Positions 1-59,959 of a stretch of DNA of 59,959 bases are shown here, one piece after another. This stretch comes from Nitrospirota bacterium (GTDB taxonomy: Bacteria > Nitrospirota > Thermodesulfovibrionia > Thermodesulfovibrionales > Dissulfurispiraceae): the NCBI GenBank assembly GCA_009773415.1, contig WSNO01000015.1, positions 1 through 59,959 of the forward strand. Reading direction: 5' to 3'. Numbering within the stretch: the stretch's first letter is position 1; the number at the start of each line of letters is the position of its first letter. The notes under the pieces are model-generated. The model saw nothing but the letters and a program-made list of their open reading frames with translations, had not been told where the DNA came from and did not search any database. Made by a program: the position numbers and the translations under genes.

Positions 1-94
<94 letters not shown>

Positions 95-122
95 TTATGT
101 ACTCCGTATCGGAAATTGAATC

Positions 123-2201
123 TTATTCGCCCTTGATTTTTGCTACAATGCCTTCCTGGATGTTCTTCGGCACCTCTTCATATGCAGCAAACTGCATTGT
201 ATAGGTTGCACGACCCTGCGTCTTGGAACGCAGATCCGTCGCATAGCCGAACATTTCAGAAAGCGGAACCATCGCGTTTATGATCTGGGCCTTGCCCCTT
301 TTTTCCATGGACTGCACCTTGCCGCGACGGGAGTTCAGATCACCGATGACATCGCCCATATAATCTTCAGGGGTAACGACCTCAACGTTCATGACCGGCT
401 CAAGCAACGCAATCCCTGCCTTTTTGGCACCATCCTTCAATGCCATCGAACCGGCTATCTTGAATGCCATTTCAGACGAGTCAACTTCATGGTAAGATCC
501 ATCGAATATAATTACTTTCAGGTCGACAACCGGATAGCCTGCGAGGACGCCGCCTTCCATGGCCTCCTTGACGCCCTTTTCAACGGCAGGAACATACTCT
601 CGCGGAATGGACCCACCGACGATTTTGTTGACAAACTCAAAGCCAGCTCCACGCTCGCGCGGCTGGATTTCAAGCCATACATGCCCATACTGCCCGCGAC
701 CACCCGACTGCCGGACAAATTTGCCCTCAATCTTGGTCGCACCCTTAACCGCTTCTTTATATGCCACCTGCGGCTTGCCGACATTAGCTCCCACCTTGAA
801 TTCACGCAGGAGTCGGTCAACAATAATTTCAAGGTGAAGTTCACCCATCCCGGCAATAATCGTCTGGCCGGTCTCTTCATTAAACGAGACACGGAACGAA
901 GGGTCTTCCTGTGCAAGCTTGCCAAGGGAAATTGAGAGCCTTTCCTGGTCGGCCTTGGTTTTCGGTTCGATTGCAACAGAAATAACAGGCTCTGGGAACT
1001 CCATTGCTTCAAGGACTACCGGGCTATTTTCATCACAAAGCGTATCGCCAGTGAGCGTGCTCTTCAATCCGACAACGGCAGCGATGTCTCCGGCGCGAAC
1101 TTCCTTGATCTCTTCGCGCTTGTTCGCGTGCATCTGAAGAAGCCGGCCAACACGCTCCTTGGTGTCTTTGGTTGAGTTATAAGCATATGACCCGGCAGCA
1201 AGCACGCCGGAATAAACACGAATGAAGGTCAACTGACCGACAAACGGGTCGGTCATAATCTTGAACGCAAGGGCAGAAAAGGGCTCCTTGTCCGAAGCCT
1301 GACGCTCAACCTCAACCGTATCACGAGGCAACACGCCCTTGACCGGGGGAACATCAAGCGGGGACGGCAGATAATCAACAACAGCATCGAGCAGCAGTTG
1401 AACACCCTTGTTCTTGAATGCGGAACCCAAAACGACCGGCGTAATGGTCATCAATACCGTTCCCTTGCGGATTGCAGCCTTGATTTCGCTTTCAGAAATC
1501 TCCTCGCCACCGAGATACTTTTCCATGAGAGACTCATCGACATCGGCAATCGCCTCAATCATTTTGTCTCGATACTCCTTGGCCTGCGCCGCATACTCAG
1601 CCGGGATATCGCCCTCGACAAACTTTGCACCGAGCGTCTCATCATCAAAGAAATATGCCTTCATCTTGACGAGATCAATCGAGCCGCGGAACTGATCTTC
1701 CCTGCCGATAGGAATCTGAATCGAAACAGGCACAGCACCCAACTTCTCAACCATTGTCTCAACAGCCGCGAAGAAATCAGCGCCGACGCGGTCCATTTTG
1801 TTCATAAACGCGAGTCGCGGGACAGCGTACTTATTCGCCTGACGCCATACCGTTTCAGACTGAGGCTGGACCCCTGCAACAGCATCAAATGCCGCAACAG
1901 CACCATCAAGCACACGAAGGGATCGCTCAACCTCAATCGTAAAGTCCACGTGTCCCGGAGTATCAATAATATTGATCCGATGGCCGTTCCACGAACATGT
2001 TGTAGCAGCGGACGTTATGGTTATACCGCGCTCCTGTTCCTGCACCATCCAGTCCATAACAGCCGTGCCATCATGCACTTCACCGATTTTATAAGTGACC
2101 CCGGTGTAATACAAAATACGCTCGGTCGTCGTGGTCTTTCCGGCATCGATATGAGCCATGATGCCGATGTTTCTCGTCTTCTCTAATGGAAATCGTGACA
2201 T
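123..2201 (-). CDS. fusA: Elongation factor G
   Basis: This is the 692-residue canonical translocase EF-G, which drives tRNA-mRNA translocation and, with RRF, ribosome recycling. The N-terminus has the G1 loop AHIDAGKTT, switch II with the catalytic histidine (DTPGHVDF) and the G4 motif NKMD. The C-terminal domain IV/V stretches ([25 protein letters not shown]) are intact, and the length is normal. It sits between rpsG and tuf in the str operon. A second, divergent EF-G-like protein is encoded at 19659-21758. The intact histidine and operon position make this copy the housekeeping one. Confidence 0.98.
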
Positions 2202-2255
2202 GTGCGAAATTTACCTTCTATCTTTTAACTATCTTCTGAAAATAGTGCGCTGCAA

Positions 2256-2726
2256 CTACCACCTGTAGTGCGCAAACGCCCGGTTGGCCTCGGCCATCTT
2301 GTGGGTGTCTTCTTTTTTCTTAATGGAACTGCCGGTGTTATTGTATGCATCAAGAAGCTCTGCGGCAAGACGCTCGCGCATCGTCTTTTCCTTGCGCGCA
2401 CGGGAGTAACTGATAACCCAGCGAATTGCCAGAGCAACCTTTCTTTGAGGCCGAACCTCCACCGGAACCTGATACGTAGCACCACCGACCCGGCGGGGCT
2501 TGACTTCAACGAGCGGTTTCACATTTTCCATCGCCGCCTTAAAAACCTTGAGCGGATCCATGCCGGTCTTCTCCTTCATAATATCGAAGGCGCCATAGCA
2601 GATGCGCTCACCAGTCGACTTCTTGCCGTCTTCAAACAGAACGCTGATAAAACGGCTGACCAGTTTACTGTTGTACTTCGGATCCGGCAGAACTTCCCGT
2701 TTGATTGCTTCTCTTCTTCTTGCCAT
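2256..2726 (-). CDS. rpsG: 30S ribosomal protein S7
   Basis: The 156-residue protein starts [18 protein letters not shown] and has the typical S7 core (NKMRPLEV-like region, then [21 protein letters not shown]). S7 is a primary 16S rRNA-binding protein that organises the head of the 30S subunit, and in many bacteria it represses its own operon translationally. It lies 20 bp downstream of rpsL and 54 bp upstream of fusA, all on the minus strand. Length and sequence are normal. Confidence 0.98.
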
Positions 2727-2746
2727 TGCTTAGACTCCGACCATTC

Positions 2747-3118
2747 TTATTTGGGACGCTTGGCACCGTACTTGGACCGACCCTGTCTCCGGTTGCCCAC
2801 GCCTGCGCAATCGAGAGTTCCTCGAAGGATGTGATAGCGCACACCCGGAAGGTCCTTGACTCTGCCACCTCTGATTAATACTATGGAATGCTCCTGGAGG
2901 TTGTGACCAACGCCGGGAATATAGGCGGTTACCTCCATCGCGTTCGTGAGCCGCACCCTGGCAACCTTTCTCAAGGCCGAGTTTGGCTTCTTCGGTGTCG
3001 TTGTATACACTCTGACGCAAACACCACGACGCTGCGGACAGTTTTTCAGCGCCGGACTCTTGGTCTTGCGCTCGATTTTCTTCCGCCCCTGCTTCACCAA
3101 CTGTGCGATTGTAGGCAC
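2747..3118 (-). CDS. rpsL: 30S ribosomal protein S12
   Basis: This 123-residue protein is ribosomal S12, part of the decoding centre. The conserved [18 protein letters not shown] stretch, with the lysine whose substitution gives streptomycin resistance elsewhere, is wild type. [13 protein letters not shown] and the basic tail [11 protein letters not shown] are present. The start codon is GTG at 3118, chosen because the family begins MPTIAQL and GGAGG lies just upstream. It is the first gene of the str operon, and a strong promoter lies 60-90 bp upstream. Confidence 0.98.
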
Positions 3119-3177
3119 GTTTCCTCCAAATACAATACAAAAGTGAATAGTTTTCCAATTCAGCGGAAAACCTGAAA

Positions 3178-3206
3178 ATTATAGCAGAAATTTACTATTT
3201 AATCAA
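3178..3206 (-). promoter_or_regulatory. Sigma-70-type promoter of the str operon
   Basis: Read on the minus strand, TTGATT (3206-3201) is followed by exactly 17 bp and then TATAAT (3183-3178), a perfect -10 box. Transcription would begin near 3171, giving a leader of about 50 nt before the rpsL GTG. The rest of the 3119-3409 gap is A/T-rich and holds no convincing ORF. A second TATAAT at 3254-3259 on the plus strand has no good -35 partner. Confidence 0.85.
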
Positions 3207-3409
3207 GCCTTTCAACGAGGTAGTCGTTTAGCAGGCTAATCTCCCAGAGGAAGTATAATGTAGCACGAAAAAAATAAAAAAAGAAAGCTAATTTTTTCAG
3301 CGCCTTCCCGCAAGCACGCTTGCCATGCACTTACGCAGCATGATAAGCTTCTTAAACCGCATCAGGTAAGGGCTCACGCAGAGATGACCGACATAAGGAG
3401 GGCGCTGTC

Positions 3410-4060
3410 ATGCAGGAAACCGTTGAATGGCTCGGACACGACACTTTTAAAATATCAGGGTCAAAAATAATATTTACCGACCCTTACCAGATCGTAACTC
3501 CAGACGTTGCCGACATCATAGTTATCACTCATGATCATTATGACCACTGTTCTCCGGACGACATCGAAAAGCTCAGGGGCCCTCATACTGTCGTCGTCGC
3601 CACTTCAGACTGCGCCCCGCGGATTTCCGGAAGCATCAAGCCTCTTGCGCCGGGCGAGACATTGGTGCTCGATGGTGTTACCATTATTGCAGTATCTGCA
3701 TATAATACGAACAAGCAGTTCCATCCAAGAGATCGCGGATGGGTCGGCTACATCATCAAAGTTGACGGCAGGTCAATATATTTCGCAGGCGACACTGATT
3801 ATATTCCTGAAATGAACCAGCTGGGAACAATTGACATAGCGTTTCTGCCGGTCTCCGGAACCTATGTCATGACGTCCGATGAAGCTGCACAGGCGGCCCT
3901 CGCCATTCGACCAAAGCTGGCTATCCCCATGCACTTCGGCTCGATAGTAGGAACCAGAAATGACGCCGAGCATTTTGCGGAGCTTCTGAAAGGGACTGTC
4001 GAGGTAAGGATCCTCGAGCGCGGACACCCTTCTCGACTGTCTGTGACGAGCAATGGTTGA
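3410..4060 (+). CDS. Metallo-beta-lactamase-fold metal-dependent hydrolase (UlaG-like)
   Basis: The 216-residue protein belongs to the UlaG-like branch of the metallo-beta-lactamase fold. It opens with VEWLGHDTFKI, then has the metal-binding motif THDHYDHCSPDDIEKL around residues 43-57. Later ligand segments are FAGDTDY and PMHFGSIVGT. Such proteins are cytoplasmic hydrolases, often acting on phosphodiesters or lactones, but the substrate here cannot be told. The start has a good Shine-Dalgarno sequence (AAGGAGG, 3398-3404). The 3' end overlaps birA by 8 bp, so it is probably the first gene of a birA-coaX operon. Confidence 0.85.
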   Translation: MQETVEWLGHDTFKISGSKIIFTDPYQIVTPDVADIIVITHDHYDHCSPDDIEKLRGPHTVVVATSDCAPRISGSIKPLAPGETLVLDGVTIIAVSAYNTNKQFHPRDRGWVGYIIKVDGRSIYFAGDTDYIPEMNQLGTIDIAFLPVSGTYVMTSDEAAQAALAIRPKLAIPMHFGSIVGTRNDAEHFAELLKGTVEVRILERGHPSRLSVTSNG

Positions 4061-5036
4061 CTCCAAACACTCAGTCGATATATTGAGTCTTCTGAAAAAA
4101 CGCACGTCTTTTGTTTCAGGAGCCGAGATAGCAACCACACTCGGAATAACCCGCGCTGCGGTGTGGAAAAGAATCTCGCGGTTGCGTAAGGAAGGCTATA
4201 GCATTGAAGCCCTTCCCGCAAAGGGCTATCGACTCGCTGGCGTTCCTGAATTTTCCGTAAAAGAAGCCCTCAGTTCTTTGGGGCAACTCAAAACTTTTTC
4301 CGCAGATAATATCTTGTTTTACCCTGCACTGGCATCGACAAATGCGACTGCTGTGGAGATAGCCGGCACAGGGTGCCCGGATGGCACAGTAGTTGTTGCT
4401 GATGCTCAATCAGCAGGCAGGGGCAGAATGGCAAGAATCTGGAACTCTCCTCCCGGTGTCAACATATATATGAGCATCGTCCTGAGACCGGCCATTGCAG
4501 TGCGCGATGCTGCCGTTCTGACCCTGCTTACCGGAGTAGCGTGTGCCAAAGCTCTGCACCACTGCAGTGGAACTGAAATATCCCTGAAATGGCCCAATGA
4601 CCTTCTCATCGGCAATCGCAAGGTTGGGGGCATTCTGACCGAACTTCGCGCTGACCCCGACCGCATTCAGTTTGCAGTCATCGGAATAGGCATAAACGTC
4701 AACTATCACAAGGAGCATATGCCTCGTGATATCAGCGAGATAGCTACTTCATTGGCTCATGAGAGCCGAATGCGCTTTTCGAGAACTGAAGTGTTTGCGA
4801 CGGTCATTCTCCAAATGGACAAGTGGCTGAATATTTTTGAAAATCACGGGAAGAAACCCGTTCTTGATGAGTGGCTCACGCTTTCTTCTACAATAGGGAA
4901 AAAGGTGACTATCTCAACCCATCGAGGAACGTTGCACGGTCTGGCCGAAGCGCTTGACGATGAAGGTTTTTTGCTTGTTCGGGTTGACGATGGAAGTCTG
5001 CAGCACATTCATACCGGAGATGTAACCTATGTCTAG
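4053..5036 (+). CDS. birA: Bifunctional biotin ligase / biotin operon repressor
   Basis: The 327-residue protein has the BirA layout. An N-terminal winged helix (roughly residues 1-60, with ITRAAVWKRISRLRKEGY) precedes the ligase domain, which has the biotinyl-AMP loop GRGRMARIW, then KWPNDLLI and KVGGILTE. A small C-terminal SH3-like domain follows. It attaches biotin to carboxylase carrier proteins, and the HTH suggests it also represses biotin genes, though none lie in this window. It overlaps both neighbours by 8 bp. Confidence 0.95.
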   Translation: MVDSKHSVDILSLLKKRTSFVSGAEIATTLGITRAAVWKRISRLRKEGYSIEALPAKGYRLAGVPEFSVKEALSSLGQLKTFSADNILFYPALASTNATAVEIAGTGCPDGTVVVADAQSAGRGRMARIWNSPPGVNIYMSIVLRPAIAVRDAAVLTLLTGVACAKALHHCSGTEISLKWPNDLLIGNRKVGGILTELRADPDRIQFAVIGIGINVNYHKEHMPRDISEIATSLAHESRMRFSRTEVFATVILQMDKWLNIFENHGKKPVLDEWLTLSSTIGKKVTISTHRGTLHGLAEALDDEGFLLVRVDDGSLQHIHTGDVTYV

Positions 5037-5832
5037 TGAAAAGTTTGACAAGCAGCTCCCGTTGCTGGCAGTCGATGTCGGCAACACCTCCATTGCTCTC
5101 GGCCTTTTTTTGAACCTGACAGATGCGAGGCTGCTCAAGACGGCAAAAATTGCGTCACATCCTGCCCTGCCTGCTTCCGAAATGAAGCAAAAATTTCACC
5201 GTTTCCTCGGCAGGCGCATTGCCCGAACGGGGGTATACATTGTCATCGGCTCGGTGGTGCCGCCGCTCGCAAAGAGACTCGCCGCAGCGACAAGTTCGGT
5301 TTCCCGTCTCACTCTTTCGGTCAACGCCCGTTGCGACTTTGGATTTCAACTTGCCGTTGATACCCCTGCGGCTCTGGGCGTAGACAGGATAGCGAATGCT
5401 GCCGCCGCATGGACACTGCGAAAACGCCCTGTTGCTGTTGCTGACTTCGGCTCTGCGACAACCGTCTCCATTATGGATGGAGAAGCCTTCCGGGGTGGCG
5501 CCATTCTTCCCGGAGTCGTCATGATGCGCGATGCGCTTAGCTACAGAACTGCCCGGCTTCCGTCGGCATCCCTGGAAGCTGACGTCAGTGCTGTTGCTAC
5601 ACATACCGATGCTGCGATTCGCAGCGGCATCGTCTTGGGAACTGCCGGGGCAGTGGAGAAATTAATATCCACTGCCGAGCGTGAACTCCGCCTCAAGCTG
5701 TCTCTTTTCGTTACAGGGGGGAATGCCTCTCTCGTGATTCCTTTTTTAAGCCGCAGACACGTGTTTGCTCCGGATTTGACCCTGCAGGGGTTTCGCATCA
5801 TCTTCCTTCGCCGGCTTGATCTTTCGCTATAA
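5029..5832 (+). CDS. coaX: Type III pantothenate kinase
   Basis: The 267-residue protein catalyses the first step of coenzyme A synthesis, pantothenate to 4'-phosphopantothenate. The ASKHA-fold motifs are clear: DVGNTSIALGLF at the N-terminus (phosphate 1), ALGVDRIANAAAAW in the middle, and DFGSATTVSIMD followed by GGAILPGVVMMRDAL. Type III enzymes are not feedback-inhibited by CoA, unlike CoaA. The coding region overlaps birA by 8 bp; birA-coaX adjacency is common in bacteria. Confidence 0.95.
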   Translation: MSSEKFDKQLPLLAVDVGNTSIALGLFLNLTDARLLKTAKIASHPALPASEMKQKFHRFLGRRIARTGVYIVIGSVVPPLAKRLAAATSSVSRLTLSVNARCDFGFQLAVDTPAALGVDRIANAAAAWTLRKRPVAVADFGSATTVSIMDGEAFRGGAILPGVVMMRDALSYRTARLPSASLEADVSAVATHTDAAIRSGIVLGTAGAVEKLISTAERELRLKLSLFVTGGNASLVIPFLSRRHVFAPDLTLQGFRIIFLRRLDLSL

Positions 5833-5890
5833 ACCGCTATACTTTAGTATGTGCCGATGGCACTGTAATCTGTTCTCGCGGAGGGTGCTT

Positions 5891-6334
5891 ATGAAGATTG
5901 CGAAGATCCTGTTTCCCACAGATTTTTCCGAAGGTGCATTATATGCCTTCCCCTATGCGGTCGATCTGGCAAAAACGTATTCGGCAAAGCTCTATATGGT
6001 TCATATTCTCTATGATGTTGCTATGGCAACAGGACTTCATATCCCGCACACCTCGATGGACACCCTCTATAAGGAACTTGAAGCAAATGCCAAAAAAACT
6101 CTGGAGTCGTTTGCATATGAATTGCGCCAGGGCGTTGCTGACATTGAATTTGCAGTTCTGCGCGGCGTTCCGTATGAAGAGGCGTTGAACTATGCAGGAG
6201 CAAACGGAATTGACCTCATCGTCATAGGCACACACGGGCGCAAGGGACTCGACAGATTGCTGTTTGGTAGCACTGCGGAAAGAATTGTCAGAAATGCTGC
6301 ATGTCCGGTGCTGACAGTCAGAAAACCTGATTAG
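5891..6334 (+). CDS. Universal stress protein (UspA family)
   Basis: From the ATG at 5891 the protein is 147 residues, the usual size of a single Usp domain. It begins MKIAKILFPTDFSEGALYA and ends with the ATP-binding signature IGTHGRKGLDRLLFGSTAER followed by VRNAACPVLTVR. The reading frame is open further upstream, but this start is preferred because GGAGG lies just before it and the family motif begins here. The G-x2-G-x9-G(S/T) pattern suggests an ATP-binding member. A TATACT box lies at 5838-5843. Confidence 0.93.
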   Translation: MKIAKILFPTDFSEGALYAFPYAVDLAKTYSAKLYMVHILYDVAMATGLHIPHTSMDTLYKELEANAKKTLESFAYELRQGVADIEFAVLRGVPYEEALNYAGANGIDLIVIGTHGRKGLDRLLFGSTAERIVRNAACPVLTVRKPD

Positions 6335-6499
6335 GACACTGTCGTTATCATAAAGATTAGCCTTAAAATAGCCTGCCCACTCGTGCACATCTCATTCACT
6401 AACACATGGTGGGCAGAACTGTTTTTTCCTGATCGATGGAGTGTTCGATCGCGAACACTTTTTCGCGCACACATACCTTTCAGGTAAAATATAAGCGTT

Positions 6500-7306
6500 T
6501 TGAAGCGCGCACTCCTTTTTTCACTGATACTGCACCTGACGATTCTCTGCATCGTCTTTTTCCTGAAACCCGAGGATAAAGGGAAAGAGAAGCGTGCGCT
6601 TATTGCTGAAATCGTGACGCCGCAGAAAACACCTTCGCCTCCACCGCCTTCTGCGCCTGAAAAAGAGCGTCGGCCGGTCAGACCTGAGAAAAAACTCCGC
6701 ATCCCGAGGACGGCAGAGCCTCCGAAACGGCTGAGCGAAGCTCCTGCAAAAAAGGCTCAACGCAAAACGCCCGAGGCCGGCCTGACGCAACAGAAAGCCC
6801 GACAGTCAGCGAGCGCTCAGAAGCAGGTCTCGCCCGCTCAGCAGGCTCCTTTCATCCCCTCTCGCGAGTATGCCGTCCCCCGTGAGCAAGGACAGGAGTC
6901 CGGGCGCTCCAAACTTTTTGATCAGGATGTCATTGCAAAAACGACGCAGAGGCGCGATGAGTCAAAGGAAGACACTACCCTCTCTTTCAATACCAAGGAT
7001 TATAAATATTACGGATATATGCAGCGTTTGCGGGAAAAGATCGAGAATGTCTGGCGGTACCCTGCAGAAGCCGGAGCAAAAGGCATTTACGGTGATTTAT
7101 ACATCCGTTTTACTATATTAAAAAATGGAAGGCTCGGCGCGGTTGAACTTGTCAGAACTTCGGGGAATCGGGCTCTGGACAACGCTGCACTCAAGGCGCT
7201 CCGTGAGGCTGAGCCGTTCTGGGCATTGCCGGAGGACTGGGGACGAGACGGTCTTACCATTACAGGCCATTTTGTTTATACACTGAGAGGGTATTATATA
7301 CGATAA
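6500..7306 (+). CDS. TonB/TolA-like energy-transducing protein
   Basis: The 268-residue protein has the TonB/TolA layout. One N-terminal membrane helix (ALLFSLILHLTILCIVFFL) is followed by a proline-, lysine- and alanine-rich periplasmic linker (about residues 30-150). The C-terminal TonB domain has YMQRLREKIENVWRYP, then GDLYIRFTILKNGRLGAVEL and SGNRALDNAALKAL. It would carry proton-motive energy across the periplasm. No exbB/exbD or receptor gene is adjacent. The start is TTG at 6500, since no ATG precedes the helix. A hairpin terminator follows the stop codon directly. Confidence 0.85.
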   Translation: MKRALLFSLILHLTILCIVFFLKPEDKGKEKRALIAEIVTPQKTPSPPPPSAPEKERRPVRPEKKLRIPRTAEPPKRLSEAPAKKAQRKTPEAGLTQQKARQSASAQKQVSPAQQAPFIPSREYAVPREQGQESGRSKLFDQDVIAKTTQRRDESKEDTTLSFNTKDYKYYGYMQRLREKIENVWRYPAEAGAKGIYGDLYIRFTILKNGRLGAVELVRTSGNRALDNAALKALREAEPFWALPEDWGRDGLTITGHFVYTLRGYYIR

Positions 7307-7344
7307 AAGAAGAAGCCTGGAGGCATTCCTCCAGGCTTCTTCTT
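7307..7344. terminator. Bidirectional hairpin terminator between tonB-like gene and pilQ
   Basis: A perfect inverted repeat with a 17-bp stem (7307-7323 paired with 7328-7344) and a 4-base loop (CATT) begins immediately after the stop codon of the tonB-like gene. The 3' arm is T-rich on both strands (ending TTCTTCTT). It lies between two convergent genes, so it probably ends transcription from both sides. Confidence 0.85.
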
Positions 7345-7363
7345 CAATATTGTTTAAGAAAAC

Positions 7364-9577
7364 TTACCGGCGGACAATCCTGGGAGTAATGAACAGGAGC
7401 AGCTCTTCAGTATCGGTTCCGGTAGCATTGTTCTTAAAAAGCAATCCGAGAAGAGGAACCTTTGAAAGCCCCGGCACCGCTCTTTCAGATTCGGTTTCTT
7501 TTGTTTTCATTATTCCGCCAATCACAACTGTTTCGCCGTCCTTCATATACAGCTGTGTCGTCGCCTGCCGGGAGTTGATTGTCGGGTTGCCAAGGTTGTC
7601 TGTACGAGTAAAATCTGGCTCATCCTTGGTCACTTCAACCTTCATGTATATGGTATTGTCAGGGCTTATCTGCGGCGTGACCGTCAGCTTCAGGTTTGCG
7701 TCTTTGTAAACAGTAGTAAACGTTCCGTCCTGAGTCCGCGTGGTAACAGGAATCTGTGCGCCATGCTTGATAATAGCTTCTTTATTATCGACGGTCAGAA
7801 TCTTGGGATTTGAAACAGTTCTCGCCTTCCCGTTTATCTCAAGAGCGGAGATTCGAGCCTCCAGCGCCATATAGCTCCGCAATATTCCGAACGAAATTGC
7901 TCCGGCAGGAGTCGTTGGAGTCGGCAAATTCACTGCCCTATAGATAATGTTTGCATCTGTAGTGCCCGATGCAACGCGTCGTCCTGTTGATGGATCAAAC
8001 GCAAAACCGCCCGTAATGCCGCTGGCGTCCTGAGCACCTTTAATATATCCCTTCTGGTCGCCGCCCCAGGATGCTCCCCATTCAATGCCAAGCTCACGGG
8101 TAAAGTTCGAAGCGACCTCCACCATCCGTGCGTCGATAAGGACTTGAGCCGTCGGCTTGTCAAGCTGATCAATCAGTTTTTGCACTTCTGCAAGCGAAGT
8201 CGGGACATCTTTCACAATCAGAGAGCGCGTCCTGCTGTCTGCACTGATACTGCCCCTCGGCGAAAGGACCTTCCCTTTCTCAATAATCTCTTTCATTCCT
8301 ATCGCCTCAGCAGCGCCTTCTTTCGCTTTCACGGTTTCGACGTTGGCATTATTTACACTGAATATTTTCGTAACCAAATCGTCAGCACGGCCGACTGCCT
8401 CTCTGGCATCCGTAACAGCTTTCTTTTCTTCCTGATAAGCTTTAGCGGTCAATACCCGGATTATATTGCCTTCCATGATTTTTTCGAGTGCAAACGTCTT
8501 CAGCACAATATCCAAAGCCTGATCCCACGGCGCATTCTTTAACTTCATGGTGATGCGCCCCTTGACTTCAGGATGAATTACCATGTTGTACCCGCTCACA
8601 TCACCAAGAAGCCGTAAAATCGGGACAATATCCGCGTCCTGAAAGTCGAGAGAAATGGTCTTTTTCTTCAGAATGGGCGCTGATTCATCGTCGCCGGATT
8701 TTTTGGCCGCTTTTGATTTTATCCGCGCTTCTGCAGGCTTGATATCGACAACGAGTTCGTCATCAAGTATTATTGCCTGCGCATCGACGACTGCCGATGG
8801 GTCAACGACAAACCTGACCCGGTCGCGATCAATTTGATACTTCAGATCCCGAACCGGCGGAATCATCTTCACCGGCAAGACGGCCTTCATTGACGACACC
8901 GGAATGTCAATAATCAGTTTGCCGTCAACCTCATACACTGAAGGAGTCTTTACCCTTCCGTCGGTTTTGAAAATCAGATCAACTCCCTGTTCCGTCTTCT
9001 CAAGCAGCACATCCGTAATCTCACGGGCAGACGCTGTCATGGACTGGAAGTCAGCCGCCTTAGCCGCAGTTTGCGACGCCGGGATTGCAGCTCCTTCAGC
9101 AGTCTTTTGTTGCACCTGAGCAGTTTCCAGAAATACAATTTCAAGGCCTGCCCCTTTTTCTTCTATTTTTGCCCGGGCAGGTGCTGACAGAAGAAATGTC
9201 AACAGAGTGGAAACTCGCGGAGCCTGCATTTGGCTGGCTGTAATCTCAGCTACAATGGATGACTGAGGCCGGATTGGTGTATTGAACCGTCCGGCCGCAA
9301 CTCCCTCCAGCTCAAGAATCAACTTAAAAGGATCAGCCGTTGCTACCACAGAATGCTTCATCGATCCCGCAGAGCTTAATTGAACCGTATTGCCGCTGAC
9401 GTCAATAGCGGTCAATTGTGAACCGCTGCCGGTGGCAATAGCAGCTTCAGCGATAATTGCCGGCACTGAACAGGCACAAACCATAAAGAGTCCGAGCAGG
9501 AGCCAAGTCAGCATCCGTGCCCGACCAACCCCTGGACGACAGGACTGCTTTCGCGTAATGAATGCCGATACCCTCAT
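7364..9577 (-). CDS. pilQ: Type IV pilus secretin PilQ
   Basis: The 737-residue protein is the outer-membrane secretin through which the type IV pilus passes. A signal-anchor near residues 25-45 is followed by AMIN-type N-domains (VQLSSAGSMKHSVVATADPFKLILEL). Next come a secretin/TonB short N-terminal domain (KKTISLDFQDADIVPILRLLGDVSG), an N1 domain, and the secretin core ending ERAVPGLSKVPLLGLLFKNN and ELLLFITPRIV. It is the last gene of pilMNOPQ and overlaps pilP by 4 bp. The N-terminus may start slightly later, because the first 20 residues are basic and unusual. Confidence 0.95.
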   Translation of the reverse strand: MRVSAFITRKQSCRPGVGRARMLTWLLLGLFMVCACSVPAIIAEAAIATGSGSQLTAIDVSGNTVQLSSAGSMKHSVVATADPFKLILELEGVAAGRFNTPIRPQSSIVAEITASQMQAPRVSTLLTFLLSAPARAKIEEKGAGLEIVFLETAQVQQKTAEGAAIPASQTAAKAADFQSMTASAREITDVLLEKTEQGVDLIFKTDGRVKTPSVYEVDGKLIIDIPVSSMKAVLPVKMIPPVRDLKYQIDRDRVRFVVDPSAVVDAQAIILDDELVVDIKPAEARIKSKAAKKSGDDESAPILKKKTISLDFQDADIVPILRLLGDVSGYNMVIHPEVKGRITMKLKNAPWDQALDIVLKTFALEKIMEGNIIRVLTAKAYQEEKKAVTDAREAVGRADDLVTKIFSVNNANVETVKAKEGAAEAIGMKEIIEKGKVLSPRGSISADSRTRSLIVKDVPTSLAEVQKLIDQLDKPTAQVLIDARMVEVASNFTRELGIEWGASWGGDQKGYIKGAQDASGITGGFAFDPSTGRRVASGTTDANIIYRAVNLPTPTTPAGAISFGILRSYMALEARISALEINGKARTVSNPKILTVDNKEAIIKHGAQIPVTTRTQDGTFTTVYKDANLKLTVTPQISPDNTIYMKVEVTKDEPDFTRTDNLGNPTINSRQATTQLYMKDGETVVIGGIMKTKETESERAVPGLSKVPLLGLLFKNNATGTDTEELLLFITPRIVRR

Positions 9578-10116
9578 TGCTCATCCCCCCTGCGGAGTTT
9601 TAGTATGGTGTCTTTTGCAGTAAGAACACCTTTATAGTTTTTGACCATTTCCCGAATGATCAGAGAATCCTGCGTAATTTTCACAACCTTTCCTCCATAG
9701 AGCCCCACCTTCGTACCTTGGCGGACTGTGTAAGACTTGCCGTCGGGAAGCGTAATAGCGGCGTATGGACCGGAACCATCACTCACCACTGCAATCACCT
9801 GAAATTCCCCAGCATCAAAGACTTCAAGCGAGCCAATCCCCTGCTTTCTCAAGGTATCTGCTTTGAGCGTCAGAGAAACAAAAGGATCCCTCTTCAGACC
9901 GGCAGTATAGGGAACTCCCTGTGAAGACTGTTCCAGAATAGGAACTCTGGCGGCGTCTTGCGGCTTGACCGGCACCGGCTGATTGAGAGCCTGCGGAGGC
10001 TGTTTCGGAGCCGAACCCGAAGTGCGCGAAGGGTCTTCACACCCAACAACGAAAAACGCACCCACCACTGCCGCCGCGCAAAAAAAGATTGTATTGAGTC
10101 CACGTAATATTTTCAT
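9574..10116 (-). CDS. pilP: Type IV pilus assembly lipoprotein PilP
   Basis: The 180-residue protein has a lipoprotein-type signal (FFCAAAVVGAFFVVGC, cysteine about residue 26) and a short proline-rich linker. The C-terminal PilP beta domain has GLKRDPFVSL, then VIAVVSDGSGPYAAITLPDGKSY and VRQGTKVG. PilP links the inner-membrane PilNO complex to the PilQ secretin. Start and stop overlap those of pilO and pilQ by 4 bp, indicating translational coupling. Confidence 0.92.
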   Translation of the reverse strand: MKILRGLNTIFFCAAAVVGAFFVVGCEDPSRTSGSAPKQPPQALNQPVPVKPQDAARVPILEQSSQGVPYTAGLKRDPFVSLTLKADTLRKQGIGSLEVFDAGEFQVIAVVSDGSGPYAAITLPDGKSYTVRQGTKVGLYGGKVVKITQDSLIIREMVKNYKGVLTAKDTILKLRRGDEQ

Positions 10117-10754
10117 TTTTTCTTCGCGGCCTCCTTTTGAGCAGCTTCTTGCAAGGCCTTCCGCTCTGCCTCAGGGATGATTGAGTAGGTAAGTGCGGAG
10201 AAAGTCACATTAAGGTCGCCCGCCCCTTTGCTTTGCGTCGCAGACTTGACACTGATATTCGACAAGTTCACGATTCGCCCCAGCCTCGTAACCTCGGCAA
10301 AAAATTTCCCAAAGTTATGATACGTGCCCGCCATTGCAACATCCACTGGTATTTCATACACTTCATTGCTGGGATGAACCACCCTGGTTCCCGGTTTCCA
10401 TAGATTGATAACCAGTCCGGACTCGATGCCCTTTTCAGAAACATGCCGAAGCAGCGTTGAGACTTCTTTTTCTTCCGGCAGCTGCAATTGCAACTCCTTG
10501 TAACGTTCCGTCAACCGCGCATGTTCAGCTACCAGGGCATCGAAACTGGCCGCCTTCAGATTTGCCGTAGCAATATCCTTCTCCTGCTGCGCAATCTCTT
10601 GCGACAGCTGCTCCTTCTGTTCAAGCAGGGGAAGTAAAAAAATCACCAGCGCAAGAGAGATAATAAGCACCCCGGGCAGGAACAGCAACAGATACCGTTT
10701 AACGGGGGAAAGAGCCTCGTAATCAATGTTTGGGAGAGTCAAATTTAATTTCAT
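10113..10754 (-). CDS. pilO: Type IV pilus inner-membrane protein PilO
   Basis: The 213-residue protein has a short cytoplasmic start, one membrane helix (LLLFLPGVLIISLALVIFLL) and a coiled-coil (QKEQLSQEIAQQEKDIATAN). The ferredoxin-like periplasmic domain follows; VDVAMAGTYHNFGKFFAEVTRL is the most recognisable stretch. PilO pairs with PilN to build the alignment complex between the cytoplasmic PilM ring and the secretin. It sits 15 bp after pilN and overlaps pilP by 4 bp. The lysine-rich end (EAAKKK) is unremarkable. Confidence 0.93.
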   Translation of the reverse strand: MKLNLTLPNIDYEALSPVKRYLLLFLPGVLIISLALVIFLLPLLEQKEQLSQEIAQQEKDIATANLKAASFDALVAEHARLTERYKELQLQLPEEKEVSTLLRHVSEKGIESGLVINLWKPGTRVVHPSNEVYEIPVDVAMAGTYHNFGKFFAEVTRLGRIVNLSNISVKSATQSKGAGDLNVTFSALTYSIIPEAERKALQEAAQKEAAKKK

Positions 10755-10769
10755 TCTCTACAGACCCCG

Positions 10770-11321
10770 CTATATCCTGAAATTGCATCTCAATTTAAAT
10801 TTATAAACGGGCATTTTATCCTGAGTAGCCCGACTGGATTCTTCAAGATAAACATCTGTTATTATTGGCGACCTCTTCAGTCCATCGACAAAGGAAACGA
10901 GATTTTCATTCGTAAAGGAAAACCCTTCCGCACTAACCGTATCGTCCTTATAGCTCAGAGATGTCAGCCAGACCCCTTCCGCCGACGTCAGAATTGAACT
11001 GACTTCATCGAGCAATTTGACAGGGGCTGCCTGTTTTTTGCGCAAGCCATCAACCAGGTTGACTCTTTGCTCGACTTCCTTGTTCATTTTTTCATATCGA
11101 TGGACTTCGGTTATCGTCTGCTTCAGCTGAGCAATTTGTTTCTTGTTTGCCTCGCTCTGATCCTTCAGCGATGAAACATGCCAGGACATGCCGAACACTG
11201 CCGCCGCTGCCAAAGCCAATACGATGCCGGTTACCAGTCCGAGCGTAACTAAAAACTTCGGCGTCGCTTTTTTCTGCGTTTTCTGCTCTTTCTTTTTTTC
11301 AAGAAGATTAATCTTGATCAT
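10770..11321 (-). CDS. pilN: Type IV pilus inner-membrane protein PilN
   Basis: The 183-residue protein begins MIKINLLEKKKEQKTQKK, the conserved N-terminal INLL motif by which PilN docks into a groove of PilM. A membrane helix (FLVTLGLVTGIVLALAAAAVFG) and coiled-coil follow, then a ferredoxin-like domain with VWLTSLSYKDDTVSAEGFS. It starts 3 bp after the pilM stop. The INLL motif and a PilM partner next door make the call firm. Confidence 0.93.
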   Translation of the reverse strand: MIKINLLEKKKEQKTQKKATPKFLVTLGLVTGIVLALAAAAVFGMSWHVSSLKDQSEANKKQIAQLKQTITEVHRYEKMNKEVEQRVNLVDGLRKKQAAPVKLLDEVSSILTSAEGVWLTSLSYKDDTVSAEGFSFTNENLVSFVDGLKRSPIITDVYLEESSRATQDKMPVYKFKLRCNFRI

Positions 11322-11324
11322 GCG

Positions 11325-12383
11325 CTACTCTCCGATCCGGCGCAACGCCAGTCCGACAGCAACTACCGCCAGCGGTGCGAGGCTCCTGACCGTCGGATCG
11401 ACCTTGTCGGTCACCATGATTTTCTTGAATGGATCAAGCACCTCGACATCAAGGCCGAGGCGTTCCGCCATCATTTCTGGAAAGCCCTTCATCAGAGCAG
11501 CGCCACCGCTCAGGAAAATGCGCTGAATGCCCTCATCGTTCACGCTGCTGCGGAAATACTCAAACGATCGATATATTTCAGCGTAGATTTCATCAGAAGC
11601 GCTGTTCAGAACGGACTCAGCAGATTCCGGAGAAATTCCGGAGACGCTTTCTCCCCGCTTCAGCCGCTCGGCATCATCGCGCGTTACCTTGAGCATACGC
11701 TCAAGAGCTTCTGCATGGAAGTTAATGCCTGAAGCACTGTCGCGGGTGAATACCGGCAATCCGTTCTGAATAATGTTAATGCTCGCCTTGCTCGCGCCGA
11801 TGTTGACGAGTGCAACACTGCGCAGTTCCTGAAAGTCATAATTGGCTTCAAAAACATTGCTGACAGCAAAAGGGTCAACATCAACCACGGCCGGCGAGAG
11901 CCCCGCCTCTTCAAGAACAGTCAGGTATTCATTAATGAGGCTTTTTTTAACAGCCACCAGAATAACATCCATCTGGCCGTGTTCGTGAGCCGATGGTCCA
12001 AGTATCTGAAAGTCGATATTGACGTCGTTAATGTCAAAAGGAATATACTGCTCTGCTTCAAATTTGATGCTCAAGGCAAGGTCATCCTGAGACATTTGCG
12101 GAATCGTAATTCGCTTGATAATTACTGAAGAGTGTCCTGACAGGCCTATTGCGACATCTGCATTCTTCAGATTCGCACGAGCCGCCAACTCGCGCAATGC
12201 TCCAATAAGAGCCGGTTTATCAACAATAGCTCCTTCGCTGATGACTTCCCTTCGCAGCGGCATTGACTGAAAAAAAACAAGCTCGTGAGGCAGCCGGGAT
12301 ATATTTACCTGGGCAACCTTGAGGAAGCTTGATCCGATATCCAGCCCAACCAGAACATCTTCTTTTTTCTTTCGAAAAAACAT
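11325..12383 (-). CDS. pilM: Type IV pilus assembly ATPase-fold protein PilM
   Basis: From the ATG at 12383 the protein is 352 residues and begins MFFRKKKEDVLVGLDIGSSF. It has the actin/FtsA-like fold of PilM, with phosphate loops GLDIGSSFLKVA and VALVNIGASKASINI, the conserved QYIPFDINDVNIDFQIL stretch and the adenosine motif FLSGGAALMKGF. PilM is cytoplasmic and binds PilN. The frame extends 25 codons upstream, but that stretch (starting MGAAWHKS) is not PilM-like, and a sigma-54 element would fall inside it. It is the first gene of pilMNOPQ. Confidence 0.94.
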   Translation of the reverse strand: MFFRKKKEDVLVGLDIGSSFLKVAQVNISRLPHELVFFQSMPLRREVISEGAIVDKPALIGALRELAARANLKNADVAIGLSGHSSVIIKRITIPQMSQDDLALSIKFEAEQYIPFDINDVNIDFQILGPSAHEHGQMDVILVAVKKSLINEYLTVLEEAGLSPAVVDVDPFAVSNVFEANYDFQELRSVALVNIGASKASINIIQNGLPVFTRDSASGINFHAEALERMLKVTRDDAERLKRGESVSGISPESAESVLNSASDEIYAEIYRSFEYFRSSVNDEGIQRIFLSGGAALMKGFPEMMAERLGLDVEVLDPFKKIMVTDKVDPTVRSLAPLAVVAVGLALRRIGE

Positions 12384-12430
12384 AGCCCTCTTCTCGCTTT
12401 TTTTTCGGTTATTGATCCGCCAAATAAAAG

Positions 12431-12446
12431 AGCAACTCTTGTGCCA
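12431..12446 (-). promoter_or_regulatory. Sigma-54 promoter of pilMNOPQ
   Basis: On the minus strand the sequence is TGGCAC, AAGAG, TTGCT, matching the sigma-54 -24/-12 consensus (TGGCAC-N5-TTGCW) at every position. It would start transcription near 12420, about 37 nt before the pilM ATG. This implies that pilus-machine expression depends on RpoN and an enhancer-binding protein. No pilS/pilR pair is in the window. Confidence 0.85.
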
Positions 12447-12621
12447 AGCTGCCCCCATCCCACAATCCGGTCTTTTTGTCCATTTTTTTGACGGTTCGTT
12501 CTCATTCTTCCCATGAACCCGTCACTCTGTTGACACTCTGCGCCCGCTTCTGTTTTCTGTCTTTTCCGGCAGCGAGCTTTATAAGTCCTCATGAAACAAT
12601 GATATACAAACAGCAAGCATA

Positions 12622-12650
12622 TTTGTAACAGAAATCACGCCACTTGTCAA
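12622..12650 (-). promoter_or_regulatory. Sigma-70-type promoter upstream of pilM
   Basis: On the minus strand a perfect -35 box TTGACA (12650-12645) is followed by 17 bp and TACAAA (12627-12622). This lies about 240 bp upstream of pilM, immediately after aspS, and would give a long leader running through the sigma-54 element. The 12384-12682 gap holds only these two promoter elements; I found no credible small gene in it. Confidence 0.6.
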
Positions 12651-12682
12651 GGGGTTGCGATTTCAACGCCGCTGCAGAATGC

Positions 12683-14491
12683 CTACGCCGGAGCATCGAC
12701 TTTCAGAAACAGCTCCCGCAGCTGCTTCTGCTCGACAAACGACGGGGCTCCGCTCATGAGGCAGATCGCTTTCTGGGTTTTCGGAAATGCAATCACGTCA
12801 CGGATTGATGACGCACCCACCATGAGCATTGCAATGCGGTCCAGCCCGAGAGCAATGCCTCCGTGCGGCGGTGCTCCGAAATTGAGCGCATCAAGCAGAA
12901 ACCCGAACTTGACCGCAGCATGTTCATCCGATATGCCCAAAGCAGCAAACATGCGTCTCTGCAGATCTTTTCTGTGAATTCTCACGCTTCCGCCGCCGAT
13001 TTCATAGCCGTTCAGCACAACGTCGTAAGCCTTGGCCTTAAAACCACTGAAGAGAGCACTGTGCTTTTGAGCAAAGCGATCGTCCAGCACATCGCTCTCC
13101 GGGATCTGCATGAGCTGCTGAATGTCAGGATCGCACGGTGACGTAAATGGATGATGCATGGCAACAAAACGACCTTCTTCAGCATCCCAGTCGAGCAGCG
13201 GGAAATCATAGACCCATACAAACCGGTAGCCGGGCTGAATCAGGCCAAGCCTCTTCCCGAGCTCAAGCCGGAGCCGGCTCAAAACATCGTTGACGACCCG
13301 TTCACCGTCAGCCACGAAGAGAATCATGTCTCCCTCCTCAGCCCCCACCTTCTGAGCCATCCTGCGGAGCGTTTCTTCCGGGAAAAACTTGGCAATCGGT
13401 GACTCAAAACCGTCCCTGACTTTTATCCATGCGAGTCCTTTTGCTCCATAGGATTGCGCTTCAACCGTCAGCAGATCGATTTCCTTGCGGGATATCCCTG
13501 CCATTCCCGGCGCACGCAACGCCTTTATCCTGCCGCCGCCTGCAATGACGTCAAGAAAGACCTTGAATGAACTCTGCTGTGCAAGCTCTGCCATATCAGC
13601 AAGTTCAAGCCCGAAGCGAAGATCCGGCTTGTCATTTCCGTACCGCTCCATTGCATCGGCATACGACAGACGCGTAAATGGAGTGGCCACCTCCACGGAA
13701 AGAATATCCCTGAAAATCCGTTGAATCATTCCTTCCGTGATATTCATAACGTCATCCGGCTGCACAAAAGACATCTCAATATCAATCTGGGTAAACTCCG
13801 GCTGGCGATCTGCCCGAAGGTCCTCATCCCGAAAGCATTTCACAATCTGGAAATACCGCTCCATTCCGGCCACCATCAATATCTGCTTGAACAGCTGCGG
13901 CGATTGCGGAAGAGCAAAAAACTGACCGGGGTTCACGCGGCTCGGCACTAGGTAGTCTCGAGCTCCTTCGGGGGTAGACTTCGTCAGCATCGGTGTTTCA
14001 ACCTCAAGAAACCCGAGCGCATCAAAGTAGTCTCGCACAACTTTTGCAGTCTTATGGCGGAGGATCAGGTTCTGCTGCATCTCCGGCCGGCGCAGATCAA
14101 GATAGCGATACTTCAGGCGCAGCTGCTCAGAGGCTTCAGCAGCATCCTCCATCGGAAAGGGCAGAGGAGCGGACTCATTCAGAACTTCAATGTCATCAGC
14201 ATAAAGCTCGACGGCTCCTGTCGGCAAGTTCTGATTCTCCGTGCCTTCGGGGCGCTTGCGCACCTCTCCGGAAACCGATATCACATATTCGCTGCGGAGA
14301 GCATGCGCAGCCTCGTGCGTTGCAACAGCAACCTCTGGGCTGAAGACGATCTGCACGAGACCGCTGCGGTCCCGCAAGTCAATGAAAATTAGCCCACCGT
14401 GATCACGACGACGGAACACCCAGCCCGAAAGCACCACCCGTTCGCCGACATCTGCATCTCGCACTTCACCGCAATATTTTGTCCGCTGCAT
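12683..14491 (-). CDS. aspS: Aspartyl-tRNA synthetase (bacterial type)
   Basis: The 602-residue class II synthetase charges tRNA-Asp. It has the N-terminal OB fold (VVLSGWVFRRRDHGGLIFIDLRDRSG) and motif 2 (FRDEDLRADRQPEFTQIDIEMSF, shown here only as a landmark near residue 220). The GAD insertion domain lies at about residues 290-410, and motif 3 (GGIALGLDRIAMLM) near the end. The length matches bacterial AspRS with the GAD domain, as opposed to the short archaeal form. Whether it is discriminating or also charges tRNA-Asn cannot be decided here; no gatCAB genes are nearby. Confidence 0.97.
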   Translation of the reverse strand: MQRTKYCGEVRDADVGERVVLSGWVFRRRDHGGLIFIDLRDRSGLVQIVFSPEVAVATHEAAHALRSEYVISVSGEVRKRPEGTENQNLPTGAVELYADDIEVLNESAPLPFPMEDAAEASEQLRLKYRYLDLRRPEMQQNLILRHKTAKVVRDYFDALGFLEVETPMLTKSTPEGARDYLVPSRVNPGQFFALPQSPQLFKQILMVAGMERYFQIVKCFRDEDLRADRQPEFTQIDIEMSFVQPDDVMNITEGMIQRIFRDILSVEVATPFTRLSYADAMERYGNDKPDLRFGLELADMAELAQQSSFKVFLDVIAGGGRIKALRAPGMAGISRKEIDLLTVEAQSYGAKGLAWIKVRDGFESPIAKFFPEETLRRMAQKVGAEEGDMILFVADGERVVNDVLSRLRLELGKRLGLIQPGYRFVWVYDFPLLDWDAEEGRFVAMHHPFTSPCDPDIQQLMQIPESDVLDDRFAQKHSALFSGFKAKAYDVVLNGYEIGGGSVRIHRKDLQRRMFAALGISDEHAAVKFGFLLDALNFGAPPHGGIALGLDRIAMLMVGASSIRDVIAFPKTQKAICLMSGAPSFVEQKQLRELFLKVDAPA

Positions 14492-14524
14492 AGTCCCTCC
14501 GCAAAATATATACTTACTGTCTTC

Positions 14525-15235
14525 TCACACGTGAAATAGTGTCTGCACTTCTTCCTTAGTCAGTTCCCGATACTGACCGGGCTTCAATGCACCAACTCCG
14601 AAACTGCCGATGGCGACGCGCTTGAGTCGAAGCACCGGGTGACCGACCTTTTCGAACATGCGCCTCACCTGACGGTTTTTGCCTTCATGAATCGTGATCT
14701 GGATCCAGCAGTTGCTCTTCGTTGTGCGTATTCTGCGCGTTCTCGCCGGAGCGGTCATGCCGTCTTCGAGGCGCACTCCCTCACGCAGCAGGGCAAGGTC
14801 GTCATCAGCAATCTCTCCCTTCACTTTTGCCGCGTATGTCTTCGGCATTTCGTGAGAGGGATGCAGCACGGCATTTGCAAAGTCGCCGTCATTCGTCACA
14901 AACAAAAGCCCTTCCGAATCGAAGTCAAGACGTCCGACGGGAAATACCCTCATATGCGTTCCGGCAAAATAATCCTTGACTGTCGGACGTCCTGCGGGAT
15001 CCACAAGCGACGTAACAACCCCCCTGGGCTTGTAGAACAGATAGTAAACTTTCGGCTCCCTGCGCGTTAACAGCTTCCCGTCGACCTTGACATGGTCGCG
15101 CAGAGGATCCGCTTTCATCCCCAGACAAGCCGGCTGACCGTTTACCGTCACCCTGCCTGCCAGGATCAGCTCCTCGGCCGCTCGCCTTGATGCAATGCCA
15201 GCCTGTGCAACAATCTTTTGAATACGCTCTTTCAT
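14525..15235 (-). CDS. 23S rRNA pseudouridine synthase (RluB/RsuA family)
   Basis: From the ATG at 15235 the protein has 236 residues. An N-terminal S4 RNA-binding domain (IQKIVAQAGIASRRAAEELILAGRVTVNG) is followed by the RsuA/RluB catalytic domain. The catalytic aspartate lies in VGRLDFDSEGLLFVTNDG, and KNRQVRRMFEKVGHPVLRLKR follows. These enzymes modify a single uridine in rRNA; RluB acts at 23S position 2605. An upstream extension (MRREPGGCPC...) is ignored because homologues begin at MKERIQK. Confidence 0.92.
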   Translation of the reverse strand: MKERIQKIVAQAGIASRRAAEELILAGRVTVNGQPACLGMKADPLRDHVKVDGKLLTRREPKVYYLFYKPRGVVTSLVDPAGRPTVKDYFAGTHMRVFPVGRLDFDSEGLLFVTNDGDFANAVLHPSHEMPKTYAAKVKGEIADDDLALLREGVRLEDGMTAPARTRRIRTTKSNCWIQITIHEGKNRQVRRMFEKVGHPVLRLKRVAIGSFGVGALKPGQYRELTKEEVQTLFHV

Positions 15236-15319
15236 ACCCCTGCTTTCAGAAAAAAGTGCGTCGCGGCAGGGACACCCCCCTGGTTCGCGACGCATCAGTC
15301 GTCAACGACAAAGTGATTG

Positions 15320-16270
15320 TTAATCCATGGTAATGTCGATATAGGCGCGTTCACGCAGCCCGCGCCGCCAGTTCTTGTACGCCCGGGCAAAACGGTCTTC
15401 TATAACTTTCTGCCTGACCAGTTCGCGAAACTCCGCTTCACTCTTGAAGAGACGCGTTTCGTTCAGCCGCACAATATGCACTCCTGTTTCACTGCCGAAC
15501 GGCTGACTGATTTCACCATCGCGCATCTTTGCGATCGCTTCCAGAAACTCTCTGGACAGATGATCCTTTTTTACGAAGCCGAGATCTCCACCGCTCTGGG
15601 CCGACGGGTCTTCAGAGTGCTTGCGCGCCGCAAGTGGAAACGGCATGCCCGATCCCAGATCGGCATAAATGGCTTTCAGCTTTTCATCCATATTCTGCTG
15701 GCTTTCCTTCGGCGACAGATATATCTGACTGATACTGTACCCTTCATTTGCCATGGAATACTCCGGATACGCGGCAAGGAAATTCCTGATGTCGGATTCT
15801 GACACCACAATTTTTGAACGAACTTCCACATCGACAAGACGGCTGATGGTAATCTGCTCAGCCAGCTTTTTGCGATACTCCTGAATCGTAAAGCCTTCTT
15901 TCCGGATATTCGCTTCAAAGTCCTGCTGGCTCATTTTATATTTGTCCCTGATAGACTGCATCGTGCTGTTTACTTCTTCTTCGCCAGCCCCAAAGCCGAG
16001 GCGGGCAGCCTCCTGCAATTGCAAACGCTGTTCTATCAGTGCTTCAAGATGCCTCGGTTCATTTTGCCTGAAATGTTCGCGCCGCTCCTTGTCAGGCATG
16101 CGTTTCAACGCATCAGTAGCCTCAAATTCCATCGCTTTGTAAAGATCGCTCCAGGTGACAACCTCTTTATTCACGATTGCCACTACTTTATCGAGCAGAA
16201 TTGCCGCGTCTGCCGCTACCGCATTCGCCAGAAGCATCGCAAACGCAAAACTTACCGCATATCGCTTCAT
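15320..16270 (-). CDS. Periplasmic peptidyl-prolyl isomerase, SurA/PpiC type
   Basis: The 316-residue protein starts with a signal peptide (MKRYAVSFAFAMLLANAVAADA). A SurA-type N-terminal chaperone region follows (ILLDKVVAIVNKEVVTWSDLY), then a parvulin domain at about residues 170-270. Its marks are KLKAIYADLGSGMPFPLAARKHSEDPSA (landmark), GGDLGFVKKDHLS and FGSETGVHIVRL. It probably helps fold outer-membrane proteins, such as the PilQ secretin or the porin encoded elsewhere in the window; that link is inference. The gene lies between hypE and the pseudouridine synthase on the same strand. Confidence 0.9.
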   Translation of the reverse strand: MKRYAVSFAFAMLLANAVAADAAILLDKVVAIVNKEVVTWSDLYKAMEFEATDALKRMPDKERREHFRQNEPRHLEALIEQRLQLQEAARLGFGAGEEEVNSTMQSIRDKYKMSQQDFEANIRKEGFTIQEYRKKLAEQITISRLVDVEVRSKIVVSESDIRNFLAAYPEYSMANEGYSISQIYLSPKESQQNMDEKLKAIYADLGSGMPFPLAARKHSEDPSAQSGGDLGFVKKDHLSREFLEAIAKMRDGEISQPFGSETGVHIVRLNETRLFKSEAEFRELVRQKVIEDRFARAYKNWRRGLRERAYIDITMD

Positions 16271-16309
16271 CCCTCACTCCTCCTTAAAAAGTGCGTTGTC
16301 AAAAAAACG

Positions 16310-17326
16310 CTAACAGATTCTGGGCAGCTGTTCTCCGGCCAGCATGTCAACAATGCGGGTGCCGCCGGCATTTGTCCTGAGCAGCACCATTCCGCGCGAC
16401 CGCTCATCAGCTGTCAGCACATCCCCAATCCGCGCGGCCTGAGATCCAAGGGGATGCGCCTTCATAAGGGCAAGCACGGCATCGGCAGCATCAGACGAAA
16501 CAATGGCAATCAGTATGCCTTCGTTTGCTACATAAAGAGGATCGAGCCCCAGCAGCTCGCATGCTCCCTGAACGCCGCCGAGAATCGGCAATGCCGACTC
16601 CGAAAGGGACAGACAATGACCCGCCTCACCTGCAATTTCCTTCAACGTCGTTGCAACTCCGCCCCGGGTCGGATCGCGCATCATGCGGACGTCTCCCGCA
16701 TGAGCAGCTAGCAGTTCCGCAACCAGACCACTGAGCGCAGCCGTATCGCTCACGACCGGGGGCTCGAAGCTCAGTCCGTTTCGTTCCGACATAACCGCGA
16801 TACCGTGATTGCCGATATAGCCGCTCACCAGAATTGCATCGCCGGGACACACCGAACGTGCGCTGAGCGAGATGCCGGCTGCTACAGTGCCGATACCGGC
16901 AGTGTTGATAAAGATGCCGTCGCCTTTTCCCTTATCGACAACCTTGGTGTCACCGGCAACAATTCTTACTCCGGCGCGTTCGGCGGCGGCAGCCATTGAT
17001 GAAAGAACCCTCTGAAACGATGCCGCCGGGAACCCTTCTTCGATAATCATGCCGACTGAAAGCCATAGTGGGCGAGCTCCAACCATCGCAAGGTCGTTGA
17101 TCGTTCCGTTTACTGCCAGTTCACCAATGTCGCCTCCCGGGAAAAAAATTGGTGAGACGACATATGAATCGGTCGTAAACGCAAGCCTGCTTCCGGAAGC
17201 GTCCGTGTGTTCAAGGACCGCCGCATCACCAAGCTCGCGAATGTGAAATGCGGGGGCTATTGTTTCACTGATCAGCCGGTGCATTAATTTTCCACCGCTG
17301 CCGTGTCCAAGCAGTATTTTTTCCAT
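16310..17326 (-). CDS. hypE: Hydrogenase maturation protein HypE (carbamoyl dehydratase)
   Basis: From the ATG at 17326 the protein is 338 residues. It begins with the HypE glycine-rich motif LLGHGSGGKLMHRLI and ends LPRIC. The C-terminal cysteine is the residue carbamoylated by HypF and then dehydrated to thiocyanate, giving the cyanide ligand of [NiFe] hydrogenase. The PurM-like ATP-binding core is intact (IVAGDTKVVDKGKGDGIFINTAG, landmark; MRDPTRGGVATTLKEIA). No other hyp or hydrogenase gene is present, which is unusual since hypE normally lies with hypABCDF. The start is 1 bp after the stop of the lipoprotein gene. Confidence 0.95.
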   Translation of the reverse strand: MEKILLGHGSGGKLMHRLISETIAPAFHIRELGDAAVLEHTDASGSRLAFTTDSYVVSPIFFPGGDIGELAVNGTINDLAMVGARPLWLSVGMIIEEGFPAASFQRVLSSMAAAAERAGVRIVAGDTKVVDKGKGDGIFINTAGIGTVAAGISLSARSVCPGDAILVSGYIGNHGIAVMSERNGLSFEPPVVSDTAALSGLVAELLAAHAGDVRMMRDPTRGGVATTLKEIAGEAGHCLSLSESALPILGGVQGACELLGLDPLYVANEGILIAIVSSDAADAVLALMKAHPLGSQAARIGDVLTADERSRGMVLLRTNAGGTRIVDMLAGEQLPRIC

Positions 17327-17327
17327 G

Positions 17328-18284
17328 TCAAGGCTCCCGATAAGGATGAACAAGCACCGACGCAGACCGCTGACCAGCCTGAACAGGACCGACCGCTTCC
17401 ACCGCATATGCGGCAGGAGCGCCGTCAGGATTCCTGTCAAGAAATGCTGGAATTGCGGTTTCCCCGATTGCCAGAAATTCCTTTTGATTATTCAGTTTGC
17501 GGTAAACCCGATACGTCTTCACCCAGCGTTCAGGCCGTTCGCCCCAGATAAGCTGAACTCCCTGCTCTGCTGCAATTCCCCTGAGTTCAACAACTCGGCC
17601 GGGAATATACAACGACGGCGCCACAGCATACTCTTCCGATGGGAATCCCTCGTCCAGCACATCGGTTGCGTATAAGGCCCGCACACAGTAATAGACAGTG
17701 GCGGTCGGGTTTGCGCCGTCCCGAAAAACGGGAGAGTCCGCTGGCTTTGCAGCAGCGAGCACTTCACCGCAGGTTCCGCGCATCGTGGTTTTATAGATGT
17801 TATACCGGATGCCTGAACCGACTGATTTCCAGCGGAGCTCCACGCCTTCGTCGGACGCCTTCGCTTCCAGGCCGGGCGGGCGGGCAGGAAGCGGTCTCGG
17901 CTCAACGCGAATTGGAGCCGCCACGTCGCTGAGCCTGTCTTTTCTGCTTACCGCAAGCACACGATACTGGTAAACCGCGCCGGGAGCAAACGACGCATCG
18001 GCATAGTTCCTTGTATCTGCCGGAAGAACGGCAAGTCTGCGGAACGGTTGCCCGGCGTCTGCGCGCTCAACCACAAAACCCTTAATAAAGTATTTCTCGC
18101 CCCCGGGATATGACCAGAAAAGCGTGAGCGCCCCCGCCCGGTGGACTGCCCGCAGGTTGTCCACCGCATCCGGCTTCTCATACGACGACATGCTCAACGA
18201 CCCCTTCGCTCCGCATGCCGTCACGAATAGCAGGATTGCGGCGGGAAGCAGCAAACCGCCGATTCGGCAGAAAAGATGTCCCAT
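17328..18284 (-). CDS. Lipoprotein with fibronectin type III-like repeats
   Basis: The 318-residue protein has a lipoprotein signal (LLLPAAILLFVTACGAKGS, lipobox cysteine about residue 24). Beta-sandwich segments follow that resemble fibronectin type III modules: LTLFWSYPGGEKYFIKGFVVER, YQYRVLAVSRKDRLS and GVELRWKSVGSGIRYNIYKT (each a landmark). The modules repeat about every 90-100 residues. The function is unknown; such proteins are usually surface- or periplasm-exposed. A lipoprotein gene after argH occurs in several delta- and Nitrospira-type genomes. The ATG shares bases with the argH stop codon. Confidence 0.75.
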   Translation of the reverse strand: MGHLFCRIGGLLLPAAILLFVTACGAKGSLSMSSYEKPDAVDNLRAVHRAGALTLFWSYPGGEKYFIKGFVVERADAGQPFRRLAVLPADTRNYADASFAPGAVYQYRVLAVSRKDRLSDVAAPIRVEPRPLPARPPGLEAKASDEGVELRWKSVGSGIRYNIYKTTMRGTCGEVLAAAKPADSPVFRDGANPTATVYYCVRALYATDVLDEGFPSEEYAVAPSLYIPGRVVELRGIAAEQGVQLIWGERPERWVKTYRVYRKLNNQKEFLAIGETAIPAFLDRNPDGAPAAYAVEAVGPVQAGQRSASVLVHPYREP

Positions 18285-19654
18285 CAGCGTATTTTCCTGA
18301 AACGCTTTATCTGTTCCTTCACCATGGCCGGGGCAGTACCCCCAAACGAGTTGCGGGCATTCACTGATTCCCTCGCTGACAGAACGGAATAAATGTCCTT
18401 GCTGATCTCCGGAGCGAAGCGCTTGAATTCATCAAGCGTTATCTCTGCAAGCTTCTTGTCGCCCTCAATGCAGAACCGCACCATCTTGCCGGTAACCTCA
18501 TGCGCCGTGCGGAACGGCACCCCCTTGCGCACAAGATACTCCGCGACATCAGTTGCGGTCGAAAAGGACGCATCGGCTGTCGAGAGCAGGCGTTCCTTCT
18601 TCCAGATGATGCGCGGCACCATATCGGCAAGAATCGTCAGCGTGCGCGTCAGCACATCAACTGCCTGGAAGACCGGCTCCTTGTCATGCTGCATGTCCCG
18701 ATTGTAGGCAAGCGGCAGCCCTTTCATGAGAGTGAGCAGATTCATGAGATCGCCGTAGATCTTGCCGGCACTGCCGCGCATCAGCTCTGCAACATCGGGG
18801 TTTTTTTTCTGCGGCATAATGCTCGAGCCGGTGGTAAAGGCATCCGGCAGCTCAACAAATGCGAATTCCTCAGAGGACCAGAGGATGAGATCTTCTGACA
18901 ACCGTGAAATATGCATGATGCAGATCGCCGCACAAGAGACAAATTCAATTGCAAAATCGCGATCGGAAACAGAGTCCATGCTGTTTTCCGAAACCGCGTC
19001 AAAACCGAGCAGCTTGGCAACGTAACCGCGATCGATCGGCAGCGAGGTTCCCGCAAGAGCACACGAACCGAGCGGCAGTATATTAATGCGTTTCAGCCCG
19101 TCCTGAAAGCGCTGACGGTCACGCTCAAACATATGTGCATATGCCATGAGATGGTGAGCGAGCAAAACCGGCTGGGCCCGCTGCAGATGGGTAAATCCCG
19201 GCATGATGACATCAATGTTTTTCTCTGCGGTATCGGCAAGCCCCGATGTCAATGCACCCAAAAGATCGTTAATGGCGTGCGTTTCAGCCCGAAGATACAA
19301 GCGCAGGTCGAGCGCGACCTGATCATTTCGCGACCGCGCGGTATGCAACCGGCCGCCGATATGACCAATCTTCTTTATCAGCTCCATCTCGATATTCATA
19401 TGAATGTCTTCGAGTTCCGTACGGAAGTGAATGTCCCCGCGCTCGATTTCCCGGGCGATCTCCTGCAGGCCGGCAACGATCTTCTCAGCGTCATTTTTCG
19501 GGATAATGCCCTGTTTTGCGAGCATCTTCGCATGCGCAATGCTGCCGTCGATATCATGACGCCAGAGCCGGCGGTCGAACGATATCGACTCGGTAAACGC
19601 CTCGACTGCCTTTGATGTCTGTTCGGTAAACCGTCCTGCCCAGGGTTTTTTCAC
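18284..19654 (-). CDS. argH: Argininosuccinate lyase
   Basis: The 456-residue enzyme splits argininosuccinate to arginine and fumarate, the last step of arginine synthesis. It begins KKPWAGRFTEQTSKAVEAF and has the family signature SSIMPQKKNPDVAELMR, which contains the catalytic serine loop. The HLQRAQPV and ARSRNDQVALDLRLYLR segments are intact. The length is normal. It is followed by the lipoprotein gene through a TGATG overlap and preceded by the EF-G-like gene after 4 bp. argG is not in the window. Confidence 0.96.
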   Translation of the reverse strand: MKKPWAGRFTEQTSKAVEAFTESISFDRRLWRHDIDGSIAHAKMLAKQGIIPKNDAEKIVAGLQEIAREIERGDIHFRTELEDIHMNIEMELIKKIGHIGGRLHTARSRNDQVALDLRLYLRAETHAINDLLGALTSGLADTAEKNIDVIMPGFTHLQRAQPVLLAHHLMAYAHMFERDRQRFQDGLKRINILPLGSCALAGTSLPIDRGYVAKLLGFDAVSENSMDSVSDRDFAIEFVSCAAICIMHISRLSEDLILWSSEEFAFVELPDAFTTGSSIMPQKKNPDVAELMRGSAGKIYGDLMNLLTLMKGLPLAYNRDMQHDKEPVFQAVDVLTRTLTILADMVPRIIWKKERLLSTADASFSTATDVAEYLVRKGVPFRTAHEVTGKMVRFCIEGDKKLAEITLDEFKRFAPEISKDIYSVLSARESVNARNSFGGTAPAMVKEQIKRFRKIR

Positions 19655-19658
19655 TGAC

Positions 19659-21758
19659 TTACTTATGGTGTTCCTCTTCTTTCTGCGCCTGACGCTCAGT
19701 AATCAGCTTCTGCGCAACATGCCCCGGAGTTTCTTCATAATGCGAGAACTCCATTGAGTAGAGCCCGCGACCTGATGTAATGCTCTGCAATTGATTTGCA
19801 TACGTCAGCATCTCGGCCATCGGAACCTGCGCGACGACCTTCTGATTGCCTCCCGCCTGCGGATCGACTCCGGAAACCTTGCCGCGGCGCGAGTTCAGAT
19901 CGCCGATGACCGCGCCGAGCACATCGTCGGGAATCACTATTTCCGCTTTCATGATCGGCTCCAGAATGGTCGGTTTTGCCTCCATAAAGGCCTTTTTCAG
20001 GGCCATCGAGCCGGCAATCTTGAACGCCATTTCCGATGAATCGACCGAATGGTAGGACCCGTCATACAGCGTCACCTTCATGTCGACAATCGGGTAGCCT
20101 GCAAGAATGCCTTCCTTCATCGTCTCATGCACGCCTTTTTCGACCGCCGGCCGATACTGCTGCGGGATGACGCCGCCGACTATCTTGTCGAAAAACTCGT
20201 ACCCGCCTCCGCGCGGAAGAGGAGCGATTTCAATCCAGCAGTCGCCGAACTGTCCGCGTCCGCCGGATTGTTTCTTGTACCGGCCCTGCGTCTTGACCGC
20301 CGCTTTAATCGTCTCACGGTAGGGAATCTTTGGGGTCTTCATCTGCACCTCAACACCAAATTTCCGTTTCAGTCGCTCAAGTGCAACTTCCAGATGGACC
20401 TGCCCCATACCCGAGAAAATCATTTCCTTGGACTCCTCGTCGCGGACAAACCGGAGCGTCGGGTCTTCTTCGAGAATTCTGTGCAGGCCCGTGCTCACCT
20501 TGTCTTCGTCCCCCTTCGTCTTTGGAGCAATGGCATAAGAAATTATGGGTTCTGCATACTTGACGCGATCCAGCATTATCGGGTGGTGCTCTTCGCATAG
20601 CGAGTCCCCGACGTTTGTTTCCTTGAGCTTCACAACCGCCGCAATCTCGCCGGGGCCGACCGCCGCCACAGGAACATGTTTTTTGCCCTGGAGGTAGAAG
20701 ACCTGCCCGACGCGCTCCTTGGCGCCGCTGTTCGCATTCAGAACAGTTGAATCGGCTTTCAGCACACCTGCGTAAACCCGGAAAATAGACATTTTGCCGG
20801 CAAACGGATCTGCAATCGTCTTGAAAACATACGCAGTAAGCGGGTCGGTCTGCAGCGGCTTGCGGGTAACGTCCTTACGCTCCTTCGGATGCTCGCCGCG
20901 AATCGGCGATATGCGGCTCATCTCCTCCGGATTCGGCAGGCAGAGGAGGATGACATCGAGCAGCTGCTGAACCCCTATATTGAGCGATGCTGCCCCGCAC
21001 ACTACGGGGATGAACCGGCGCGTAAGAGACGCTTCTTTCAGACCCCTGACGATTTCATCAGATGTCAGGTCTGTTCCTTCCAGATACTTCTCAAGCAGGG
21101 CATCGTCGGCTTCAGCGATTTTCTCGACCAGCTTCCTGCGATACTCCTCTGCAGACTCTTTCAGGTCGGCCGGAACCTCAGCCTCGACCGTCTTGCCGCC
21201 TTGCATTATATATGCCTTCATTCTGACAACGTCGATGACCCCTTTGAAAGAATTCCCTTCGCCGATTGGAATATTGAGCGGCACTGCCTCCTGATCAAAC
21301 GATTTCTGAAGCTCGCTTAACGCATTCGCAAAGTCGGCAGACTCCTTGTCGAGTTTGTTGACAAAAACAACGCGCGGAACTTCAAATTCGCACGCATACT
21401 TCCATATCTTTTCAGTCTCTGCCTTGACGCCGGACAGTGCACTGACAATAACGACTGCACCGTCTGCAACGCGGAGACAGCCGCGGGTGTCTTCGATAAA
21501 ATTGATGAAGCCGGGCGTGTCGATAAGGTTGATGCGCGTTCCCTGATAGTCGCAATATGCGACGGCAGACGTAACGCTGATCTTGCGGTCAATCTCCTCA
21601 GGCTCATAGTCGGTCGTGGTATTTCCCGCCTCAATGGTGCCGATGCGATCAAGTGCTCCGGCATTGAACAGAAGGGCTTCCGTGAGTGAGGTCTTTCCTG
21701 CGCCGCTATGTGCAATGATTGCTACGTTTCTGATGTGGCTGACATCGAATTTCGACAT
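19659..21758 (-). CDS. Elongation factor G-like GTPase (EF-G paralogue)
   Basis: The 699-residue protein has the full EF-G domain order but differs at key GTPase positions. The G1 loop is AHSGAGKTS, where EF-G1 has AHIDAGKTT. Switch II is DTPGFINF at residues 80-87, so the catalytic histidine of DTPGH is replaced by phenylalanine at residue 84. Switch I reads RKISVTSA where EF-G1 has RGITITSA. Domain IV/V motifs ([25 protein letters not shown]) are present. This is the EF-G2/FusA2-like subfamily, whose role is not settled. The gene sits among biosynthetic genes, not in the str operon. Confidence 0.9.
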   Translation of the reverse strand: MSKFDVSHIRNVAIIAHSGAGKTSLTEALLFNAGALDRIGTIEAGNTTTDYEPEEIDRKISVTSAVAYCDYQGTRINLIDTPGFINFIEDTRGCLRVADGAVVIVSALSGVKAETEKIWKYACEFEVPRVVFVNKLDKESADFANALSELQKSFDQEAVPLNIPIGEGNSFKGVIDVVRMKAYIMQGGKTVEAEVPADLKESAEEYRRKLVEKIAEADDALLEKYLEGTDLTSDEIVRGLKEASLTRRFIPVVCGAASLNIGVQQLLDVILLCLPNPEEMSRISPIRGEHPKERKDVTRKPLQTDPLTAYVFKTIADPFAGKMSIFRVYAGVLKADSTVLNANSGAKERVGQVFYLQGKKHVPVAAVGPGEIAAVVKLKETNVGDSLCEEHHPIMLDRVKYAEPIISYAIAPKTKGDEDKVSTGLHRILEEDPTLRFVRDEESKEMIFSGMGQVHLEVALERLKRKFGVEVQMKTPKIPYRETIKAAVKTQGRYKKQSGGRGQFGDCWIEIAPLPRGGGYEFFDKIVGGVIPQQYRPAVEKGVHETMKEGILAGYPIVDMKVTLYDGSYHSVDSSEMAFKIAGSMALKKAFMEAKPTILEPIMKAEIVIPDDVLGAVIGDLNSRRGKVSGVDPQAGGNQKVVAQVPMAEMLTYANQLQSITSGRGLYSMEFSHYEETPGHVAQKLITERQAQKEEEHHK

Positions 21759-21818
21759 GTCCTCTCCTCCTCAGTAGTATCGCAACGGGGCGGCAGAACC
21801 GCACCCGCTTGTGTTTCA

Positions 21819-22268
21819 TCAGATTGGCAGATTCTGCCGCGACCCCAGCACTTCAACCACAATCGGTGTCGTCTGCCGTTTTTTTTCAAATCGCCTCATG
21901 AAGAAACGCACGACAAGAAACGACAACACAAAAAACAGTATTCCCGCTATGCCCGACACTGAATCCGGATCAAAACCCGGCAAAAAACGGCTCAGATACT
22001 CCTTCCCGACAACAGCGCCGACAACGAGCGCAACGGCTGGAATACCGTAAAAAATCAGCGATCCCTTTAGGTAGGTATAGGCAGCAAATACTATTTTCAC
22101 CCGATCGCCGATTTTAGCATCAGCCTGATTAATCGCTTCCAGCTCTGCGCCGCCGTCGCCCTCCTTGCAGGAACCGCCTGCAGAACAGCTGTCGCAGGCA
22201 CTCTGCTTCTGCACCGAGACGATCGCCTTGTCTCCGCGAATGTCTTTGACAATGCCGGTTTCTTCCAT
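21819..22268 (-). CDS. RseC/MucC-type SoxR-reducing system protein
   Basis: The 149-residue protein has the RseC layout. A short N-terminal soluble domain carries a cysteine cluster (CDSCSAGGSC, about residues 25-34), and two membrane helices follow (LIFYGIPAVALVVGAVVG; SGIAGILFFVLSFLVVRFFM). Members act in electron transfer to SoxR iron-sulfur clusters or in sigma-E control, often with Rnf complexes; neither is found here. It is 6 bp downstream of cimA, so probably in the same transcript. Confidence 0.85.
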   Translation of the reverse strand: MEETGIVKDIRGDKAIVSVQKQSACDSCSAGGSCKEGDGGAELEAINQADAKIGDRVKIVFAAYTYLKGSLIFYGIPAVALVVGAVVGKEYLSRFLPGFDPDSVSGIAGILFFVLSFLVVRFFMRRFEKKRQTTPIVVEVLGSRQNLPI

Positions 22269-22274
22269 GCGTGC

Positions 22275-23852
22275 TTACTGCTTGCCCTTGGAAAGCTTGT
22301 ATTCGATGCTGTCGACAATCGCCTGCCACGAGGCCTCGATGATGTTTTCCGAAACACCGACCGTGCCCCAGCTCCGCTCGTCATCGCCTGACTCGACCAG
22401 AACCCGAACCTTTGCCGATGTGCCCTTGCCCGCACCAAGAACGCGAACTTTGTAGTCCTGCAGGCGCATCTTCTTCAGCTCCGGATAGAATTTGTCAAGC
22501 GCCTTACGGAGCGCATTGTCGAGCGCATTGACCGGACCCGCGCCTGTGGCAGCGGTATGCTCGACATTCTTGCCGACCCGGACCATTATCGTCGCTTCGC
22601 TTATCGGTTCCTCTTTCTCATTTCTCTTTTCGATGATGACGCGGAATCCGATAAGATCGAAAAAGCGTCGGTGCAGCCCGATCTGTTTGCGGAGCAGCAG
22701 CTCAAACGACGCCTCGGCGCCTTCAAACTGGAAGCCCTGATGTTCAAGCTCCTTCAGATCCTCAATGATGCGCGTCAATTCGGGCGAGTTCGGCTCCAGA
22801 TTCAGTTTGAATTCCTGGGCCTTCCGCATCACATTGCTCCGTCCCGCAAGGTCGGATATCAGCACCCGCTGGGAATTTCCGACCAGTTCGGGGCGCATGT
22901 GCTCATATGTCTCCGGCCGCTTCAGAATTGCGCTTACATGAATGCCTCCCTTGTGCGCAAAAGCGCTGTCTCCGGTATACGGCTGCCGCTTGAAGTGGCG
23001 AAGATTTCCGATCTCGTTGACATAGCGCGAAAGCTCACGGAGCGTCCGGAGTTTTTCGTCGGAAACGCAGTGATAACCAAGCTTCACCTGCAGGTTCGGG
23101 ATAATTGAGCAGAGATTTGCATTGCCGCACCGCTCACCGAATCCGTTTATGGTACCTTGCACCTGGGACGCTCCGGCCTCAGCCGCCACCAGCGAGTTTG
23201 CAACGGCACATTCCGAATCATTGTGCGCATGAATGCCGAACGGAGCGGTTATCTTTTTCTTCACTTTTTCGACGATCGCTGCCACCTCCGTCGGCAGAGT
23301 GCCGCCGTTTGTATCGCAAAGGACAAGGCAATCTGCACCCGCCTGCTGAGCGGCAAGAAGGCATTTGACCGCAAACTCAGGGTTATCCTTATACCCGTTA
23401 AAAAAGTGCTCGGCATCAAAAAAGACCTTTTCCGCACGCTTCTTCAGAAAGGCAACGGAATTGGCAATAATCTCCAGGTTTGCCTCGAGCGAGATATTGA
23501 GCGCTTCGGTCACATGGAAGTCCCACGTTTTGCCGAAGATCGTAAAAACAGGGGTCCGGGAATCCAAGAGCGCCTTCAGGTTCGGATCGTCTTCCGCCTT
23601 GTGCTTTGGATTGTGAGTGCTGCCGAATGCCGCTATTTTTGCGTTGGCAAAGTTCAGCTTGCGGGCCTTCCTGAAGAATTCTGCGTCCTTCGGGTTGGAT
23701 CCCGGCCAGCCTCCTTCAATATAGTGAACCCCGAATTCATCAAGCCGCTCGGCGATGCGCAGCTTGTCCTCCACCGAAAAGGAGATGTCTTCTGCCTGGG
23801 AGCCGTCCCGAAGCGTCGTGTCGTAAATTTCGATTGTGCGCGATTTTTTCAT
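22275..23852 (-). CDS. cimA: (R)-citramalate synthase
   Basis: The 525-residue enzyme condenses acetyl-CoA and pyruvate to (R)-citramalate, the entry to threonine-independent isoleucine synthesis. It begins [20 protein letters not shown], a TIM-barrel start shared with isopropylmalate synthase. It has the metal-site segment [18 protein letters not shown] and [17 protein letters not shown]-terminal LeuA-type regulatory domain lies at about residues 390-520. The C-terminal domain predicts feedback control by isoleucine. It overlaps lysC by 4 bp. The pairing of [11 protein letters not shown] with [13 protein letters not shown] marks CimA rather than LeuA. Confidence 0.92.
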
Positions 23853-25075
23853 TTCTGAACCGCTCCCTCAAGGCCGAAGACCTCGTGTAGCGCACGCACC
23901 GCGAGCTCCATATACTTGAGCTCAATAAGGCACGAAACCTTGATTTCCGAGGTGCTTATCGTCATGATGTTCACCCCGTGATTCGCCAGCGTTTCAAACA
24001 TCGTTGCAGCAACGCCTGAGTGAGTCCGCATCCCGACGCCGACTACCGAAATCTTGGCAATATCGTCGCGCATATCGACGCCGGCCGCGCCGAGTCCCCG
24101 CATTAATTCTTCCGTCAGCGCACGCGTCTTCTGTGCGTCGGTCTTTGCCACCGTGAACGACAGGTCGGTAGACTTGCCGTCCGTGCTGGTATTCTGGACA
24201 ATCATATCGACGACAATATTCGCATCCGCTATGGTTTTAAATATCCGTGCTGCAATGCCGGGTTTGTCGGGAACGCTTTTAATCGTCACCTTGGCCTGAT
24301 TTTTGTCATAAGCAACTCCGGAAACTGCCACCTGCTCCATATCTGCATCCTCCTTGGTAACGAGCGTGCCGGGATTATCGTTGAAGCTGGAACGAACAAC
24401 AATCGGCACATTGTATTTCATCCCAAACTCGACTGAGCGGGTTTGCAGCACTTTTGCTCCAAGGCTTGCGAGTTCCATCATCTCTTCATAGGAGATTTTT
24501 TCGAGCTTCCGCGCTCCCGGCACAATATTCGGGTCAGTTGTGTAAACGCCGTCGACATCGGTGTATATTTCGCAGGCGTCGGCATGAAGCGCGGCTGCAA
24601 TCGCCACCGCTGAAAGGTCGGAGCCGCCGCGCCCGAGGGTTGTGATGTCACCCTGCTCGGTAATGCCCTGAAACCCGGCGACAATGACAACATAGCCCTC
24701 ATCAAGAGCCGCCTTGACCCGCTCTGTATTAATCTTCTCTATCTTTGCCTTGGTGTGGACTGAATCGGAGACAATGCCTGCCTGCCATCCGGTAAATGCC
24801 CGCGCCTTTATGCCAAGGTCTTCAACAGCCATTGCGGTAAGCGCAGTGGTCACCCGCTCGCCCGAAGAGAGCAGCAGGTCCATTTCGCGTTCCTGCGGAT
24901 TGGCTGAGATCTGCTGGGCAAGGCTTATCAGCTTGTCGGTCTCTCCTGACATTGCCGACACAACGACAACAACTTTATTTCCATTATTTGCTGTTTTTGC
25001 AACGCGTTTCGCAACGTTTTTGATGCGATCAACATTGCCGACCGACGTTCCGCCGTACTTCTGGACGATGAGCAT
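23849..25075 (-). CDS. lysC: Aspartate kinase
   Basis: The 408-residue enzyme phosphorylates aspartate, the first step to lysine, threonine, methionine and diaminopimelate. It begins [20 protein letters not shown] and has [18 protein letters not shown] and [15 protein letters not shown]. Two ACT domains form the C-terminal third ([37 protein letters not shown]), the usual allosteric site. The size fits the monofunctional aspartokinase-2 type. It is the first gene of a run that continues into cimA with a 4-bp overlap. Confidence 0.96.
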
Positions 25076-25115
25076 TGGTTAAAAGCCCCCTAACCCCTGT
25101 GAGTTGAGTATGCCT

Positions 25116-25145
25116 AATATAACACGTTGAAACTATTGGCGACAA
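25116..25145 (-). promoter_or_regulatory. Sigma-70-type promoter of the lysC-cimA run
   Basis: On the minus strand TTGTCG (25145-25140) is followed by 18 bp and TATATT (25121-25116). The implied start, near 25109, leaves a leader of only about 35 nt. That is too short for a lysine riboswitch or leader-peptide attenuator. Confidence 0.55.
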
Positions 25146-25206
25146 TAAATGAAAGTGGAGGGCAAGCGGACTCATGGGACAGCTTTTTTTTGCTGTTTCG
25201 GAAGTG

Positions 25207-25983
25207 TCAGTCTTTTTTACCGCTCGGCTTGATTCCGATATACCGCAAGCCAAGCCATATGAGGACCGCCGCAAATATATAACGAAGGGCGAACTCAGGC
25301 AGCAAATTTGCCGACGCACCGCCGAAATAACTGCCGCAGACAGCCCCGACCCCCAAACCAAGGGCGATGTCCATCTTCACATTGCCAAGCTTGTAGTGCG
25401 TATATGCCCCGGCAATACCGACCGGCACCATGGCCAGCAAAGAGGTTCCCTGCGCGAGTTGCTGCGACATCCCGGCCAGCAGAACCATGGGAGGAATCAT
25501 CACCGTGCCGCCGCCGACCCCCATCATGCCCGAAACAAAGCCCGTCAGCGCGCCGGTGCCCAGAAACACCGCTATTATTGCCCGCCCGCCGAATGCTTCA
25601 TCAGGCCGCGGCAGGTATCCTTTGAAAAGCATAAGCAGAGACACAAAAAGCAGAAAGAATCCAAATGCTTTTTTCAGTTTTTGCTCCGGCAGCGAGTGAG
25701 CGAACCGGGCTCCGAGTCTCGCCGTAATCGTAGCGGTCAGAGCAAGAAGAATCGCTATTTTCCCGTCGGCTGTGCCGTAAAGAGCATACGTTGCCGCCCC
25801 TGCCGCCCCCACAAACGCCACCGCGACCAGGCTCGTTCCGTGTGCCTGATGCTGGGTGAACCTGAGCATCGAAATCATAAGCGGAATCATGACAACACCT
25901 CCGCCAAGCCCGACGAGACTGCCGAAAAAACCGCCCGCAAGTCCTATGAAAAGACCTTTCATGGCTTCTGTTCCTGCCTTCAT
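25207..25983 (-). CDS. TauE/SafE-family membrane transporter
   Basis: The 258-residue protein has about eight hydrophobic helices. It shows the two internally repeated glycine-rich motifs of the TauE/SafE (TSUP) family: GLAGGFFGSLVGLGGGVVMIPLM near the N-terminus and GFVSGMMGVGGGTVMIPPMVL in the second half (landmarks). The repeat indicates the usual inverted-duplication fold. Family members export sulfite, sulfoacetate or other organosulfur anions; the substrate here is unknown. It is 131 bp from lysC and on the same strand. Confidence 0.88.
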   Translation of the reverse strand: MKAGTEAMKGLFIGLAGGFFGSLVGLGGGVVMIPLMISMLRFTQHQAHGTSLVAVAFVGAAGAATYALYGTADGKIAILLALTATITARLGARFAHSLPEQKLKKAFGFFLLFVSLLMLFKGYLPRPDEAFGGRAIIAVFLGTGALTGFVSGMMGVGGGTVMIPPMVLLAGMSQQLAQGTSLLAMVPVGIAGAYTHYKLGNVKMDIALGLGVGAVCGSYFGGASANLLPEFALRYIFAAVLIWLGLRYIGIKPSGKKD

Positions 25984-26173
25984 TATTTCCTGTCATCCGC
26001 GTATAAACATCAGACGTTTGCACTGAATGCATATTGTAGCGGAGTCAGCCGGAAAAGAGAAAGGCATGGCAAGAAGGGGTTCTCGCCGGCGGTTTTGGTG
26101 AGCCGACCCCGAATCAGGATTTAATGTTCAGCAGGTGTTTTCTGAATCCTTCCCCTCATCCCTGAACCCTGCC

Positions 26174-27193
<1,020 letters not shown>

Positions 27194-27225
27194 TGTGCTG
27201 CTCCTTTCTTGCCCCGAAAAACGGG

Positions 27226-27256
27226 GAGAGGCCGGGGTGGTCTGCCCCGGCCTCTC
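27226..27256 (-). promoter_or_regulatory. Second leader hairpin upstream of aroF
   Basis: A perfect 12-bp stem (27226-27237 with 27245-27256) and 7-base loop lie between the aroF attenuator terminator and the gene. The minus-strand ascending arm contains GGCAGAC (27246-27240), the same 7-mer present in the upstream terminator stem and complementary to the leader segment GTCTGCC. It is followed by a short hairpin CCCCG-TTTTT-CGGGG (27226-27212). It may be a second terminator or a remnant duplication. Confidence 0.6.
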
Positions 27257-27270
27257 TGGGATTACTCCCC

Positions 27271-27312
27271 AAAAAAAGAAGAAGCCGGGGGCCTGTGTCT
27301 GCCCCCGGCTTC
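27271..27312 (-). terminator. Attenuator terminator in the aroF leader
   Basis: On the minus strand a perfect 12-bp G/C-rich stem (27312-27301 with 27292-27281, 8-base loop) is followed by TTCTTTTTTT (27280-27271). This is a textbook intrinsic terminator, and it lies between the leader peptide and aroF. The ascending arm contains GGCAGAC, complementary to leader-peptide codons 21-23. It could also end readthrough from the HEAT-repeat gene upstream. Confidence 0.8.
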
Positions 27313-27333
27313 GGTTAATGTATTTTTGTTTTT

Positions 27334-27420
27334 CTAATTAACCCGGCCCAAGGCAGACGGCCTAAAATAAAAGCCGAACCAGTAACCGAAGCTAAAATAG
27401 GAAAACATGTTCTGAATCAT
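27334..27420 (-). CDS. Phe/Tyr-rich leader peptide of the aroF attenuator
   Basis: A 28-codon ORF begins at ATG 27420 and ends with TAG at 27336-27334. Residues 6-19 read [14 protein letters not shown]; the whole peptide has six Phe, three Tyr and one Trp. Codons 21-23 contain GUCUGCC (27358-27352), complementary to GGCAGAC in the downstream terminator stem, allowing an antiterminator of at least 7 bp. In the classic model, scarcity of charged tRNA-Phe or tRNA-Tyr stalls the ribosome, the antiterminator forms and aroF is read. It lacks an obvious Shine-Dalgarno and starts at the predicted transcript end, so it may be leaderless. Confidence 0.75.
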
Positions 27421-27426
27421 GCGGCT

Positions 27427-27456
27427 ATTTTCCCCTGTTCATTCCAAAAAAGTCAA
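27427..27456 (-). promoter_or_regulatory. Putative promoter of the aroF leader
   Basis: On the minus strand TTGACT (27456-27451) is followed by 18 bp and GAAAAT (27432-27427), a fair -35 with a moderate -10. Transcription would begin at about 27420, the first base of the leader-peptide ATG. It lies just downstream of the HEAT-repeat gene stop codon. Confidence 0.45.
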
Positions 27457-27466
27457 GACAATCCGT

Positions 27467-28138
27467 TCACATACGCGCCATGCCGGATTCAATGCTGCGG
27501 ACAGCATTTCGCAGAGCCTCCTGCGCGACCGCATCCTTCTCCGACTTCAATGCTTTCTGCAGGGGCGGCAGCGCTTCAGAAGAACCAATATTGCCAAGCG
27601 CCTGTATTGCAGCATGCCGCACCGCAAAGCTTTTGTCTCCCAGCAGAGAACTGAGGAGCCCGACTGCTCTGCTGTCGCGCAACTCCCCAAGCGACATGAC
27701 AATGCCTTCCCGAACCTGAGGCTCGTCTTCATCGGGAAACGCTTTCAGAAGTGAGGCAAGCGCCGGTTCACTGCCCGCAAAGTTGCCGAGTGCCCGAGCC
27801 GCGTGCCATTTCAGCGCAGGACATTGCTCGATCTCAAGGACAACGGCAAGAGACTTCACCGCACGGGGAATCTTTCGTTCAGCAAGCAGCTTCATAATCT
27901 CGATTTTAAGACGCCAGTCCATAAAGGTATAATCCATGAAGTCAGCCAGTGCATATGCTGCCTCGGGCGTCCTCATCTTCAGAAGCTCTTGCGCTGCTTC
28001 CGTGCGCATGTCCTCGTCGGCATGAGCGAGCTGAATCACCCATTTCTCTAAAATGTCGGCTGAAGTGGATGAGCCGGAAAACGATACCAGCAACAGCGAC
28101 AATAGTCCCGGCAAAAATAGTTTCGGCATGTTTAGCAT
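27467..28138 (-). CDS. Secreted HEAT-repeat protein
   Basis: The 223-residue protein begins with a signal peptide (LFLPGLLSLLLVSFSGSSTSA). Five or so HEAT/PBS-lyase-type repeats follow: EDMRTEAAQELLKMRTPEAAYAL, ALKWHAARALGNFAGSEPALASL, EPQVREGIVMSLGELRDSRAVG and SFAVRHAAIQALGNIGSSEALPPL (landmarks). Such alpha-solenoids bind proteins; no enzymatic motif is present. It is divergent from marC and ends just before the aroF leader promoter. The function is unknown. Confidence 0.8.
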   Translation of the reverse strand: MLNMPKLFLPGLLSLLLVSFSGSSTSADILEKWVIQLAHADEDMRTEAAQELLKMRTPEAAYALADFMDYTFMDWRLKIEIMKLLAERKIPRAVKSLAVVLEIEQCPALKWHAARALGNFAGSEPALASLLKAFPDEDEPQVREGIVMSLGELRDSRAVGLLSSLLGDKSFAVRHAAIQALGNIGSSEALPPLQKALKSEKDAVAQEALRNAVRSIESGMARM

Positions 28139-28199
28139 ATGAGAGAACGCTCCTTCAAAATCGGATTCCCTGCTATTTTACCAAATGCACCCCTCGCAT

Positions 28200-28228
28200 T
28201 TGATTATTGGTGCATGTCCCGATACAAT
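28200..28228 (+). promoter_or_regulatory. Sigma-70-type promoter of marC
   Basis: TTGATT (28200-28205), 17 bp, TACAAT (28223-28228). The -10 box ends 5 bp before the marC ATG, so transcription would begin at or next to the start codon. No Shine-Dalgarno precedes the ATG. This suggests a leaderless transcript. Confidence 0.6.
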
Positions 28229-28233
28229 AGCGC

Positions 28234-28824
28234 ATGAGCAATTTTGAGGCATTCTTCCTCACCTTTATCCCGATTCTGGTCGCCATCAACATTCCGGGCG
28301 TTCTGCCCATCTATATTTCTATCAGCGAACCCCTTAAGAAATCGCAGAAAAGGACAATAGCCATTCAGTCGGTCATTACAGCATTCATCGTCAGCGTCGG
28401 CTTCGTCTTTCTCGGGCAGGTGATTTTTAACGCGCTCAGAATACAGGTAGAAGATTTCATGATCGGCGGCGGCGTGCTGCTTCTGGTCATTTCGATCATC
28501 GAGATTGTCGCCGGGCGCCCAAAGTCCGACCAGCAGGGGGCCGAGTTCGGCGCCGTGCCGCTCGGCACGCCGCTTCTGGCGGGTCCGGCAACACTGACGA
28601 CTGCGCTCATTCTCGCCGGTTCATACGGGTATCTGCCGGTTATCCTTTCCCTTGTACTCGTTCTGTTTCTGGCGTGGCTCAGCTTCACATGGGCGGAATT
28701 CATCATCCGCATTATCGGCCACAATGGAGCGCGCGCCATGGCGAAAGTCGCATACCTCTTTCTCGCTGCCATCGCCGTTCACCTTATCAAAAGCGGTGTC
28801 TTCAAAGTCATCGGGTCGAAATAA
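28234..28824 (+). CDS. MarC-family integral membrane protein
   Basis: The 196-residue protein has six predicted helices and matches the MarC/YchE/YhgN family. It starts with FEAFFLTFIPILVAINIPGVLPIYISI and has FLGQVIFNALRIQVEDFMIGGGVLLL and PLGTPLLAGPATLTTALIL (landmarks). Despite the old name, members are not proven multiple-antibiotic-resistance proteins, and their substrates are unknown. It is divergent from the HEAT-repeat gene and convergent with the P-type ATPase gene. Confidence 0.88.
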   Translation: MSNFEAFFLTFIPILVAINIPGVLPIYISISEPLKKSQKRTIAIQSVITAFIVSVGFVFLGQVIFNALRIQVEDFMIGGGVLLLVISIIEIVAGRPKSDQQGAEFGAVPLGTPLLAGPATLTTALILAGSYGYLPVILSLVLVLFLAWLSFTWAEFIIRIIGHNGARAMAKVAYLFLAAIAVHLIKSGVFKVIGSK

Positions 28825-28889
28825 TTCATGCTGTCCTTGATGAAACTCCGCATGCAACCGCCGGAAAAATTACGGTGGATGGCTCAATT

Positions 28890-31544
28890 TCATCCGGACA
28901 ATGCCTTCCGCCGCCGTATCCACTTGTCGATTTCCACAACGATCACTACTGAGAACGCGACGGCAATAATCTGAGCCATCTCTGCGGGACTGAGCGGGAC
29001 GGTTCTGAATACCCACTGCAGCGGCGGTGCGAAGATAAAGGCCATCTGTGCGACAAAAGCGGCAATCATGCTGTAGAAAAGGAATTTGTTCCCCAACGGA
29101 TTCATTCGGAAGACTGATTCATGCTCCGAACGCGAGTTCCATGCCTGAAAGAACTGAAAAAAAACCATCGTGGAAACCGCAACGGTACGGGCATGCTCAA
29201 GAGATGCGCCGTCCCGTATGGCCACAATATAGTTCATGATGACTCCGGCAGATATGACAAGCCCGACCAGTATGGTTCGCTCAATGAGAAGACGCGACAT
29301 GATGCTCTCATCGGGATCCCGGGGCGGGCGGTCGATAATGCCTTTTTCTCCGGGCTCAAAGGCAAGCGCCACGTCCTGAAGTCCGTTGGTAACCAGGTTA
29401 ATCCAGAGCAACTGGGCCGCCAGATAGGGGATCGGCACGCCCAGAACCATCGCCGCCAGGATGGAAACGATAGCCGCCAGACCGGTAGGAATCAGAAAAA
29501 AAACTACCTTGCGAAGATTATCGAATACGATTCGCCCTTCCTTTACCGCCCTAAATATGCTGGCAAAATTATCATCAGCCAGAACCATATCTGACGCCTC
29601 CCTGGCGACATCGGTGCCGGTGATGCCCATGGCTATTCCGATGTGGGCTGCCTTCAGTGCGGGGGCATCGTTGACGCCGTCACCGGTCATTGCCACCGTC
29701 TCTCCGTGCCGGATAAGCTGCCGGGTGATCCTCAGTTTGTGTTCAGGAGCAACGCGGGCATAAACCGAGACATCCCTGACCCGCGCAAACAACTCTTCGT
29801 CGCTCATTCCTTCCAGATCCCGTCCGGTCAGGACTTCTTCCGCTCCCTGAATAATGCCGAGTTCGCGTCCGATGGCAGCCGCCGTGACGGCATGGTCGCC
29901 GGTGATCATCACCACCCTCATTCCGGCGCGCCTGCACCCGGCGATTGCCTCGATTACTTCAGGCCGGGGCGGATCAATCATCCCTTGCAGACCTGCCAGG
30001 GTGAGCCCGGACTCGGCATCATGATGGTGCAGTTCGTCCGTCTCAGGCGGCGCCTGCTTCCATGCAAACGCCAGCACCCGCATTCCTTCAGATGCAAACA
30101 CGCGGGCCATCCGGAGATATTCCTCCTTTACGCCGGCATCGGCGTCCGCCATCTCTGCAACCCGCTCCGGCGCCCCCTTCACGAATATCAGCCGTTTCCC
30201 TTCGTAAGAGTGAAGGGTAGCCATGTAGCCGCGTTCCGACTCAAAGGGAACTATGGCGACCTGTTCCAGACGCGCCTTCTCATCTTCAGCAACGAGCATG
30301 CCCTTCAGAGCCGAGACAATGAGTGCTCCTTCGGTCGGATCTCCATCTACCTTAAAGCGCCCGTCCTCTTCAAACACGTCCGATTCATTGCAGAGCAGTC
30401 CAATGCGCAAAAGGCGACGGAGGGCTTCATTCTCTATGCTGTTACGGTCTTTTCCCCCGCCGAGTATCTCTCCCGCCGGTTCGTAGCCGATACCGCCCAC
30501 CGCGTATACCTGTTCGCCGTCGAACAGGCGGGTCACCGTCATCTCGTTTTTGGTCAGCGTGCCCGTTTTGTCCGAGCAGATGACTGTTGTGCTGCCGAGG
30601 GTCTCTACCGCAGCCAGTTTTCTGACAATCGCATTATGCCTGGCCATGCGGGCTACACCGACCGCCATCACAATCGTGACCACGATAGGAAGCCCTTCAG
30701 GAATCGTCGCCACTGCTGCTGCCACCGCAACCATGAACATGTCCCTGATGCTTTCGCCGAGAAGAAGCCCTGTCACAAAAAGCGCAGCCGAAGCCCCCAT
30801 GACATAGAAACCAACAACTCTGGCAAAACGGTCTATCTTTTCCTGTATCGGAGCCTTGACCATGCCGATATCTCTGACCTCACCGGCGATAGTGCCGAGC
30901 ATGGTCGCTTCCCCCGTTGCAACCACGACGCCTTTGGCCCGGCCATTCACGACGGCTGTTCCCATAAATGCCATGTTCACCTGGTCGGCAGGAGTAAGGT
31001 TTGCTTCAGGGATTGACGGTGTCCGCTTCTCTACAGGCAGTGACTCACCGGTGAGCATGGCCTCGTTGATTCGCAATTCATTGGTATGGATTAACCGCAG
31101 ATCGGCAGGGACTCTCGCCCCGGAAGCAAGCATCACGATATCCCCCGGAACCAGTTCTGCTCCGGGAATCTCTTTCTCCCGCCCGTCCCTGATAACCCGG
31201 GCCCTGGCAACGAGAAGTTGCTGTAAGGCGCGGACGCTCCGTTCCGCCTTAATCTCCTGGATATACCCGATGAAAGCATTCAGGGTGACGACCGCCATGA
31301 TAACGCCGGTATCAATATATTCCCGGAGCAGAAATGTGATGACAGCGGCGATCAGCAGTATGTAGATGAGCGGACTGGTAAACTGATGGAGCAGTATCCT
31401 GAGCTTGCTGATCCGCTCCTCCTCGGCCAGCTTATTGGGACCATACTGCCGGAGACGCGCGAGGCTCTCATGTTCGGACAGCCCGGTTTCCGAGGTGCCG
31501 AATTTTTCAAAAATGAGTGATGTGTCGATCTGGTACCAGCTCAC
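28890..31544 (-). CDS. Cation-translocating P-type ATPase (Ca2+/SERCA-PMCA type)
   Basis: The 884-residue pump has all P-type landmarks. The actuator motif is MLTGESLPVEK, the helix 4 ion motif VATIPEGLPIVVTIVMAVGVARM (with PEGLP), and the phosphorylation site SDKTGTLTKNEMTV around residue 330. The hinge is MTGDGVNDAPALKAAHIGIAMG. An N-terminal cation-ATPase domain (GLSEHESLARLRQYGPNKL) and a C-terminal helix bundle are present. PEGLP and overall layout fit the P2A/P2B calcium pumps, probably exporting Ca2+ or Mn2+; the ion cannot be fixed from sequence alone. The length is normal. Confidence 0.93.
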   Translation of the reverse strand: MSWYQIDTSLIFEKFGTSETGLSEHESLARLRQYGPNKLAEEERISKLRILLHQFTSPLIYILLIAAVITFLLREYIDTGVIMAVVTLNAFIGYIQEIKAERSVRALQQLLVARARVIRDGREKEIPGAELVPGDIVMLASGARVPADLRLIHTNELRINEAMLTGESLPVEKRTPSIPEANLTPADQVNMAFMGTAVVNGRAKGVVVATGEATMLGTIAGEVRDIGMVKAPIQEKIDRFARVVGFYVMGASAALFVTGLLLGESIRDMFMVAVAAAVATIPEGLPIVVTIVMAVGVARMARHNAIVRKLAAVETLGSTTVICSDKTGTLTKNEMTVTRLFDGEQVYAVGGIGYEPAGEILGGGKDRNSIENEALRRLLRIGLLCNESDVFEEDGRFKVDGDPTEGALIVSALKGMLVAEDEKARLEQVAIVPFESERGYMATLHSYEGKRLIFVKGAPERVAEMADADAGVKEEYLRMARVFASEGMRVLAFAWKQAPPETDELHHHDAESGLTLAGLQGMIDPPRPEVIEAIAGCRRAGMRVVMITGDHAVTAAAIGRELGIIQGAEEVLTGRDLEGMSDEELFARVRDVSVYARVAPEHKLRITRQLIRHGETVAMTGDGVNDAPALKAAHIGIAMGITGTDVAREASDMVLADDNFASIFRAVKEGRIVFDNLRKVVFFLIPTGLAAIVSILAAMVLGVPIPYLAAQLLWINLVTNGLQDVALAFEPGEKGIIDRPPRDPDESIMSRLLIERTILVGLVISAGVIMNYIVAIRDGASLEHARTVAVSTMVFFQFFQAWNSRSEHESVFRMNPLGNKFLFYSMIAAFVAQMAFIFAPPLQWVFRTVPLSPAEMAQIIAVAFSVVIVVEIDKWIRRRKALSG

Positions 31545-31831
31545 GACAGTTCCCTGCGAGCATTGTCCGTCAATCGGCAGAATGCCTGATTCTGCTTCCT
31601 TTTCTGTTGCCTTTTTGATAAAGTATTCATTACTGATTATTATAAAGTACGTTGGTTATCAGAACGATACCGTAATCATTTCAGCTGCTGCCTGCGCAGC
31701 GCACCAGGGAAATAACAGGATGCACTGAGCAGAGCCGCAAAGCAGGTCATGCAGGAGGTCTCCCGCAGTTTTTTTGTACGAATGAAGCTCGCCATGAACG
31801 GCGAAGCAAATCAGACAATCGGAGGATCGCG

Positions 31832-32137
31832 ATGCCAGTGAAATCAACCGCACAGGAAGAAGAGTACATCAAAAGGCAGGAGTTTGAACGCTTAAAAAAG
31901 GTAGAGGAAGAAAAACACAAGAATTTATCCAAAACGGAAAAAAAACGCCTTCGCGACCTGCACTTTATGATGTGCCCGAAATGCGGGATGGAACTTGTGG
32001 AGATTGAGTACAAGGACATTAAAGTGGACAAATGCTCAGAATGTGACGGCATCTGGTTTGATGCCGGCGAATTTGAATCAGTGTCCCGGCTCAACAAGAG
32101 CACCATGGACAAATTATTCGGGGTTTTCAAAAAATAA
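31832..32137 (+). CDS. Small zf-TFIIB zinc-ribbon protein
   Basis: The 101-residue protein has a charged N-terminal half (KKVEEEKHKNLSKTEKKRLRD) and a zinc ribbon. The paired cysteines are CPKCGMELVEIEYKDIKVDKCSECDGIWFD, at about residues 50-79 (landmark). GIWFDAGEFE is the hallmark of the zf-TFIIB family found in many bacteria with no known role. GGAGG precedes the ATG. The gap 31545-31831 otherwise contains only A/T-rich sequence and a weak minus-strand TATAAT (31639-31644) that may serve the P-type ATPase. Confidence 0.85.
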   Translation: MPVKSTAQEEEYIKRQEFERLKKVEEEKHKNLSKTEKKRLRDLHFMMCPKCGMELVEIEYKDIKVDKCSECDGIWFDAGEFESVSRLNKSTMDKLFGVFKK

Positions 32138-32164
32138 GAACCATACGCACATAAACAGGCATAT

Positions 32165-32196
32165 CCGCGCCGGCATGATATTGATAGCCGGCGCGG
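32165..32196. terminator. Inverted repeat after the zinc-ribbon gene
   Basis: A perfect 10-bp G/C stem (32165-32174 with 32187-32196) with a 12-base loop lies 28 bp after the zinc-ribbon gene. No T-run follows, so it may be a Rho-type or weak terminator. The rest of 32138-32435 holds only the ubiE promoter. Confidence 0.4.
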
Positions 32197-32396
32197 CCAT
32201 TCTCAGCCAGAAACGATGCTTTATGTTCATTAGGCACAACATCTGACTTTGTGCCGACAGCAACACCACACCTGATTATGAAATGTGCTCCATTTCAGAT
32301 ATTGCCCCCTGCTGTCAATAGTAGACTCCAAATCGCTCAGGCAGCGGGCAGTCCCTTTTTGTGTCCACTCTTTTCAGCTAACCTGAGTTTCTGCCC

Positions 32397-32426
32397 CTGA
32401 CTCCCGCCTTCCGCCTCCTGTATACT
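32397..32426 (+). promoter_or_regulatory. Putative ubiE promoter
   Basis: CTGACT (32397-32402), 18 bp, TATACT (32421-32426). The ATG of ubiE is at 32436, 9 bp after the -10 box, with no Shine-Dalgarno between them. The transcript would have almost no leader. Confidence 0.45.
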
Positions 32427-32435
32427 ATTCATTCC

Positions 32436-33086
32436 ATGTTTGACGAGATTGCGAAACGATATGACCTCCTGAATCATCTGCTGTCGCTGGGCCAGGATTA
32501 TTACTGGCGGCGCGTGATGACGCGGGAGCTCGGCATAAAAGCGGCTGAGCGGGTGCTCGATTTGGCGGCGGGCACCGGAGACAGCTCTATCGGGTTTCTG
32601 AAAACGGGAGCTCAGGTGGTCGGACTCGACCTGAGTATCAACATGCTGAAGGTTGCACAGAAAAAGATAGCGGACCCCGGTTTTGCCGTCATTCACGGCT
32701 CGGCATACGAGATGCCGTTTCATGACAGGTCATTCGACGGACTCGCCTGCGCCTTCGGCATTCGCAACATGCACGAAACGCCGCGGGCCCTGTCCGAAAT
32801 ATTTCGCGTGATCAAGCCCGGCGGGCGCGTCGTTATCCTTGAGTTCTCGATGCCGGTCGGGTGGTTCAGGCCTGTCTATCGCTTTTATTTAAAAAATGCC
32901 GTCCCTGCAGTCGCCGCCCTGTTTTCAGAGCGCTCGGCCTACGAATATCTCGGCGACTCCATCGGAAAATTTTACACGCCGGCAGCTTTCCGGAAACTGA
33001 TGGAAGATGCCGGCTTTGTCAATTGCCGCCAGATCCCGCTCAGTTTTGGAACCGTTTACCTGCACAGGGCGGAGCGGTCGCGCTGA
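32436..33086 (+). CDS. ubiE: Demethylmenaquinone/ubiquinone methyltransferase
   Basis: The 216-residue SAM-dependent methyltransferase begins MFDEIAKRYDLLNHLLSLGQD, the UbiE/MenG signature. Motif I follows (VLDLAAGTGDSSIGFLKTG), then YEMPFHDRSFDGLACAFGIRNM and RVIKPGGRVVILEFSMP. It methylates the ring of demethylmenaquinone in menaquinone synthesis. No other men or ubi genes are present, so the quinone cannot be decided from sequence alone. lgt follows 31 bp downstream. Confidence 0.94.
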   Translation: MFDEIAKRYDLLNHLLSLGQDYYWRRVMTRELGIKAAERVLDLAAGTGDSSIGFLKTGAQVVGLDLSINMLKVAQKKIADPGFAVIHGSAYEMPFHDRSFDGLACAFGIRNMHETPRALSEIFRVIKPGGRVVILEFSMPVGWFRPVYRFYLKNAVPAVAALFSERSAYEYLGDSIGKFYTPAAFRKLMEDAGFVNCRQIPLSFGTVYLHRAERSR

Positions 33087-33117
33087 AAAAGCTCCGGCAA
33101 GGTAGAATAAAGACGAT

Positions 33118-33891
33118 ATGATTCAGTATCCGAACATCGACCCCGAAATCTTTCGCATCGGCCCGCTGGCAATCCGCTGGTACGGCGTGATGTACCTGCT
33201 CGGATTTGCCGCCTCTTTTTTTCTGGTTCGCTCGCAGATCCGCCGGAAGGGCATTCAGGTCGAAAAGGACTTTGTCGAATCGCTCTTCACCTGGCTCATT
33301 CTCGGCCTCCTGCTCGGCGCCCGGCTCGGGCATGTGCTGTTCTACGGACTGCCTTTTTACCTGCAGAATCCGTTTGAGATTATCGCCGTCTGGCATGGCG
33401 GCATGTCGTTCCACGGCGGATTTATCGGCTGCTTGGTGGCGGGCATCCTTTTCTGCCGCAGCACGAAACAGGATTTCTGGCTCATATCTGATATCGTTAT
33501 TGCAACAGCTCCCATCGGACTTGCTCTCGGACGTCTGGGCAACTTTATCAACGGAGAACTCTACGGCCGCATTACGGACGTTCCATGGGCAATGATATTC
33601 CCTGACGGAGGTCCGCACCCGCGTCATCCGTCGCAACTTTATGAGTGCTTCCTGGAGGGGATTCTGCTTTTTATCATTCTCTGGGTTGCAAAAGACCGCC
33701 TTCCGCGCAGCGGCATGGTGACCGCTCTTTTTGCGATCCTCTACGGATTGTTCCGCTTTCTCGTGGAGTTTGTTCGCGAGCCCGAAGTGAGCAACGTTTT
33801 TAATCTGCTTACCATGGGACAGGTATTGAGCAGTATAATGATCCTTTGCGGAGTTTTTCTCTTCTGGCTCCGCAGAAAGGCGGCATCGTGA
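33118..33891 (+). CDS. lgt: Prolipoprotein diacylglyceryl transferase
   Basis: The 257-residue inner-membrane enzyme adds diacylglycerol to the lipobox cysteine of prolipoproteins. Seven helices and the family signature GRLGNFINGELYGR are present. The conserved catalytic histidine region is WYGVMYLLGFAASFFLV, and HGGMSFHGGFIGCL and HPSQLYECFLEG also match. The length is normal. The TGA stop overlaps the GTG start of the next gene by 4 bp. Substrates in the window would include PilP and the FN3 lipoprotein. Confidence 0.97.
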   Translation: MIQYPNIDPEIFRIGPLAIRWYGVMYLLGFAASFFLVRSQIRRKGIQVEKDFVESLFTWLILGLLLGARLGHVLFYGLPFYLQNPFEIIAVWHGGMSFHGGFIGCLVAGILFCRSTKQDFWLISDIVIATAPIGLALGRLGNFINGELYGRITDVPWAMIFPDGGPHPRHPSQLYECFLEGILLFIILWVAKDRLPRSGMVTALFAILYGLFRFLVEFVREPEVSNVFNLLTMGQVLSSIMILCGVFLFWLRRKAAS

Positions 33892-34391
33892 CAACAGCAC
33901 TGAACAGCCTCAAGCGGCATGTCTTTTACGAACTGCTCGACCTCGTCGGGCGTGTTTTTGTTGTCGTCAGTTATTCGCCGGAGGTTATCCTCGGCAAACG
34001 TACATTCAGCGAGGAAGAGAAGCACTCCGGCCTGACGCTTGTTTTCACTCCGCGGATGCCGGTGCAGTGGAATGAACATGGCATGAACGCTACGCTGACC
34101 TTTGGAGAGCGGGCGCAGAAGTGCTTCATCCCGTCGGGCAGCATCGTGGCCGTCTACTCACATGAACTTCAGGTCCAGCTTACCGCGGCTCCGCAGGCAG
34201 AAGAACCGGCGCAAACAGTCCCTGTCCGCAAGGAACCGCAGGTTATGGATACAACCCGGCTGCGGCGCGGTCCGCGGCGGGCCGCCGCTCTTCGCGAACA
34301 TGGCGCGCAAAGCGGCAAGCTCATCGAGGTCGACTTTGCAAAAAAACTGAAAAGAAAAACAGATGGTGCTCCGGAAAAGGAGGATGCATGA
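33888..34391 (+). CDS. SspB-like ClpXP adaptor candidate
   Basis: From a GTG start at 33888 (GTGA overlap with lgt) the protein is 167 residues. The central region LVFTPRMPVQWN, then ATLTFGERAQKCFIPSGSIVAVYSHE (landmark), resembles the SspB core, where E. coli has IAPRAVGNL, then FNARFGG and VPLAAVLAIYARE. A disordered, charged tail ends with LIEVDFAKKLKRK, placed like the ClpX-binding tail of SspB. SspB delivers ssrA-tagged proteins to ClpXP. The match is by eye and partial, so this is a moderate call; a structure comparison would settle it. The next gene overlaps by 4 bp. Confidence 0.5.
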   Translation: MTTALNSLKRHVFYELLDLVGRVFVVVSYSPEVILGKRTFSEEEKHSGLTLVFTPRMPVQWNEHGMNATLTFGERAQKCFIPSGSIVAVYSHELQVQLTAAPQAEEPAQTVPVRKEPQVMDTTRLRRGPRRAAALREHGAQSGKLIEVDFAKKLKRKTDGAPEKEDA

Positions 34392-34723
34392 ACAACGAAA
34401 AGCTCGTGCATGATTTGATTGTCGATACCATGCGCAGAAAGTATGCGCGTGACTATAAGGAAATCGTTGTCGATGAGAACGCCTGCCCCGAGTTAATTCT
34501 CAAGAATCACGGCCTTGTGCTTGCCGTCGTTTCTGTTGAGACCGATTCGACCATCTCCCCTGAAAAGGCTGACCGGTGGAAGGAGGTTGTGGAAGAAGGC
34601 AACAAGCTCATCCTCATGGTGCCGAAAAACGCCCGTGTCAGGGTTACGGATATCCTCTGGCAGAAAGGCATTATGGATCGTGTAAGCGTCGGCTCGTACG
34701 AGATTGCGATTACCATGCCGTAA
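34388..34723 (+). CDS. Conserved-looking small protein, function unknown
   Basis: The 111-residue protein starts at an ATGA overlap with the SspB-like gene and has a good Shine-Dalgarno (AAGGAGG). The layout (YKEIVVDENACPELIL, then LVLAVVSVET, WKEVVEEGNKLILMVPKNARV, and a C-terminal KGIMDRVSVGSYEI; landmarks) recalls small PD-(D/E)XK-like folds. In those the pattern is PDL...EVET...W...LVVP. The usual acidic residue before VET is serine here, so nuclease activity is doubtful. I do not recognise the family. The gene is tightly linked with lgt and the SspB-like gene. Confidence 0.65.
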   Translation: MNNEKLVHDLIVDTMRRKYARDYKEIVVDENACPELILKNHGLVLAVVSVETDSTISPEKADRWKEVVEEGNKLILMVPKNARVRVTDILWQKGIMDRVSVGSYEIAITMP

Positions 34724-34849
34724 AGCACCCTCTTTAGGATATAACGGTGAGAAAAACAGCGCGGACTCCCCAAGAACCTTAGTTGAGGCAAAACACAATA
34801 ACACGCCGCGCGGCCGCTCAAGACGTCAAGATTCGCTGCCTTTCGCTGC

Positions 34850-37084
34850 TCATCGTCCGTTCTGACGGCTCGCTTCCGCAAAAGCATGCAGCCATGACCG
34901 TTCCCTGACCTCTTCAAGTTTCCACGCGGTCTTCTGCACCCAGTTCGGATGCTGGTTCACCGTACCCGGCAGATTCTGCTGACTCACCAGTCCCATCAGG
35001 TCATCAAGCATTACACTCAGCATCCTGCTCGGCGTGCGAGCCAGATAGGCATGCACAGCAAGCGCGATCTCAGGCGTCATGACCGGCAGGTCGTCCGGAG
35101 CCTCCGGAAAGTCGTGCGGCAGGAGACCCCGCTCCTTCAGAGCGCGCACCAGACGTGTGCGGTCATGGCGGCGATCTTCGCGGTATCTCCCAATGTGTTC
35201 CGGATGCGGAAACAGCCGCAGTTGCTCTTTAACGTCTATATCGCGACCGAGCCAGAACCCGGCAAGCGTCGGCAGGTCATGCGTAGTGACGGCGGCGATT
35301 GCCATGTCCGGATACTGCTCAGGCCGCTTGAAGTTCGGATCGGGATAATAGCGCTCAAAATAGAGCAGCCTGAAGGACAGCATGCGGAAGGACTGCAGCA
35401 TTTCCCGCATTCCGTCGCCGAAGGTTCCGAGGTCCTCGGCAACCACAACAGTTTTGTTGCGTACACTCTCAAGTGCAATAATGCGCAGCAGTTCTTCAGC
35501 AAAGCACCGGACGTAAGCTCCTTCAAGCGGGAGTTTTCCGTCCGGAATCCAGAAGAGCCGGAAAAGCCCGAGAGCGTGGTCTATGCGGATTGCTCCTCCA
35601 TGGCGCATGTTCTTCCGGATTGATTCAATGAAAAATCGGTAGCCTGTTTCACGGAGCTGCTCCGGAATCATGGGGGGAAATCCCCAGTCCTGCCCCGACG
35701 GGTTGAAGTCGTCGAGCGGGGCGCCTACGCTGATGCCTTGAGCAAAAACCTCCTGAGCCATCCAGACATCGCTGCCGCCGGCAACAGAGCCGACCGCCAG
35801 ATCATGATAAAGACCAACCGGCATGTGCAGTTCCTGTGTCAACGCTGCTGCGTTATTATGCTGCTCATGCACCAGCCATTGCAGATACTGATAATAGAGG
35901 ATGCTTTTTTCATGCGCCTTCCTGAATGCCGTCACCGCATCGCTCTGAGGGCTATGGTACTGCTCAGGCCACTGCTGCCAGGCATCGGACCGCTGCATCG
36001 CGCAAAAACTATCTCGCATCGCGCACCACGTCGCAAAAGCCAAAAGAGAGTCCCCCTCGGCCTTTATGAAGTCCAGGAACTTCTGTGCATGTTGAGACGA
36101 GCGCTGCCAATGGTGCTCGTAAAACCATGCAAAAGCGGAGCGCAACACCTGTTCCTTCAGCGCTGCTATGGCCTCATAGTCGAGCGCATCGGCGTTTCTG
36201 ACCTCTTCCTCCTGCTTCCGGTAGCTGTCAGAGCTGACAATTTTCCGGCATTCATCCGACTCCTGCACATCCGAAACAGCCTCAAGAGCAAGATAGAGAT
36301 GATTCTTGTAAATTCTGCTTACCGGGGAATACGGGCTGATGCCGTATGGATAGGTATTCGGAATGGCGTGAAGCGGGTTGATGCCGACAAACCCTCCTCC
36401 GCATTCACCCGCCAGACGGACAAGCGATTCAAGATCGGCAAAATCGCCGATGCCCTGATTGCGCCCGGAACGAACCGCATAAAGATTGGACGATACGCCC
36501 CACACGCGGCCGGAAACAAGCTCAGGCGGCAAATAGCATTCGTCCGGCGTGATAATCATCCGCGCAAACCCGCTGATTTCTGTCGCCCCTCCGGAAAAGA
36601 CCGGCTGGGCATGGCGGCATACGACCTGCACATCGTAATACCCGATTCGCCTCCGGCCGGTGTCAGAAAGAAGAATCCTGACAAACCGCTTTCCCTCGAT
36701 GACCTCTGATGCAACAGGAACAATTTTTTCGCCCGGAAGAATGCAGCTGCAGAAGCGTCCCATCTCATCAAGTATGGTCCAGGATATTGTCAGCGAACGC
36801 TCCAGCCCTTCTTCAAGCGGAATGCTCAGGGAAATGGCGGCCGGCTGTGCCGTGACGGAAATGACCTGCACCGGCTCCAGCAGGCGATTCCATGGCCGCC
36901 CCTTCCGTTCGGCTATTTCGCGCTGCAGGCACTCGACCGAATCGACATTGATGCGCATGGCGCGCAGTATCGCTGTTTTTGTCTCCGGCGACGCCCAGTG
37001 GCGGGTGCCGAGAATGTCCCAGTAGTCAGGGATAACGCCGCACAGATCGGCAAGTTCGAGAATCAGCTCTTTGCAGTCAGGCAT
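34850..37084 (-). CDS. malQ: 4-alpha-glucanotransferase
   Basis: The 744-residue amylomaltase belongs to GH77. It moves maltooligosaccharide units in glycogen or maltodextrin metabolism. The catalytic barrel carries GINPLHAIPNTYPYGISPYSP, AIRIDHALGLFRLFWIP, VVAEDLGTFGDGMREML and TTHDLPTLAGFWLG (each a landmark), covering the catalytic Asp, Glu and Asp. An N-terminal region of about 150 residues resembles that of E. coli-type MalQ. No glycogen genes are adjacent. It lies 63 bp upstream of the CysRS-like gene on the same strand order. Confidence 0.93.
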   Translation of the reverse strand: MPDCKELILELADLCGVIPDYWDILGTRHWASPETKTAILRAMRINVDSVECLQREIAERKGRPWNRLLEPVQVISVTAQPAAISLSIPLEEGLERSLTISWTILDEMGRFCSCILPGEKIVPVASEVIEGKRFVRILLSDTGRRRIGYYDVQVVCRHAQPVFSGGATEISGFARMIITPDECYLPPELVSGRVWGVSSNLYAVRSGRNQGIGDFADLESLVRLAGECGGGFVGINPLHAIPNTYPYGISPYSPVSRIYKNHLYLALEAVSDVQESDECRKIVSSDSYRKQEEEVRNADALDYEAIAALKEQVLRSAFAWFYEHHWQRSSQHAQKFLDFIKAEGDSLLAFATWCAMRDSFCAMQRSDAWQQWPEQYHSPQSDAVTAFRKAHEKSILYYQYLQWLVHEQHNNAAALTQELHMPVGLYHDLAVGSVAGGSDVWMAQEVFAQGISVGAPLDDFNPSGQDWGFPPMIPEQLRETGYRFFIESIRKNMRHGGAIRIDHALGLFRLFWIPDGKLPLEGAYVRCFAEELLRIIALESVRNKTVVVAEDLGTFGDGMREMLQSFRMLSFRLLYFERYYPDPNFKRPEQYPDMAIAAVTTHDLPTLAGFWLGRDIDVKEQLRLFPHPEHIGRYREDRRHDRTRLVRALKERGLLPHDFPEAPDDLPVMTPEIALAVHAYLARTPSRMLSVMLDDLMGLVSQQNLPGTVNQHPNWVQKTAWKLEEVRERSWLHAFAEASRQNGR

Positions 37085-37147
37085 GCAGCCTCCTTCAGAT
37101 CAATATGCACCGTTTCCTGCAAGTGTAGCAGAGAAAAGAAGCGCTTC

Positions 37148-38374
37148 CTACTTCTTGCTGAACAGTATGTTGAGAACCGTATCCACTCTTTTGAGTGCGT
37201 TGACAATCGCTGCCGCCTCCCCTGCGCTCAGCGCAGGCGTCTCAATCGAAGCAACCACTTCGCATACTGCATCAAATGCCGTGCCGGTGTTCAAATCCTC
37301 GTCCATGCGGAGCCGAAACTCAGCGATCAGTTTTTCTGCGACAATGCTTTTCACGGCAGCGGCTCTCCCGGCCCTTTTTGCAAGCAGACGAATCATGTTG
37401 CGAAGCGACCGCAGGCGGGACGCTGCACGATGCATTTGTTCAGCCGTGAAGTCGAATGGTTCACGGTAATGTCTGTCGATTAAAAAAAATCGGATCTCGG
37501 CAAAACTGTATCCCTCCGAACGCAGCGTATCCGTATAGACGATATTCCCCTTGCTCTTTGACATCTTGCGCCCGTCAACGAGAAGATTGTTGCCGTGCAG
37601 CCAGTAGCGGGCCATCGGATACGGCCGCACCGACTCAAGAATGGCGATATTGTAATCATGGTGGCGATAGAGGTTGTCGACGCCTCCGCAATAGATGGAA
37701 AGCGTGTCGTCGAAGTACTGAAGCAGCGTGCTCGCGTCCTGCACGTTCCATGACGGACGCCCCCTGCCGATGACGGTGTCCCAGCAGCCGTCCTTTCCGC
37801 CCGGACAGCCGTGCCAGAGAATAAAGTCCCCCAGATTCCATTGCACGCCGGGGTATGTATCCTTATGGAAGCGTCGCTTTTTCTTCGGCCATGTGGCCAT
37901 ATCAAGGCCGAACAACCTGCCGAATCTCTTGAACCTGAGCGGATCAAAATAAACATTCCCGTCGTGCCAGTAGGCAACCGTGCGCTTCAGCAGTTCCTGA
38001 ATGATTGCAACGGCGTGCTCTACATGTTCGGATGCGAGCGGCAGATAATCCGGCCGCTTCATGCCGAGCGCATCGGTCTCTTTCAGAAATTGTCCGATAT
38101 TCCGGTCGGTCAGTTTTTTTACGGTTGTTTTTTCTTTTTCAGCCTCGCGGAGCGCCTTGTCTTCAATGTCGGTAATAATCATGCCGCGCTTCACGGCGAA
38201 CCCCGAATACTCAAGATACCGGACGAGAATGTCTTCAAACAAAAAAGTGCGCATGTTGCCGATATGAGCCCGCTGGTATACGGATGGACCGCAGGTAAAA
38301 ATAGTGACCGTTTTCGGGTCGACCGGTCTGAAGGTCTCCATCTTCCGGCCGAAGGTGTTGAAGAGTTTCAGCAT
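37148..38374 (-). CDS. Cysteinyl-tRNA synthetase paralogue with lost zinc ligands
   Basis: The 408-residue protein is homologous to CysRS from end to end but has marked changes. The first Zn ligand region (TCGPSVYQ, Cys28) is kept. HIGH is HIGNMR (residues 37-42), the second ligand is Asp213 in SWNVQDAS where CysRS has GWHIECS, and the HHENE motif is HHDYN, so the final Glu is Asn242. KMSKSKGN (270-277) is intact. In true CysRS the zinc binds the cysteine thiol, so loss of two ligands argues for another substrate or no aminoacylation. It lacks most of the C-terminal anticodon domain. The housekeeping cysS must be elsewhere. Confidence 0.75.
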   Translation of the reverse strand: MLKLFNTFGRKMETFRPVDPKTVTIFTCGPSVYQRAHIGNMRTFLFEDILVRYLEYSGFAVKRGMIITDIEDKALREAEKEKTTVKKLTDRNIGQFLKETDALGMKRPDYLPLASEHVEHAVAIIQELLKRTVAYWHDGNVYFDPLRFKRFGRLFGLDMATWPKKKRRFHKDTYPGVQWNLGDFILWHGCPGGKDGCWDTVIGRGRPSWNVQDASTLLQYFDDTLSIYCGGVDNLYRHHDYNIAILESVRPYPMARYWLHGNNLLVDGRKMSKSKGNIVYTDTLRSEGYSFAEIRFFLIDRHYREPFDFTAEQMHRAASRLRSLRNMIRLLAKRAGRAAAVKSIVAEKLIAEFRLRMDEDLNTGTAFDAVCEVVASIETPALSAGEAAAIVNALKRVDTVLNILFSKK

Positions 38375-38438
38375 GGGCGAGTCTCCTTATTTATGGTAAA
38401 AAAGCACCTTAACATTATTGTACCGCATAACCGCATTC

Positions 38439-39797
38439 TCACCGCCTGTCCGCCACTCGCCGCCATGCTCCTCCGCGGAACCGGAGAACCATGAGTACCG
38501 TCTGAACCGCCATCGAAACGACCATCGCAATCCAGACGCCTGTTGCGCCGTATCCGAGCCAGAAAGTCAGAACAGCGGCAAGCGGCAGGCGAACTATCCA
38601 CATCGCGGTGATAACCACCCGCATCGTGCCGCGTGTATCACCTGCGCCCTGCAGGCATCCGCCGAGGATGACGCTGAAAGCCATGAGCGGGGCGACCGCC
38701 ATGTTGAACTGCAGATACCGGGCGGTCTCCTGAAGCACCGAGGGATCGCGGGCGAGCAGTGCGGCGACGGACTCCGCAGCGAAAAAAATGCCGATTGCCG
38801 GAATGCTGACGCAGGCGGCTCCCGCCCCCGCTATCTTCCAGCCGACTTCTTGCGCACGGTCTGGGTTGCCTGCGCCCAGGTTCTGCCCCATCAGCACCGA
38901 AGCCGCCATGTTCAAAGCAAACGCCGGCAAAAACAGAATTGCCTCAATCCGCAATCCGCTTGTAATGGCTGCCAGTGCGGTTATGCTCTCCTCTCCAAGA
39001 CGGCCGAGCATGTTGTATAAAATGATGGTTCCCGCGTTCCATGCTGTTTGAAGTGCCGCCGACGGCCAGCTGATTGCAAAGACGCGCCGAATGGTGTCGG
39101 TCGAAATCCGGAACGGACCCCTGCAGACAGACCGCCAGCGTGACCCCAGAAGAAGCATGACGAGAACAAGCACACCTGCGATTATCGATGCGGCATTTGC
39201 GAGCGCGATGCCGCGATAGCCGAGGCCGACGTGAAACACCAGGAACCACACGGCGACGACATTCACCATCATGACGAGAAACATCGTCACAAGCGGCTTC
39301 ATCGGCTCGCCGCTTGCGCGAAACACCGCATTCGCTATAAGCAACAGATAATTCGGTCCGAGCGTCAGACCGAAAATCCGGAGAAAATCAGCGGCTATTT
39401 CCTGCGTTTCGGGCGGAAATCCGGCAAACAAAACGATTTCGCGGCTGAAAATCGAAACAATAATCGTCAGCGCCGCCGCAACCGCCGCCCCGAACGCAAG
39501 CGACTGACGTGCGACAGAAAGCGCCTCCGGAAAGTCGCCGGCGCCGATGGCCCGAGACACGATTGCAACCGTCCCGATGCTGATCGCATTGGCCAGAATA
39601 ATCACGAGGAAATATATCTGACTGACAAATCCTACCGCAGCCTGCACCGCCGGACTGATAAGTCCCGCAACATAGACGTCGACAAAGATGACGACAAAGT
39701 TGAACAGCATGATCAACACCATCGGCCACGACATCTGCCAGATGTTTTTCCAGGGGTTTCCTGTGGTAAGGCTCAGGTGGTCAGTGTTGGACGGCAT
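38439..39797 (-). CDS. MATE-family efflux transporter
   Basis: The 452-residue protein has about twelve hydrophobic helices and the MATE layout of two six-helix halves. The N-terminal WKNIWQMSWPMVLIMLFNFVVIFVD and the FVSQIYFLVIILANAISIGTVAIVSRAIGAGD stretch match helices 1-2; LGPNYLLLIANAVFRASGEPMKPL matches mid-family signatures (landmarks). MATE pumps export drugs or metabolites using Na+ or H+. Substrate and ion are unknown. It is divergent from the lytS-like gene. Confidence 0.92.
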   Translation of the reverse strand: MPSNTDHLSLTTGNPWKNIWQMSWPMVLIMLFNFVVIFVDVYVAGLISPAVQAAVGFVSQIYFLVIILANAISIGTVAIVSRAIGAGDFPEALSVARQSLAFGAAVAAALTIIVSIFSREIVLFAGFPPETQEIAADFLRIFGLTLGPNYLLLIANAVFRASGEPMKPLVTMFLVMMVNVVAVWFLVFHVGLGYRGIALANAASIIAGVLVLVMLLLGSRWRSVCRGPFRISTDTIRRVFAISWPSAALQTAWNAGTIILYNMLGRLGEESITALAAITSGLRIEAILFLPAFALNMAASVLMGQNLGAGNPDRAQEVGWKIAGAGAACVSIPAIGIFFAAESVAALLARDPSVLQETARYLQFNMAVAPLMAFSVILGGCLQGAGDTRGTMRVVITAMWIVRLPLAAVLTFWLGYGATGVWIAMVVSMAVQTVLMVLRFRGGAWRRVADRR

Positions 39798-39989
39798 GAG
39801 GACTCGCTACATTGGGCATAGTGATTATTTTACCTGAAAAACTGCGCGGCGTTCGCATCCTGGTGAAGATGTGCTGACAGCCCGGACAATGCGGAGCCCT
39901 GCCCGCTGAGAGTGCAAACCGTCAGCTTGTCTGTATTCTGCCTCAGAGAAAGAACTCTCTCCTTCCGGCTTTTTGAGGTAAAATACCGC

Positions 39990-41720
39990 ATGGAGACGTT
40001 CAACCCTGCACACGGCATGATTGGCCTGCTGATAAGCCTGCTTGAGCGGCTTGGCATTTTTGCGGCTGGCTTTATTGTGCTGATGCGGTTTAACGCTTTC
40101 AAGCGCCTGATTACCGGAAAGGCGACGCGCTATGAAAAACTGACCCTTTCCGTTGTATTCGGACTCTTCGGCATCGCGGGCACCTATCTGGGCGTGCCGG
40201 TGCATGACGCTATCGCAAACTCGCGTGTCGTAGGCGTTGCGCTGGGCGGCATTCTGGGCGGCCCGCTCGTCGGCTTCTCTGCCGGACTCATTGCGGGCGG
40301 ACACCGGTTTTTGATCGACATCGGAGGGTTCACCGCGCTTGCGTGCGGCATTGCGACCATTGCGGAAGGATGCTTCGGGAGCCTGCTCTATCACAAAATC
40401 AAAAAAGAGCGCTTTGATCCGCAGGCGGCATTTATTGTGGGACTGGCGGTTGAGATTCTTCAGATGATTATCATACTGCTGATCGCCAGGCCCGTCGATG
40501 CGGCATTTCAGCTTGTTCAGGTGATCGCAGTACCGATGATTCTCGCCAACTCCCTGGGCCTCGCCGTATTTGTGAAGCTGGTCGAGTCCATGTCAAAAGA
40601 GCAGGAGCGGTTCGGGGCGTATCAGGCGCAGACCGCGCTGAAAATCGCCCTCCGCACCCTCCCGATACTGCGTAGCGGGCTGAATCATGAGTCGGCAACA
40701 AAAAGCGCCCGGATTATTCTCGAAATGACCGACCTGGACGCGGTAGCGCTCACCGATGAACGGCAAATCCTTGCGCATGTGGGCGCTGAGGCTGATCACC
40801 ATAAGCCTCACACTCCCCTGCTGACCTCCGCGACGCGCCATGCCCTCTCTTCCGGCGAAATAGTGGTAGCATCAACAAGAGATGAAATAGGCTGCACGCA
40901 TCCGTCCTGCGGCCTGGGATCAGCCATTATTGTTCCGCTCAAACGTCAGGAAAAGACTATTGGAGCATTGAAGCTCTACCGGCTGAAAGAACAGCGCATC
41001 AGTCCGCTCGACATGGAACTGGCAAACGGGCTGGCGCATCTTTTCTCAAACCAGATTGAACTTGCGGAGCTCGACAACCAGCGCAAGCTTGCAAAAGAGG
41101 CTGAAATCAGGGCGCTTCAGGCACAGATTAACCCTCATTTTCTCTTCAATACGCTGAACACTGTCAGAAGTTACATGCGCACCGACATCGAGACCGCCCG
41201 GCGTCTCATGGTGAAACTTGCGGAATTTCTGCGGAAAAACATGAACCCCGGCAATGAAGACATGCCTCTTTCCGTCGAGATTGAACACTGCAAAACCTAT
41301 ATTGAAATTGAATCAGCCCGTTTTGACGACCGGGTAAGGGCGCGTTTTGACGTTGACAATGCCGCGCTTGACTGCCGGGTTCCGCCGCTGATACTGCAGC
41401 CCATCGTCGAAAATGCCCTGAAGCACGGCATTCTTCGGAAGGAGTGCGGCGGAGAACTTCTTGTGTCTGCCCGCCGGGAAAACGGCGCGCTCCGGATCAG
41501 TGTTGCCGACGACGGGGAAGGCATGACCGGCGCGACACTCTCCGGCCTGTTCAGTGATCAAGGATCGGCGTCCGGCGGGGCGTCGGACAGCGGTTCGGGA
41601 ATCGCCCTCAGGAATATAAATGCGCGGCTTGTTGCGCTGTACGGATCGCGCCACGCGCTGTCCGTTGAAAGCACTCCCCAGAAAGGAACGGTTGTTTCGT
41701 TTACCGTGCCGGTGCATTGA
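39990..41720 (+). CDS. LytS/BtsS-type membrane sensor histidine kinase
   Basis: From ATG 39990 the protein is 576 residues. The N-terminal 5TM-5TMR LytS module (to about residue 200) includes VALGGILGGPLVGFSAGLIAGGHRF. A GAF domain spans roughly 220-360. The His_kinase domain has the phosphorylatable histidine in ALQAQINPHFLFNTLNTV, and an ATPase lid follows (DDGEGM, SGIALRNINARL). It probably autophosphorylates and passes phosphate to the adjacent response regulator. Relatives sense pyruvate or cell-wall state; the signal here is unknown. An upstream extension is open but lacks family sequence; a TAAAAT box (39979-39984) lies close to the ATG. Confidence 0.88.
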   Translation: METFNPAHGMIGLLISLLERLGIFAAGFIVLMRFNAFKRLITGKATRYEKLTLSVVFGLFGIAGTYLGVPVHDAIANSRVVGVALGGILGGPLVGFSAGLIAGGHRFLIDIGGFTALACGIATIAEGCFGSLLYHKIKKERFDPQAAFIVGLAVEILQMIIILLIARPVDAAFQLVQVIAVPMILANSLGLAVFVKLVESMSKEQERFGAYQAQTALKIALRTLPILRSGLNHESATKSARIILEMTDLDAVALTDERQILAHVGAEADHHKPHTPLLTSATRHALSSGEIVVASTRDEIGCTHPSCGLGSAIIVPLKRQEKTIGALKLYRLKEQRISPLDMELANGLAHLFSNQIELAELDNQRKLAKEAEIRALQAQINPHFLFNTLNTVRSYMRTDIETARRLMVKLAEFLRKNMNPGNEDMPLSVEIEHCKTYIEIESARFDDRVRARFDVDNAALDCRVPPLILQPIVENALKHGILRKECGGELLVSARRENGALRISVADDGEGMTGATLSGLFSDQGSASGGASDSGSGIALRNINARLVALYGSRHALSVESTPQKGTVVSFTVPVH

Positions 41721-41722
41721 CC

Positions 41723-42481
41723 ATGACCATTCGAGCCTGCATTATCGACGATGAAGCGCCGGCCCGGCGCGAACTCAAGTTTCTGCTGGGCCAGATTGAC
41801 GATGTTGAGGTGGTCTGCGAGGCTGCCAACGGGGCAATCGGACTGAAAAAGATTCGCGAGCACTGCCCGGACGTGATTTTTCTCGACATCAACATGCCCG
41901 GACTGAACGGGCTGGAACTTTCACAGATTCTTGCGGACCTGCCGACGCAACCGCTTGTCGTCTTTGCCACGGCGTATGAGCAGTATGCTCTTCAGGCGTT
42001 TGACGTCAGCGCGTTTGACTATATTCTGAAGCCGTTTGAGCTGGAACGTCTCCAGAAAACTTTTGCAAAAATGCGCAAGATCGTGCACCCGCCGGTGTCC
42101 CCGACAGAAGCTCCGCCGGCGCTCCCTGCCCTGGAGTCCGGAAACAGGCTCCTCAAAATACCGGCGTACAAAAACGACCGTATCATTCCGCTCGCACCTG
42201 ACCGGATTCTGTGTGCGCGTGCTGCTGAGGGAGACGTGCTCATTCAGACGTTCGACGGACAGTACATGACAAAATCCACCCTGAATGATCTTGAGCAGAA
42301 ACTTGCCTCCCATGGCTTTATCCGCACGCACCGCAGCTCGCTGGTGAATCTGCAGCATGTTGCCGAAATCATTCCGTGGTTTAACGGCAGCTACAAGCTT
42401 GTCATGAATGATCGGCAGAAAACCGAGATTCTGGTCAGCCGCTACCATGCGAAGGAGCTGAAAAAGCATTTTGACCTGTAG
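41723..42481 (+). CDS. LytR/AlgR-type response regulator (REC-LytTR)
   Basis: From ATG 41723 the protein is 252 residues. A receiver domain (ACIIDDEAPARRELKFLL, with phosphoacceptor Asp55 in FLDINMPGLNGLEL and KPFELERL) precedes a C-terminal LytTR DNA-binding domain, marked by LKIPAYKNDRIIPLAPDRI, LEQKLASHGFIRTHRSSLVN and NGSYKLVMNDRQKTEILVSR (landmarks). It is the partner of the kinase directly upstream. A TTG at 41717 overlapping the kinase stop is an alternative start, but the ATG fits family length. Targets are not evident. Confidence 0.9.
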   Translation: MTIRACIIDDEAPARRELKFLLGQIDDVEVVCEAANGAIGLKKIREHCPDVIFLDINMPGLNGLELSQILADLPTQPLVVFATAYEQYALQAFDVSAFDYILKPFELERLQKTFAKMRKIVHPPVSPTEAPPALPALESGNRLLKIPAYKNDRIIPLAPDRILCARAAEGDVLIQTFDGQYMTKSTLNDLEQKLASHGFIRTHRSSLVNLQHVAEIIPWFNGSYKLVMNDRQKTEILVSRYHAKELKKHFDL

Positions 42482-42650
42482 CCACGTTTAACCCGAAATT
42501 GTCATGAGCATTTGTAGTATTTTTGTCACTCCCGCTTGCCTGCCTGTGCGTGGCCGCACGCAGAAAGGTCGGAAGTCTGTCCGCAGGTTTCGTGCCGGAA
42601 GGATTCCGGACATCCTTTGCAGGACAAGCGTAAGACGGGCACGTCACAAA

Positions 42651-42681
42651 AAAAGGAGGGGCATACAGAATGCCTCCCCCG
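42651..42681 (-). terminator. Terminator after glnB
   Basis: On the minus strand GGGGAGGCAT, a 5-base loop and ATGCCCCTCC form an imperfect stem (a 2-base bulge), followed by TTTTTTT. It lies 24 bp after glnB and between convergent genes. Confidence 0.6.
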
Positions 42682-42704
42682 TGACACTACCCTGCAATGA
42701 CCGC

Positions 42705-43097
<393 letters not shown>

Positions 43098-44450
43098 CTA
43101 GTTCAGATTGTACGCCTTTTCCCCGTGCTGGCTTTCGTCGAGGCCCGTAACTTCGTCTTCGGCATCGACCCGAAGACCGACAACCGCCTTGATTATCATA
43201 AAAATGATAAAAGTCATGATAGCGGTATAGGCAATCGTAACGCCGCATGCAATAATCTGGACCATGAGCTGACCGGGATTGCCGTACAGAAGACCCTTGC
43301 CTGCTTCATTGATTGCCGGGTCCGCAAAGATGCCGGTCAGAACCGCGCCGAGCGTGCCTGCTATGCCGTGAATGCCGAATGCATCGAGCGCATCATCATA
43401 GCCGAGCTTCGGCTTCAGATATGCAACTGCCATGTAGGGAACCACTCCGGCCAGAGCACCGATGACGATCGCGCCGGAGATATTAACAAAACCCGCGGCC
43501 GGCGTAATTGCGACGAGACCGGCTACCGCTCCCGATGCCAGGCCAAGGACCGTCGGCTTCTTGTGATGCATCCATTCCGTCATCATCCACGCAACCGCGG
43601 CAACAGCCGTTGCAGTGTTTGTGTTGATAAACGCGGCGCCGGCAAGGCCGTTTGCGCCGAGGGCTGACCCCGCGTTAAATCCGAACCAGCCGAACCAGAG
43701 GAGGCCGGCTCCGATGACACAGAGGGTAAGATTGTTCGGAATCAGGTTCGCCTCACGGCGCTTCCCGAGAAGAATCGCGCCGACCAGGCCCGCAAAGCCG
43801 GCGTTGATATGAACGACCGTGCCGCCTGCAAAGTCGAGCGCGCCGAGCTTCGCAAGAAAACCGCCGCCCCAGACCCAGTGCGCAACAGGAATATACACCG
43901 CGGTCATCCAGAGTACGCAGAAGAGCACCCAGGCAGAGAACTTCATCCGCTCGATATACGAACCGCTTGCAAGCGCGACCGTAATTGCGGCAAAGGTAAG
44001 CTGGAACACGATAAAGATGTATTCGGGGATCGTCTTTGCCAGGTCGGTGATGCTGTTGACGCCGATACCGGCCAGCATGAACTTGCTCATGTCGCCGATA
44101 AACCCGCCGACGTCTCCGCTGAAGGTAAGCGTATATCCGTACACAACCCACAGAATGCTGACGATGCAGAACGCCACAAATGACATAGCCATGGTGTTCA
44201 GGGCGTCTTTCTTCTTTGCTAGACTGCCGTAAAAGAGCGCAAGCCCCGGCAGAGTCATCAGCATTACAAGGGCGGTCGCGACAATCATCCACGCAGTATC
44301 GCCGGTATCAATCTTCATCGGAGCCGCTGCTTCAGCAGGTGCCGCAGGTGCTGAGACTGCCGGAGCCGGAGCCTTTTCATCCGCCGCAAGGGCAAAACCT
44401 GAGAAGCAGAGCAGCGCCAGAACCATCATTATACTCAGAAGCCGTTTCAT
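43098..44450 (-). CDS. amtB: Ammonium transporter
   Basis: The protein is 450 residues from ATG 44450. A cleavable signal ([22 protein letters not shown]) and an Ala/Pro-rich linker precede an 11-helix Amt domain. Amt hallmarks are [40 protein letters not shown] and [19 protein letters not shown]. The conserved His pair regions are intact. The upstream extension of the frame is ignored because the signal peptide starts here with AGGAGGAA just before it. AmtB takes up ammonium and is gated by PII, encoded next. Confidence 0.97.
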
Positions 44451-44486
44451 GATATTCCTCCTTAAGTGCATTCCCTGCCTTCGTGA

Positions 44487-45362
44487 TTAGAAACTGAAGG
44501 TCAGGCCGACGCCGTAGACAAAGTTCTTGTCGAGCTTGCCGTTTACGTTATACGAAACACCGTCCACTTCCTTCTTTGCCTTGCTCGACAGCGGGAACGT
44601 AAACTGCGCCGTCGGGGAGACTGCAAACCCCTTGCCGAGCGGAATCGTAAAGCCGGCCTTCAGCATACCGTCATGAAACGCGCTGTATTTTTTTCCCGAA
44701 TAATCCCCGGCAGCGCCGTCATATGTCTTCCAATAGTCGCCGTCACCGATAAAGTAGGCTGCCGACGCACCGAGATCCAAAGTGATGTCGCCGGTGGCGA
44801 TCTTGTAGATCGGCTCGGCATGCGACAGCGACATGTTGATATACGTTCCCGGATATGAGCGGATGTCGCGATACACAGCAAGAGTCGGCTTGCCGTACCA
44901 GTCATACGTGGCGGAGAGAAAGAGCTCTTCGGTCTCCTTCGTATACTTGGTGCCGTAATATATAAAGCCGCCGGTAATGCTCAGCTTGTCGAGGGGCGAA
45001 TACGTATAGCTCAGCGTCAGATCAGTTTCGTTCCAGCTGCGCTTGCCCGGCCCCTCATTCGTAAGCTCGGGGAAAAAGCTCTGCGTGCCTTTCTGGCGGC
45101 TGTCGATATTGCCCCACATGGTTGCCGTAAACCCTTTATATGAGGCGCTCAGCTGCGGCTGGAGCACAACGCTGTGGGTGCTCAATTCATAGCCGCGAAA
45201 AATATACCGGTTATACGCGCCGAGAGAAACGCTCCCGGTTACCTTGTCTTCTGCAGGGGCTGCCGCTGCGGGCTTTGCCTCCTCTGCCGCATATGCACTG
45301 CCTGCTCCCAATACGCACGTTGCCACAACAGATACCATCATTTTCTTCCATAGTGCCTTCAT
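44487..45362 (-). CDS. TorF-like putative porin
   Basis: From ATG 45362 (GAGGGAACA before it) the protein is 291 residues. The signal peptide (MVSVVATCVLGAGSAYAAE) is followed by the TorF-family start TGSVSLGAYNRYIFRGYELS. Alternating beta-strand segments follow, with the terminal strand NFVYGVGLTFSF ending in Phe, typical of outer-membrane barrels. TorF porins often lie near amtB-glnB in Proteobacteria, so it may help ammonium or another nitrogen compound cross the outer membrane; that is inference. It lies 47 bp after the HTH gene and 36 bp before amtB. Confidence 0.8.
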   Translation of the reverse strand: MKALWKKMMVSVVATCVLGAGSAYAAEEAKPAAAAPAEDKVTGSVSLGAYNRYIFRGYELSTHSVVLQPQLSASYKGFTATMWGNIDSRQKGTQSFFPELTNEGPGKRSWNETDLTLSYTYSPLDKLSITGGFIYYGTKYTKETEELFLSATYDWYGKPTLAVYRDIRSYPGTYINMSLSHAEPIYKIATGDITLDLGASAAYFIGDGDYWKTYDGAAGDYSGKKYSAFHDGMLKAGFTIPLGKGFAVSPTAQFTFPLSSKAKKEVDGVSYNVNGKLDKNFVYGVGLTFSF

Positions 45363-45409
45363 TGTTCCCTCCTCGTTATTTTTCGATATAAAATGACTGC
45401 TCCGGAAAA

Positions 45410-45598
45410 TCACTGTTGCCTGCTGCCGTCCGCCTTAACCTCCCTTCGTATTCCGTATTTCATCATCTTGTAGCTGATCATCCGCTCCGTTATCCCAAGC
45501 CTTCGGGAAGCTCTCGCCATAACCCATTCGCACTCCTGAAGGGCATGAACTATCTCGTCTCGCTCCATCTGCCTGATTTTCTCCTTTAGAGAACTCAT
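45410..45598 (-). CDS. Stand-alone NifA/Fis-type HTH protein
   Basis: The 62-residue protein is essentially a Fis-type helix-turn-helix. It reads EIVHALQECEWVMARASRRL, then GITERMISYKMMKYGIRRE, closely matching the C-terminus of NifA encoded at 48302-49846 ([20 protein letters not shown], then [16 protein letters not shown]). It has no receiver, GAF or AAA+ domain, so it could bind DNA but not drive sigma-54 open-complex formation. It is first in the operon with the porin, amtB and glnB. It may compete with NifA for enhancer sites or act as an architectural factor; that is inference. Confidence 0.75.
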   Translation of the reverse strand: MSSLKEKIRQMERDEIVHALQECEWVMARASRRLGITERMISYKMMKYGIRREVKADGSRQQ

Positions 45599-45638
45599 AG
45601 TGCTCTCCTCGCCTGGCTTTTGCTGTATTCATGATAAA

Positions 45639-45653
45639 GCCATTTTCATGCCA
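45639..45653 (-). promoter_or_regulatory. Sigma-54 promoter of the HTH-porin-amtB-glnB operon
   Basis: On the minus strand TGGCATGAAAATGGC has GG and GC separated by exactly 10 bases, as in the -24/-12 consensus, with TGGCAT as a good -24 and TGGC in place of TTGC at -12. Transcription would begin near 45627, about 30 nt before the HTH gene. RpoN control fits a nitrogen-response operon and the NifA-type activator nearby. Confidence 0.65.
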
Positions 45654-45706
45654 GAGCATTATCTAACTGAATTAAAAGCATATTTTTATTTTCGTGAGGC
45701 TACAAT

Positions 45707-45724
45707 AATGTATTTAGATACATT
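45707..45724. promoter_or_regulatory. Palindromic site upstream of the nitrogen operon
   Basis: AATGTAT, TTAG, ATACATT forms a perfect 7-bp inverted repeat with a 4-base spacer, about 55-70 bp upstream of the sigma-54 element. It looks like an operator or enhancer site. It does not match the NifA site TGT-N10-ACA, since the spacing between TGT and ACA is 8. Confidence 0.45.
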
Positions 45725-46186
45725 CTTGTAGCTTTTTCTGCGACAAATGTCGGTTTAAAGCGGCGGGACTGCATGATGTGAACCCGGAATGGTCATTGGA
45801 AGCGAGCAGGAACGAGATACATGGTGCCGTTGCTTTGTGTTGTTGTTCCGGCGCTTGCATGTTCTGACTTGAGAGTCGCTCTGAAGCGTACGGGTCATGG
45901 AGGGGTTGCGGCATGAACCAAAATTATCATTGGCAATAGTCCAAAGCATGGCGGAACGGGCAACAAAGCGGATTTATTCGGCGAGACGGCACTTGCAGGG
46001 ATGGTGCCTGGCGAATACCCCGGAGGACGGCTGGATGCCGTCCGGCAATGAGCGGCATTGCTCGTCCTGTCGGGCTAATGACGATTCCGGGTTGAAAGGA
46101 AAGTTCCGACGGTGCAGATGAATCCGGCGGCGCGACAAACGGCGAATGCCGGCTTCAGCGCCGCTCTTCAGCAGATTTTTTTCAGA
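45725..46186. other. Intergenic region upstream of the nitrogen operon
   Basis: No gene is convincing here. A 74-codon plus-strand frame (45897-46121) has no family resemblance. Two adjacent small hairpins occur on the plus strand: 46025-46043 (GGACGGC and GCCGTCC, 5-base loop) and 46045-46061 (GCAATG and CATTGC). The stretch is about 460 bp, long for this compact window, and may hold enhancer sites or a small RNA. Confidence 0.35.
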
Positions 46187-47443
46187 CTATTCCGCGGACA
46201 AGTCGGCGACCACTTTCACCAAAGCCTTCAGATATTCCGGGTCGAACTCTTCCCGCTCGCTCGTCTCCCGTGTCAGCAGTGAAAGCGCCATGTATGGCGT
46301 ATGAGAGTACCGGTATGGACGTGGGGTAGTCAATGCATCATAGCAGTCTGTCAGGGCGGCAATCCTGCCGAATGCCGTAATCTTGTTCCCTCTCAATCGA
46401 AGCGGATACCCCGCTCCGTTCAGTTTCTCATGATGCTGCAACACCGCCAGAAGCGACTCTTTCGGAATCTCTGCATTGCCTTCCAGCATTCTTACCCCTT
46501 CAACGGGATGCTGCTGCATCAGGCGGAACTCCTCTTCAGACAACTGCCCCTGTTTATTGAGCACCTCGGCAGGGATGGTGCTCTTCCCGATATCATGCAG
46601 CATCGCACCGATGCCGAGCTTTTCAATCTGCTCCTGCGGAAGTCCAAGAGTTGCTGCAAGAGAGATGGAGAGCACCGTCACATTGATGGAATGAGTGTAG
46701 GTATAAAGATCATGATTCCTGAGCGACATCAGGTCGCGGGCGTCAACCTCATTGTTCAGGACAGCCTCGGTCATCGCCCCGACTGCACCGGCAACCTGGC
46801 TTATTTTCTCCAAATCGGTCGGGCTCGAGAGCACCTCCCGAATCATTATCTTGGAGTTTTCTTTCATGCCGATCGCCCTGCTCTTCCGCTTCACCTCCGC
46901 AGGAAGCGCTGGCGACGACAGCATGGCATGCAGATAGTCCTGATACAGCGCAACATCCTCAATGCGGATAGCGAGGTCCCCCTTTACACGGAAACCATGC
47001 GGCGGAATCTGGACCGGTCTGTTGACCGATGCTTCAACCACCTGCGTGAAGGCCATGTTGCCGACCTCAAACAGGCTGAACGTTATTCTGGAGTGAGGGA
47101 TGAACAGGCTCTTGTCGACCAGAAGCGTCTTTTCGATCTGGTGGTAGTTCTGTTTTTTCCGGGAGTATGCCGAAAACCTGTTCTGCTCTTCAGACTGCGG
47201 GGCTTCCTCGATCTTATGCCCGAGGTACATCTCGATGCGTGAAACATCACCCTCGATATAGACTGTCTCTATTCCGAGCTGCTGAAGGTTTTTCAGCATG
47301 GCGTCGCTGAAGTGCGTCCACTTCGGAAACAGATGAGAATACATCTCTCCGTCGCGGGTATAGACATCAAACGGAATGGCCAGCCCGACCAGAAGCTGGC
47401 TAATCGGAATCGGAATGCGCTCTGGCGTCTGCAATTTGTTCAC
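46187..47443 (-). CDS. HD-GYP domain protein
   Basis: From GTG at 47443 (AGGA 6 bases upstream) the protein is 418 residues; a TTG 18 bp earlier is a poorer alternative. The C-terminal half is an HD-GYP domain. Its motifs are HSINVTVLSISLAATLGL, LHDIGKSTIPAEVLNK, HPVEGVRML, HHEKLNGAGYP and FGRIAALTDCYDALTTPRPY. HD-GYP proteins hydrolyse cyclic di-GMP. The N-terminal 200 residues contain no domain I recognise, with a stretch like the DUF3391/HD-GYP partner. It lies 70 bp from parA on the same strand. Confidence 0.9.
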   Translation of the reverse strand: MNKLQTPERIPIPISQLLVGLAIPFDVYTRDGEMYSHLFPKWTHFSDAMLKNLQQLGIETVYIEGDVSRIEMYLGHKIEEAPQSEEQNRFSAYSRKKQNYHQIEKTLLVDKSLFIPHSRITFSLFEVGNMAFTQVVEASVNRPVQIPPHGFRVKGDLAIRIEDVALYQDYLHAMLSSPALPAEVKRKSRAIGMKENSKIMIREVLSSPTDLEKISQVAGAVGAMTEAVLNNEVDARDLMSLRNHDLYTYTHSINVTVLSISLAATLGLPQEQIEKLGIGAMLHDIGKSTIPAEVLNKQGQLSEEEFRLMQQHPVEGVRMLEGNAEIPKESLLAVLQHHEKLNGAGYPLRLRGNKITAFGRIAALTDCYDALTTPRPYRYSHTPYMALSLLTRETSEREEFDPEYLKALVKVVADLSAE

Positions 47444-47531
47444 AAAAATCCTTTCTCCCAAAATAAATCCCGGCGGATTGCATCAGCATATAGTTTTTTA
47501 ATGTTATCACATTTTCGTGTGCCGCAAGACC

Positions 47532-48305
47532 CTAAAACAACAGGCTGTTGTCGTTCAAAATCTCTTTGGCCAGCATCAGGTATCCCTGCGCGCCCGATGA
47601 GTTCGGCGCGTACAGAATCGCGGGCTTCCCGTGGCCGGGGGCCTCGGCCAGCACGACATTGCGGGGAATTATCGTATCGTACACCTTTGACCGGAACACC
47701 TTCCGCACATCGTCCACGATTTGGCGTGAAAGCGAGAGGTGGCGATTGTGCATGGTCAGAAGGATGCCTTCGAGATCGAGCGTCTCGTTGAATCCTCCCC
47801 GGATGCGCCAGAGCAGCTTGATGAGAAGGCTCAATCCCTCGACCGCGAAATGCTCACACTGCACCGGCACCAGAACCGAATGCGAAGCGACCAGCGCGTT
47901 CAGCGTCAGCAGCCCGAACGAGGGCGGACAATCAATGAATATGTAGCGGAATTCGCTTTTCAGCGGGTCAAGAATGCGCTTCAGCACGCGCTCCCTGTCT
48001 GCCTGCTCAAAGAGCTCAATCTCGGAAACGTACAGATCCATCGTCGTCGGAATGATGTAAAGATTCGGAACTATTGTGCGCCGGAGCACGTCATCAATCC
48101 CGCACTTGCCGGAATAGAGATCGTAGAGGCCGAGTTTCACCGCATCGCGTTTGATGCCGAGACCGGTCGTCAGGTTTCCCTGCGGATCGGAATCAATAAC
48201 CAGGACGGTTTCATTGGAGAGCGCGAGCGCCGAGGAGAGATTCAGCGCCGTTGTGGTTTTCCCGACGCCGCCCTTCTGGTTCGCTATCGAGATGATCTTG
48301 TTCAC
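47532..48305 (-). CDS. Orphan ParA/Soj-type ATPase
   Basis: The 257-residue protein has the deviant Walker A of ParA ([14 protein letters not shown]) and switch [12 protein letters not shown]. Walker B-like [16 protein letters not shown] and the [15 protein letters not shown] stretch also match chromosomal ParA/Soj. It has no ParB partner next to it; instead its GTG start overlaps the nifA stop by 4 bp. ParA-type ATPases position chromosomes, chemoreceptors, carboxysomes or regulators. A role in localising NifA or a c-di-GMP pathway is speculation. Downstream is an HD-GYP gene. Confidence 0.9.
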
Positions 48306-49846
48306 GGAGAAAGCGTTCTGGCAGGCCGGATGCTGTATTTTTTCATCTTATAGCCGATCTGGCGGGCGGTTATCCCGAGCAGACGCGCGGCTTTTGCCTG
48401 ATTCCAGGCGGTTTTTTCGAGCGCATCGAGGATTCTGGTCTTTTCAATGTCTTCTATTGCCGTCGGGAGAGCCTCTTTCAGCTGTGAACCGTACTTTGCC
48501 TTGAGGGAGGAGTCACGCATAGAAACCGGCAGATCGGAAACCGCTGCCGTCTTTCCGCGAGCCATAACAACCAGCCGCTCTATGGCGTTTTCGAGTTCCC
48601 GGACGTTTCCGGGCCATTCATAGGCATGGAAAATGCTTATCACCGCCGCATCCAGAGCCAAAGTTCGGCCGTTTTCCTCGTTGTATTTCCGGAGGAAATG
48701 TTCGGTAAGCGGCCCGATGTCTTCACGGCGCTCGCGCAGCGGAGGGAGGTACACCGGAATGACATTCAGCCGGTAATAGAGATCCTCCCTGAACCTTCCG
48801 GTGGAGACCAGCTCTTCGAGATTGCGACTCGTTGCGGCAATCAGCCGGATATCCACCTTGATCGTTTTTTCTCCGCCGACACGCTCAAACTCTTTTTCCT
48901 GGAGCACGCGAAGGATTTTCGGCTGAAGCATGACCGGCAGGTCTCCCACTTCATCGAGAAAAACGGTTCCTCCGTCCGCCAGCTCAAACCGGCCTTTCCT
49001 GAGAAACATCGCACCGGTAAAAGCACCCTTTTCATGACCGAACAATTCCGACTCGAGCAGACCTTCCGGGATTGATGCGCAGTTGAATTTTATGAACGGT
49101 CCCTTTTCGCGGGAACTCATGTAATGAACGGCCCTGGCGACGAGTTCCTTTCCGGTCCCGCTTTCGCCGAACAGAAGGATATTCGCGCGCGAGGGCGCAA
49201 TGCGGTGGACCGTCTCAAACACTTCCTGCATGCGGTCCGACTGGCCGATCATGTTTTCAATGCGGTATTTTCCCTTCAGCTCGCGCCTGAGGTTTTCCTT
49301 TTCGACAAGAATAGCCTCGCGCTCCTTTTCAACATCCTTATAGAGTTTGGCAGACTGGGCGATCAGCGCGGCGATAATCTTGAGCAGCCGCATGTCGTCT
49401 TCAAAGGAAATGCCCTTTCCTTCAAAGAGCCGGTCGACGCTGAGAACACCCAGCACATCGGTCTTGAACTTTATCGGCACGCACAGAAAGGCTATATTTT
49501 CCTTGCTGATTTCCTTCCTCGCCCCGGTCTTGTTCAGAAACAGCGGCTCTTCCCCGACATTCGGCACCATCATCGGAATGCCGAGCTTTGCCACGCGGCC
49601 GATGATGCCTTCCCCAAGACGGTACCGGCCGCGCTTGATCTCATCGGCAGTCATGCCATGCGCCGCAATGATCGAGACCTCCCCGTCACTCCTCAGCGAC
49701 ACGGTCCCGCGCTTCATGTCGAGGTACTCGGCAAGCACCCGCATGACGCCGTGCAGGTTCTGCTTCAGGTTCAGGGAGGAGCCGAGCAGCTTGCTGATTT
49801 CATAAAGCGCCGTCAGCTCTTTCGCTTTATCGTAGGAATGTTTCAC
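48302..49846 (-). CDS. nifA: NifA-type sigma-54-dependent activator
   Basis: The 514-residue protein starts with GTG at 49846. An N-terminal GAF domain (about 20-170) precedes the AAA+ domain (about 205-440) with Walker A GESGTGKE and the sigma-54-contact loop GAFTGA. A Fis HTH ends the protein ([22 protein letters not shown]). The GAF-AAA-Fis order and HTH match NifA. The linker after the AAA+ domain lacks the cysteine motif of oxygen-sensitive rhizobial NifA, so this looks like the Azotobacter/Klebsiella-style linker. No nif structural genes are in the window. Related activators cannot be fully excluded. Confidence 0.85.
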
Positions 49847-49933
49847 GCTCGATAGTTTATCACCGGTCCTTCAAAAATGGAAATGCCGGCACGAAGCGCG
49901 ACATTTTTGTATCGTTCCGGCGGGCGGTCCGGC

Positions 49934-51907
49934 TCATGCCCCGGCCGACATCCCCGGATACTCAGCCGCGATAAAGGCGCGCACCGACGCATCATCTGCC
50001 GGCGGCTCGAAGCACCGCTCCGGCGAGCACGGAACAGGCGGGCCGGGCATGTCGCCATGCCGGATGGTCAGGGAAAGAAGCCGGCGCATGCATTCCGCTT
50101 CCACCGAACCGGCAGCCCCGACACCAAGCGTGAGCGTGATTCCGGAATACCACATCTCCAGCGCTCCGAAAAACGCCCCCGCATGGAGTCCCATGGATGC
50201 GGCGCGGGGTGCACACGCCCGCAGCACCGCCTCTGCATCAGTGCGATATGCTTCTTCATCGGTAATGCGGTGCAGCTTAATCAGCACTGTCGCGGCGACA
50301 GAATTCGCCGCCGGATGCGGCATGTCGTCCGAAGGTTTCAGCCGGAGGCCGAGCAGCGCATTTTCGGAGTCGAAAAAGCCGCCGCCATCAGCATCCCAAA
50401 GGCGAGCCCGGCAGACGGCCATCACTTCACGGGCCGCCGCAAGGCATCGCTCATCTGCCGTTGCTTCATACACCGCCAGCGCTGCCTCCGCGAGGAATAC
50501 ATAATCCTCGAGCTGCGCGGGAACGTTTTCGGCGTGAAACAACGCATCCCCTTTTTTCCGGAGCGCAAAAATGCGTTCAAGCGACCCTTTCGCCGATGCC
50601 AGAAGCTCCTTGTCTTCAAAGGCACGGGCAGCAAGCACGAGCGACGTTATCAGCATGCCGTTCAGCGAAGCATACCTCGCCGTATCCACCAGCGGCGACT
50701 CTCTTTTCCTCCGCGCAGTGAGAAGCTTGCCCTGCCCGCGCTCCAGCAGATGTTCCGCCCGATCGGTCTCCAGCCCAAGTTCCTGCGCAACAGAGGCAAG
50801 CGAACGGGCAACGGAAAGCACGAATTTATCAGGGTCGTGGTGCATGGCGCCCCGCTGACGCATAAAGCAGCGCGTCAGAAGCTCATGCTCCTCGTCATCA
50901 AGAACATCGCGCATCTGCCGTGCCGTCCAGGTGAAATAGCCGCCTTCGTCGTCAGGAGTGACGTCGGCGTCCTGACTTGCAGAATAACCGCCGTCGGCAT
51001 GGGCGAGCACCTCACGCACGAACCTGACGATGCCTTCCGCCGTTATCCGGAAGATTGGATCGCCAAAGACCGTCCATGCCTCCACATAATTCCTGAGAAG
51101 CCAGGCATTGTCATCCGCCATCTTCTCAAAATGCGGAACATTCCAGCCCGCATCCACAGAATACCGGTGGAAGCCGCCCTGCAGATGATCATGAATTCCG
51201 CCCAGAGCCATCCTTGCGAGCGTATTTCTGACGACGGTTCCGACTTCCGGGCTTCCGCTCCTCACATACCGCCTGGTCAGAAATAAAATCGCCCCGGACA
51301 GCGGAAACTTCGGCGCCGGGCCGAAGCCGCCATCGTGCGGGTCGGCCTGCTGCACCATGGCATCCTCCGCATCTGCAAGCATTGCCGGCGACAATTCGCC
51401 TGCACCGGACACCGGGGACTTCAGCGCGTCAAGCAGGCGGCGTGAAAAGTCCTCTGCCGCGCCCCTGTTTTCCGCGTAGAACTGCCGCACCCCTTCCAGT
51501 ACTGACCGGAATCCCCGCCTCCCTCCAACGTCTTCCGGAGGGAAATAGGTTCCGCCGAAAAACGGCTTTCGGTCGGGCATCAGAAACACCGTCAGCGGCC
51601 AGCCGCCGCTGCCGCCCATGACCGCAACCGCCTGCTGGTAGCGCCGGTCAACATCAGGCTGCTCGTCGCGGTCCAGCTTGACGGCGATGAAATGCTCATT
51701 GATAAACGCGGCAACGTCCGCGTCATAAAAAGACTCCTTCGCCATCACATGGCACCAGTGGCACCAGACCGCCCCGGAGCTGAGCAGGACCGGCTTGTTC
51801 TCGCGCCTCGCGCGTTCAAACGGGTCATCGCTCCACGGATACCAGTGTATCGGCTGATCGGCGGCATGGCGAAGATAGGCGGATTGTTCATCGGCAAGTC
51901 GGTTCAT
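49934..51907 (-). CDS. Thioredoxin-domain DUF255 protein (YyaL/SPATA20 family)
   Basis: From ATG 51907 the protein has 657 residues. The N-terminal thioredoxin-like DUF255 domain has YLRHAADQPIHWYPWSDDPF and the motif AVWCHWCHVMAKESF, whose CHWC pair is at about residues 49-52. A large alpha/alpha-barrel-like region related to glycosidase/epimerase folds follows (GGIHDHLQGGFHRYSVDAGW, FTWTARQM; landmarks). Homologues occur from bacteria to man, and the function is unknown. Neighbours suggest no pathway. The frame extends 22 codons upstream but the family starts here. Confidence 0.9.
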   Translation of the reverse strand: MNRLADEQSAYLRHAADQPIHWYPWSDDPFERARRENKPVLLSSGAVWCHWCHVMAKESFYDADVAAFINEHFIAVKLDRDEQPDVDRRYQQAVAVMGGSGGWPLTVFLMPDRKPFFGGTYFPPEDVGGRRGFRSVLEGVRQFYAENRGAAEDFSRRLLDALKSPVSGAGELSPAMLADAEDAMVQQADPHDGGFGPAPKFPLSGAILFLTRRYVRSGSPEVGTVVRNTLARMALGGIHDHLQGGFHRYSVDAGWNVPHFEKMADDNAWLLRNYVEAWTVFGDPIFRITAEGIVRFVREVLAHADGGYSASQDADVTPDDEGGYFTWTARQMRDVLDDEEHELLTRCFMRQRGAMHHDPDKFVLSVARSLASVAQELGLETDRAEHLLERGQGKLLTARRKRESPLVDTARYASLNGMLITSLVLAARAFEDKELLASAKGSLERIFALRKKGDALFHAENVPAQLEDYVFLAEAALAVYEATADERCLAAAREVMAVCRARLWDADGGGFFDSENALLGLRLKPSDDMPHPAANSVAATVLIKLHRITDEEAYRTDAEAVLRACAPRAASMGLHAGAFFGALEMWYSGITLTLGVGAAGSVEAECMRRLLSLTIRHGDMPGPPVPCSPERCFEPPADDASVRAFIAAEYPGMSAGA

Positions 51908-51973
51908 GAAAGCCTCCGGTGTGCGACAGTGGGCACGTGCAAAGATGCCGCTACAAATCCGCATCCTCTGCAT

Positions 51974-52235
51974 GCTCTATCTCTATAGTAACAGCTGCGT
52001 GTGCAAAGCGGGCACCGACTGATTGGAGCCGTTGCAATCAATATAGATATTGAATGTTGATATGGGGCATAATTGACGCACATGAAAACAACGAGTAAAT
52101 GCCGATTGACCGCCATGGGAGAGCTTGGTTTTTTTGAGAATCGGAATCGTTGTCGGCAAGTTGCGAAACTATTACCAGCAATGCATTCCGGCGATGTTGA
52201 TAATTTCCGGATATGCCCGTCATCGGGGAACCTGA
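51974..52235. other. Gap between core genome and restriction island
   Basis: No gene is convincing. A 6-bp inverted repeat (CAATAT-AG-ATATTG, 52034-52047) and a 54-codon plus-strand frame from 52082 are seen, neither resembling a known family. This stretch separates the DUF255 gene from the accessory island and may contain an insertion scar. Confidence 0.35.
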
Positions 52236-52313
52236 GTGTCCGATAAAGAAGCCACAGCCAGAATCAAGATCAACAAGCTGCTCGGAGCAGCAGGCTGGCG
52301 TTTCTTTGCTTAG
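52236..52313 (+). pseudogene. 5' remnant of a restriction-helicase gene
   Basis: A 25-codon plus-strand ORF starting GTG at 52236 reads SDKEATARIKINKLLGAAGW then RFFA and stops at TAG 52311. The sequence resembles the N-terminus of many restriction R subunits and SF2 helicases (ARIKINKLLEAAGW is a typical start). Nothing after the stop continues the family in any frame, so this is a truncated scar lying beside, and opposite to, the intact helicase gene. Confidence 0.55.
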
Positions 52314-52361
52314 GGCGGCGCGCCTGTCCAAACAACCTGAGCCACCTCTCGCCACTCTCTT

Positions 52362-54899
52362 TCATTTCACGGCACCGTAAGACTTAACCGCCTCGTTCAC
52401 GAATGTTGCCTGATAATCCTTTCGGCTCAAAACGGTATCGTAGAGGCCGACATCCTCGCCTTCGTGCCTGTTGATGCCTGTGTAGCTCAAACTGGCGTCT
52501 TCGTAACGCTTGAATTTGTAAACTGCATCGTTCATCAGAGCGCTGTTGAATACGCCAAGGCTGACAAGCAACTCGAAGTCCTTCACGGTCAACCCGGTGA
52601 CCTTTTTGAACAGACCCGGCTCCAGTTGCGTGATGACATCCCTCAGGCTCCGTTCGCGGTAGTCGGTCAGATACATGAAGATGGGAACCCGCGTGGCGAA
52701 CTTGATGAGCTTTTCCTGTATCTGCTTCCGCAGGCTCTTGTATTCCTTCTCTTTTTCGGTCAGTTCCTTCTTCTCTTTCGCGGACACCTTCTCGTCGTTG
52801 GCCTCCTTGCGCGCCTTCTTCACGGCGTCCGACTTGTTAATAATGGTCTCGATGTCATGATTGAGATTGCGGAAACCCTCGATGCTCATGAGCGCCTTCA
52901 TGGCGGCTTCATTGCTCATAAGCCGCTTCAGAGTGTCGTTGTCCACATTCACCAGCAGCGCGCTTTCCCAACGCCGCGCCAGCAGGGTGGCCGTCGTGCC
53001 GCTCATCGCCATGTCGAGAATGCCGGCGGCGTCAATCTGCTTCATGGAACTGCCATCATAGGCCAGAACCGGCAGGAAGCTGATAAACTCCTCGACCTTC
53101 TTGTCCGGGTTTGCCTCGTTCGCGTTCAACCGGCAACTGTAGTCGGCAATCTGCCGCAACGCCCGGTCCGGCGCGAAGTCGAAGACGTAGCACTCCTCCT
53201 TGATGATCTGCTCTTCATTCGGGGACGTTCCGTCCGGGTTTCGGACCGCCCAGGGCGACTGCACCCGAAAGGCCGCCTGAAAATAGGTCTCCGGACTGGA
53301 GGAGTTGCGGAGCATCAGAATCCCCGTCCACGGCCTGACCGTCACGCCGGTGGTCAGCTTCCCGCACGAGAGGGTTATGGTCTTTGATTTCAGCGGGTCT
53401 TCCATCGCATCCAGCACCGGCGGTAGTGCTCCGACTCCGATTCCGGCGGCGCTTCCCGCCGCCACGATCACGGTGTAGTCGTGGAAGAACAGGTTCTGCC
53501 TCTTCGCCAGCAGGTTCCGCATGGCGTGACATGCCGCCACGCTGGGCAGAAACCAGAACGTGTGCGAAAGCACGTTCAAGAGGCGCGCGTCAGAGAAAGG
53601 CATCGGCGGCTTCTGGGTGCCGAGTTTCAGGTTGTCCACGCGGGTCGGCAGGAACGACCCCCGGATCAGGTCCAGCCACTTCTGAACCTCGTCCCCATAC
53701 TTGAACTTTGCCCTGTCGCCGATTCCCTCGGCAGAGAAGAAGACATTCAAATCGAACTCGTTAAACTCGCCCTGCATGGCGATTTCCCAGATAGCGTCCG
53801 GCAGTTGATACGTCAAAAGCACCATCCGGGGCAGCGCGGCGTAGGGATTGTTCTCCCCCGTCCAGTCCCGCTTGGCCCGCTGCTCATCCGAATATGTCCA
53901 ATTGAAAATCTGTTCCTCGATGAACTCGCCCGAGGCAATCGCCCGAAACGGTGTCCCGGACAGGTATAGATAGCCGTCCGTCGTGATGGGCATGATGTCT
54001 TCATCAAAGTCCTCGATGCCCTCGCCCTCGGCGAATTTGCGTTCCTTTTCGTCCTCCGACTCGAAAAGTTCCTTCGCGTTCTCGCGCCAGGCCCCATAGT
54101 GGTACTCGTCGAAAATCACGCAATCCCAGTGCGTCGAATGCACCCATTCGTTCTTCGTCTTGATCCCGCCGGTGCTCGGGTTTCGGCCCAGGTAGTCCTG
54201 AAATGAACCGAAACAGACGAACGGCTTCTTCTTGTCGGCATCTTCGTAGGTCAGGCCGCCGGGCTTGATGAACTGCCAGCCATGGAAATCAACATGGCAT
54301 TTCAGGTCTTCTTCCCAGGCGCTCTGCACGGCGGGTTTGAAGGTAAGAACCAGTAATTTGCGCCAGCCCATTTTCTTTGCCAGTTGATAGGCGGCAAAGG
54401 TCTTGCCGAAACGCATCTTGGCGTTCCAAAGGAAATGCGGCGGCTTGTGCCGGTTGTTCTTGTCCCTGCGCCAACTGGCGAAATACGCGGCGGTCTTTTC
54501 GACCGCTTCGACCTGCTCCGGGCGCATCTTGAAATCGAGTGACCGGTTCTCCTCGTTCAGTTGACCGGTGCGGACCGCGATGATGGCCGCCTTGACCTGA
54601 TCCACCGTACAGCGGAACCATTCGCCGTCCGGGTTTTTTATGCCGTTGATTCGCACCATCCGGTGGACATCGTGGTCGGTGAACACCGTCCCGTCATTCC
54701 GCATCGCGGTCTCTTCGAGTACGATCCGGTACGGCGGCTTGCCCGGCCGGCGCGTCGGGTACTGTTGCGCCACACGAGATTGCGCGTCCACGGTCGTGTA
54801 GCCGACCTTGAGCAGACCCGCATACTGAGGATTGCTGTCCTCGTAAGCGTAGATCGTTGGCCGCGACGCCGGGCGCGGTGGGAAGAACTCTTTACTCAT
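52362..54899 (-). CDS. GIY-YIG nuclease-SF2 helicase fusion
   Basis: The 845-residue protein fuses two enzymes. Residues 1-105 resemble the T5orf172/MUG113 GIY-YIG fold: IYAYE (16-20), LLKVGYTT (29-36), an arginine at 42 and GEWFRC (92-97). From about 120 there is an SF2 helicase: motif I AKMRFGKTF (160-168), motif II DEYH (264-267), motif III SGTP (314-317), and a C-terminal RecA-like half with LSCGKLTTGVTVRPW and FQAAFRVQSPW. A charged coiled-coil lies near residues 690-730. With the methyltransferases upstream, it looks like the restriction subunit of an NTP-dependent R-M system. Confidence 0.75.
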   Translation of the reverse strand: MSKEFFPPRPASRPTIYAYEDSNPQYAGLLKVGYTTVDAQSRVAQQYPTRRPGKPPYRIVLEETAMRNDGTVFTDHDVHRMVRINGIKNPDGEWFRCTVDQVKAAIIAVRTGQLNEENRSLDFKMRPEQVEAVEKTAAYFASWRRDKNNRHKPPHFLWNAKMRFGKTFAAYQLAKKMGWRKLLVLTFKPAVQSAWEEDLKCHVDFHGWQFIKPGGLTYEDADKKKPFVCFGSFQDYLGRNPSTGGIKTKNEWVHSTHWDCVIFDEYHYGAWRENAKELFESEDEKERKFAEGEGIEDFDEDIMPITTDGYLYLSGTPFRAIASGEFIEEQIFNWTYSDEQRAKRDWTGENNPYAALPRMVLLTYQLPDAIWEIAMQGEFNEFDLNVFFSAEGIGDRAKFKYGDEVQKWLDLIRGSFLPTRVDNLKLGTQKPPMPFSDARLLNVLSHTFWFLPSVAACHAMRNLLAKRQNLFFHDYTVIVAAGSAAGIGVGALPPVLDAMEDPLKSKTITLSCGKLTTGVTVRPWTGILMLRNSSSPETYFQAAFRVQSPWAVRNPDGTSPNEEQIIKEECYVFDFAPDRALRQIADYSCRLNANEANPDKKVEEFISFLPVLAYDGSSMKQIDAAGILDMAMSGTTATLLARRWESALLVNVDNDTLKRLMSNEAAMKALMSIEGFRNLNHDIETIINKSDAVKKARKEANDEKVSAKEKKELTEKEKEYKSLRKQIQEKLIKFATRVPIFMYLTDYRERSLRDVITQLEPGLFKKVTGLTVKDFELLVSLGVFNSALMNDAVYKFKRYEDASLSYTGINRHEGEDVGLYDTVLSRKDYQATFVNEAVKSYGAVK

Positions 54900-55746
54900 C
54901 CCCGGTCCCCTTCAGCCGCTTCGGTTCCTTGGCGGGCGGCAGGAAGTTCTCACCCGTCACCACGCCTTTGCCGGTTTTCTGCTCCAGTTCAAGGCGCGCA
55001 TTTCTGGCGATTCTTCCGCCTTTCTTCCCGGCCTCCGCGTTTTCCGGCATGCCTGTGGCCTCCACGCTTTGGGCAATCTGGCGGGTTGAAAGCTCCGCCA
55101 GCGCCGTGAAGATCAACTCCGCCTCGCTCATGTGGTCGCGCAGGTTCTGGGTTTTAAGGCCCTTGATGTCCTTATGCTTCTTAACCGAAACCCCGCTCCA
55201 TTCCTGATGAATGATGTTGGTCAGGATGGCGTATTCCTCTTCACCCTTGATCTCGTGATCCTTCCAGTAGTCCGTGAGTTTGTTGCGGGTTTCCTGCCCC
55301 ATCATCCGCTGCTGGATCCACTTTTCGCTTCTGCCTTGCTGCTGCCAGTATTCCCGGGCGCGGTCAAGGGAGCGGGCCGGATCACCCATGTCCTGGATGC
55401 GCTCGTACCCGACTTTGGCCAGCCATTGCTTAAACGGTTCCGCTTTCGGCGATGGTATGGATTGGATGATGCGGAATAAACCTTCTACATTGGCGCAGTC
55501 TGTTTCCCTCATCTTTCCGTCGGGCGCCTTCATTTTCAACTGTCGACAAATTGTCGACAGTTCAAGCCCGGCTTCTGTCTTCACGCGAATCTTCATCTTG
55601 AACCAGTAATCACGGGGATTGACGCTGTCCGTCAGCGCGGCCACCACATCAACCACCGAGAAATACCACATCTCGTTCTTTTCGTCGTAGAACCGGCGGA
55701 TCGCATGCTTTTCAAAAGCCACCGGCGTCTGTTCGTTGTTCTTCAT
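54892..55746 (-). CDS. Bro-N/DinD-like protein
   Basis: From ATG 55746 (GGAG upstream) the protein is 284 residues. The N-terminal Bro-N domain has FEKHAIRRFYDEKNEMWYFSVVDVVAAL and DYWFKMKIRVKTEAGLELSTICRQLKM (landmarks). The C-terminal half, with SEKWIQQRMMGQETRNKLTDYW, is the conserved DinD-like region. E. coli DinD is a DNA-damage-inducible protein that inhibits RecA; Bro-N domains occur in phage antirepressors. Lying inside a restriction operon, it may regulate the system or link it to DNA damage. It overlaps the helicase gene by 8 bp and the small ORF upstream by 4 bp. Confidence 0.8.
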   Translation of the reverse strand: MKNNEQTPVAFEKHAIRRFYDEKNEMWYFSVVDVVAALTDSVNPRDYWFKMKIRVKTEAGLELSTICRQLKMKAPDGKMRETDCANVEGLFRIIQSIPSPKAEPFKQWLAKVGYERIQDMGDPARSLDRAREYWQQQGRSEKWIQQRMMGQETRNKLTDYWKDHEIKGEEEYAILTNIIHQEWSGVSVKKHKDIKGLKTQNLRDHMSEAELIFTALAELSTRQIAQSVEATGMPENAEAGKKGGRIARNARLELEQKTGKGVVTGENFLPPAKEPKRLKGTGDE

Positions 55747-55898
55747 AAGTGCATCTCCGAACATTTACCCGAAAATGTCTTGTCGGCCGACTCCGATTTC
55801 AGTCGGTTACAATCTGTCACCGACTGACTGCCCAGCTTCTTCAGCCGTTCCTTCAATATGAAATCCTCAAAAACTGCCAGCGCATGTTCTTTACTCAT
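55743..55898 (-). pseudogene. Truncated Bro-N copy, 51 codons
   Basis: The ORF begins [13 protein letters not shown], the usual start of Bro-N/DinD proteins, then jumps to LKERLKKLGSQSVTDCNRLK, which matches a later part of the same domain (about residue 45 onward). About 40 residues between are missing. It ends ADKTFSGKCSEMHL and overlaps the full Bro-N gene by ATGA and the methyltransferase gene by 8 bp. It may be a decayed duplicate now serving to couple translation. Confidence 0.6.
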
Positions 55899-57471
55899 GG
55901 TTCGCCTCCCCGTCCGCCTTGCCCTCGTCGGCAGTCATCGGACGGACCATGGACTCGATGAAGGCAATCTCACTCGCGGAGAGAGAATACTTCGTGTAGA
56001 GGTCCTTGTCTGTCCACTGCTTGGTCCAGTTCTGGATTGGCACGAAGGTGTAAACCTTTCGCGTTGTGTCTTGCGATGGTTTGTGCAGGAGAATCAGGAG
56101 CCGAGTCAGCCGACAGGAAAGGTAGGACAAAACGCTTTCGGCCTGATTCTTCGAATCGAACGGACCAATGCACAGATACGTTTCCGAAGAGATACTCCCA
56201 GGCTCCCCGACGAATGGCGTGCTGATGATCCTGTGAGGGTAGGTATCTCTGTTGCCAGTTCCCGGAGCGGCCCGGCCCACATAGACCTTCCACTTGTCGA
56301 TGAGTTCAACGCCAGTCTTGATAGAGCTTCTCGGGGTGTATCCCTTACTGCCTTTTTGATAGAGCAGCACGTCACCGGCACGTTTAGCTGCCTTGCCCTT
56401 GAACGTTGTCTCTAGCCCGAACGGCTTTCTGGAACTAACCAGACGGTCGAAACGCCTGCTGTCAGGCAGGGACAGCGATTGCGATTCCCCACTCTCGACA
56501 GCAACGACTTTCTTGAGGATCGACAGCCCTTCATTGAAGCGGACGAATACGTCCACCCCCTCTTCAAGAAGCGGACGACTGACTGTCGAGACAGGCCAGT
56601 CCTTGAAATGGGTCGTGACTCGGCAGAGCCCGGGATTGTCCCGATCCCAGAGGAAGTAACAAACGCCACCCTTGAGGCCCACCCCCGGAAAGGCGTCCGA
56701 TGCGCAAAGATGGTCGTCGATTGAGCGCAAGCAATTGTCAGTGAGCATCGACTCTCTGAACTCATCCAGCCCTTTCCCCCCTGCGAACCATCGGGAAGGA
56801 ATGATCATCGAGAGGTAACGAGGATTGAGCTTCTTGGCTTGTTCAACGAACAGGTGATAAATTGGTCGTGCGCTTTCTCCGAACCCCCCGTCGCTCAACT
56901 GGTACGGCGGATTGCCGATAATGACGTCGAATTTCATATTGAAGATTCCCTCCGGCTTGTCGGTATGAAGAAATTGATAGGCGTGGCTTTCCAGTTCCTC
57001 GCCCCGTTTGTAGTTCGCTTCGTTCGCCCCGCAGTACCGGCAACGCCCGTTCTCCCACGTGTGCTCCACGCGCCCGAAGCGGATGTTGCCTTGCGGTTCA
57101 TCGAAAGTCTCGCAGACGGAATACTTCCCGTTGGCAGTTTTGGAGCAGTACACCGAACGGCGGGAAAGGAGGGCGGTCAACTCCGTGATCGCCAGGCCGA
57201 AAAGCTGGTTTTTGAAAATGTGGTTTATCCGCTTCTGGCGGTTGGGGATTTGCTTCTCTAAACCCTTGTCCAACCGCTTGGCAATCTCGCGCAGGAACAC
57301 GCCCGACTTGCAGCCGGGATCGAGAAACGTGGCTTTTTTATTGCTCCAGAGTTCTGGCGGCAGCAGGTCGAGTATCCGGTTTGCCATTTGGGGCGGCGTG
57401 AAAACCTCGTCACTGCTCAAGTTTGCGATGCAGGTAAGCACATCCGGGTTGTAGTTATGGCTTGTCAACAT
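55891..57471 (-). CDS. Eco57I-type N6-adenine DNA methyltransferase
   Basis: The 526-residue protein has SAM motif [13 protein letters not shown] (49-60), the catalytic motif [10 protein letters not shown] (184-191) and a C4-like zinc knuckle (CRYCGANE). A long C-terminal half would hold target recognition ([22 protein letters not shown]; landmark). NPPY marks an adenine N6 methyltransferase, as in the Eco57I family. It lies in an operon with the helicase-nuclease and probably protects host DNA from it. It overlaps the upstream methyltransferase-like gene by 17 bp. Confidence 0.85.
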
Positions 57472-58141
57472 CGGCTACCTCCAGGAAGTGGACCAGTGGG
57501 TATTCCTTTTCCGGTGTGGGAATGAAGACATCATCACCAAGATCGGAAAAGAGCGGCAGTTCCTTCATCGAAGCGTGTTCCAGTAGACTGTGAAACGTGA
57601 AGTCGCGCCGCTTCAGCATGCTTCCGTTCACGGGCGACCATTCGGAAAATACAATCGGCTGCGGGTTTTCGCCCATTGTTTTGAGTGTGAGCGCATCGCC
57701 GTGGATTATGTTTCGCGCCAGGATGTACCTGACGGATTCGCGGCAGTTATCGTTGGTCTTGTTCTTGAACAATCGCAAATAGTTCAAATCAAATATCCCG
57801 AAAAGCCTCTGACGGCATTGCTGGACATTGTCGTCCTGAATATCAATGCCGTATATGGAGGATACGGCCAGGGTGGAATAGCGTTCAAAATCGAGTTGGC
57901 TCCTGCGATAGCGCGTTTCCACAACGCGCAGTTTCCGCTCAAGAATCTCGGCCAGGAAGTTGCCCGTCCCGCAGGCGGGTTCGAGGAAGCGCGAGTCAAT
58001 CCGCTCGGTCTCGGACTTCACCAAGTCCAGCATGGCGTTGACTTCCCGTTTCCCGGTCAGCACCTCGCCATGATCGGCAACCCGCTGTTTCGACTTGACC
58101 TGAGCTTCCATCTGTTCCTTATTTTTCTGCAAGGGGCTCAA
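57455..58141 (-). CDS. SAM-dependent methyltransferase-like partner lacking NPPY
   Basis: The 228-residue protein has SAM motif [17 protein letters not shown] (52-67) and ends with [17 protein letters not shown]. At the place where N6-adenine enzymes have (N/D)PP(Y/F) it has [10 protein letters not shown] (164-173) after [13 protein letters not shown], so it lacks the catalytic motif. It is probably a SAM-binding partner of the NPPY protein encoded next. It is first in the island operon, with a 17-bp overlap into that gene. Confidence 0.75.
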
Positions 58142-58268
58142 TGACGTTAACGTCCTTTGCGATATCGTGCATGCTCTGCTGCTCCTGACTTATTTTCTAT
58201 TAAGACTTTATTTACAACGCATTATAATATTTTTCATGAATCCATAACCCGTTCATTTATCAGTGACC

Positions 58269-59516
58269 TCAGCAATCAAGCCACCACCAGGGCATCGCAA
58301 TGACTTTTGAGTGCAGCATCTTTACTTCGCTGCCAGCATGCACCAGAACTCCCCTGACTGTTTCAGGATAGTCTTTCAGAAACACGAGCAGGTTCTTAAT
58401 GTCGTTCACGGACGGAGAGGTCGTCATCTTTACTTCAAATGCAAGGAGTTTGTGGCCATGCTCAACTACAAAATCGACCTCCGCGCCCGAAACGGTTCTC
58501 CAATAATAGACCGTGGACTTCGGGGTCATCAGTTCGCAAAGCGCCTTGAGATGCAGATAGACCATGCTCTCAAAGAAACTGCCCAGTTCGCGTGCTTTTT
58601 CGAGCGATGGGCGGTCAAAATATCCGGCCAGAAGAATGCTGAGCGCAGGGTCCATGAAAAACGCTTTCGGAGATTTGACGATGCGTTTGGTTCTGTTTAC
58701 CGCATAGGCCTCGACCCGATGCATAATCTGCGATATTTCGAGCAGTTTCAGATAGCGGTGTGTCGTGGTATGGCTGACGCCGCTGTCTTTTGCCACATCG
58801 GCCTGATTCAGCACCTGTGCTATCCTTAGAGACAGCACCCTCATGACTTTCCTGAAATCAACAAGTGAATCAATCTGGGACAGGTTACGCAGGTCGCGCT
58901 CCAGATAGGTTCTGACATATCCTTCCAGCCATGCCACAACGGACACATGGTCTTGCACTTCGAGCAGCGGGGGCATGAATCCTTTAAGAAGATACTCAAG
59001 GGCATCGACCTGCGGCAAGGCTGCCTCCTGAAAGACCGCCTCCGAATCCCAAAGTTGGTCATAATTTGTGGGGGTAGCAATGCCCTGCCGTTCTCCATAG
59101 GTGAAGGGCAGGAGATCAATATAAAGAGCTCTGCCGGCGAGCGATTCGGTCACTTCTTTCATAAGAAGGAGATTCGATGAACCCGAAAGCAGAAATCGCT
59201 TTGTGCGACCGGAACCGTCCACTGCATGCTTGATCGTATTTAAAAGCGGCGGATACTTCTGTACTTCATCAATGATGATGCGATCCTTGTTGTACCAGAG
59301 CGTCGCCGGGTCGAGCCGTGCGCGATCCATGATGTCAAAGTCGTCGAGGCTCACATAATCAAAGTCGCCGAATTCGTGTTGCAGCATGGTGCTTTTGCCG
59401 ACCTGGCGCGCCCCGCTCACCACCACGACGGGGAAAGCATCAATCAACTTCTTGATTTTTTGAGATATTCTTCGGTTCTTGTAATTTGTTCCATTATCAG
59501 AAATAATATCTTTCAT
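58269..59516 (-). CDS. AAA_14/DUF4143 ATPase
   Basis: From ATG 59516 the protein is 415 residues. It has Walker A VVVSGARQVGKSTML, Walker B RIIIDEVQKYPPLL, sensor-like FLLSGSSNLLLMKEV, then DLLPFTYGE. A C-terminal DUF4143 domain follows (LEGYVRTYLERDLRNLSQI, YWRTVSGAEVDFVVEHGHKL, which resembles a PD-(D/E)XK core). Such proteins are common in bacteria and archaea, often as mobile or toxin-like genes of unknown role. It is separated from the methyltransferase operon by 127 bp of AT-rich sequence and may be an independent acquisition. Confidence 0.88.
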   Translation of the reverse strand: MKDIISDNGTNYKNRRISQKIKKLIDAFPVVVVSGARQVGKSTMLQHEFGDFDYVSLDDFDIMDRARLDPATLWYNKDRIIIDEVQKYPPLLNTIKHAVDGSGRTKRFLLSGSSNLLLMKEVTESLAGRALYIDLLPFTYGERQGIATPTNYDQLWDSEAVFQEAALPQVDALEYLLKGFMPPLLEVQDHVSVVAWLEGYVRTYLERDLRNLSQIDSLVDFRKVMRVLSLRIAQVLNQADVAKDSGVSHTTTHRYLKLLEISQIMHRVEAYAVNRTKRIVKSPKAFFMDPALSILLAGYFDRPSLEKARELGSFFESMVYLHLKALCELMTPKSTVYYWRTVSGAEVDFVVEHGHKLLAFEVKMTTSPSVNDIKNLLVFLKDYPETVRGVLVHAGSEVKMLHSKVIAMPWWWLDC

Positions 59517-59606
59517 GTCTGGATTTATATCACAAAACTCATAGCTATGCAACTTATTTCTGCACGCTGGCTGTGTGCAACGCCTCGAGTTAGAGTGCAA
59601 GGGAGT

Positions 59607-59672
59607 GGTGTAAGAGTAGTGGGCGCGTGAAAAAAAAGAGCCATCGTGTCAATCTCCAAAAGCTCTTACACC
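59607..59672. repeat. 10-bp inverted repeat near the insertion sequence
   Basis: GGTGTAAGAG (59607-59616) and CTCTTACACC (59663-59672) form a perfect 10-bp inverted repeat separated by 46 bp. It lies between the DUF4143 gene and the IS1380-like element and may be an end of an older element. The IS right end is outside the window, so terminal repeats cannot be compared. Confidence 0.35.
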
Positions 59673-59836
59673 TTGTGACTGGACGTGACCCGCATGATTT
59701 TGACTGGCAAATGTGGCAAATCGCTATAGCATAGATAATTCATAAATAATTGCAAAGAAAGAAGCCAACTCAGTCTCAAGCTTTGGTATTATTGAGTTTA
59801 CAAGGACTTAAAAACACCAAAAGAGAGGAGTTGGCT

Positions 59837-59959
59837 ATGACAAAGTGTAGCACACAACTGACCTTTGGATTCAAGGGCACAAAGAAGCTTACCGTAGACT
59901 TTCAGGGAGGGGAGATAACGTCGGACAGCGGACTTCTTCTGGTACGGCAGGCAGATGAA
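59837..59959 (+). mobile_element. IS1380-family transposase, N-terminal part (cut by window edge)
   Basis: The frame opens at ATG 59837 with AGAGGAG just upstream and runs off the right end after 41 codons. It reads MTKCSTQLTFGFKGTKKL, then TVDFQGGEITSDSGLLLVRQ, matching the IS1380 DDE transposase start (FxGGxITSDxGxLLLRxxD). The left end of the element lies somewhere between about 59640 and 59836. Its presence supports the right part of the window being a mobile, accessory region. Confidence 0.8.

Follow-up and report, generated by a model that had tools for sequence, protein, structure and literature searches.

A CysRS paralogue family with aspartate at a zinc-ligand position, possibly a tRNA-independent aminoacyl ligase

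Cysteinyl-tRNA synthetase (CysRS) selects cysteine by the textbook zinc-thiolate contact. MshC, the cysteine:GlcN-Ins ligase of mycothiol synthesis (structures 3c8z and 8hfm), is still a zinc-binding protein with the ligands Cys-Cys-His, and the known amino-sugar acceptors are made by BshA and MshA. ThrRS and methanogen SerRS are enzymes of the class II fold and unrelated to the family described here. MshC is a CysRS paralogue that activates cysteine and, independently of tRNA, transfers it to an amino sugar (PMC5370406). CysRS* of Desulfobacterales is devoid of the anticodon domain (PMC7609411; PMC11415595) and serves the selC* tRNA. As this example shows, a missing anticodon domain alone does not exclude tRNA charging (PMC7609411). 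Zinc can also serve for reading hydroxy amino acids, as is reported for ThrRS, where the site holds Cys and two His, and for methanogen SerRS, where it holds Cys and Glu (PMC7373986).

The window studied here, i.e. the whole stretch of 59,959 nucleotides that was analysed, stems from a Nitrospirota bacterium and contains a CysRS-like gene that starts with ATG (Table 1). The encoded protein matches the Pfam family tRNA-synt_1e, the CysRS catalytic domain, with 227 bits, and CysRS is on top of its sequence matches in the PDB, among which MshC is also present. It scores 295.7 bits against TIGR00435 (cysS), under the curated cut-off of 340, and 187.3 bits against TIGR03447 (MshC), under the curated cut-off of 485.1. 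An AlphaFold2 model calculated with 70 family members as input (mean pLDDT 92.4, pTM 0.92) has its nearest solved fold in E. coli CysRS 1u0b (VIA-align Z 47.4, rmsd 2.2, 386 aligned), MshC 3c8z being slightly further away (Z 42.1, 364 aligned). The protein has the class Ia CysRS fold and an intact KMSKSKGN motif, both of which had been recognized in a sequence-only reading of this DNA. The alignment with E. coli CysRS stops at about residue 400, ahead of the anticodon-binding domain, and the Pfam domains CysS_C and DALR_2, both present in the host's own canonical CysRS, were not found in the paralogue. It differs from canonical CysRS in score, zinc ligands and anticodon domain, and from MshC, with which it shares a length of around 410 aa and the lack of an anticodon domain, in score, second zinc ligand (Asp) and pathway.

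Table 1. Features of the paralogue locus (coordinates refer to the window; residue numbers in brackets are those of E. coli CysRS)
Feature	Position	Strand	Basis
CysRS-like paralogue, 408 aa, without C-terminal anticodon-binding domain	37148..38374	-	ORF call, profile matches, model
AAGGAG, ribosome-binding-site-like, 8 nt 5' of the paralogue ATG	38383..38388	-	read from sequence
Cys28 codon (zinc ligand Cys28), invariant 72/72	38291..38293	-	alignment
HIGN, residues 37-40	38255..38266	-	alignment
Asn210-Val-Gln212-Asp213 (His206-Ile-Glu208-Cys209); Asn210, Gln212 and Asp213 invariant 72/72	37736..37747	-	alignment
Cys229 codon (CGG loop)	37688..37690	-	alignment
His238-His239-Asp240-Tyr241-Asn242 (HHENE; zinc ligands His234, Glu238)	37649..37663	-	alignment
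KMSKS, residues 270-274	37553..37567	-	alignment
MATE family exporter, directly upstream of the paralogue, same strand, 64 nt gap	38439..39797	-	TIGR00797, 206.9 bits
malQ, 4-alpha-glucanotransferase, downstream of the paralogue	34850..37084	-	profile matches

The sequence-only reading had taken the protein for a CysRS paralogue and had named a canonical cysS elsewhere in the genome as one check to be made. There are indeed two CysRS genes in the host genome, which comprises 2.46 Mb on 61 contigs: the paralogue and, on another contig, a canonical cysS in which the four zinc ligands, HIGH and KMSKS are complete. Of 26 deltaproteobacterial and spirochaetal carriers that were tested, 25 likewise have a canonical cysS above the cut-off in addition to the paralogue, the exception being a 2.1 Mb assembly. 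The canonical gene of the host (contig C27, L002:1246-3486, minus strand) is a single frame of 747 aa in which CysRS follows a serine acetyltransferase (SATase_N, Hexapep), apparently a CysE-CysRS fusion. At cysS, further genomes of the host phylum also show long open frames (709-817 aa), and these lengths suggest that the fusion is shared there.

Similarity and pattern searches place the paralogue in a conserved family of the host phylum, deltaproteobacteria and spirochaetes. Among 295 sampled genomes of the host phylum, 22 encode a member with at least 52% identity, canonical cysS being clearly separate at 31-35%. When 84,980 species genomes were scanned with a pattern, 54 loci emerged, one of them a canonical cysS and the remaining 53 family members (34 deltaproteobacterial and 19 spirochaetal). 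The phylogeny against CysRS, also proposed in the sequence-only reading, was calculated by maximum likelihood from 85 sequences, 30 family members included, after the pocket columns had been taken out. All 30 members formed one clade (100/100) on a long stem (1.49), with a group of five spirochaetal CysRS as its sister (100/100). A wider cluster (100/96) united the family with the spirochaetal HIGN groups and with the fused domains introduced below. A single clade amid HIGN groups indicates one origin of the family, from a HIGN-type CysRS, and its present occurrence in three phyla probably goes back to transfer. For three family pairs dN/dS was 0.08, 0.12 and 0.12, with dS saturated in two of the three and not computable for a fourth pair; the value for canonical cysS was 0.06. 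At the codon level, these ratios show purifying selection on the family. Asp213, Asn40, Cys28 and His238 each occur in 72 of 72 members, which confirms from the alignment that the reading frame is real and due neither to chance nor to decay; a pseudogene is ruled out by the invariant motifs together with the low dN/dS (0.08-0.12).

Plasmid carriage was ruled out: of 616 matching plasmid records, the best 15 show no more than 33.1% identity, and five of these 15 are annotated as cysteine--tRNA ligase. No viral contig carrying the family was confirmed, and a defence system was ruled out by PADLOC, which gave no match. No description of the family was found in the full-text literature searched, a body from which subscription papers are largely missing; as far as these searches reach, the family is undescribed and new to print.

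Residues were counted in an alignment of 72 complete family members with 60 relatives, namely 37 CysRS of the HIGH type, three of them PDB entries, 15 spirochaetal-type CysRS, four MshC and four CysRS-like domains joined to a cysteine-synthase-like domain (the fused domains). The canonical zinc ligands Cys28, Cys209, His234 and Glu238 of E. coli CysRS correspond to Cys28, Asp213, His238 and Asn242 of the paralogue, so that two of four are kept. Asp213 in place of Cys, Asn242 in place of Glu and HIGN had thus been read correctly beforehand. The interpretation of HIGN as a lost HIGH, however, did not survive the comparison: Asn40 is found in 72 of 72 family members and equally in every one of the 15 spirochaetal-type CysRS, among them the Borrelia enzyme of known structure (3sp1), so HIGN is an ordinary clade variant, the pair of HIGN and KMSKS is that of a spirochaetal-type CysRS, and a loss of function on this ground was ruled out. 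The two replaced zinc ligands fared differently from each other. The Glu238 position is Asn in 56, Ser in ten, Thr in five and Leu in one of the family members. The 56 CysRS and fused domains all have Glu there, whereas the four MshC have Ser or Gly. The Cys209 position, in contrast, is Asp in 72 of 72 members and Cys in 60 of 60 relatives, an exchange unique to the family in this comparison. By this alignment, the true oddity of the family is the exchange of Cys for Asp, and not HIGN or the missing Glu.

Further exchanges accompany that of Cys209. His206 is replaced by Asn in 72 of 72 family members and in none of the 60 relatives; Gln for Glu208 is fixed in the family and occurs elsewhere only in three of the four fused domains. 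Family and MshC both deviate from CysRS at His224, Asn237 and Glu238, with the difference that MshC keeps Cys209 and HIGH where the family has Asp and HIGN. Compared with spirochaetal HIGN-type CysRS such as 3sp1 from Borrelia burgdorferi, the family has the same fold, HIGN, KMSKS, Cys28 and the His at position 234, as well as the CGG-loop Cys of one subgroup, and it is the sister branch in the tree, but it has no anticodon-binding domain and differs by Cys209 to Asp, Glu238 to Asn, Ser or Thr, His206 to Asn and Glu208 to Gln. Cys28, His238, His239, Trp209 (Trp205 of CysRS), Thr68 and Asp69 are invariant in the family. So is Cys229, which is also present in nine of ten spirochaetal CGG-type CysRS and hence need not be seen as a new ligand. 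Since Cys28 and His238 stay invariant, we infer that Cys28, Asp213 and His238 form a candidate metal site rather than the remains of a lost one, and the exchange of Cys for Asp at position 209 may be a ligand swap. Taking the two replacements as proof that zinc is gone would go too far, given that the Glu position is also altered in MshC.

The fused domains belong to deltaproteobacterial proteins of about 780 aa (L129-L132) in which a cysteine-synthase-like domain (PALP; verified with Pfam for L129) is joined to a CysRS-like domain that keeps all four zinc ligands and has degraded HIGH and KMSKS motifs. In its residue pattern, this fusion is the mirror image of the paralogue family, and the CysRS-like part might act in cysteine sensing or in channelling.

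The MATE exporter gene adjoins the paralogue gene in the same order in 13 of 22 carriers of the host phylum (that of the window and 12 among 20 further loci); G179, a carrier outside these 20, has no such MATE in its genome. An orthologue of the exporter is encoded in 17 of 22 carriers (five are without) versus 8 of the remaining 273 sampled genomes (Fisher p 1.5e-17, shared ancestry not corrected for). The link is absent from the 26 spirochaetal and deltaproteobacterial carriers tested, three of which have a relative with 36-41% identity, never on the contig of the paralogue. Other exporters are same-strand neighbours of the paralogue gene at further loci, ABC-type proteins at L027, L030 and L058 and an MFS protein at L032, and within the host phylum an MFS protein at L066 and an HlyD protein at L073. 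Outside the host phylum the neighbours vary by lineage, and ordinary genes recur as well as exporters. No operon conserved between phyla was found; neighbourhoods are shared only by close relatives. The position of malQ next to the paralogue is common only to the congener G001, and malQ is probably not part of the system. ARAGORN detected neither tRNA-Cys nor tRNA-Sec in any of 73 paralogue loci, and tRNA genes (Met, Thr, Ala, Val) in only four of them.

Some further genes were observed in these neighbourhoods. Near the MATE gene of the window, a divergent pair of a 5TMR-LYT histidine kinase and a LytTR response regulator occupies 39912-42481. In a spirochaetal subgroup (L017, L036, L048), genes for serine acetyltransferase (cysE) and NifU-like and NifS-like proteins lie near the paralogue, on the opposite strand and at five loci only. 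A DUF364/DUF4213 'putative heavy-metal chelation' protein is encoded upstream of the paralogue on the same strand at L046:5379-6284; these families match 2 of 50 scanned paralogue neighbours.

A rebuilt pocket with kept ATP machinery, the same in three bacterial groups, suggests that the paralogue probably makes a small molecule rather than taking part in translation. Tentatively, and with rather less than full conviction, we favour a tRNA-independent, ATP-dependent, MshC-like aminoacyl ligase with altered substrate that would have descended from a spirochaetal-type CysRS. By analogy, MshC is the best available model for how the paralogue would work, because the anticodon domain is missing and no tRNA partner was found. 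ATP and an amino acid would bind to the Rossmann site, and HIGN and KMSKS, as conserved motifs, would make the aminoacyl-adenylate. The rebuilt metal site Cys28-Asp213-His238 would pick the amino acid, replacing the Cys-Cys-His(-Glu) zinc site of CysRS and MshC. The substrate might be cysteine, recognized in a changed manner, although a close analogue carrying a harder donor, for instance serine or diaminopropionate, is somewhat more likely. The mixed zinc sites of ThrRS and methanogen SerRS resemble the proposed one, by analogy only, and zinc reading by these enzymes makes it plausible that a Cys-Asp-His site favours a harder donor than a thiolate. With no anticodon domain present, a small amine would then accept the activated group, similarly to the MshC reaction, and in the host phylum the linkage points to the neighbouring MATE exporter as the putative recipient of the product. 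The earlier proposal of another acceptor in the manner of MshC agrees with the absence of an anticodon domain and of any tRNA partner; its second part, a substrate other than cysteine, is a possibility.

The protein could instead be a cysteine:small-amine ligase, an analogue of MshC with another acceptor in which the thiolate is still bound by zinc and Asp merely replaces one Cys ligand. The invariance of Cys28 and His238, the equally missing Glu ligand of MshC and the retention of Trp209 in 72 of 72 members are in line with this. The joint fixation of Asn for His206, Gln for Glu208 and Asp for Cys209, however, exceeds what a neutral swap needs, and we consider this unlikely. None of the 295 sampled host-phylum genomes has BshA or MshA over the cut-off, which also speaks against it and rules out a bacillithiol or mycothiol ligase. 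An aminoacyl-tRNA synthetase for a special tRNA is improbable. By its description, CysRS* resembles the paralogue in being a CysRS paralogue without anticodon domain next to a canonical CysRS and in occurring in Desulfobacterales (PMC7609411; PMC11415595). It is tied to a selC*/selB* operon, while neither selB nor selC* lies near the paralogue, and in a comparison by description the altered zinc site and the spread over three phyla set the paralogue apart. CysRS* is moreover predicted to charge cysteine and should need an intact zinc site, the 73 loci offer no tRNA-Cys or tRNA-Sec, and selB was never on the contig of the paralogue in 13 deltaproteobacterial genomes, which rules out a CysRS*/selB* operon. 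We regard as quite improbable a metal-free aminoacyl ligase whose polar residues read another side chain directly: two replaced ligands, the variable Glu position and the loss of His224 would fit, but a lost metal site does not require Cys28 and His238 to be fixed in all 72 members. A non-catalytic regulatory or sensing relic has a precedent in the superfamily in the fused domains with their degraded motifs, but is very improbable with all catalytic motifs retained and low dN/dS.

If the MshC-like ligase with altered substrate is the correct reading, CysRS-derived ligases of three phyla might have turned one soft zinc ligand into Asp, read a harder side chain, e.g. that of serine or diaminopropionate, and furnished an aminoacylated metabolite for export, a full scenario that we consider possible though doubtful. 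With the same fold, the catalytic motifs kept and Asp at one zinc-ligand position, the family would offer a direct test of the zinc-thiolate rule, and it could point to a new small molecule of anaerobic and sediment bacteria.

Follow-up and report, generated by a model that had tools for sequence, protein, structure and literature searches.

A conserved stand-alone NifA-type helix-turn-helix protein leads amtB operons across a class of Nitrospirota and may feed back on nitrogen regulation

The classic binding site of NifA is TGT-N10-ACA. Among the solved DNA-binding domains, that of Aquifex aeolicus structure 2M8G belongs to Nif-like homologue 2, and Fis is said to have been proposed, by Morett and Bork in 1998, to descend from the DNA-binding domain of NtrC. 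The NtrC proteins of Caulobacter and Rhodobacter are without the GAFTGA motif and no longer activate sigma-54, and some genes are repressed by the Caulobacter protein (PMC10274813). In the window analyzed here, a 59,959-nucleotide stretch of a Nitrospirota genome of 2.46 Mb, a helix-turn-helix (HTH) of the NifA type is encoded entirely on its own, as the first gene of an operon that continues with a porin, amtB and glnB.

The gene (45410-45598, minus strand) starts with ATG behind the Shine-Dalgarno sequence AGGAG and encodes 62 amino acids; because the stop-to-stop frame around it has just 72 codons, the HTH is truly stand-alone. Pfam assigns it to HTH_8 (PF02954; E = 1.5e−11, 44.2 bits against a curated cut-off of 22), and neither AAA+ nor any other Pfam domain reaches its cut-off in the protein. 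The NifA model TIGR01817 scores 32.6 bits, below its cut-off of 528.85. The protein is therefore not itself a NifA, having no AAA+ domain with GAFTGA and no N-terminal GAF domain, and shares with NifA the kinship of the HTH. Nor is it a Fis, a protein of about 98 residues with an N-terminal beta-hairpin arm, since it has 62 residues, modeled from residue 2 onward as just three helices. The AlphaFold model (pLDDT 87.6) shows these three helices, and the nearest solved folds found by Foldseek are 2M8G, 4L5E and 3E7L, followed by Fis, all with probabilities of 1.00 and, because the chain is short, weak E-values (0.02 and up). The best fold match, 2M8G, superimposes with an rmsd of 0.7 Å over 46 columns; it is also the closest solved structure by sequence, ahead of 9QQ6, a Nif-specific regulatory protein.

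Within its genome, the closest paralogue of the HTH is the corresponding domain of the NifA encoded 2.7 kb away (47% identity over 49 amino acids, E = 3.4e−9); all other activators score far lower, the next paralogue reaching E = 5.6e−4. In a tree of 130 HTHs (56 columns), the stand-alone and NifA HTHs stand together, apart from 23 of 24 HTHs of other sigma-54 activators; the remaining one sits on a very long branch. The NifA HTHs cluster in a single group set off from the stand-alone HTHs, a separation that the tree resolves poorly, with the exception of a NifA truncated by the end of its contig (L106). We therefore rejected the idea that the HTH gene is a recent copy of the neighboring nifA. 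The core of the recognition helix reads LGITERMIGYK in the stand-alone HTH and LGITxRQIGYK in NifA and differs at two positions (ERM versus xRQ); more broadly, Nitrospirota NifA proteins have xRQ(I/L)GY(K/R), and the stand-alone family has ERMIGYK. Three full-length NifA-like activators from other phyla (L065, L068 and L069) have a recognition helix reading ERMMGLR, with ERM as in the stand-alone HTH and not RQ. The sequence-only reading had described a 62-residue Fis-type HTH, close to the C terminus of NifA, that keeps the DNA-binding part without AAA+, a description that agrees with the lone HTH_8 match, with the best paralogue and with the tree, where the HTH groups with the NifA HTHs, apart from nearly all other activator HTHs.

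A protein search of the 60 nearest genomes and of a genome contigs collection recovered close stand-alone relatives, up to 72% identical, throughout the class. When the matches of a phylum survey were sorted by E-value and frame length, 105 of the 167 surveyed genomes of the class carried a stand-alone copy; beyond Nitrospirota, the protein scan of genome contigs returned full-length activators, and stand-alone copies came from Nitrospirota only. Sixty-six short open reading frames were extracted, with the truncated NifA L106 among them. L4, E12, A30 and K47 are invariant in the HTH alignment, and the LGITERMIGYK core is nearly so. Consisting of just the C-terminal domain of an activator, the gene could be taken for a chance reading frame or a decaying nifA fragment. 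We regard this explanation as having next to no probability: it is ruled out by the class-wide conservation and by third codon positions more than twice as variable as the first and second (mean pairwise differences 0.23, 0.19 and 0.56 for the three positions), and nearly all copies have their own start and promoter.

The operon lies on one strand. The HTH gene is followed by an outer-membrane porin (44487-45363, minus strand), which has an ATG at 45363 with its own Shine-Dalgarno sequence and an alternative GTG start at 45413. It has no Pfam or NCBIfam match over the cut-off, and we take it to be TorF-like. Next come the ammonium transporter gene amtB (43098-44471, minus strand; PF00909, E = 1.5e−131; TIGR00836) and glnB for the PII signal protein (42705-43043, minus strand; PF00543, E = 2.7e−32). 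A pair encoding a LytS/LytR-type sensor kinase and a LytTR regulator (39912-42481) is convergent to the operon, and the pair is conserved next to it in the sister species (L075, 7124-9582). On the other side lies nifA (48302-49846, minus strand), whose product has GAF, AAA+ with GAFTGA, and HTH domains and is a true NifA by the NCBIfam cut-off (TIGR01817, 575.7 bits against 528.85); nifH and rpoN are both present in the genome. The end of nifA is overlapped by a gene for a ParA-like ATPase, which is followed by an HD-domain gene (46187-49846; also L084, 14168-16455), and nifA and parA are adjacent in G020 as well.

Upstream of the HTH gene, the −24/−12 elements CTGGCATGAAAATGGCT (45638-45654, minus strand) form a sigma-54 promoter scoring 29.0 of a maximum of 31.4, a value reached by none of 100 shuffles. 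Sites scoring at least 25 lie 28 to 59 nt 5′ of the start codon in 59 of the 66 related upstream regions (shuffled 95% quantile, 24.7). In all 44 HTH copies with at least 5 kb of downstream sequence, torF, amtB and/or glnB follow on the same strand, a TorF gene lying within 400 nt in 27 of them and AmtB and GlnB genes each within 6 kb in 38. Five loci (L051, L054, L057, L061 and L064) have an additional amtB-glnB unit, led by a second HTH that has a sigma-54 promoter of its own. The earlier proposals that the HTH heads an operon with porin, amtB and glnB and that a sigma-54 promoter drives this operon are thus borne out. Both outcomes named beforehand as refuting the earlier reading, an HTH unrelated to NifA and an open reading frame absent from relatives, were checked, and neither was obtained. 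We found no description of an amtB operon led by a NifA-type HTH in the open-licence papers searched. The analysis confirms that the gene encodes a conserved stand-alone Fis-type HTH of NifA kinship and is a leader gene of amtB operons across a bacterial class.

Counts of the motif ACA-N4-TGT revealed operator units 5′ of the −24 box (117 observed against 2.5 expected in 65 regions). In the window, a promoter-proximal unit (45702-45711) and a distal one 18 bp from it (45720-45729) both lie inside a 32-bp palindrome (45700-45731). No other such pair occurs in the genome, and the combined pattern of units and sigma-54 promoter is matched at the HTH operon alone; over 60 genomes, the pattern has about 90 matches against a handful for a reversed control. 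At HTH-led promoters, the 18-bp spacing places the starts of the units about 56 and 74 bp upstream of the −24 box, and the same layout occurs at several torF-, glnB- and amtB-led promoters. At other amtB genes, the units begin about 65 and 134 bp ahead of that box. The amtB-led promoters L070, L072, L081, L095, L096, L164, L170 and L172 form a second class, in which the two units are about 69 to 70 bp apart and not 18, a hint of DNA looping or of binding by two dimers. Upstream of nifH (L109, L184-L210), two units stand 20 bp apart, and this spacing is what creates TGT-N10-ACA between them; no such canonical NifA site lies near the HTH operon. Because the units that stand in tandem at the HTH operon also make up the nifH enhancer, it is plausible that the HTH shares sites with NifA.

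The unit is also found upstream of nifA (21 observed against 1.0 expected in 27 regions). In the family to which the window belongs, the ACATTTTTGT unit overlaps a sigma-70-like promoter, TTTACA-N17/18-TAAACT (49846-49911; L212-L237), with the nifA start codon a few nucleotides downstream of the −10 element, and the nifA promoter has no good sigma-54 site. In the window itself, the intact unit (49901-49910) is shifted upstream. Judged by this layout, the unit occupies what looks like a repressor-type position, that is, an operator for nifA autorepression, and nifA may be transcribed with almost no leader.

Five genomes (G010, G011, G051, G058 and G059) have torF- or glnB-led operons with no HTH between the promoter and the first gene, and the units are unchanged there; G010, which is without the HTH, also still has the unit at its nifA promoter. 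The units are therefore activator sites, with the activator and not the HTH as their main reader, and they do not count as evidence for the HTH; on the same ground, we rejected an operator dedicated to it. Most likely, the activator is NifA. Only NifA among the 21 activators in the genome has a matching HTH, nifA adjoins the operon in several genomes, and the pattern of units and promoter is found in 34 of 47 genomes with NifA versus 4 of 13 without it (P = 0.009). Among the 60 nearest genomes, 21 of the 47 with NifA have no detected nifH; NifA must have another role in them, which suggests that it acts as a general activator of nitrogen assimilation. Alternatively, another sigma-54 activator of the NtrC type could drive the operon through the units, with the HTH antagonizing that protein. 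This alternative draws on G013 and, more weakly, G017, which keep the pattern where NifA was not detected, and on the different unit spacings at amt and nifH promoters. However, the matching HTH, the gene neighborhood and the co-occurrence just described all argue for NifA, and we consider a different activator unlikely. The HTH as a DNA-binding partner for an activator without one was likewise rejected, as reading the C termini of activators brought no such protein to light.

We hypothesize that the HTH is a NifA-derived stand-alone DNA-binding domain that regulates the nitrogen regulon by feedback, a reading to which we give slightly less than an even chance. NifA, the presumed activator, would bind ACA-N4-TGT upstream of the sigma-54 promoter and switch on HTH-torF-amtB-glnB. 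The HTH, as the first product, would then bind the same class of half-site, probably as a dimer assembled on the DNA. Without AAA+, it cannot activate sigma-54; it would sit on the enhancer sites, and possibly on the nifA operator as well, without activating and so damp both the operon and NifA. We infer activation by NifA, binding of the HTH to the units and the negative effect alike. Competition with NifA or feedback at ACA-N4-TGT sites is plausible from the shared motif, and the HTH probably fine-tunes the nitrogen switch. Taken as a whole, the earlier interpretation finds support in part.

Several observations favor feedback regulation: the NifA-type HTH without AAA+, its first place behind the promoter in 59 of 66 cases with torF, amtB or glnB downstream in 44 of 44, the operator unit common to amt, nifH and nifA promoters, and the overlap of the nifA unit with the sigma-70-like promoter. 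The duplicated operons also bring their own HTH and sigma-54 promoter, as expected of a local autoregulator. In addition, a NifA DNA-binding domain in isolation binds the NifA enhancer unaided; this domain is monomeric and binds DNA at about 20 µM (PMC10590331), and a competitor of this kind would therefore be weak unless abundant or cooperative. Against feedback stand the unchanged units at HTH-less operons and at the G010 nifA promoter, with no HTH-specific site, and the pattern in G013 without NifA. HTH and NifA occur together in 91 genomes, and the HTH occurs without NifA in 14; with genomes taken as independent of phylogeny and incomplete drafts included, their association is significant among the 60 nearest genomes (P = 0.012) but not class-wide (P = 0.14), and strict nesting of the HTH in NifA-positive genomes was rejected.

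The two recognition-helix positions that set the HTH apart from Nitrospirota NifA also count against feedback, and they raise the possibility of an independent regulator whose ERM helix binds other sites, in a different gene set or at sigma-70 promoters, while the operon is merely shared. The sites at its own promoter, being independent of the HTH, fit this possibility. Yet most of the recognition helix is common to both proteins, so the HTH probably reads NifA half-sites, and its gene is consistently kept ahead of the amt operon; an independent role therefore seems improbable to us. The Fis-like fold and the recurrence of two or more units at each promoter, always 18 bp apart, would also suit a positive architectural cofactor, which would sit beside NifA on the tandem units and sharpen amt activation by Fis-like DNA bending or by aiding assembly of the NifA hexamer. 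The two-unit layout is also found at HTH-less operons, however, and thus does not require the cofactor; we find this role doubtful. These readings overlap, and the confidences attached to them do not sum to one.

In its broadest form, the proposal is that free NifA DNA-binding domains form a family spanning the class and close a negative loop at amt, nif and nifA sites, with NifA inducing its own truncated domain from a sigma-54 promoter. We hold this form only tentatively, as possible but rather less than evenly probable. If true, a domain of the activator itself would have become a natural dominant-negative that an entire bacterial class has retained. The operator sites, for their part, outline a cis code for the nitrogen regulon of a poorly studied phylum, in which one unit serves the amt, second amtB, nifH and nifA promoters at spacings that differ by promoter.

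Compared with the described systems, the HTH has in common with the C-terminal DNA-binding domain of NifA (TIGR01817; PF02954) its sequence, its three-helix layout and its grouping in the tree, whereas it is encoded alone, without GAF and AAA+, and its recognition helix has ERM where that of NifA has RQ. The A. aeolicus domain 2M8G is the closest solved match by both sequence and fold but, unlike the HTH, is a domain within a full-length sigma-54 activator. Fis resembles it as a stand-alone Fis-type HTH with a matching fold, but Fis has about 98 residues, an N-terminal arm and broad binding and is encoded elsewhere, whereas the protein described here has 62 residues, is tied to the amtB operon and has a NifA-type sequence. 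The feedback proposal would show an activator family yielding its own small modulator through the DNA-binding domain alone, as proposed for Fis from NtrC. In the NtrC proteins of Caulobacter and Rhodobacter, as here, the HTH of an activator family is employed without activation of sigma-54; those proteins retain their receiver and AAA+ domains, whereas in this class of Nitrospirota the HTH stands alone.
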